A stretch of 26,308 bases of DNA from a virus. The notes beneath the pieces are model-generated. The model saw nothing but the letters and a program-made list of their open reading frames with translations, did not search any database and was not told the origin of the DNA. The stretch covers positions 1 to 26,308 of IMG/VR virus record IMGVR_UViG_3300036719_002953; one strand, 5' to 3'. The position numbers and the translations under genes were made by a program. Positions 1-26,308 of the stretch are shown here, piece by piece; position 1 is the first letter of the stretch, and the number at the start of each line of letters is the position of its first letter.

Positions 1-1080
1 GACTCGTCGCCAGACAGCGACGGAAAAGACCAGCCAAGCAGCAGCGACGGTGACGGCGACCGCCGGGAGCCGACCGGAGATGGAGATGGAGATGGAGACG
101 GGGGCTCTGACCCCAGTCCCGACGCTGACAAAGACTTCAAGACTGGCGAGACTACAAGGGCTGCCCTCAAGTCCATCCGCGAAAGCGGCGGCTTCTCGGT
201 CAACCCATTCACGGCCGATAGCCCGACAACTGGCTACATGGTCTCTGTCGTCCCGGCCGCCGAGACGATTCTTGATTCTCCGGATGCCGTGACCGACGAA
301 GTCATGGAGAAGTTTCTCCGAGACAACGAGCAGGCTTTCAAGGCCCGGCCGACGCTCCATGTGGGGGGTTGGCTGGACAAGGCAACCGGGAAGGTATATC
401 TTGATCTGTCCGAGCAGTTCGACGATCTCGACGACGCGATTGATTCGGCCGAAAGCACGAATCAGTTGGCGATCTGGGATTTGAACGCCAAGGACGAAAT
501 CCGGAAGGAGAATTACGATGGCAGACGGACAAGAAAAAGAAAAGAATCTCGTTCGGTTCGATCTCCCGGGCGGGCTCGACGCAAAGTCGATCGCAGCGGC
601 GATCCGCGAACACGGTCGCCGGATTCTCGACGAAGAGAAGGCGAAGAAAGAGCAACAGCCCAAGAAAGACTGATCGCCACCGCTTCTCGCGCGATGGGCA
701 GCAAGATGCCCCGCGTCGAGGTTCGCGACATCGGCGAGGCGATCGCGGTCTACGATCACCGCGACGATGTGCTGCTCGTCTCGCCGACGCTTCCGGATGA
801 GTTGCAGGCGGGATACGCCTCGCAGGCGAACCCCTACATCCACGAGGCGGCTCACCGGATTCACGCCAGGGCGAACCCTCAGTCCTACGAGGCCGCCGTA
901 GCGGTCGAGTTCTCCGCCGAGCAGCGGAGCCTCATCGCTGAACAAGTCTCGGCAGTCGCTGCGATCAACGGTCGCGAGTTGGTGGCCGAGGTTCTCGCCG
1001 GAGTGATGGCCGGCAAGATGTACGGACACGACATCCTGTCGCTCGCCCGGGAGGTGGCCGGAAGTGAGGTGATTCCGTGA
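1..1080 (+). CDS. 3' part of an upstream phage gene, reading in frame into a HEAAH metallopeptidase-like segment
   Basis: The frame is open from the window edge, so the true start lies upstream; an in-frame ATG at 238 falls inside a conserved domain and is unlikely to be the start. Codons 1-55 are a D/G/S-rich linker containing a GATGGA microsatellite. Codons 63-165 hold a domain I recall from actinophage and planctomycete phage head genes (GGFSVNPFT, then HVGGW and VYLDL). Codons about 173-225 are arginine-rich, have poor third-position GC and look like an out-of-frame shadow of the small gene at 518-673. From about codon 232 coding character returns: IHEAAHR at 838-858 (HExxH, zinc ligands and catalytic Glu) and ELVAEVLAG with a candidate third ligand Glu at 988, as in the C-terminal metallopeptidase-like domain of Mu F-like minor head proteins. 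It may really be two genes (up to about 530, and about 694-1080) lacking an intervening stop. GTGA overlaps the next gene. Confidence 0.6.
   Translation, partial: DSSPDSDGKDQPSSSDGDGDRREPTGDGDGDGDGGSDPSPDADKDFKTGETTRAALKSIRESGGFSVNPFTADSPTTGYMVSVVPAAETILDSPDAVTDEVMEKFLRDNEQAFKARPTLHVGGWLDKATGKVYLDLSEQFDDLDDAIDSAESTNQLAIWDLNAKDEIRKENYDGRRTRKRKESRSVRSPGRARRKVDRSGDPRTRSPDSRRREGEERATAQERLIATASRAMGSKMPRVEVRDIGEAIAVYDHRDDVLLVSPTLPDELQAGYASQANPYIHEAAHRIHARANPQSYEAAVAVEFSAEQRSLIAEQVSAVAAINGRELVAEVLAGVMAGKMYGHDILSLAREVAGSEVIP
76..99 (+). repeat. GGAGAT hexanucleotide microsatellite
   Basis: Three perfect GGAGAT units followed by GGAGAC encode a Gly-Asp dipeptide run inside an acidic D/G/S-rich linker. 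Such a linker usually separates domains, and the hexamer period keeps the frame if the copy number changes. Confidence 0.7.
518..673 (+). CDS. Small 51-residue phage protein nested in another frame
   Basis: ATG at 518 is preceded by a strong Shine-Dalgarno sequence (GGAAGGAG, 502-509) at 8-base spacing, and the frame ends with TGA at 671-673. Third codon positions are mostly G/C here, while the overlapping +1-frame sequence becomes artefactually Arg-rich, so this frame looks like the coding one. The product is charged, with a short amphipathic segment (LDAKSIAAAIREHGRRI) followed by a Lys/Glu/Gln tail. I do not recognise a family. It lies exactly where the upstream conserved domain ends and before the HEAAH segment begins, which suggests an ordinary small gene between two genes whose separating stop is missing. 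Confidence 0.6.
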   Translation: MADGQEKEKNLVRFDLPGGLDAKSIAAAIREHGRRILDEEKAKKEQQPKKD

Positions 1081-4000
1081 TTTTCCGCGAGGCGACTCTT
1101 CGCGGCGGGGATTACCGCGCGATCTTCGCCGAGACCGAACATCGCGCTGCTGGCTGTGGCCAAAACGCCGACGGCACGTTCGCGCCGAAGAACCAGTGCC
1201 AGGAAGACGGGGCAGGGGGCGGACTTCCTCCCGCAGCCCGCGACAACTCCTGGAAGACGAGCGACAGTGAGGTGACGTTCTCTGGTGGCTCGAAGATCGA
1301 GTCTCTGGCGATCGCCCAGCCCAAGGCTGTGGCCGCCACGATGAAGCGACTGGGGGTCGATGACCTCGACTCGATCGTTGCGATTGGCGGCGGCGCTGTT
1401 CGCGGTTCGCGAATCTCGGTCGGCGACATGGACGACGAGGCGATCACGGTCTCGCTCACCTCGCCGGTCGATCCATCCGATCCCTCTAGTCCGAACGCAA
1501 CCACCAGCGTGATGCTGATGGAGGGCTTTGGAGAAGGCGAGACTGTCGTCGACTACTCCGACTTCCATCCGGGCGGAACGCTGGGAGACGCGAAGGCCCA
1601 GGAGGGTGGCGAGAACAACGCGAAGCGGCTACGACTGGCGAGCATCCTGAAGGAGCGAATGCTCGAATCGCTGCTTGCCGCCGACAAGGCCGGCATCTCG
1701 AAGGCCGCAACGATGGCGGTCGGCAGAAAGGGCGACCCTTACGTCAAGGGCTACCGGCTCTGGCCGACGTTCGGCTTCGACGCCAAGGTTCCCAAGTCGT
1801 TGATGGCGAAGATTCCGGACGAGATTCTGCTCAAGGCCACAGGCGTCGACATTCCCTCGCAAGGCACCGGAAGGATTCCGCGAGAGGTCGTCATCAAGAA
1901 CCTTCGCCAACAGGTGAAGAGCGTGACGATCCAGCAACTCATGCAGTTCCGCGCCGGCGAGAACTGGTGGACTGACAACGGCAGTTCCATCGAGATGTCG
2001 CTCGACCTGAAGGACAAGAACTCCCTGGGGTACAAGAAGTTCCAGGAGGAGTTGAAGAAACTGCCCGCCCTGAAGAAGCGAAACGAAGGCCGCTCCTGGT
2101 ATCCGATCGACGACTTCGAGCGTCGTTCGTGCGACGGCTCCGACAAGGACGAGACTGGCCGGTTCGCGGCAGGCAACGACTGCGGCGGGCAGGGCCAAAG
2201 CGGCGGCTCGTCGCCCAGGCCTCCATCGCGAGCCAAGCGGGAGCAGTGGCGGAAGTCTGAGGACGACGTTGTCTTCCTCGACTCGAAGTCCCTCAAGGAG
2301 GGCTCGCCCGTCATCGGCGGCGAGCGGCTCCACGAACTGGCGATCGAGAGACCCAAGAACGTCGCCGCCGCGCTCGACGCAGTCGGCGTCAAAGACCTCG
2401 ACACGGCCGTCAAGATCGGCGGCGGCGCAATCCGAGGCGCAGACGTCCGCGTGCGAAACTTCGGGCCTGAGACTGTCAGCATCTTCATCTCTTCGCCGAT
2501 CGACCCTGACGACGAGGACGTCGGCAGCGTCATCACCAGCGTAGACCTGACCAAGTACGACGATGGCCTGGAGGTCTCATACGGAGGCCTAAACACACCC
2601 AAAGGCGTCTCCGACCCATCGCGACTTGACGCGGGGGCTCGCGACAAGACTCGCCTTCGGATCGCAAGTCTCATGCAGGAGCGAATGATCGAGTCGCTCA
2701 TGTCGGCCCAGAAAGCCGGCGCGGTTCGCGCCTCGACCTACGCCGCAGGCGACAGCGACGATCCCTACTACCAGGGCTATCGGCTCTGGCCGCAGTTCGG
2801 ATTCGACGCGAAGTTGGATTTGACTCAGTACCAAGTCCCTCCCGAGATCGTCCTCGCCTCCTTCAAGAAGAAGGCCCCTGAGTCGGCGAGCGAGGCCGCC
2901 AAGCAGGCCAAGAAACTCACCTCCAAGGGCTTCACGCTTCAGCAGTTGATCTCCACTCGCGAGGGCAAGAAGTGGTGGGACGACAACGGCTCAAGCGTTG
3001 ATATGACCATCGACCTCAAGGACAGGAAGTCCCTGGGCTACAAGAAGTTGGCGAGGCTCAAGAAACTGCTTCCCAAACTCAAGGAGCGGAACGTCGCCGA
3101 GGGTCGAACCCTTTTGGGCTGGCTGATCGAGGAGGTGAGCCGCCGCTCGATGTCGGTGATGGGATTCTTTGGCGGCCTGAGTCGGGCGATCGAGCAGCGG
3201 GACTGCGGGCCATCAGACAAGAAGGCAGACGGCACGTTCGCCCCCGGCAACGACTGCCAGGAAGGTGCAGGGGGAGGTGACTCGCCTAAGCCCGGAGGCG
3301 AAAAGCCCAGGTCGGTGATCTGGACGCCGGGCCAGTCCGCAGGGCTCGTGACCTCGAAGGCCAGAGAGAATCCACCTACCACGCGCAGCGACGACGGGAA
3401 GAGAATCGCCTCGACGTCGATCCCCGACGCGCATGTCTACGAGGGCCGGGGCGGCCGCGAGTTCGTCGGCACCGTGGACGTCGGCGGCGCGTTGGCGTCG
3501 GAGCAAGACACGATCCGAGGCGAGAAAATCGACACGGGCAAGAAGGTGCTTGACGGCGCAGAGTCCGAGTACATTCTCGCCGCCCTGGAAGAGCAAGTCC
3601 GCGAGGCCACGGGGCGAGGCATCGAGCCCAAGTTCTATTCACCAGAGGAGCGAGAGGAGCAACTGGCGGCCTTCGCCGGGATGATCCCCGAAGTCCGCGG
3701 CGGGCGAACGAAGTCTGGAGCCATGATCGAGCAGGAAGACGCGGAACACTTGTTCCGAGTCCTTCAGGCGATCACCAGCCCCAACGCATCGCCGTTCATC
3801 AATATGCAGCGAACTGACTCGCTGCTTCAGAAGTTCTTCTATGGCGACGGGCTCGTCACGACCTCCGACTCGCTCGGCGTGACCGGAGCCGGGATCAAGA
3901 AGTCGCTCCGCAGGTTCCAGAAGATCGTAGACACGCTCGGCAAGCGAACCGATGGCAGCATCGACACGGCGGCAGGGCTTCGAGCGGCAAGGGAGTTGCT

Positions 4001-6998
4001 CCAGGGCCGGTCGCTCCGCGCTGGCGACATCGAGAAGTTCTTCGCGGACTTCGCCTCTCCTGGCGAGAAGAAGGGAACATGGAAGCCCGGCTCGTATCTC
4101 GTCGATGAGGTCGTTCCGGTCTTCTCGACGTTCGGCCCGAAGGTCGGCCCGTTCTACGGCAACAACAACGGCGACCTCGACCCGCTGACGGCCGACGTCT
4201 GGTTCTCTCGAACCTGGGGCCGGGTCACCGGCGAGTTGGTGATTCCAGGCAGTCCGACCAAGTCAGCCAAGCAGGCCACGGAACTGGCGAAGGTGATCGG
4301 CAAGGCCAGCGACGACCAGTTGCACGGCATCTCCGGCGCCGCCCTCGCGGACGCCGTGAAGCAAACTAGCGAGACGGGGGCCGTCAGCGATGTACTTCGC
4401 GCCTGGGCTGGTGCGAGGCTCAGGCACTACGCCCGAGGTGACTACAAGGAGAAGACAGGCACCGGCGGCAAACTGAATCGGCTCGCGAAGAACATCGTCG
4501 AGAACGACACCGCACTCATCGGCGACCCAGGCTCTGGCAGTCGGCGAAGCCACATGATCCGCCTCATGCGGGAAGTCTCGCGAAAGACTGGCACTCCCGT
4601 CGCCTACCTACAGGACATTCTCTGGCAGGACGAGCAGGATGCTTACGGCGCCCTCGGCGCCATGACCGCGACGAACGTCGGCGAACCGTCGCTCTACTCT
4701 GACCAGATCAGAAAACTCGCCGCCAACGATGGCAAAAGCCGCAAGCAACGAGCCAAGGCCGATCGCGGCTATCGTCGCAACTACGAGCAGCCCGAGCCCT
4801 TCGTCGACGACTACGAGCGCGGCGGCCGCGAGCAGATGCTGTGGGACGCCGCATTGGCTCACCTGAGCGACGAAGAGTTCGCCGAGGCCGTCATCAAGTT
4901 AGCCGAGAAGGCGAGGCCGACCGAGGAGCATCGCGAGGAGCGCCGCAACTTCGCAGCGCTCGACTACGGGGTCGAGATTCGCTCCGCCGACTGCGGCCGC
5001 GACGAGGGAGGGAAGTTCGGGCCGAAGAACGAGTGCCAGGAAGAAGGCAGCGGCAGCGACGATCCGCCTCCGCCGTCCTGGGCGAGCAACATCGAACACA
5101 GCATGAAGAAGTCGCGAGGCTACGACGACCCCGCAAACAAGCAGGCGTGGCTGAACCTGTCTGGCACGTTCTATCCAGTCAGGGGAGATCACGGTGAGTT
5201 CGCCCTCAATAACGGAGTCGAGGGCGGCGGCGAAGACCTCCTTGACGCAGGGTGGCTTCGCGTCGCTGGCGTTGGATCGGGGACGCTCTACGTCGGCAAC
5301 TCTGGCGGAAAGCCTCCTACCAAGTCGCAAATATCGGCATTGCGGGACTTCGCGATTTCAACCGGAGTCGTGAACCAAGTTGTCTTCGATGACGGGCGAT
5401 CTCGTCGCGGGCGAGTTCTCTGGAGCAAGGAAGAATCCCGCTCTGCCGACTGCGGCCGCCAAGACGGCGGGATGTTCGGAGACGGCAACACCTGCGCCAA
5501 GGGAGACGAAGGACTCTCGAACAGCAAGGGCGAATCGTTCCGTGGCGTTCGTCGCAAGTCTGACAAGACCCAGACGAAGGTGGCCCGCAAACTCTATCAG
5601 ATGCGGGTTCCCGAGAAGAACCTCAAGGGGCTCGTCCGCAACCTGGGCGGCAAGGTGAGCAACACGTTCGTCGAGATCGACCCGACTCGCGGCGACGAAG
5701 GCGTGAACGTCTTCGTCCGCGATCGAGACAACAACGAGACGCACTACATCCACATCGGCTACTACGGCGCGACGATCTACACGACCGACACTAAGCCGGC
5801 CGGAGAAGTGTCTCGCATCCAGGCCGCCGCCAAGGAGTTCCTTCCCAAGACCATCGACAATCGCCTCTGGGGCGCGGGCAACGACTATCCGGTCTATGTC
5901 GTCAACAGCCCCGACGAGACGTCGAAGCAGTGGGCTGGCCTGTCGGCGAAGCAGCGGCTCAAAAACGAGCGTCGCTCCGCCGACTGCGGCCGCACGGATG
6001 ACGGGAAGTTCGGCCCGAAGAACGAGTGTCAGGAGGAGGGCAGCGGCAGCGGCAGCGAGGAGAAGAAGCCCTCAAAGGGTGCCTACCGCGACGCCGCAAA
6101 CCCGCTCGCCATCAAGCGAGTCCGAGAGGACATCGACAATGGCAACCTCCAGTATGCCGCCGAGAACATCGAGTTCTTGATGGAGTCGATGCCGCCTTCC
6201 GAGGTGGCGAAAGAACTTGGATTCAAGTCTTTTGATGTCGACGGGTCGTTTGACCGCGACTCGAAGAAAAAAGGCGGCATCCTTTCGTTCTTGCGGGGAG
6301 ACCCCGCCAAGTCTGCGGCGAACCATTTGGCGAAACTGGCTCTCGCGGCCAAGCACGAGCCGGGGCTCAAGGAATCGTCAATCAACTTCTCAAAGTTCAA
6401 CACGACCGTGGACTCGATTGCAGCAGAGGCCGGCATCACTCGCCTCTTTGATAAGTTGAAACTGGCTACCGCAATGGCAGGAGTGAAGGCTGCTTGCAAC
6501 CTGAAGACAGGCGCTATCACAGTGGTGCAGGATCGCGCCGGAGACCAGAAAGAACTCACCCGAGCCTATGATAATGGCTGGTTTTCGACGGACGATCCGT
6601 CGCACTACGTCTTGCACGAGTACGCTCACAAGTTGCAGCACGACGCGATCGCAAGAATGGCCGGCGGCGCGGACAAGATTACGCCCGAAGTCGTTGGAGG
6701 TCTTAGGTCGCAAATCATGGGCGCTATCTCGGCGATCAACAACTCACCGCCACCGCCCGGCCAAACAGGCGTTCTCGATCGCGCGATGGCTGTGTCGATG
6801 TACGGAATGACTGACCCGCTTGAGTTCTTTGCCGAATACTGGACTGGCGTCACGCTTGGGTACGTTAGGAATGACAAGCAGTTTGACATGATATTCTCGC
6901 TTGTCGGCATGGAGCCGCCAAAGAAGAGCGACTCCGCGACGGTTCGTTACGACGCCAGCGGATTCCCGGGCCGAAAACAAAAGAAAAAGAGGAAGTAG
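1077..6998 (+). CDS. 1973-residue composite phage head-region protein with six Cys-framed tags and a C-terminal HEYAH metallopeptidase-like domain
   Basis: The GTG start overlaps the previous TGA. Six motifs of the form C-G-x-G-x-F-x3-N-x-C, most preceded by basic residues, lie at residues 27-41, 352-369, 710-727, 1306-1320, 1459-1473 and 1637-1651. Between them are modules. Modules 1 and 2 (about 45-340 and 385-690) are paralogues sharing GYRLWP-FGFDAK, a WW-DNGSS box and LDLKD-SLGYKK, possibly GNAT-like. Module 3 (about 735-1295) contains LTADVWFSRTWGRVTGEL, like a region I recall in large phage polyvalent-type proteins. Module 4 (about 1330-1455) starts AWLNLSGTFYPV, resembling a small phage domain. 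Module 5 is unknown. Module 6 has HEYAH (H1847) and DPLEFFAEYW (Glu about 1916/1920), as in Mu F-like head proteins. It may be a polyprotein cut by the nearby prohead protease, a structural internal head protein, or fused genes. Confidence 0.8.
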   Translation: MIFREATLRGGDYRAIFAETEHRAAGCGQNADGTFAPKNQCQEDGAGGGLPPAARDNSWKTSDSEVTFSGGSKIESLAIAQPKAVAATMKRLGVDDLDSIVAIGGGAVRGSRISVGDMDDEAITVSLTSPVDPSDPSSPNATTSVMLMEGFGEGETVVDYSDFHPGGTLGDAKAQEGGENNAKRLRLASILKERMLESLLAADKAGISKAATMAVGRKGDPYVKGYRLWPTFGFDAKVPKSLMAKIPDEILLKATGVDIPSQGTGRIPREVVIKNLRQQVKSVTIQQLMQFRAGENWWTDNGSSIEMSLDLKDKNSLGYKKFQEELKKLPALKKRNEGRSWYPIDDFERRSCDGSDKDETGRFAAGNDCGGQGQSGGSSPRPPSRAKREQWRKSEDDVVFLDSKSLKEGSPVIGGERLHELAIERPKNVAAALDAVGVKDLDTAVKIGGGAIRGADVRVRNFGPETVSIFISSPIDPDDEDVGSVITSVDLTKYDDGLEVSYGGLNTPKGVSDPSRLDAGARDKTRLRIASLMQERMIESLMSAQKAGAVRASTYAAGDSDDPYYQGYRLWPQFGFDAKLDLTQYQVPPEIVLASFKKKAPESASEAAKQAKKLTSKGFTLQQLISTREGKKWWDDNGSSVDMTIDLKDRKSLGYKKLARLKKLLPKLKERNVAEGRTLLGWLIEEVSRRSMSVMGFFGGLSRAIEQRDCGPSDKKADGTFAPGNDCQEGAGGGDSPKPGGEKPRSVIWTPGQSAGLVTSKARENPPTTRSDDGKRIASTSIPDAHVYEGRGGREFVGTVDVGGALASEQDTIRGEKIDTGKKVLDGAESEYILAALEEQVREATGRGIEPKFYSPEEREEQLAAFAGMIPEVRGGRTKSGAMIEQEDAEHLFRVLQAITSPNASPFINMQRTDSLLQKFFYGDGLVTTSDSLGVTGAGIKKSLRRFQKIVDTLGKRTDGSIDTAAGLRAARELLQGRSLRAGDIEKFFADFASPGEKKGTWKPGSYLVDEVVPVFSTFGPKVGPFYGNNNGDLDPLTADVWFSRTWGRVTGELVIPGSPTKSAKQATELAKVIGKASDDQLHGISGAALADAVKQTSETGAVSDVLRAWAGARLRHYARGDYKEKTGTGGKLNRLAKNIVENDTALIGDPGSGSRRSHMIRLMREVSRKTGTPVAYLQDILWQDEQDAYGALGAMTATNVGEPSLYSDQIRKLAANDGKSRKQRAKADRGYRRNYEQPEPFVDDYERGGREQMLWDAALAHLSDEEFAEAVIKLAEKARPTEEHREERRNFAALDYGVEIRSADCGRDEGGKFGPKNECQEEGSGSDDPPPPSWASNIEHSMKKSRGYDDPANKQAWLNLSGTFYPVRGDHGEFALNNGVEGGGEDLLDAGWLRVAGVGSGTLYVGNSGGKPPTKSQISALRDFAISTGVVNQVVFDDGRSRRGRVLWSKEESRSADCGRQDGGMFGDGNTCAKGDEGLSNSKGESFRGVRRKSDKTQTKVARKLYQMRVPEKNLKGLVRNLGGKVSNTFVEIDPTRGDEGVNVFVRDRDNNETHYIHIGYYGATIYTTDTKPAGEVSRIQAAAKEFLPKTIDNRLWGAGNDYPVYVVNSPDETSKQWAGLSAKQRLKNERRSADCGRTDDGKFGPKNECQEEGSGSGSEEKKPSKGAYRDAANPLAIKRVREDIDNGNLQYAAENIEFLMESMPPSEVAKELGFKSFDVDGSFDRDSKKKGGILSFLRGDPAKSAANHLAKLALAAKHEPGLKESSINFSKFNTTVDSIAAEAGITRLFDKLKLATAMAGVKAACNLKTGAITVVQDRAGDQKELTRAYDNGWFSTDDPSHYVLHEYAHKLQHDAIARMAGGADKITPEVVGGLRSQIMGAISAINNSPPPPGQTGVLDRAMAVSMYGMTDPLEFFAEYWTGVTLGYVRNDKQFDMIFSLVGMEPPKKSDSATVRYDASGFPGRKQKKKRK

Positions 6999-7166
6999 AT
7001 GTTCATCGCCCCGCAGGAAGACGAGTCGCAGGAAGAGTTCCTGGCTCGCGTCGAGCAGGCCGCAAAACTGCTTGGCGGAAAGTCGCTCTACTCGCTCGCG
7101 AAGGGCAAGAAGCAGCCTGAGCCCGACAAGGAGGACGACAAGGATGTCGATTCCGGAGAAGTATAA
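6999..7166 (+). CDS. Small 55-residue phage protein of unknown function
   Basis: ATG at 6999 follows directly after the TAG of the composite gene, and the frame ends with TAA at 7164-7166. The product starts MFIAPQEDESQEEFLARVEQ and ends in a strongly acidic Lys/Asp/Glu tail; the centre can form one amphipathic helix. It overlaps the protease-fusion gene by 23 bases and contains that gene's ribosome binding site (AAGGAGG at about 7125). I do not recognise a family. Its position, third-position GC and tight packing support a real gene, perhaps an adaptor or translational coupling leader. An overlapping longer reading of the next gene from 6901 has no support. Confidence 0.6.
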   Translation: MFIAPQEDESQEEFLARVEQAAKLLGGKSLYSLAKGKKQPEPDKEDDKDVDSGEV

Positions 7167-9684
7167 GCACATCAACTTCAAGCCCCCGCAGGGAGCCCGC
7201 AAGGAGGCCGAGAAGTCCCTCGCGTGGCGTCGCGAGTTTGGTCGCGGCGGCACGGCCGTCGGCATCGCCAGGGCGAGAGACTTGGCAAACGGAGTCGAAC
7301 TCTCGCCGTCGACAGTCCGTCGCATGAAGGCGTTCTTCGATCGCCACCAGAAGAACAAGTCCGCGCCTGGCTGGAGCCCTGACGAGGACGGATTCCCGTC
7401 CAACTCCCGAATCGCGTGGGCCATGTGGGGCTCCGACGCCGGATGGTCGTGGGCCAAGAAGGTCGTCGAGCAGATGAACGCGGCAGACGAGAAGGAGCAG
7501 CGAGGCCTTCGTCCCTACGGCTCGACGCACGGCATGAGGCCGAAAGTCTACGTCGTCCACGGAGCCCCGTGCAGCGGCAAGAAAGACTACGTCGCCAAGC
7601 ACCTGGGCGAGAACGACGTCGTGTTCGACTACGACGAGGTCATGGCGGCGGTCTCCGGGCGGCCGATTTACGAGCCGAACCGCAATCTCGTCTCTTATTG
7701 TCTGGACATAAGAACCCTTATCCTGAAAAAAGCATTGCAGCGATCGGGAGCCGACAAGACCTGGATCATCACGACAAGAGTCGGCGACGACATGAAGTCG
7801 CAGTTGTCGGACATCCCAGTGAAGTACGTCCACATCGACACGCCGAAGGACGAGTGCCTCCAGCGACTGAAGCAGGACGAGAAGCGACAGCCCTTAGCCC
7901 AGGAGTTACGCCAAGTGATCGAAGAGTATTTCAAGACTGGCGACGAGGAGCAGCGTCGAGCCCCCTTGGCCCAGCCGGGCGTCGAGCGTCGATACATCGG
8001 CAACTTCGGCAACGACGAGCGGCTTGACCCGGAACTGCTTCGCATCGAGAAGCGGTCTGACCCCGAGACTGGCAAGCCTCGCACCTACATCATCGGCTAT
8101 GCGGCTCGCTTCCATCGCGACAGTTTGCTCTTGGGGGATTTCGTCGAGCAGATTGACCCAGGCGCGTTCGAGATCGTGACGAACCGACAGGACGAGGACG
8201 GGAAGCCCCTGGAGACTCGCTGCCTCTTTAACCACGACCCCAATCACCTCCTGGGTCGGTTTCCGACGACCATGCGAATGGTCGTCGACGACAAGGGGCT
8301 GCGGTACGAGTGCCTGCTCCCCGAGACTCGCAGTGATCTCGAAGAATTGATCGCCAGAGGCGACCTCAAGGGGTCTTCATTCTCTTTCGTCGTGAGCGAA
8401 GGCGGCGAGCGCTGGACGACGGAAAACGGCCAGTCGCGACGAATCGTGACGAAGGTGAAAGCCATCCTGGACTGCGGCCCCGTGACCTACCCAGCCTACA
8501 GCGATTCTAGTGTGTCGGTTGCGAAGCGGAGTTACGAGCAGTTCGTTGGCAAGCCGCAGCGAAAGCCGCGACGCAAGAGTCGGCTCAAGACGCTGGAGCG
8601 TAGGGCCGAGTCGCTGCGAGCCAGGATCGCCGCCGAGGCTTTTCTTGCCGAACGTCGCGACTGCGGCCGCGAGCAGGACGGGAAGTTCGGCTCCGAAAAC
8701 AAGTGCCAGGACGGGGCCGGCGGGGCATCTGGCAGTTCGGCATCCTTGGATCAGAACAAGGTTAGCGCGCAAGTGGCTTCGGTATCGGGAATCGGTCGGA
8801 CTTGGAAGGTGAACACGCAGAAGGACGGTAGCGTCCACATTAATGGGGCCGCAGGAGAAATCACAGTCAGCAAGAACGCGCCGGCGCACGGGGTCAAAGG
8901 GAAGAGCAATCTCCACTTCAACCCCAGCGGCGGAGGAAAAGAAATTGCGAAACTCGCCACCGACGCAGCAAAGGCGACCGGGTCTGAGACGGTCTCTGTA
9001 CAGTCATGGAGCCCGGAACACGACGAGGCCCTCAAGGCGAATGGGTTCAAGAAAACAGGCGGTGCTTTCACCAAGTCCGAGGATCACGACATTTGGGTCA
9101 AAGACTTGACGAAGGAAAAGAAGTCGTCCCGGTCTGAGCGACGCGACTGCGGCCGAGGCGACGACGGCAAGTTTGGCTCCGGCAACAAGTGCCAGGAGGA
9201 CGAAAGCAGCAGCAGCGAGCCCAAGTCTGGCAATCGGCCTCAAGGCAGCAAGGCCGAGAAAGCCGCAGCCGAGCAGCGGCCTCCCGTCGGCGAAGAGAGT
9301 CCCAAGTACATGGAACTCTCGCGGCCGATGACATCCGGCAAGGCGAAGGCGGCACAGAAGTTCGCCGACGCGGCCCGCAAGCGGCAGGAGGCGAAGACGA
9401 AGGAGAAGTCGACCGACGCCGGCGACGATGGCTCCGGCGTCCAGACCTGGAGCAAGGGCGACGCCTACCCGTGGACGGCGAAGCAAGTCGGCGACAGCAG
9501 CAAGGGCGGCTACGTCCAGGCGCAGCATCCTGACGGCACCAAGACGAAGAAGTACGAGTTTCCCGCCGGCAGCGATGGCTCTGATGCCTACCGCAAGGCC
9601 GAGGATGAGATCAAGCAGAAGAAGAAGCGGTCTCTCTCGATCAAGGCCGCCGAACTGCGGTCGTTCCTGGAAGCGAGGCGATGA
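7144..9684 (+). CDS. HK97-type (S78) prohead protease fused to N-terminal accessory and P-loop domains and two C-terminal Cys-tagged modules
   Basis: ATG at 7144 is chosen for its AAGGAGG about 10 bases upstream and because conserved sequence begins at once; it gives 846 residues, far longer than a typical prohead protease of about 200. Residues 5-110 match a domain familiar from phage genomes (NFKPPQ, GRGGTAVGIARARDLANG, SPDEDGFPS, AWAMWG). Residues 134-265 form a P-loop NTPase/kinase-like domain (Walker A GAPCSGKK at 140-147). Residues about 295-480 are the protease: candidate His364 in FNHD, Ser in GSSFSF (S411 or S412) and VTYPAYSDSSV. It should cleave the capsid delta region inside the prohead. 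The C-terminus carries two Cys tags (507-521 and 669-683), the first followed by a GNAT-like segment (ALKANGFKKTG), the second by a Lys-rich tail. Residues 180-200 lie in a locally AT-rich patch. It overlaps the next gene by ATGA. Confidence 0.85.
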   Translation: MSIPEKYKHINFKPPQGARKEAEKSLAWRREFGRGGTAVGIARARDLANGVELSPSTVRRMKAFFDRHQKNKSAPGWSPDEDGFPSNSRIAWAMWGSDAGWSWAKKVVEQMNAADEKEQRGLRPYGSTHGMRPKVYVVHGAPCSGKKDYVAKHLGENDVVFDYDEVMAAVSGRPIYEPNRNLVSYCLDIRTLILKKALQRSGADKTWIITTRVGDDMKSQLSDIPVKYVHIDTPKDECLQRLKQDEKRQPLAQELRQVIEEYFKTGDEEQRRAPLAQPGVERRYIGNFGNDERLDPELLRIEKRSDPETGKPRTYIIGYAARFHRDSLLLGDFVEQIDPGAFEIVTNRQDEDGKPLETRCLFNHDPNHLLGRFPTTMRMVVDDKGLRYECLLPETRSDLEELIARGDLKGSSFSFVVSEGGERWTTENGQSRRIVTKVKAILDCGPVTYPAYSDSSVSVAKRSYEQFVGKPQRKPRRKSRLKTLERRAESLRARIAAEAFLAERRDCGREQDGKFGSENKCQDGAGGASGSSASLDQNKVSAQVASVSGIGRTWKVNTQKDGSVHINGAAGEITVSKNAPAHGVKGKSNLHFNPSGGGKEIAKLATDAAKATGSETVSVQSWSPEHDEALKANGFKKTGGAFTKSEDHDIWVKDLTKEKKSSRSERRDCGRGDDGKFGSGNKCQEDESSSSEPKSGNRPQGSKAEKAAAEQRPPVGEESPKYMELSRPMTSGKAKAAQKFADAARKRQEAKTKEKSTDAGDDGSGVQTWSKGDAYPWTAKQVGDSSKGGYVQAQHPDGTKTKKYEFPAGSDGSDAYRKAEDEIKQKKKRSLSIKAAELRSFLEARR

Positions 9685-11660
9685 ACGGCATCGAGTGTCG
9701 CATCGCCTCGTTGCGGGCCTTCGTGGAGGCTCGCGACAGGCAGTTGGAACTGTCGTTCGGCGACGACAACTGCGGTCGACAAGAGGGCGGGAAGTTCGGC
9801 CCTGGCAACTCTTGCCAGGAAGACGGAGATGGCGGTCAGAGCGTCGCCGCGTCGATCCGTCGCCAAGCGGCCGAAACAGATGGCGCTTCGTTCAGTGGCG
9901 CAGACGTCCCGAAAGCGTTCGGCGCCGCCAAGAGCGTTAGGATTTCAGGCGCAGAAGACGCGCTGAAAGTCTTCGACTCGCTTGCTCGCGACGGCATGAC
10001 GTTCAGTCAGGCGATCGCGATGACTCCCGGAGCGAGAGAGAAAGACGCCGAGGTGCGAATCAGAGGCACTCATCGCTCTGATGGGTCTGGCTATATCTCG
10101 GCGGAGGTCATTGTTCCGCTCGACATTCCAACAGACCAGACCGGCGGCGAGGTTGAGTCTGTGCGAATCAAGACAGAGGTCGAGCGATTCTCAGAGGGGT
10201 CGGAGCAGCCCTCCGGCGTCACTCGATCTGGGGTCGCATTTGACTCGCCGGTGAAGTCGGGGCTTCACCTCGACCTTCTCTCAGTCTCCCGCTCGACCCA
10301 GCGGCTAATCGTCAAAGGTCACGAGGCGTTGAAGACGCCCGAAGCAGAGCGAACACCCGAGCAAGTGGCAGCGATCGAACTCGGAGCCAGAGTCGAGCGA
10401 CAAATCTCCTCGAAGATGCTCTCCATGATGGTTGACGCGATCTCAGCCGCCGAAGAGGCGGGCGTCGGCGCTGTCTACACCTACGGAGCCGGCGGAGGCA
10501 GCGGCTCCACAAACTTGGGCGAGAACCCAGACACCTATCGAGGCTACGCGCTCTGGGGGCGATTCGGCCTCGACGGAGTGGTCGTCAAGCCGGGATGGGG
10601 AGGTGAAGTGGACAGGAAACTCTCTGATATCGCCGACAGCCAGGATCATCCAGACCGAGGAGTGCTGACTGAGGAGTCGTGGCAGAAGTACCGGAGTGGT
10701 CAAAACTTGACCCTGCAAGACTTGATGGAAACCAAGCAAGGGGAGCGGTTCTGGAGGCAGTACGGCTCAGGGACGTACTTCGCGCTGAACCTGAAGGACA
10801 AGGACTCCAAGGGCTACAGAAAGTTTCTGAAAATGAAGAAGGCCGCCAACCGCGCTGGCAACTCTCGCGCGTTTTTTTGGTGGCTTGCCGAACACCGAGG
10901 TGACCCTATGGACTATTTCAAGATCGAAAAACGCAACTGCGGCAACGGCGCTGGCGGCTTCCAGAAGGGCAACACCTGCGCCGGGCAGGCCGTCGCTGAC
11001 GTAGCGGGCGGCGCCGCTAAAGGGGCTGTCGTTGGCGCTGCCGCAGCCGTCGGCAAAACCGGCGGCTTCCCTCCGGCGGTCGCCGCTGGGGCCGCGGGCG
11101 GCGCTGCCGTCGGCGCGGTGAAGGGCCTCTACGACAACCGGATGCGACCCACCCGGGCCGGCAAGGCGATCAAGGCGATCGGAACGTCGGACGAGCAAGT
11201 CGCGTCGATGGTGAAGGGCCTGGGCGGAAGCCCGAAGTCGATCGCCGAGGCGGACGGCAAGTCTGCGGTAACGCTTTCGGTTAAGGACAAGGACGGCAAG
11301 TCGCAGTTCGATGTCCGGATGACCAAGTCCGAGGTGCGAATCAAGCCCGCGTCAGGGCGACAGAACCTCACCGCAGGCGACATCAAGCAGATCAAGAAGA
11401 TCGCCGAGGAGAACTCGCCCAAGAGCGTCAAGGTCGTGGTCGATGCCGTCCCGACGTCGGTGCTGGCGAAGATCGTCAAGGCGGGGGCTTCGCTAGCCCT
11501 GGACGCCACCGGGGCGCTCGTGGCGGCGTTCGTTGTGCCTTCTGTTCCGGCAATCGCAGGCACCGCAATCGAAGCGACCACCGGCATTGATATCGAGAAG
11601 ACCAAGGCGGCCCAGTGGGTGGGCGAGAAAGTCTTGGGCAACCTTCCCAAGAGGAGATAA
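9681..11660 (+). CDS. 659-residue Cys-tagged phage protein: third LWxxFGFD module plus glycine-rich membrane-like C-terminus
   Basis: ATG overlaps the previous TGA. After a 30-residue leader comes a Cys tag (residues 31-45), then a module homologous to modules 1 and 2 of the composite protein (YRGYALWGRFGLDGV, LTLQDLMETKQGERFW, LNLKDKDSKGYRKF). A second tag (420-433) introduces a different part: a Gly/Ala-rich glycine-zipper-like stretch at about 437-485, a charged domain, and a hydrophobic segment at about 601-629. Such segments suggest membrane insertion, as in ejected internal head (pilot) proteins or holins; this is inference. An in-frame ATG at 10908, preceded by GAGGTGA, could give an internally initiated 25 kDa product consisting of the second tag and the membrane-like part alone. 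Confidence 0.75.
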   Translation: MNGIECRIASLRAFVEARDRQLELSFGDDNCGRQEGGKFGPGNSCQEDGDGGQSVAASIRRQAAETDGASFSGADVPKAFGAAKSVRISGAEDALKVFDSLARDGMTFSQAIAMTPGAREKDAEVRIRGTHRSDGSGYISAEVIVPLDIPTDQTGGEVESVRIKTEVERFSEGSEQPSGVTRSGVAFDSPVKSGLHLDLLSVSRSTQRLIVKGHEALKTPEAERTPEQVAAIELGARVERQISSKMLSMMVDAISAAEEAGVGAVYTYGAGGGSGSTNLGENPDTYRGYALWGRFGLDGVVVKPGWGGEVDRKLSDIADSQDHPDRGVLTEESWQKYRSGQNLTLQDLMETKQGERFWRQYGSGTYFALNLKDKDSKGYRKFLKMKKAANRAGNSRAFFWWLAEHRGDPMDYFKIEKRNCGNGAGGFQKGNTCAGQAVADVAGGAAKGAVVGAAAAVGKTGGFPPAVAAGAAGGAAVGAVKGLYDNRMRPTRAGKAIKAIGTSDEQVASMVKGLGGSPKSIAEADGKSAVTLSVKDKDGKSQFDVRMTKSEVRIKPASGRQNLTAGDIKQIKKIAEENSPKSVKVVVDAVPTSVLAKIVKAGASLALDATGALVAAFVVPSVPAIAGTAIEATTGIDIEKTKAAQWVGEKVLGNLPKRR

Positions 11661-11665
11661 GGCTA

Positions 11666-11842
11666 GTGGCTCAGTCAGGTGACCGATGTCCCGCTTGTAA
11701 AGTCGGCCGGATGTCCACCAGAACCAGCAAAAACTGCGGTTCAGAGCAGATTCGATATCTGCGATGCAACTGCTGCGGAGCCCAGGGCCGCTCCGTCGTC
11801 TCTGCCGACCGTTCTTGGCGTCGGCCAGAAAAAGTTGTGTGA
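11666..11842 (+). CDS. Small zinc-ribbon protein (58 residues)
   Basis: The GTG at 11666 is chosen because GAGGAG (11651-11656) sits 9 bases upstream, whereas the longer in-frame ATG at 11615 lies inside the preceding gene. The product has CPAC (Cys8, Cys11) and CNCC (Cys34, Cys37), with further Cys24 and Cys36, and the basic strand IRYLRC. This is a zinc ribbon or Ogr-like layout with Arg-rich strands, so nucleic-acid binding is plausible, perhaps late-gene regulation. Small ribbons of this kind are common in planctomycete prophages by my recollection. The stop codon lies within the terminator-like palindrome, just before the capsid gene. Confidence 0.7.
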   Translation: MAQSGDRCPACKVGRMSTRTSKNCGSEQIRYLRCNCCGAQGRSVVSADRSWRRPEKVV

Positions 11843-11853
11843 CACAACTTTTT
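11829..11853 (+). terminator. Terminator-like palindrome with T-run overlapping the zinc-ribbon stop
   Basis: Perfect 11-base arms AAAAAGTTGTG (11829-11839) and CACAACTTTTT (11843-11853) flank the three bases TGA, which are the stop codon of the zinc-ribbon gene. The 3' arm ends in six T. The arm composition is symmetric (A-run one side, T-run the other), so it could terminate in either direction. The GC part of the stem is short, so strength is uncertain; it may be partial, setting the ratio of early head proteins to capsid. Confidence 0.55.
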
Positions 11854-11854
11854 T

Positions 11855-11960
11855 CTTAGTGCGCTACTTTTAGTCGCTCGCTCGCCTTGTTTAGTGTGAA
11901 TGTTGTCAGTCGCTTTTCGCGGCTCGTCCAACACACCCGCAGCAAGGAATGCGAACCACG
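11855..11960 (+). other. Intergenic leader of the major capsid gene
   Basis: About 105 bases without a gene, AT-richer than the surroundings, between the terminator-like palindrome and the capsid start. It contains AAGGA at 11944-11948 as the ribosome binding site for the ATG at 11961. A promoter for separate high-level capsid transcription would make sense here, but I see no convincing -35/-10 pair. Confidence 0.4.
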
Positions 11961-13484
11961 ATGGAAGCCAACGCCAACGCCAAGGTCAAGACTCTGCTCG
12001 ACGAACTCGCCGCCGTGCTGGCCGAGATGGGCGCGATTCAGGACGAGGAGATGCCCGCTGACGCCCGCAACATGGACGAGGCGATGGACGACGAGGACGA
12101 CGACGAGGAAGAGGATCGCGGCGGCTATCCCACCGAGGAGAAGGAAGAGGAGGAGGTCGAGAAGGCCTCCTACAAGAAGCGGATGGCCAAGGAGGAGGAA
12201 GTCGAGGACGCTGAGGTGTCCGACGAGGAGAAGGAGAAGAAACTCCGCTGCCTCTGCTCCCGCGCCGAGAAACTCCGCGACAAGATCAAGTTTTACGAGG
12301 GGGTCGCCGCGAAGGAACTCGAACTGCGGGCCGTCCTCGACAAGTCCACCCCCGCTTCCCGCACCTCTGCCAAGGAGAGCCGATCAGTGCAGATTTATCA
12401 CAACCTCCCCGGCGCTGGTCGCCTCAAGAACTTCAAGGGCGCGAATGCTGAGGAGCGGGCCTACCGCGCCGGTCAGTACTTCCGGGCCACGCTGCTCGGC
12501 GACAAGAACGCCGCTCGGTGGTGTGCCGACCACGGCGTCGAGGCTCGCGCCCAGGTCGAGGGCGTGAACTCGAAGGGGGGTACATTTGTACAGGACGAGA
12601 TCCTCAACGAGATCATCGTCCTTGTCGAGGAGTACGGTGCCTTCCCGGCCAACGCTCGCAACCTCCAGATGAAGTCGGACACCCTCGTGATCCCCCGGCG
12701 GATTGGGGGTCTCCAGAGTTACTTTGTCGGCGAGAACACGAGTATCGGAGAAAGTGACGCGGCCTGGGATCGGGTGCAGTTGGTCTGCAAGAAGGCGGCC
12801 TGTGCCAACCGGATTTCTACCGAGTTGCTCGAAGACTCCGTCATTGGGCTCGCCGATTATTTGACCGGCGAGGTGGCGAGGAGCATCGCGGAGTTGATCG
12901 ACACCGTCGGCTTCGTCGGAACCGGCATCTCCGACCACGGCGGAATGATCGGTGTCTGCACGAAGATTGTCGACGGCACCCACAACGCCAGCCTTGTGAC
13001 CGCCGCCGGCGGCAACACTTCGGCCCTCACCCTTGACGTCGACGACCTCATCGCGACTGCCGGCCGACTCCCGCTTTATGCGAGGGCTCAAAGCCGATGG
13101 TACATGAGTCCCGCCGTCTTTGCGGCCAGCGTCCAGCGGCTCGGTCTGGTCAACAACGTGGGGCTCTCGGGCGGCAACACCGCCGCGAACCTCTCGGCTC
13201 CGACCGAACTGCGTCTGCTCGGCTCGCCGGTGGTCTTTGTTCACACGATGTCCAGCGTGGTCGGTGCCGACCCCGGCGTGGTCAAGGCTCTCTACGGCGA
13301 CCTGTCGCTGTCGAGCATCTACGCGACCCGGCGTGGCGTGACGATCAAGACCAGCGAGGATCGCTACCTGGAACAGGACGCTACCTTGATGGTCGCCACG
13401 ACGAGGTTCGATTGCATTACGCACGACTGCGGCGACAACGTCAAGGCTGGCCCGATCGTGGCCCTCCGGACTGCTGCTTCTTGA
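11961..13484 (+). CDS. HK97-fold major capsid protein with acidic N-terminal delta-like domain
   Basis: Forms the icosahedral shell. Start chosen at 11961 (MEANANAKVKT) because AAGGA lies 12 bases upstream; the ATG at 11949 directly abuts AAGGA and is less likely. Residues about 1-135 are very acidic and coiled-coil-like (runs of D/E, then EKLRDKIKFYEG and ELELRAVLDK), typical of the HK97 delta domain that acts as a built-in scaffold and is removed by the prohead protease; cleavage is expected near SAKESRSVQ (about residue 137-145), which is inference. The mature part has the usual family features: AYRAGQYFRA, GGTFVQDEILNEIIVLV, DTLVIPRR, YFVGE, AWDRVQLVCKKAACANRISTEL, GLADYLTGEVARSIA. Closest remembered relatives are planctomycete prophage capsids. 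Confidence 0.93.
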   Translation: MEANANAKVKTLLDELAAVLAEMGAIQDEEMPADARNMDEAMDDEDDDEEEDRGGYPTEEKEEEEVEKASYKKRMAKEEEVEDAEVSDEEKEKKLRCLCSRAEKLRDKIKFYEGVAAKELELRAVLDKSTPASRTSAKESRSVQIYHNLPGAGRLKNFKGANAEERAYRAGQYFRATLLGDKNAARWCADHGVEARAQVEGVNSKGGTFVQDEILNEIIVLVEEYGAFPANARNLQMKSDTLVIPRRIGGLQSYFVGENTSIGESDAAWDRVQLVCKKAACANRISTELLEDSVIGLADYLTGEVARSIAELIDTVGFVGTGISDHGGMIGVCTKIVDGTHNASLVTAAGGNTSALTLDVDDLIATAGRLPLYARAQSRWYMSPAVFAASVQRLGLVNNVGLSGGNTAANLSAPTELRLLGSPVVFVHTMSSVVGADPGVVKALYGDLSLSSIYATRRGVTIKTSEDRYLEQDATLMVATTRFDCITHDCGDNVKAGPIVALRTAAS

Positions 13485-13537
13485 GTTGTCTAGACACGCT
13501 AACCCATCCCCTGACCCCTGACTGGAGAATCTGAAAA

Positions 13538-13960
13538 GTGAATCATCTCGAAGGCACGAAGACGGTTGTGAAGATCGCGAGCGTTGCGGCCGACGGCGGC
13601 TCGTTCACGCATGAGATCGACACGCTGTACGCCGACTACGTCTCCGTAGACGTCTGCTACTCGACCTTCACCGCGACGTCGGCGGCCTACGCCAGCACGC
13701 TCAAGGTGCAGGAGAGCAATGTCAGCGGCAGCGGCCAGACCGACGTCCCCGGCCTGACGGTGACTGCCGTTGCGGGTCGGACGACCGGCAACCACGTTGC
13801 CCGGTTCAACGTCGATATGCGGGGGCGGAAGCGTTACCTGACGATCGTGGGCAATCCGGCCAAGCCCGCCACTGTCGCGTCGGTCGCTCGCCTCAGCAAG
13901 ATCGAGGACGAGCCCTACGACGCAGCCTCGGCCAACGTCAGCAACTACGTCAGCGGCTGA
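13538..13960 (+). CDS. Possible head decoration or capsid-associated protein (140 residues)
   Basis: GTG start with GGAG at 13523-13526, 11 bases upstream. The product is beta-rich with no charged low-complexity sequence: alternating hydrophobic strands (YADYVSVDVCYSTFTATSA, STLKVQES) and a final RYLTIVGNPAKPATVASVARL strand set. Position immediately after the capsid gene is typical for decoration or head-stabilising proteins, but no signature is recognisable. The leader holds the palindrome TGTCTAGACA (13487-13496) and a tandem CCCCTGA repeat. Confidence 0.65.
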   Translation: MNHLEGTKTVVKIASVAADGGSFTHEIDTLYADYVSVDVCYSTFTATSAAYASTLKVQESNVSGSGQTDVPGLTVTAVAGRTTGNHVARFNVDMRGRKRYLTIVGNPAKPATVASVARLSKIEDEPYDAASANVSNYVSG

Positions 13961-14012
13961 GACCAATCTTAGGCGGGGCCAAGGACGGCTTCGACCACGG
14001 AGGGTTTTAGTC

Positions 14013-14058
14013 GGGCATGGATGCCCAAGCCGTCTCTCTCCCCATATAGAGGCTTGGG
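14013..14058 (+). promoter_or_regulatory. Two mutually exclusive hairpins before the glycosyltransferase-like gene
   Basis: GGGCAT (14013-14018) can pair with ATGCCC (14021-14026), and CCCAAGCC (14024-14031) can pair with GGCTTGGG (14051-14058). The arms share CCC, so both cannot form together. The second stem ends one base before the ATG at 14060 and abuts the AGAGG ribosome binding site, so it could limit translation. Whether it acts is unknown; if the ATG at 14021 is used, most of it is coding sequence. Confidence 0.35.
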
Positions 14059-14059
14059 A

Positions 14060-14839
14060 ATGCGAGTTGTTGTTGGTAACGTCGAGCATGATGTAAAGGT
14101 CGTCGGAGTTCTTTCGGCTCCTCGCCTGGGCTTCATGGACAATTTCTATTGTTCAGTCCAGGCGTTCTCCCAGTTTGGCATTCCCATCACAAAGGGAACT
14201 GGTGCTTTCTGGGATCAGACCATGTACAGGCTTCTCTCTGAGAACTGCAAAGAGGAGACCGGGAACGACTTCATCATCACGATGGATTACGATTCCGTAT
14301 ACGAGCCCGACTGCGTGTCGAGGCTTGTCTCGGCCGCTCTCATCTCCGGCTACGATGCCGTCGCGCCGCTCCAGACGAAGCGAGACGACCAGCGGCTTCT
14401 GTTCATGCCGAAGGGCGTCGTCGGCGAGCGAGGCACGGTCTCGCTCCCAAGGGAGTGGTGGGAGAAGCCCGTCCAGCCCGTGGACAGCGCTCACTTCGGC
14501 CTGACAGTGATTCGCTGCTCGGCCCTCCGTCGCCTGCCGAAGCCCTGGTTTCTCGGCATCCCAAACGAGGATGGCGGCTGGGATGACGTCGATGACACCA
14601 AGCAGGCCAGGATTGACCCCGATATGCAATTCTGGCGTCAGTGGCGAGAGTGCGGCAACACGCTTGCGATCTGCCCGCAGGTTGCGATCGGCCATGCCGA
14701 ACTCGTCATCACTTGGCCCGACCGGCGACTCAAAGCGGTTCACCAGTATCCGAACCACTACTGGCAAGCGGGCGGGAGGAGACCACCGGAGGCTTGGGGC
14801 TCCCCTGAACACGCCGCCAACTCTGAGGTGAATGCGTAA
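14060..14839 (+). CDS. Phage-encoded glycosyltransferase-like protein (GT-A type)
   Basis: Start at 14060 chosen for AGAGG seven bases upstream and because family sequence begins near KVVGVLSAPR; an in-frame ATG at 14021 would add 13 residues but lacks a well-spaced binding site. The protein has a nucleotide-sugar transferase pattern: an N-terminal hydrophobic strand, DFIITMDYDSVYEPDCV with a DxD metal/nucleotide site, VDSAHFGLTVIRCSAL, KPWFLGIPNEDG, and DPDMQFWRQWRECGNT followed by IGHAEL. This matches a family I remember in planctomycete prophages, where it sits beside capsid genes. It may glycosylate capsid or tail proteins, or host surface glycans; the acceptor cannot be read from sequence. 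Confidence 0.75.
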   Translation: MRVVVGNVEHDVKVVGVLSAPRLGFMDNFYCSVQAFSQFGIPITKGTGAFWDQTMYRLLSENCKEETGNDFIITMDYDSVYEPDCVSRLVSAALISGYDAVAPLQTKRDDQRLLFMPKGVVGERGTVSLPREWWEKPVQPVDSAHFGLTVIRCSALRRLPKPWFLGIPNEDGGWDDVDDTKQARIDPDMQFWRQWRECGNTLAICPQVAIGHAELVITWPDRRLKAVHQYPNHYWQAGGRRPPEAWGSPEHAANSEVNA

Positions 14840-15045
14840 TGAAAGTGCGACTGCTGAAAGACTGGAACTTTCACAAGACCGGCGACGTCGTGGACGTCTT
14901 CGAGCCGACTGGCAAGAACTGGATCGCCACCGGAATCGCCGACCCCGTTGTGGAGCGGCGTGATGTTCAAGTCGAGACCACGGACGGGCCGTCGCCGGAG
15001 CAAGTCGAGCGGGCCGTTCGCAAGCCAGCCGCGAGGCGACGGTGA
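14839..15045 (+). CDS. Small phage head-region protein (68 residues)
   Basis: ATG overlaps the preceding TAA by one base, with GAGGTGA seven bases upstream. The protein opens with a compact beta pattern, MKVRLLKDWNFHKTGDVVDV, then WIATGIADPV, and ends in a basic tail PAARRR. Short proteins with this K-G-VVDV pattern are frequent between capsid and connector genes in phages; their role is unknown to me. It overlaps the connector gene by four bases, suggesting coupled translation. Confidence 0.7.
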   Translation: MKVRLLKDWNFHKTGDVVDVFEPTGKNWIATGIADPVVERRDVQVETTDGPSPEQVERAVRKPAARRR

Positions 15046-15668
15046 GACACTACGAGTTCGTCCGTCGATCGACTCTCAAGTACCGCTCGATCAAGCGGAT
15101 CACAGAGCCGCTGATCGAGCCTGTCTCGCTCGCCGAGGCCAAGTCTCACCTCCGGGTGGATCAAGACTTCACGGACGACGATCTCTACATCCAGTCGCTG
15201 ACCTCAGCCGCGAGGCACCACATCGAGTCCGTGTCAGACCGGACTCTGATCCGATGCCAGTGGCAGATCAAACTCGATCAGTTTCCGTCGTGGGACATCG
15301 AGTTGCCCAGGCCTCCGATCGCGCCCGACAACGTCGTCGTGACGTTCGTTCCGTCCCAGAACCCTAGTAATACGCAATCCTACACGGCCTTTCGGACTGA
15401 TCGCGACTCGACTCCGGCCGTGATCCGGCCCGAATGGAACGGCTCCTGGCCGACCTGTCGTGGGGCCGAGAATGACGTCACGATCACCTATTGGGCAGGC
15501 TACGGGGACTCAGTGGACAAGATCCCACCCCCCGCTCGCCACTGCATTCTGCTCATGGTCGGCCACTGGTTCGCTCATCGCGAGGCAGTTGTCCAAGGCG
15601 GGATGAATCCCGTGCCGATGGCGGTTGATGCGTTGCTCGGCGCGATCAACTGGGGGCAGTACCGATGA
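15042..15668 (+). CDS. Head-tail connector protein, HK97 gp6-like
   Basis: GTG start overlapping the previous TGA. The diagnostic N-terminal pattern is EPLIEPVSLAEAKSHLRVD, then DDDLYIQSLTSAARHHIE and the conserved SDRTLI, followed by a beta region (CQWQIKLDQFP, IELPRPPI) and a C-terminal helix PPPARHCILLMVGHWFAHRE. That is the order in the gp6/gp15 adaptor family, which forms a ring below the portal. Its length (208) is at the long side because of an insert around the NVVVTFVPSQNPSNT region. It is followed by an ATGA overlap with the head closure gene. Confidence 0.85.
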   Translation: MRHYEFVRRSTLKYRSIKRITEPLIEPVSLAEAKSHLRVDQDFTDDDLYIQSLTSAARHHIESVSDRTLIRCQWQIKLDQFPSWDIELPRPPIAPDNVVVTFVPSQNPSNTQSYTAFRTDRDSTPAVIRPEWNGSWPTCRGAENDVTITYWAGYGDSVDKIPPPARHCILLMVGHWFAHREAVVQGGMNPVPMAVDALLGAINWGQYR

Positions 15669-16006
15669 ACGTGTCCCTGCGGGCCGGAGACTTACGAGAG
15701 TCGATCACGATCGAGGCCCCTACGGAACAGACGAACGCCTACGGCGAGTCGATTCTCACCTGGGCTCCTGTGATGAATCGCCGGGCCGCCGTGAGAGGGC
15801 TGCGAACGGACGAACTCATGAGCGCTCAAGGCCCCTACACCGTGGCGACTCACGAAGTCGAGTTCCGGTACGCGCCTGGATTGAACCCCGGAATGCGGCT
15901 CGTCTGGAAAAGCCGAAGCCCGGCTCGGGTTCTCGACATCGTGTCGGTCACGGAGCAGAACAATCGCGAGTCGCACCGGCTGGTTTGCAAGGAGCAAGTC
16001 GAGTGA
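15665..16006 (+). CDS. Head closure / head-tail adaptor protein (SPP1 gp16-like)
   Basis: Begins MNVSLRAGDLRESITIEAP, the typical start of the phage head-tail adaptor family (RAGxLRxRIxIQ-), followed by NAYGESILTWAPV and AAVRGLRTDELMSAQ. The C-terminus is the expected beta barrel, HEVEFRYAPGLNPGMRLVW and VLDIVSVTEQNNRESHRLVCKE. Length (113) is normal. It seals the portal channel and bridges to the tail terminator. Overlaps both neighbours by 4 bases. Confidence 0.88.
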   Translation: MNVSLRAGDLRESITIEAPTEQTNAYGESILTWAPVMNRRAAVRGLRTDELMSAQGPYTVATHEVEFRYAPGLNPGMRLVWKSRSPARVLDIVSVTEQNNRESHRLVCKEQVE

Positions 16007-16410
16007 TCTCCCTGGAACTGACCGGCCTGGACGAGGCGATCGAGGCCCTGCGGCAAGTGCCGACGACGATCGGAATGCAAGCGGCTTTCGAGTCTGCTGC
16101 CCAGAGGGCTTCGGCGATCGTCCGCGAGAAAACGCCGCCGGGTTTCACTGGCAAACTCGGCCTCGCGGCATCCTACGAGGTCACAGAAGACGGCTTCACG
16201 GTGGGCTACTCCCAGGGCGTCGAAAAGGCAGGAAATCCCCGCCTGGACAGCGCTCGGAACCCTCGCACGGTTGGCCGCTCGGTGTTCACTCGCATCCGCC
16301 GCTGGGTGAGTGTGGACGAACTGGAAAACACCCTGGACGACGCGATCGACTCGCACTCCGACGAGATTCTGTCGGTCATCGAGAGGAGCATCGCCGATGG
16401 CCTTTCCTGA
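16003..16410 (+). CDS. HK97 gp10-like neck/tail component
   Basis: GTG at 16003 chosen because AAGGAG (15989-15994) lies 8 bases upstream and it overlaps the previous stop as GTGA; longer readings run into the head closure gene. The protein begins ISLELTGLDEAIEALRQVP, then a helix AFESAAQRASAIVREKTPP, as in the gp10 family, and has GKLGLAASYEV, a beta segment and an acidic helical C-terminus with SIADGLS. Such proteins are needed for tail joining. 135 residues is usual for the family. Confidence 0.82.
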   Translation: MISLELTGLDEAIEALRQVPTTIGMQAAFESAAQRASAIVREKTPPGFTGKLGLAASYEVTEDGFTVGYSQGVEKAGNPRLDSARNPRTVGRSVFTRIRRWVSVDELENTLDDAIDSHSDEILSVIERSIADGLS

Positions 16411-16804
16411 GAAGTGGCTCCGCTCCAGGCTCGACGCCGCAACCACCGCAGGCATTCACCCCGTTCTGGCCCCCCAAAACGCGGCCATGCCGCTGATCGT
16501 CTACCGCAGGACAGGCACCCGCCGCGAACGGAACCTCCTGGGAAACGTGGGCCGTCCCGTCGCGACCTTTTCGGTGTCGATCGTCTCGTACACCTACACC
16601 GAAGCCAAGGAGATCGCCGACTCGGTTCGCCTTGGAGTCGATAACTTTACGGGTACGGCCGACGGTGTGACAATCGTAAATACGGCCTTAGTTTCTGAGG
16701 CGGACAACATGGAACGTCCGCTGGAGGGACAGGCCAAGCCGCTCTACCGAATCGACCAGATTTACGAAGTCCGCTATCACGAAAACGTCCAAGGAGGGGC
16801 GTAA
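16397..16804 (+). CDS. Tail terminator / tail completion-like protein
   Basis: ATG at 16397 has GAGGAG eight bases upstream and overlaps the previous gene by 14 bases. The sequence reads like a tail completion protein of the DUF3168 type: an N-terminal helix KWLRSRLDAATTAG, MPLIVYRRTGTRR, a central helix TYTEAKEIADSVRLGVDNF and a final strand YRIDQIYEVRYHE. The member caps the tail tube at the head side. It is the last gene before the tube proteins, which is the standard position. Confidence 0.78.
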   Translation: MAFPEKWLRSRLDAATTAGIHPVLAPQNAAMPLIVYRRTGTRRERNLLGNVGRPVATFSVSIVSYTYTEAKEIADSVRLGVDNFTGTADGVTIVNTALVSEADNMERPLEGQAKPLYRIDQIYEVRYHENVQGGA

Positions 16805-16807
16805 CAA

Positions 16808-17179
16808 ATGGCTTACGAATCAGCACAGGGTCTGTCGTTCACGTTTTCGGGTAAGCAGTTCCTGCTGACTTCGATCTCGTTCAACAAGAACAACCCCGAA
16901 GTTGACGTCACCGACCTCAAGTCTCCGCACGGGTCGTTTCGTTCTTACCGGCCAGCCCCGATTCGCGACGGCGACGAACTCTCGATTGAGTTCTTCGGCA
17001 TGGATTTTCCGCAGATGACCGCCACCGGCGCCCTGACTTGGTCGATGGACGGCACCGGCTCCAACTCGGCTCTCATTTCCAGCCTGCCGACCGTGGCCCT
17101 CTGCACTTCGGCAAGCCTCCAGGCTGCGGCGGGCGACCTCATCAAGGGGTCGGCGACCCTCCGGATCACCAACTCCTGA
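16808..17179 (+). CDS. Tail tube protein, first paralogue
   Basis: Strong AAGGAGG (16791-16797) ten bases before the ATG, as expected for an abundant structural protein. The protein (123 residues) is beta-rich, with FTFSGKQFLLTSISF near the start, DVTDLKSPHG, IEFFGMDFPQ and the ending GDLIKGSATLRITNS. Position between terminator and chaperone genes, and the beta-sandwich pattern, mark it as a tail tube subunit. It resembles the next gene in its start and end, so one may be the main tube and the other a special subunit. Confidence 0.75.
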   Translation: MAYESAQGLSFTFSGKQFLLTSISFNKNNPEVDVTDLKSPHGSFRSYRPAPIRDGDELSIEFFGMDFPQMTATGALTWSMDGTGSNSALISSLPTVALCTSASLQAAAGDLIKGSATLRITNS

Positions 17180-17186
17180 CCCACAA

Positions 17187-17609
17187 ATGAGCGCCATCAG
17201 CGGGCAGGGGACGAAGTTCACCTGGGGAACTTCGACCTTTCTGCTGACTTCGGTCTCGGTTCAAATCGGCGGCCAGGGCGACATCGACATTACGTCGATG
17301 TCGTCGAAAACTGTCCAAGACGACGAGAACACCGGCAAGTGGCTCGTTCACAGAGATGTGGACGTAGCCTTCGCGGGCGAGGCCGACGTCGAGTTGTCGG
17401 TCGAGTTTCTGGCAGAGACTTGGATCAAAGACGCCAAGGAGATGGTGGGCCGCAAGAGAAACTTGGTAATGTCGTTTCCTGCTGACGACGAGGGAGAGGG
17501 AGAGGGGTTCTCCTTGAGCAGCAAGGCCGTGCTGAGGCAGATGAGTCTCGGCGTCAGCACGGGGGAGTTCGTGGCCGGAAGCGCCACGTTTCGGTTGTCT
17601 GGAGACTAG
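17187..17609 (+). CDS. Tail tube protein, second paralogue
   Basis: 140 residues. It mirrors the preceding protein: FTWGTSTFLLTSVSVQIGG near the N-terminus, DIDITSMSSKTVQDD, a strand pair VDVAFAGEADVELSVEFLAE, and the ending GEFVAGSATFRLSGD. Both start and end thus match the first copy while the middle differs, including an insertion with GEGEG. No good Shine-Dalgarno sequence stands before the ATG at 17187, so translation may be coupled to the upstream gene, giving less of this subunit. Confidence 0.75.
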   Translation: MSAISGQGTKFTWGTSTFLLTSVSVQIGGQGDIDITSMSSKTVQDDENTGKWLVHRDVDVAFAGEADVELSVEFLAETWIKDAKEMVGRKRNLVMSFPADDEGEGEGFSLSSKAVLRQMSLGVSTGEFVAGSATFRLSGD

Positions 17610-17627
17610 AACCCCGAGGTAAGTGAT

Positions 17628-17972
17628 ATGGCTCTTTCTAAGAGCGCGATTCTGGCGGCGGAAGACAAGAAGATGATCGACCACGAAGTCCCCGAGTGGG
17701 GCGGGTCGGTCAAGTTGCGGGTGATGACCGGAACGGAGCGAGATCGCTTCGAGTCCGAGTTCGTCGGCGGCAATAAGAGCGTGGAAATGGTGCGGGCGAA
17801 ACTGGTCGCCAAGTGCCTGTGCGACGACGACGGCAAGCGGCTCTTCACCGAGCAGGAGATTCCGGAACTGGGCGAGAAGAGCGCCGCCGTTCTTGATCGG
17901 CTGTTCGCTGAGTGCATGAAGTTGAACCGCTTCAGCAAGTCCGACGTCGATGACCTCGCAAAAAACTCCTAG
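17628..17972 (+). CDS. Tail assembly chaperone, G-type (short product)
   Basis: 114 residues, ATG with GAGGTAAGTGA upstream. Short alpha/beta protein located between the tube and tape measure genes, the standard location of lambda gpG-like chaperones, which coat the tape measure and recruit tube subunits. Sequence features: EVPEWGGSVKLRVMTGTERD, a region typical of this class, and VRAKLVAKCLCDDDGKRLF. The gene's last codons GCA AAA AAC TCC TAG contain a slippery heptamer, and the following frame is open for 107 codons, so a fraction of ribosomes should make a longer G-T protein. Confidence 0.88.
   Translation: MALSKSAILAAEDKKMIDHEVPEWGGSVKLRVMTGTERDRFESEFVGGNKSVEMVRAKLVAKCLCDDDGKRLFTEQEIPELGEKSAAVLDRLFAECMKLNRFSKSDVDDLAKNS
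17960..17966 (+). promoter_or_regulatory. -1 programmed ribosomal frameshift site A AAA AAC
   Basis: The heptamer occurs in the correct phase relative to the chaperone frame (gcA AAA AAC), two codons before its stop. The -1 frame is blocked by TGA at 17951-17953 just upstream and open after the slip until 18289. This is the classic arrangement for tail assembly chaperone frameshifting. Confidence 0.88.
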
Positions 17973-18289
17973 ACCGTCCGCGTCGGCTCTTTGAGTTTCG
18001 GCTCGCGCTGGCGTTAGGGCGGTCTCATTCCGAACTTCTCGCGACGGTAGACGCTGCCGAACTCGCAGAGTGGGAGGCCTACTGGTCAATTGAACCGTGG
18101 GGAGACGAGTGGCGTCAGGTCGCTCGTCTCGCCACGGCTCTGTGTACGTCATGGGGCGCGAAGAATCTCAAGGAAGAGATGATTATGCCCAGCCACCGGA
18201 AGCGAGAGCAGACCCCCGCCGAGATGTTTGCCGAACTCGGCAGGCTGGCAGACGCAAACCGCGCCGCGCGTGAAGCGAGGGGCGGCTGA
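17966..18289 (+). CDS. T extension of the G-T tail assembly chaperone, made by -1 frameshift
   Basis: This frame has no start codon of its own at the 5' end and follows the slip site directly. The 107-residue extension begins LLDRPRRLFEFRLALALGRS and contains AAELAEWEAYWSIEPWGDEW, a pattern typical of the second part of tail assembly chaperones of siphoviruses (T of lambda G-T, and HK97 relatives). The C-terminus is a charged helix (TPAEMFAELGRLADANRAAR). The full fusion would be about 220 residues from 17628. TGATG overlaps the tape measure start. Without the extension the T domain would be unexpressed, since no Shine-Dalgarno site precedes it. Confidence 0.87.
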   Translation, partial: LLDRPRRLFEFRLALALGRSHSELLATVDAAELAEWEAYWSIEPWGDEWRQVARLATALCTSWGAKNLKEEMIMPSHRKREQTPAEMFAELGRLADANRAAREARGG

Positions 18290-21200
18290 TGGCGACGATC
18301 GGCAGCATCGGGATCGCATTCGACGCCGACACCGGCGGGCTAACAGCCGGCGTCGACACCGTCGTTTCTTCGCTCGGTGGGATTAGGGCAGCAGTCGAGG
18401 AACTCCGCACGCAACTGGGCGGTCTGTCGTCGCTCTCCGTGGCTCTGAACGTCGACACTTCGGGGGTCGAGGCAGCGACAAAGTCCGTGGCCTCGCTCAA
18501 GACTGCGGCCGCGTCGGCGAGCGCCGAAGTCGCCGTGACGGCAGACACCTCTGCCGTCTCCGAAGCCGCCGGGGAAGTCGAGAGTCTAGGGGGGGCAGTT
18601 CAGGTAACGGCCGCCGCCGCCTCGCAGGCCCGCTCGTCACTTGCCGGCCTCGTCGTCACGACGGCGACGGTCGCAGTCTCGGCGCAGCAAGCGGTGGCGG
18701 CCTACGCAAAATTCCGGCAAGGATTCCTGGACTTTATCACATCAACTACTGGTGCCACCACTGCGTCAGGGGCTCTCCGTGCCGTGCTTCGGGGCCTCGC
18801 CGGTGACGTTGACTCACTTCGCGCCGTGTTTGGAGGCGTCAAGGCTGGGGTCGACGAGATGGTCGCGGGCTTTCTTTCGGCCAGCAACATCAACGCCGTC
18901 CTTCAGGGAACGCTCGGTAACGTTCTGAGGCTGTTCGGCGCAACGGACGAAGCCGTTATCGCCTCGACGCAGGTGATCGCAGACTTGATGACGAGGCAAG
19001 TCTCGCTTGCGGCAAGCAACCGACTTGTGCAGCAGTCGCTGCAAGTTGTAAGCGCCGCTTACGACAACGCCACCGCAGCGATTGTCTCTTTCCTGACCGA
19101 GACCGAAACGGGACGGGCTGTCGCCGACGGGCTCGCAAGGGGCATCGTCGCGATCGCCAGGGCCGCCGTCACGGTCGACTCGGCGATCGCGTCAGCGGTC
19201 TCGCGAGTCACCTCGTTTGTGACCAGCACAGAGTTGATGAGCCGAGTGTCGGCCACCGTCGGCACGGCCTTCGACGAGGTCGCGGCCGCTGCTCGCGGTC
19301 TCGTCAGCGGAACCTCGACGCTGGGCGAAGCCTTCGCGGCAATGCAACTGCGGCTCGGGCTCGTCTACGAGGGGCTCGTCAGGCTGCTTCCGTCGTTCGA
19401 CGAAGTCGCGGCGGTGGTCGGCTCGACGGTCTCCTCGATGGGGCGACTTGCGGCCCAGGCCGGGGGTGTCGTCACGGCTCTTGGAAATGTTGCTGCGGGC
19501 CTGAGCATCGTGTCCGTCGCGGGCGAGCGGGGCGTGACCGCCCTGGACTTCTCCGGAGCGGTCGCAAACACGGTCGCGCTGAGCGCTGGCTTTGGCGCAC
19601 TTCAGGGCGCTGCGGCCGGCGCTGTCGCCGGAACGGGCCTGCTGGCTGGCGCTGCCTCTGGCGCTGCGTCTGCGATCGCGGGACTGGCTTCGACGTTTCC
19701 GCTGGTTGCCGCCGGCTCGATCGCATTCGCCGTCGCGACCGGCAAAGTCGCGGACGAACTTCAGCGACTCGCGGGCAGCGCGGGACAACTGGGCGACCTG
19801 TCTGACCGGTTCGGCCAGCCAGTCCAGGAGATGGAGAAACTTCGCATCGCTGCGAACAACACCAACACCGCATTCGCAGCGGTTGTACGGGGCCAGCAGA
19901 CCTTTTCCAGCAATATCGAGAAGGTGAAGATCGGCCAACTTGGAACACCTCAAGCGCGCGAGGCGGCGGCGGCCTTTTCGAGGCTAGGCATCAGCGTCCA
20001 AGACTTGCGGTCGAACAGCCCAGAAACAGTCTTCATGGACGTTGCGAAGGCTGTGTCTGCGATTCCGGACGCCACCAAGCGAACCCAAGTGGCAATGGAC
20101 TTGTTTGGGCGCACTGGCCCCGCCTTGATGCCTCTGCTCAAGAATCTTGAGGCGATCAATGCCGACATGGAGAGACTTGGAGGAACCATCGAGCAGACGG
20201 ACTTCGACAGGCTTTCAACGCTCGACAGGTCGTTCCAGAGAGTGCAGACAGCAAGCGCTGCCCTGTCCCGGTCGCTGCTCATGCCGTTCACGCGGATGCA
20301 GCAAGCGGTAAACAATCTTTCAGCGGACGTCAGCGGCGGTCTCGCGAAGGCGTTCTCGTCCGTGGGCCAGATGCTGGCCGACATCAGCACTCCGGTCGCC
20401 GTTGTGATCGAGATCGTTGGCCGGATGACGAATGTCCTGCTTCGCGTGGTGGGCATCTTCGCAGAGATCGCGACTGCGCTCGGTGTCTTCAGTACAGTGG
20501 CTGCGATCTTCGAGGGCATCCGGGTTGGCTTCGAGACCGCGATGGCACCGATCGAGCAGATGCTCACCGCCATCGAGGGCGTGGCGAAGGCGATCACTGA
20601 CTTCTTGGGGCCGACCGTGGACGGAATCGGCCTAGTCGGACAGGCGATCGGCCTCGTCGTCGGGGCTCTCGGCCAGTTGGTGACCTACGTCGCCCTGGGC
20701 GCTGCTGCGTGGGGCATCTATTCCGCTGCGGTCGCCGTGGCGACCGGATTCTCTATCGCGGCGACGGTCTCATTTATCGCAATGTGGGCGGCCGCGCTCG
20801 GCCCGGTCGCTTTGGTCGTGGGCGGCCTAGCGCTTATCGGAGCCGGGATCACGCTCTTGATTTCCGGCATCAGTTCCGTGGTGGGGTGGTTCTTCGACTG
20901 GGGCGCCTCGACAAGCGAGATCGACGGCGCAACTGCAAGTGTCGACGAGTTGGCGGCGGCGGTCGCTGAGGCCGAGTCTTCGTCACTCAAGAATGGCATC
21001 GAGGAAGGAATGCTCGCTGCCGGTGAGGCCGCGAGTGCAGCGGCGGACGAGGTCGGCAAAACGATCGGACTCAGCCAGGATCAAGTTGATGCACTGAAGG
21101 CCACCATTGGCTCGACCATCACAGCCGCAGCGGGGCTCGTGGGGCTCGACCTGAGTGGCGAAGAAGGCGAGAACCAGTTCGACCGGGCTCGCGAGTCGAT

Positions 21201-23862
21201 TGCCAGCGCTCGCGGCGAAATGGACGAGTTCAGTATCCGCGCGGCAAGACTGGGGCAAGCAGGCGCTGAGGCCATCACGGCGTCGAGCGAGGAGTTTAAT
21301 GAACTCCAGAGGAACCTTGCCAGCGGGAAGATCAATCTCGAAGAGTTCGAGAAGGGCTACGACGAGGTCAGCGACGGTCTTGGAAAGACCCTGGAGGCGA
21401 TCGAGAAGGGGTCGCCCGAGGAAACGCTCAAGAGGAATCTCGAACTCTTCAAGCAACTCGACGACGCCGCCAAGCAAGTCGAGAAGTCTGTTCGAGATAT
21501 TGGCGCGGGAGTGCAGATCGGCGACAAGTTCTTTCCCAGGTCAGAAGAGGTCAAGGCTCGGGCGCAAGAGTATGCGGATCAGTACACCGACTCGCTGGAA
21601 AGCATTAAGCGAAAGTTGGCCTCCGGAGGCTTCCAGGCCGAGATCGACACTCGCAGGACTGAGAATCAGAGGGCCTTCGACGCCGGTGAGATTGATAGCG
21701 AGACTTTTAATCGAACAAAGCGGGAACTCGACACAACCTCGGCACAAGAGCAGGCGTCGATCGCCACCGAGGAAGTGCAGCGAGAACTGGATCGCAACAA
21801 TGCGAAACTGAAGGTCGAGTTGGACTTCGCGGACAACATCCGCAAGAGCCTCGAAACGGCGTTTCTCTCTCCGGTCGAGTTGTTCCAAAAGGAACTCGAC
21901 AAGATTCAGACGAACATCGAACTCACAGACGAGGAGAAGTCGCTCGCGGAGCAAGACCTTCGCAAAAACGCGAGAGAGAGCCTGATCGGAAAGACGGCCG
22001 TCGAGTCATTCAACGATCGCCAGCGAGATCTCAAGCAGGGTGCCGACGCCGGCCTTATCTCGAACGACGAGATGCGGAACGAGATGCTCAAGAACTCGGA
22101 CGAACTCGCCCGCGCTCTTGGGATTGCAGTGAATCCGGCCAACCAGATGGAGGTGGCGATCTCGGAACTCGATACGGCCCTCAAGGCCGGAGCGATTTCC
22201 GTCGATCAGCACGCCGAGGGGCTCGAAAACGCTCGCCGTAGTTTTCTCGAAAGTCTTGGCATCAAGCCGGCGGCAGAAGAGATTGACGCCGACAAGATGG
22301 CGGAACTCGAAAAGCAGCGAGCCGCTGGCAGCATCAATGACGAAGAGTTCGAGCGGGGCCGTCAGGCGATCGAGAACGACATTGTCGGCCAGTCTGCGGC
22401 CGACCGGATCGCAGAGCAACGTCGCCGGATCGAGGCCGGCGTCGCCAGCGGAACCGTGAGCGGAGAGCGAGGCGAGGCCGCTCTCCGCTCCCTTGACGCA
22501 GATCGTCGCAGCGCGGCGGGGATCGAAAACACGGCAGGCCAGCAATTGCAACTTGGCCTCGACCGAATCAACGACGCCTTCGGCGTCGCAGGGCAGACGA
22601 TCGAGCAAATTCAGGCAAACCTCTCTCCGCAGGAGTTCGCAGAGTATCAGCAGGCGATCAAGCAGAACGCTGAGGCCGTTCGCGAGTCGCTAGGCGTCGA
22701 AAAGTCTGTCGGCAGCGTCCTCAAGGAGGCCCAGGAGAGACTTGCCCAGGCGGTCTCAGACGGCGTCATCACGCAGGATGAGGCAAACAGCGCGATGAAG
22801 AAGCAACGAGACGAGGCCTTGGCGTCGCTTGGAATCGACAAGTCTCCGATTCAGGAGTTCGAGGAAGCGGCCGAGCGGCTCTCCGACGCCGCCGGCGAGA
22901 AAGCGATCACCGAGGAGGAACTCGCGAGGGGGGCAAAGAAAATTCGCGAGAACCTCCTGAGTTCGCTTGGCATTCCGCTTGATCCTGCTGCTCAGTTGCA
23001 GGAGCAGATGAATAACCTCAACGAGGCGCTGGACAAAGGCGTTATCACGCAGGAGGAGTTCAATCGCGGCCAGGAGGAGTTGCGAGAATCGCTAGGGGTA
23101 AGCAAGTCTGTCGGTGTCGTCCTCAAGGATGCCGAAAAAAGACTGTCGCAGGCTGTCTCCGCTGGCGTCATCACGCAAGAGGAGGCCAACGAGGCTTTCA
23201 AGAAGCAGCGGGACGACGTCCTCGCCTCGCTCGGGATCGACAAGTCGCCGATTCAGGACTTCGAGGAGGCCGCCGAGCGGCTCGCTGACGCCGCCGGCGA
23301 GAAAGCGATCACTGAGGAGGAACTCGCAAGAGGTGCCGCGAAGATTCGCGACAACCTCCTGAACTCGCTCGGTATTCCCATCGATTCGGTGAATCAGTTG
23401 CGGGAGCGGCTAAAAAATCTCGGAGACGCCTTCGACAGGGGGCTCATCACGCAAGAGGAGTTCACCAGAGGCCAAGACGAAGCCCGCAAGGCAATGCTGC
23501 CCGGCGGCGAGGAAGAGTCTCCGCTCAAGCAGTTCCAGAGAGACATGGAGACCATCAACAAGGCCGCCGCCGAGGGGCTCATCGACAAGGACGATGCAGA
23601 GCAGCGGCGAAACGTCCTCCGTGCTGACCTTCAGGAAAACCTCAAGCCTGCCCTCGAAGCCGTCGCCCCCGACCGTCGCCAAGTTGGCGCCTCCGACGTC
23701 CGCTCGCGAGGCGGCGTGGACACGTTCTTCCGGATTCTCCAAGGACGCGACAACCCAAGTCTCAAGGCTCAGTTGGAGATCGCCAGAAACACTCGCATCC
23801 TGGCCGACGCCCAGAACGAACCCGAGGCGGTCGCAGTGATCGCGCAACTCTCTGCTAGGTAG
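18289..23862 (+). CDS. Tape measure protein (1857 residues)
   Basis: Largest tail gene, directly after the frameshifted chaperones. ATG overlaps the previous TGA. Residues 1-500 are Ala/Val/Ser-rich helices. The typical tape measure core is at about 500-680 (GDLSDRFGQPVQEMEKLRIAA; MDLFGRTGPALMPLL near residue 603). Residues about 784-870 are strongly hydrophobic with several membrane-spanning-like stretches, as in other tape measures that reach the host membrane. From about 1100 to 1785 it is charged, made of about fourteen degenerate 45-residue helical-hairpin repeats (G-x-ITxEEFxRG pattern), two of which blocks are recent 402-base tandem duplicates. At 0.15 nm per residue the tail would be around 280 nm; this is an estimate. 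No lysozyme or peptidase motif was recognised. Confidence 0.93.
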   Translation: MATIGSIGIAFDADTGGLTAGVDTVVSSLGGIRAAVEELRTQLGGLSSLSVALNVDTSGVEAATKSVASLKTAAASASAEVAVTADTSAVSEAAGEVESLGGAVQVTAAAASQARSSLAGLVVTTATVAVSAQQAVAAYAKFRQGFLDFITSTTGATTASGALRAVLRGLAGDVDSLRAVFGGVKAGVDEMVAGFLSASNINAVLQGTLGNVLRLFGATDEAVIASTQVIADLMTRQVSLAASNRLVQQSLQVVSAAYDNATAAIVSFLTETETGRAVADGLARGIVAIARAAVTVDSAIASAVSRVTSFVTSTELMSRVSATVGTAFDEVAAAARGLVSGTSTLGEAFAAMQLRLGLVYEGLVRLLPSFDEVAAVVGSTVSSMGRLAAQAGGVVTALGNVAAGLSIVSVAGERGVTALDFSGAVANTVALSAGFGALQGAAAGAVAGTGLLAGAASGAASAIAGLASTFPLVAAGSIAFAVATGKVADELQRLAGSAGQLGDLSDRFGQPVQEMEKLRIAANNTNTAFAAVVRGQQTFSSNIEKVKIGQLGTPQAREAAAAFSRLGISVQDLRSNSPETVFMDVAKAVSAIPDATKRTQVAMDLFGRTGPALMPLLKNLEAINADMERLGGTIEQTDFDRLSTLDRSFQRVQTASAALSRSLLMPFTRMQQAVNNLSADVSGGLAKAFSSVGQMLADISTPVAVVIEIVGRMTNVLLRVVGIFAEIATALGVFSTVAAIFEGIRVGFETAMAPIEQMLTAIEGVAKAITDFLGPTVDGIGLVGQAIGLVVGALGQLVTYVALGAAAWGIYSAAVAVATGFSIAATVSFIAMWAAALGPVALVVGGLALIGAGITLLISGISSVVGWFFDWGASTSEIDGATASVDELAAAVAEAESSSLKNGIEEGMLAAGEAASAAADEVGKTIGLSQDQVDALKATIGSTITAAAGLVGLDLSGEEGENQFDRARESIASARGEMDEFSIRAARLGQAGAEAITASSEEFNELQRNLASGKINLEEFEKGYDEVSDGLGKTLEAIEKGSPEETLKRNLELFKQLDDAAKQVEKSVRDIGAGVQIGDKFFPRSEEVKARAQEYADQYTDSLESIKRKLASGGFQAEIDTRRTENQRAFDAGEIDSETFNRTKRELDTTSAQEQASIATEEVQRELDRNNAKLKVELDFADNIRKSLETAFLSPVELFQKELDKIQTNIELTDEEKSLAEQDLRKNARESLIGKTAVESFNDRQRDLKQGADAGLISNDEMRNEMLKNSDELARALGIAVNPANQMEVAISELDTALKAGAISVDQHAEGLENARRSFLESLGIKPAAEEIDADKMAELEKQRAAGSINDEEFERGRQAIENDIVGQSAADRIAEQRRRIEAGVASGTVSGERGEAALRSLDADRRSAAGIENTAGQQLQLGLDRINDAFGVAGQTIEQIQANLSPQEFAEYQQAIKQNAEAVRESLGVEKSVGSVLKEAQERLAQAVSDGVITQDEANSAMKKQRDEALASLGIDKSPIQEFEEAAERLSDAAGEKAITEEELARGAKKIRENLLSSLGIPLDPAAQLQEQMNNLNEALDKGVITQEEFNRGQEELRESLGVSKSVGVVLKDAEKRLSQAVSAGVITQEEANEAFKKQRDDVLASLGIDKSPIQDFEEAAERLADAAGEKAITEEELARGAAKIRDNLLNSLGIPIDSVNQLRERLKNLGDAFDRGLITQEEFTRGQDEARKAMLPGGEEESPLKQFQRDMETINKAAAEGLIDKDDAEQRRNVLRADLQENLKPALEAVAPDRRQVGASDVRSRGGVDTFFRILQGRDNPSLKAQLEIARNTRILADAQNEPEAVAVIAQLSAR
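22702..23505 (+). repeat. Tandem 402-base repeat inside the tape measure gene
   Basis: Identical or near-identical stretches recur exactly 402 bases apart (AAGTCTGTCGG at 22702 and 23104; ATCGACAAGTC at 22834 and 23236). Each copy codes 134 residues made of three 43-46-residue helical hairpins. The end of copy two has diverged more. The in-frame length suggests duplication that lengthened the tail. Confidence 0.85.
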
Positions 23863-23867
23863 CCAAG

Positions 23868-24824
23868 ATGCCAGAGCCAAATCCCGTCGGTGCGCCGTGG
23901 AACGTCGGCCTTCCAGGCCTGCTCGACTGCCGCGAGTTGTTCCGGGGCCGATCCCGCTCGGCAAACCTCGAAGGCGTCCCGCAGTACGTTCGCGTTTTTC
24001 TGGTGCGAACGACGGTCATCAATCCCAACATGGTGTATGTGGCGGCCGCCCCGGGGATCGGCTGGCGAGACCCGTACCCTGACGATGCAGATGCCGTCCT
24101 CGTCGAGTCAAGCACGGCCCAGGACGGGGACAGCCCGTTCCACTACAAGGTCACCTACAACTACAGGTTTCTCGATGAGACGGAGAAGATTCCGTGGCAT
24201 CGGCCCTCGCAGTATTCGTTCTCGGGGTCGCTCGCGTCCTCGCCAGCCTTCTGGCATTTCTCGGGCGGAAACAATAACAACACCGAGAAGAAGATCATCA
24301 TCAACACGGCGGGCGATCCGCTCTCGGGGCTTGACCGGGACGAGGCCGAGTTCAACGTCACGATTCAATACAACCAGAAGCCGCCGTTTGACTACGGCAA
24401 GGCGCAGCAGTACGTCGGCGCCATCAACTCTGACACCTGGAGCGGCGGCGCTCCGAAGACTTGGAAGTGCCAGTCTATTTCGGCTTCGCGAAAGTTCGAG
24501 GTGATCCCCGCTCTCGTTCCCGACGACCCGCCCGTCAAGACGTTCTTCTTCGACACGACGGTCACGATCGCGTACCGGGACTCGGGCTGGGACTTGCAGA
24601 CCTGGGACGTTGGCTTCAACGAGATCGTCGGCGGCCAGAGGCGAAAGATTCTCGCGGGTAGCGAGCCGGTGAGCGAGCCTGCCGCCCTGACTAGCGGAAG
24701 AGCCAAGACCCCCGGCCAGCCGCCCGATATGTTGACATTTCGGCTCTACAAGATGCTGCCGTTCGTCGGCACGTTCGAGGCGATTCCGAACACGACCCCC
24801 ACGGGCTATCCGTACAACCTGTAG
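23868..24824 (+). CDS. Distal tail protein, probably tail tip or baseplate (318 residues)
   Basis: First gene after the tape measure, where tail tip proteins (distal tail, Tal or hub) normally lie. The start MPEPNPVGAPWNVGLPG, cysteine in LLDCRELF, and beta-rich aromatic-heavy body (YKVTYNYRFLDETEKIPWHRPSQYSF is one segment, split here as YKVTYNYRF and IPWHRPSQYSF), followed by FNVTIQYNQKPPFDYG and YRDSGWDLQTWDVGFNEIVGG, suit a structural protein. No family signature was recognised; a baseplate-type protein of planctomycete prophages is my best guess. It is separated from the next gene by five bases. Confidence 0.7.
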   Translation: MPEPNPVGAPWNVGLPGLLDCRELFRGRSRSANLEGVPQYVRVFLVRTTVINPNMVYVAAAPGIGWRDPYPDDADAVLVESSTAQDGDSPFHYKVTYNYRFLDETEKIPWHRPSQYSFSGSLASSPAFWHFSGGNNNNTEKKIIINTAGDPLSGLDRDEAEFNVTIQYNQKPPFDYGKAQQYVGAINSDTWSGGAPKTWKCQSISASRKFEVIPALVPDDPPVKTFFFDTTVTIAYRDSGWDLQTWDVGFNEIVGGQRRKILAGSEPVSEPAALTSGRAKTPGQPPDMLTFRLYKMLPFVGTFEAIPNTTPTGYPYNL

Positions 24825-24829
24825 TCGTC

Positions 24830-25180
24830 ATGTCACAGCAATCCGCGAACAAGACCGAGCAGTTGGTGCAGTTTCGCCAGCGAGATGCGCAGCGAATCAA
24901 CAATACCGTGCTGGCCCACGAGTCTGCGAGGCGGGGCCGCTCGCCGAGCAAACTGCCGCGAGCAGCAGGCGGCGGCGGCGGCGGAATCGAGGAAGTGCTG
25001 TTCACTGGCGCGTGGCCCCAGAACACCTACAAGCAAGTGTTCTACGCATCGGACACGACCAATACCACAACGGCGTCGGCCCTGAACTTTTTCTGCTCTA
25101 TCCTGCCCGCAGTCGGCTATCGCCGCGCTCTCGTCGCGGCCACGGGCGACATCGTGGTTCTCGTCAACTCGCAGTGCTGA
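24830..25180 (+). CDS. Small distal tail protein (116 residues), unrecognised
   Basis: ATG at 24830 follows the previous stop by a few bases, with no clear Shine-Dalgarno sequence, so coupling is likely. The N-terminal half is charged and helical (EQLVQFRQRDAQRINN), then comes a run of six glycines after AA, and a small C-terminal domain (EEVLFTGAWPQNTYKQVF, NFFCSILPAVGYRRALV, DIVVLVNSQC). The Gly hinge suggests two segments joined flexibly. Function unknown; position suggests tail tip. Confidence 0.6.
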   Translation: MSQQSANKTEQLVQFRQRDAQRINNTVLAHESARRGRSPSKLPRAAGGGGGGIEEVLFTGAWPQNTYKQVFYASDTTNTTTASALNFFCSILPAVGYRRALVAATGDIVVLVNSQC

Positions 25181-25183
25181 ACC

Positions 25184-26308
25184 ATGTCGTTCTGGCCCCT
25201 CTGTTGCAAGAAACCGCAGGCGTATCCGATCGACCCTGACTTCGATGGGCTGCGGCAGCAGTTTTGCGTCGAATACGAGGCCGCCACGCCCGCAGCGGGG
25301 CGACCGGGCGGGGCGGAGTCTCTGTCGGTTGCGGGCGCTAGGTCGGGGCGAGTGGTGACGAACCCGATCAAGTTTAGGTCTCTCTGCGATGTCGCGGGGG
25401 TCTCAGAGGACGGCAAACTCTACTGCTGGCAAGGCCCTTTTGTCACGGCGATGCGATATCAGAACTCGATCGCGACGCCGGTCGAGCGGGATACTTTGCA
25501 GCAACTGTTTGACCTCGCGCCGCAAGGAGAACACTCGGGTCTGTATCAAGTAGGCGACGACGATGACTGGGACTCTGTGGTGTGCAAGGCCGAGGGAGCA
25601 TACGGCATCCTCGCCAAGAAAGCCGACGGCTCGCTTTGGGCCTTTAATGGCGCGCAACACGGCGTTCAGGCCGCGTGGTCGTCTTTCCTTGAGTCAGACC
25701 TCTCCGCGAAGGCGTTTCGCGCGAAACTCAGTTCGTCGATCAAGTCGATTAAGACAGATGACAACAGTGTCTCGCTGCTTTACTCTCGGTTCGCACAGCC
25801 TGCGTGGTTCACTGCCGAGCCGCAGTCAGTGTCGATCCAGAAGGTGCGGTTTCAGCAGACATCCCAGTTCACCTCTTTCGCGGATGTCTCGGTTGCGGAC
25901 TCCGAGCCCGGTGACGGTGCGTCCGTTGTTCCAAGGCTGCGAGCAAAGATCGACGTCGGCGCAATCCTGAACGTCAGTGTCACTTCAGGCGGATCTGGCC
26001 AGATCGGAACCACCAAGACAGTAACCCTGACCGGCAGCGACGGCAGCGGCACCGGCGCGACGGCCGACGCGATCGTCTCCAATGGCTCGATCGCATCCGT
26101 CGTCGTCACAAGGCCCGGCGAGGGCTACAAGCACCCAGTCACGGCGACGGTTTCCGGCGGCGCCACGCTCTCCGTCTCGCCCCCGCGAAAGATTTTGGTC
26201 ACCTCCGGCGGCAGCGGGTACACCGCATCGCCGTCTGTCTCTTTTCAGCCAGCCGAAGGCGAGTACGAAGACGCAGGCGGCGCAACGGCAAGAGTTTCCA
26301 AGATGTCT
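25184..26308 (+). CDS. Partial tail fibre-like protein, open to the window end
   Basis: ATG at 25184, three bases after the previous stop; I read the frame through to the window edge and found no stop, so at least 375 residues. The start (MSFWPLCCKKPQAYPIDPDF) is followed by two segments with the DGKLYCW and DGSLWAF pattern, reminiscent of RCC1-type beta-propeller blades (weak). The later part is Ser/Gly/Thr/Val-rich with a recurring GGSG-based strand motif (VTSGGSGQIGTTKTVTL; VTSGGSGYTASPSVSF), as in phage fibre and adhesin beta repeats. Probably a tail fibre or tip protein in host recognition. Confidence 0.7.
   Translation, partial: MSFWPLCCKKPQAYPIDPDFDGLRQQFCVEYEAATPAAGRPGGAESLSVAGARSGRVVTNPIKFRSLCDVAGVSEDGKLYCWQGPFVTAMRYQNSIATPVERDTLQQLFDLAPQGEHSGLYQVGDDDDWDSVVCKAEGAYGILAKKADGSLWAFNGAQHGVQAAWSSFLESDLSAKAFRAKLSSSIKSIKTDDNSVSLLYSRFAQPAWFTAEPQSVSIQKVRFQQTSQFTSFADVSVADSEPGDGASVVPRLRAKIDVGAILNVSVTSGGSGQIGTTKTVTLTGSDGSGTGATADAIVSNGSIASVVVTRPGEGYKHPVTATVSGGATLSVSPPRKILVTSGGSGYTASPSVSFQPAEGEYEDAGGATARVSKMS

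Follow-up and report, generated by a model that had tools for sequence, protein, structure and literature searches.

A two-cysteine tag at the borders of cargo-like domains in the head-gene block of uncultured tailed phages

Phage effectors packaged in the head are known; the means by which many cargo domains are placed, separated and swapped within one capsid remains a gap. The locus analyzed here raises the question of what is done by a short peptide framed by two cysteines (the tag), which recurs through several head-block genes of one phage.

Tags and tagged genes in the window

In the window, that is, the whole 26,308-nt stretch of DNA analyzed, all ten tags listed in a preliminary description were found as peptides in plus-strand frames at exactly the positions reported there. 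The C-G opening ascribed to the motif holds for nine of them, but the tag at 2130–2183 is divergent and opens with C-D. The tags, genes and modules are as follows.

1155–1199, + strand: tag 1 (CGQNADGTFAPKNQC); E-x-R at 1137–1145
2130–2183, + strand: tag 2, divergent (CDGSDKDETGRFAAGNDC); E-x-R at 2118–2126
3204–3257, + strand: tag 3 (CGPSDKKADGTFAPGNDC); E-x-R at 3192–3200
4992–5036, + strand: tag 4 (CGRDEGGKFGPKNEC); E-x-R at 4974–4982
5451–5495, + strand: tag 5 (CGRQDGGMFGDGNTC); E-x-R at 5433–5441
5985–6029, + strand: tag 6 (CGRTDDGKFGPKNEC); E-x-R at 5967–5975
8662–8706, + strand: tag 7 (CGREQDGKFGSENKC); E-x-R at 8650–8658
9148–9192, + strand: tag 8 (CGRGDDGKFGSGNKC); E-x-R at 9136–9144
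9771–9815, + strand: tag 9 (CGRQEGGKFGPGNSC); E-x-R at 9726–9734, within the leader helix
10938–10979, + strand: tag 10 (CGNGAGGFQKGNTC); E-x-R at 10926–10934
1–1080, + strand: portal fusion protein, C-terminal part (the cargo that follows the portal tag), in one frame with the portal Pfam domain in record L009; HEAAH (HExxH) motif at 841–855
1077–6998, + strand: ORF2, 1973 aa, six tags with a module behind each
1200–2129, + strand: module 1, weakly GNAT-like, paralogue of modules 2 and 9
2184–3203, + strand: module 2, paralogue of module 1
5037–5450, + strand: module 4, missing from relatives L007 and L010
6030–6995, + strand: module 6, gluzincin-type metallopeptidase-like domain, HEYAH at 6615–6629
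7144–9684, + strand: S78 prohead protease fusion (PF04586, E = 3e-31; NHD and GSSFSF motifs)
about 7549–7887, + strand: AAA_33-like domain in the protease fusion
about 8071–8541, + strand: S78 domain
8707–9147, + strand: module 7, missing from relative L002
9681–11660, + strand: ORF4, 659 aa, helical leader and two tags, in the scaffold position between protease and capsid gene
9816–10937, + strand: module 9, paralogue of module 1
11949–13484, + strand: major capsid protein, untagged (PF05065, E = 4e-32); E-x-R (ESR|S) at 12375–12383 ahead of the shell domain

Scored against a tag profile that was made from related loci, nine of the window tags reached 22–35 bits and tag 2 only 9.4 bits, whereas shuffling the window's frames 20 times gave at most 8.1 bits; no further match above 5 bits was found in the rest of the window. 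The strict DNA form of the motif gave five matches in the window versus none in 100 dinucleotide shuffles. The tags had been described as confined to three genes, which proved too narrow: L009, a 36.9-kb record that covers more of this phage, shows that the portal gene is the one that ends at window position 1077 and that it bears an eleventh tag, a few codons ahead of window base 1. Similarly, a position 10–31 residues from the N-terminus applies to ORF2 (residue 27) and ORF4 (residue 31) but not to the protease, whose tags are internal (residues 507 and 669 when numbering starts at the ATG at 7144).

The S78 domain, which has the His and Ser motifs, is encoded next to an HK97-type capsid gene, and the domain scan found no MuF domain in the window's proteins. 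Modules 1, 2 and 9 matched GNATs weakly (Foldseek E = 0.04–0.3, VIA Z about 5–6). In module 6, residues H223, E224, H227, E292 and E296 (HExxH and downstream Glu) were nearly invariant, and its model gave a VIA Z-score of 10.6 (188 residues, rmsd 3.9) to ATLF-family chains and 6.8 to PPEP; its best Foldseek E-value was only 0.63. Since Foldseek against the PDB returned no match at E ≤ 0.001 for either model, the structural relations rest on VIA Z-scores. Module 6 is thus a predicted gluzincin metallopeptidase (ATLF/PPEP-like). Structure prediction of a tag together with its domain, as suggested previously, yielded a gluzincin-like fold for the module, whereas the tag itself was predicted as disordered (AlphaFold2, both models, pLDDT under 50). 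The stretch following the tag is flexible and rich in Gly, Ser and Asp.

Domains flanking the tags and distribution of the tag

Across the fetched viral contigs, the profile of the tag detected 474 tags, spread over 302 open frames. In long records, the tags among the matches listed fall in the head-gene block around portal and protease, and in five records of 90–97 kb, those among the matches listed are no more than about 15 kb from the portal gene. The records span several portal types (PF04860, PF05136 and Mu portal). In cellular genomes, one exact pattern gave 10 matches, of which about 3 were genuine; among 392 Planctomycetes genomes, the tag occurred in one, already known, and Planctomycetes are therefore unsupported as general hosts. 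For 24-residue tag peptides, tblastn returned no match in isolated phages, an absence that is weak evidence with short glycine-rich queries. A text search of open-access papers, beyond whose reach lie figures, supplements and other spellings, found none of four tag peptides. No prior description of the tag was found in the papers searched; head-packaged effector fusions themselves are already known.

Ahead of the first tags (59 clusters), the domains identified were mainly PF04860 portal (8), PF05136 portal (6), S78 protease (3), Mu portal (1) and MuF (1). Few of the 140 sequence clusters behind tags bear a Pfam name, and those named include ART-PolyVal, ADPrib_exo_Tox, ART, PARP, GNAT, Zeta toxin, ATLF and MuF, the latter in two clusters. 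Domain scans thus revealed domains of effector-like type that are either joined to portal, MuF or head protease or encoded in the head block, with portal and S78 domains in tag-bearing frames. These data support the view that the tag is the border of swappable cargo domains, marking nearly every such border in the inner-capsid proteins of the window's phage. As a short, searchable marker, it would flag capsid cargo in metagenomic phages.

According to the available passages of papers on polyvalent and MuF proteins, portal, MuF and S78 protease are fused there to ART, GNAT, kinase and metallopeptidase domains, with predicted ejection together with DNA (PMC5512222, PMC9503650, PMC5576092). The likeness lies in the fusion of head proteins to effectors and in extensive module shuffling; those passages, however, describe neither a shared two-cysteine junction tag nor E-x-R, whereas here up to six tagged modules occur per protein. 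PT-VENN and other pre-toxin domains are likewise a conserved border element, and a proposed processing site, ahead of exchangeable C-terminal toxins (PMC3482391); the comparison is one of descriptions, and those domains belong to bacterial secretion systems rather than phage heads.

Tags as DNA crossover points

The role of the tag as a module border and recombination point, which went unseen in the preliminary description, emerged from relatives of the phage. In L007, which lacks module 4 and has a single tag there, the 30 nt upstream of this tag were identical to the flank of window tag 4 (30/30), and the first 30 nt of the tag itself were identical to window tag 5 (30/30), i.e., the tag is a hybrid. 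A like hybrid was found in L002, which lacks module 7 (30/30 on the left and 27–28/30 on the right), and a less clean pattern than that of L007 was found in L010. Overall, the junction in the shorter partner lay at a tag in 75 of 157 indel events versus 26 expected; about half of the junctions were away from tags, many of them representing one repeated event in the N-terminal part of the protease. Because relatives without a module bear hybrid tags, sequence comparison supports the tags as DNA crossover points at module borders, which is clear in two relatives and statistical in general.

The E-x-R motif and the probable cut

All ten window tags have E-x-R no more than 20 residues upstream. 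In S78-positive records, the motif was found within 14 residues before 63 of 85 tags (shuffles, 14.9, sd 3.1; control segment, 12 of 80), whereas in records with no detectable S78 it preceded none of 11; the association with S78 (Fisher p = 2e-6 by tag and 4e-4 by record) is to be read with the counts not being independent, because tags are related by descent. E-x-R was also present in the linker ahead of the shell in 43 of 49 distinct capsid proteins, a region likely to be cut in maturation. Before the tag, it was missing in S78-positive records L020, L067, L087, L064, L022 and L035; the capsid proteins of L020, L064 and L087 do contain it.

S78 was undetected in 12 of 41 records with profile matches; some of these records end near the portal, but nine others lacked S49 and ClpP matches too, and an obligatory pairing of tag and S78 was rejected. 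Since such phages have the tag, there without E-x-R, cutting probably does not take place at the tag itself, and since phages with no detectable S78 keep it, cutting is not its sole use. We infer that the cut probably falls just upstream, the tag being retained on the freed cargo. The earlier proposal of a prohead protease cleavage site is supported as regards a tie to processing, through an E-x-R common to the likely capsid maturation site and tracking S78, and is probably wrong as regards the tag as the site; the expected association with S78 proteases is likewise partial, as the tag also occurs where S78 is undetected.

It is reasonably probable, in our estimation, that the tag serves capsid-interior cargo as a module-junction element, being a DNA crossover point preceded by an E-x-R that the prohead protease cuts, so that cargo is freed and ejected. 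Effector-like domains would be strung behind the portal, the S78 prohead protease and other head-block proteins, each introduced by a tag and a flexible Gly/Ser/Asp-rich stretch, and the alike tags would let homologous recombination add, remove or swap one tag-plus-domain unit. The protease would cut at E-x-R shortly ahead of each tag, so that within the prohead the fusions would come apart as individual cargo proteins with the tag at the N-terminus, which would be ejected with DNA. A disordered tag agrees with the expectation for a cut linker, and E-x-R is a directly testable candidate for an S78 cut motif. More tentatively, and short of even chances, this may be a general cargo-cassette grammar in uncultured tailed phages with several portal types, in which a leader or E-x-R site is followed by a two-cysteine adaptor and any effector; whatever follows the adaptor would be packaged, cut free and injected, the adaptor DNA serving as the recombination site.

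Disorder in both models, Gly-rich linkers after the tag, crossovers at tags and tags with no detectable head protease would also suit a mere recombination-friendly spacer, spread by duplication in fusions that stay whole, the protease having no role. This appears unlikely: the two cysteines, F and N hardly vary across hundreds of tags, which is not expected of a spacer, and the pre-tag E-x-R goes with S78 and is found again in the capsid linker.

The cysteines could instead make the tag a disulfide- or metal-closed clasp, linking cargo to cargo or stabilizing it during ejection. Both are kept in 473 of 474 tags (a partly circular count), the cysteines are nearly confined to the tags in ORF2 (12 of 13) and ORF4 (4 of 5), and loop lengths of 14, 15 and 18 are all tolerated. 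Nevertheless, the clasp is doubtful given the pLDDT under 50, and 197 of the 302 frames carry a single tag, whose two cysteines are too few for a four-ligand metal site, such as a zinc ribbon, unless paired. Under the preferred reading of a junction element, closure of the tag as a small loop by disulfide or metal is conjecture, and AlphaFold2 showed no tag fold that would account for the cysteines, which counts against that reading. Protein splicing (N-x-C) was rejected, as a splicing domain cannot fit in 14–18 residues.

A capsid-interior signal, as previously suggested, accords with the head-block location of the tags. A tag that binds shell, scaffold or portal so that its bearer is packaged would resemble T4 cargo leaders of 7–65 residues (PMC9026906), and N-terminal tags are preceded by a short helical leader, which recurs ahead of tags (61 of 68 leader matches); targeting, however, fits this leader better than the tag. 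The tag as loading signal is quite improbable: portal and protease are packaged unaided and do not require another signal, as many as six tags per chain would be redundant, and the capsid protein is untagged. The cutter is very unlikely to be a module-borne metallopeptidase instead of S78, as proposed for polyvalent proteins in a passage of Iyer 2017 (PMC5512222), for although the window's fusions hold two HExxH modules, one with a gluzincin fold, the metallopeptidase module is found in only some relatives, and the E-x-R ahead of tags goes with S78 and is present in the capsid protein as well.

To our knowledge, HK97 has neither cargo fusions nor tags. It has the same S78 protease and capsid families, and its capsid is cut at K103/S104 (PMC10275583), a basic residue then Ser, compared with R followed by S at the site presumed here. 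In T4, the leaders of internal proteins and of Alt, an ADP-ribosyltransferase, are cut in the head by the prohead protease gp21 after L/I-x-E and the cargo is ejected (PMC9026906); the short leader is alike, whereas no common retained tag is described for T4, and here the tag also stands between domains and the presumed site is E-x-R. Finally, Actinomycetia phage DSL-LC01 (OQ999401) has a related module in a similar head block; it gave no above-threshold match to the Cys-framed tag, and a likeness in sequence to the tag core RDEGGKFG is seen in its linkers, RDKTGKFA and RDAKGQF.

Tags within the head gene block

The window (26,308 bases), complete as an IMG/VR viral record, was a fragment of a phage genome with the following layout:

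1-1077, portal C-terminus
1077-6998, ORF2, the six-tag protein
7144-9684, S78 prohead protease fusion
9681-11660, ORF4, the two-tag protein
11949-13484, major capsid protein, HK97-type
3' of the major capsid protein gene, connector and tail genes

A glycosyltransferase family 2-like ORF (14021-14839; weak, Pfam E = 4e-4) was also found within the head-tail gene block. The ten Cys-framed tags located in the preliminary description were all confirmed at their coordinates; nine scored 22-35 bits against the tag profile, tag 2 (2130-2183) was divergent (9.4 bits), and the maximum for shuffled controls was 8.1 bits. One more tag, seen in the longer record L009 of the same phage, was located just beyond the window edge in the portal gene, the first gene of the window.

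The tag occurred in two main forms, [DN]CGTGAGGF[KQ]PGN[TD]C[AG]KGGGG and RSADCGRDEGGKFGSGN[KD]C[AQ]EDGGG. Exact DNA patterns matched at least 120 (14-residue form) and at least 103 (15-residue form) stretches of the viral collection, whereas across genomes from 84,980 species of bacteria and archaea the 14-residue pattern matched only 10, a contrast that is only qualitative because the collections are unlike in size and make-up. Three of these 10 were apparently real tags, one in Singulisphaera acidiphila (strain DSM 18658), where it lay in a portal-like gene, and the others in two metagenome-bin contigs. The first is a 14-residue tag with a long KPNAST repeat behind it, a rare case from a bacterium in culture. 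A related head module was present in an isolated phage, Actinomycetia phage DSL-LC01 (OQ999401), with tag-like stretches comprising the non-cysteine linkers RDKTGKFA and RDAKGQF and the Cys-framed CRGGGLTAAGTKKC.

Over the fetched loci, the profile revealed 474 tags in 302 open frames, with the background clearly separated from true matches. Matches were present in 41 of 43 long records, and in five records of 90-97 kb the tags, among the matches listed, were at most about 15 kb from the portal gene. Known domains upstream of the first tag were mainly portal, S78 and MuF (59 sequence clusters). Tag-bearing portals belonged to several types (PF04860, PF05136 and Mu portal); therefore, the tag is not bound to a single head lineage.

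Both cysteines were retained in 473 of the 474 matches, a figure that is partly circular because the profile was derived from two-cysteine tags. Nearly all cysteines of ORF2 and ORF4 belonged to tags, which in both AlphaFold2 models fell in segments with pLDDT <50. A disulfide, or a metal site common to several tags, is a plausible candidate role for these residues.

Gain, loss and crossover of modules

Modules 1, 2 and 9, the stretches behind the respective tags, were paralogues spread over two genes. Compared with its relatives, the window contained two extra modules, each with its tag: module 4 (5037-5450, ORF2), missing from L007 and L010, and module 7 (8707-9147, protease gene), missing from L002. 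At the module 4 site, L007 had a single hybrid tag, in which the left flank corresponded to that of window tag 4 (30/30 nt) and the tag DNA to window tag 5 (30/30). The single hybrid tag of L002 at the module 7 site was composed likewise from window tags 7 and 8 (30/30 nt and 27-28/30, respectively), and that of L010 at the module 4 site matched less cleanly. Across all tag genes, the indel junction in the shorter partner was at a tag in 75 of 157 events versus 25.9 expected, the events being de-duplicated on module content alone and incompletely independent.

The E-x-R motif and the putative cutting site

In S78-positive records, E-x-R was found within 14 residues upstream of 63 of 85 tags (shuffles, 14.9, sd 3.1; control segment, 12/80), versus 0/11 in records without detectable S78; in the window, it preceded all ten tags by no more than 20 residues. 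E-x-R was also present in 43 of 49 distinct major capsid protein sequences, in the linker from the N-terminal part to the shell, a linker that varied in both length and sequence; in the window's clade, the motif was followed by S-V. The HK97 cut, K103/S104, falls within a fairly unstructured region (PMC10275583). From the pre-tag excess, the capsid-linker motif and the HK97 site, we infer that cleavage would occur after E-x-R, upstream of the tag, with the cargo keeping its tag; this placement stays conditional in part because the tags have common ancestry. A helix, R-[IYH]-A-S-L-x-x-F-x-[EQ]-x-R, recurred before tags in the window (9696-9734) and in many related loci, with a tag at most 40 residues downstream in 61 of 68 occurrences.

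Cargo domains and relation to known systems

Portal, MuF and S78 proteins with fused effector domains, presumably ejected, are already described in passages of published work (PMC9503650, PMC5512222, PMC5576092); cleavage of T4 leaders by gp21 (PMC9026906) is also on record, as are the border domains found in polymorphic toxins of bacteria (PMC3482391). A limited test by peptide text in open-access papers found no description of the tag. The fusions themselves are known; the common Cys-framed junction, the pre-tag E-x-R and the use of the tag in crossover appear undescribed.

Most of the 140 post-tag clusters had no named family; the named ones included ADP-ribosyltransferases (ART-PolyVal, exoenzyme type, ART and PARP), GNAT, Zeta toxin, ATLF-type metallopeptidase, MuF and S78_2. 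In the window, HExxH metallopeptidase-like motifs were found in two separate head fusions, at 841-855 (portal cargo) and 6615-6629 (module 6, 6030-6995); module 6, judging by its residues and gluzincin-like fold, is a predicted gluzincin-type metallopeptidase-like domain. Modules 1, 2 and 9 can at most be called GNAT-like, and the remaining modules had no family name. In another tag locus, L055, two tags (5033-5740) were each followed by the identical stretch AKGGNGQTKSAAFKEWFGDSKV. For the domain behind the first, tblastn found relatives in 35 phage records; it is probably of ART-PolyVal type.
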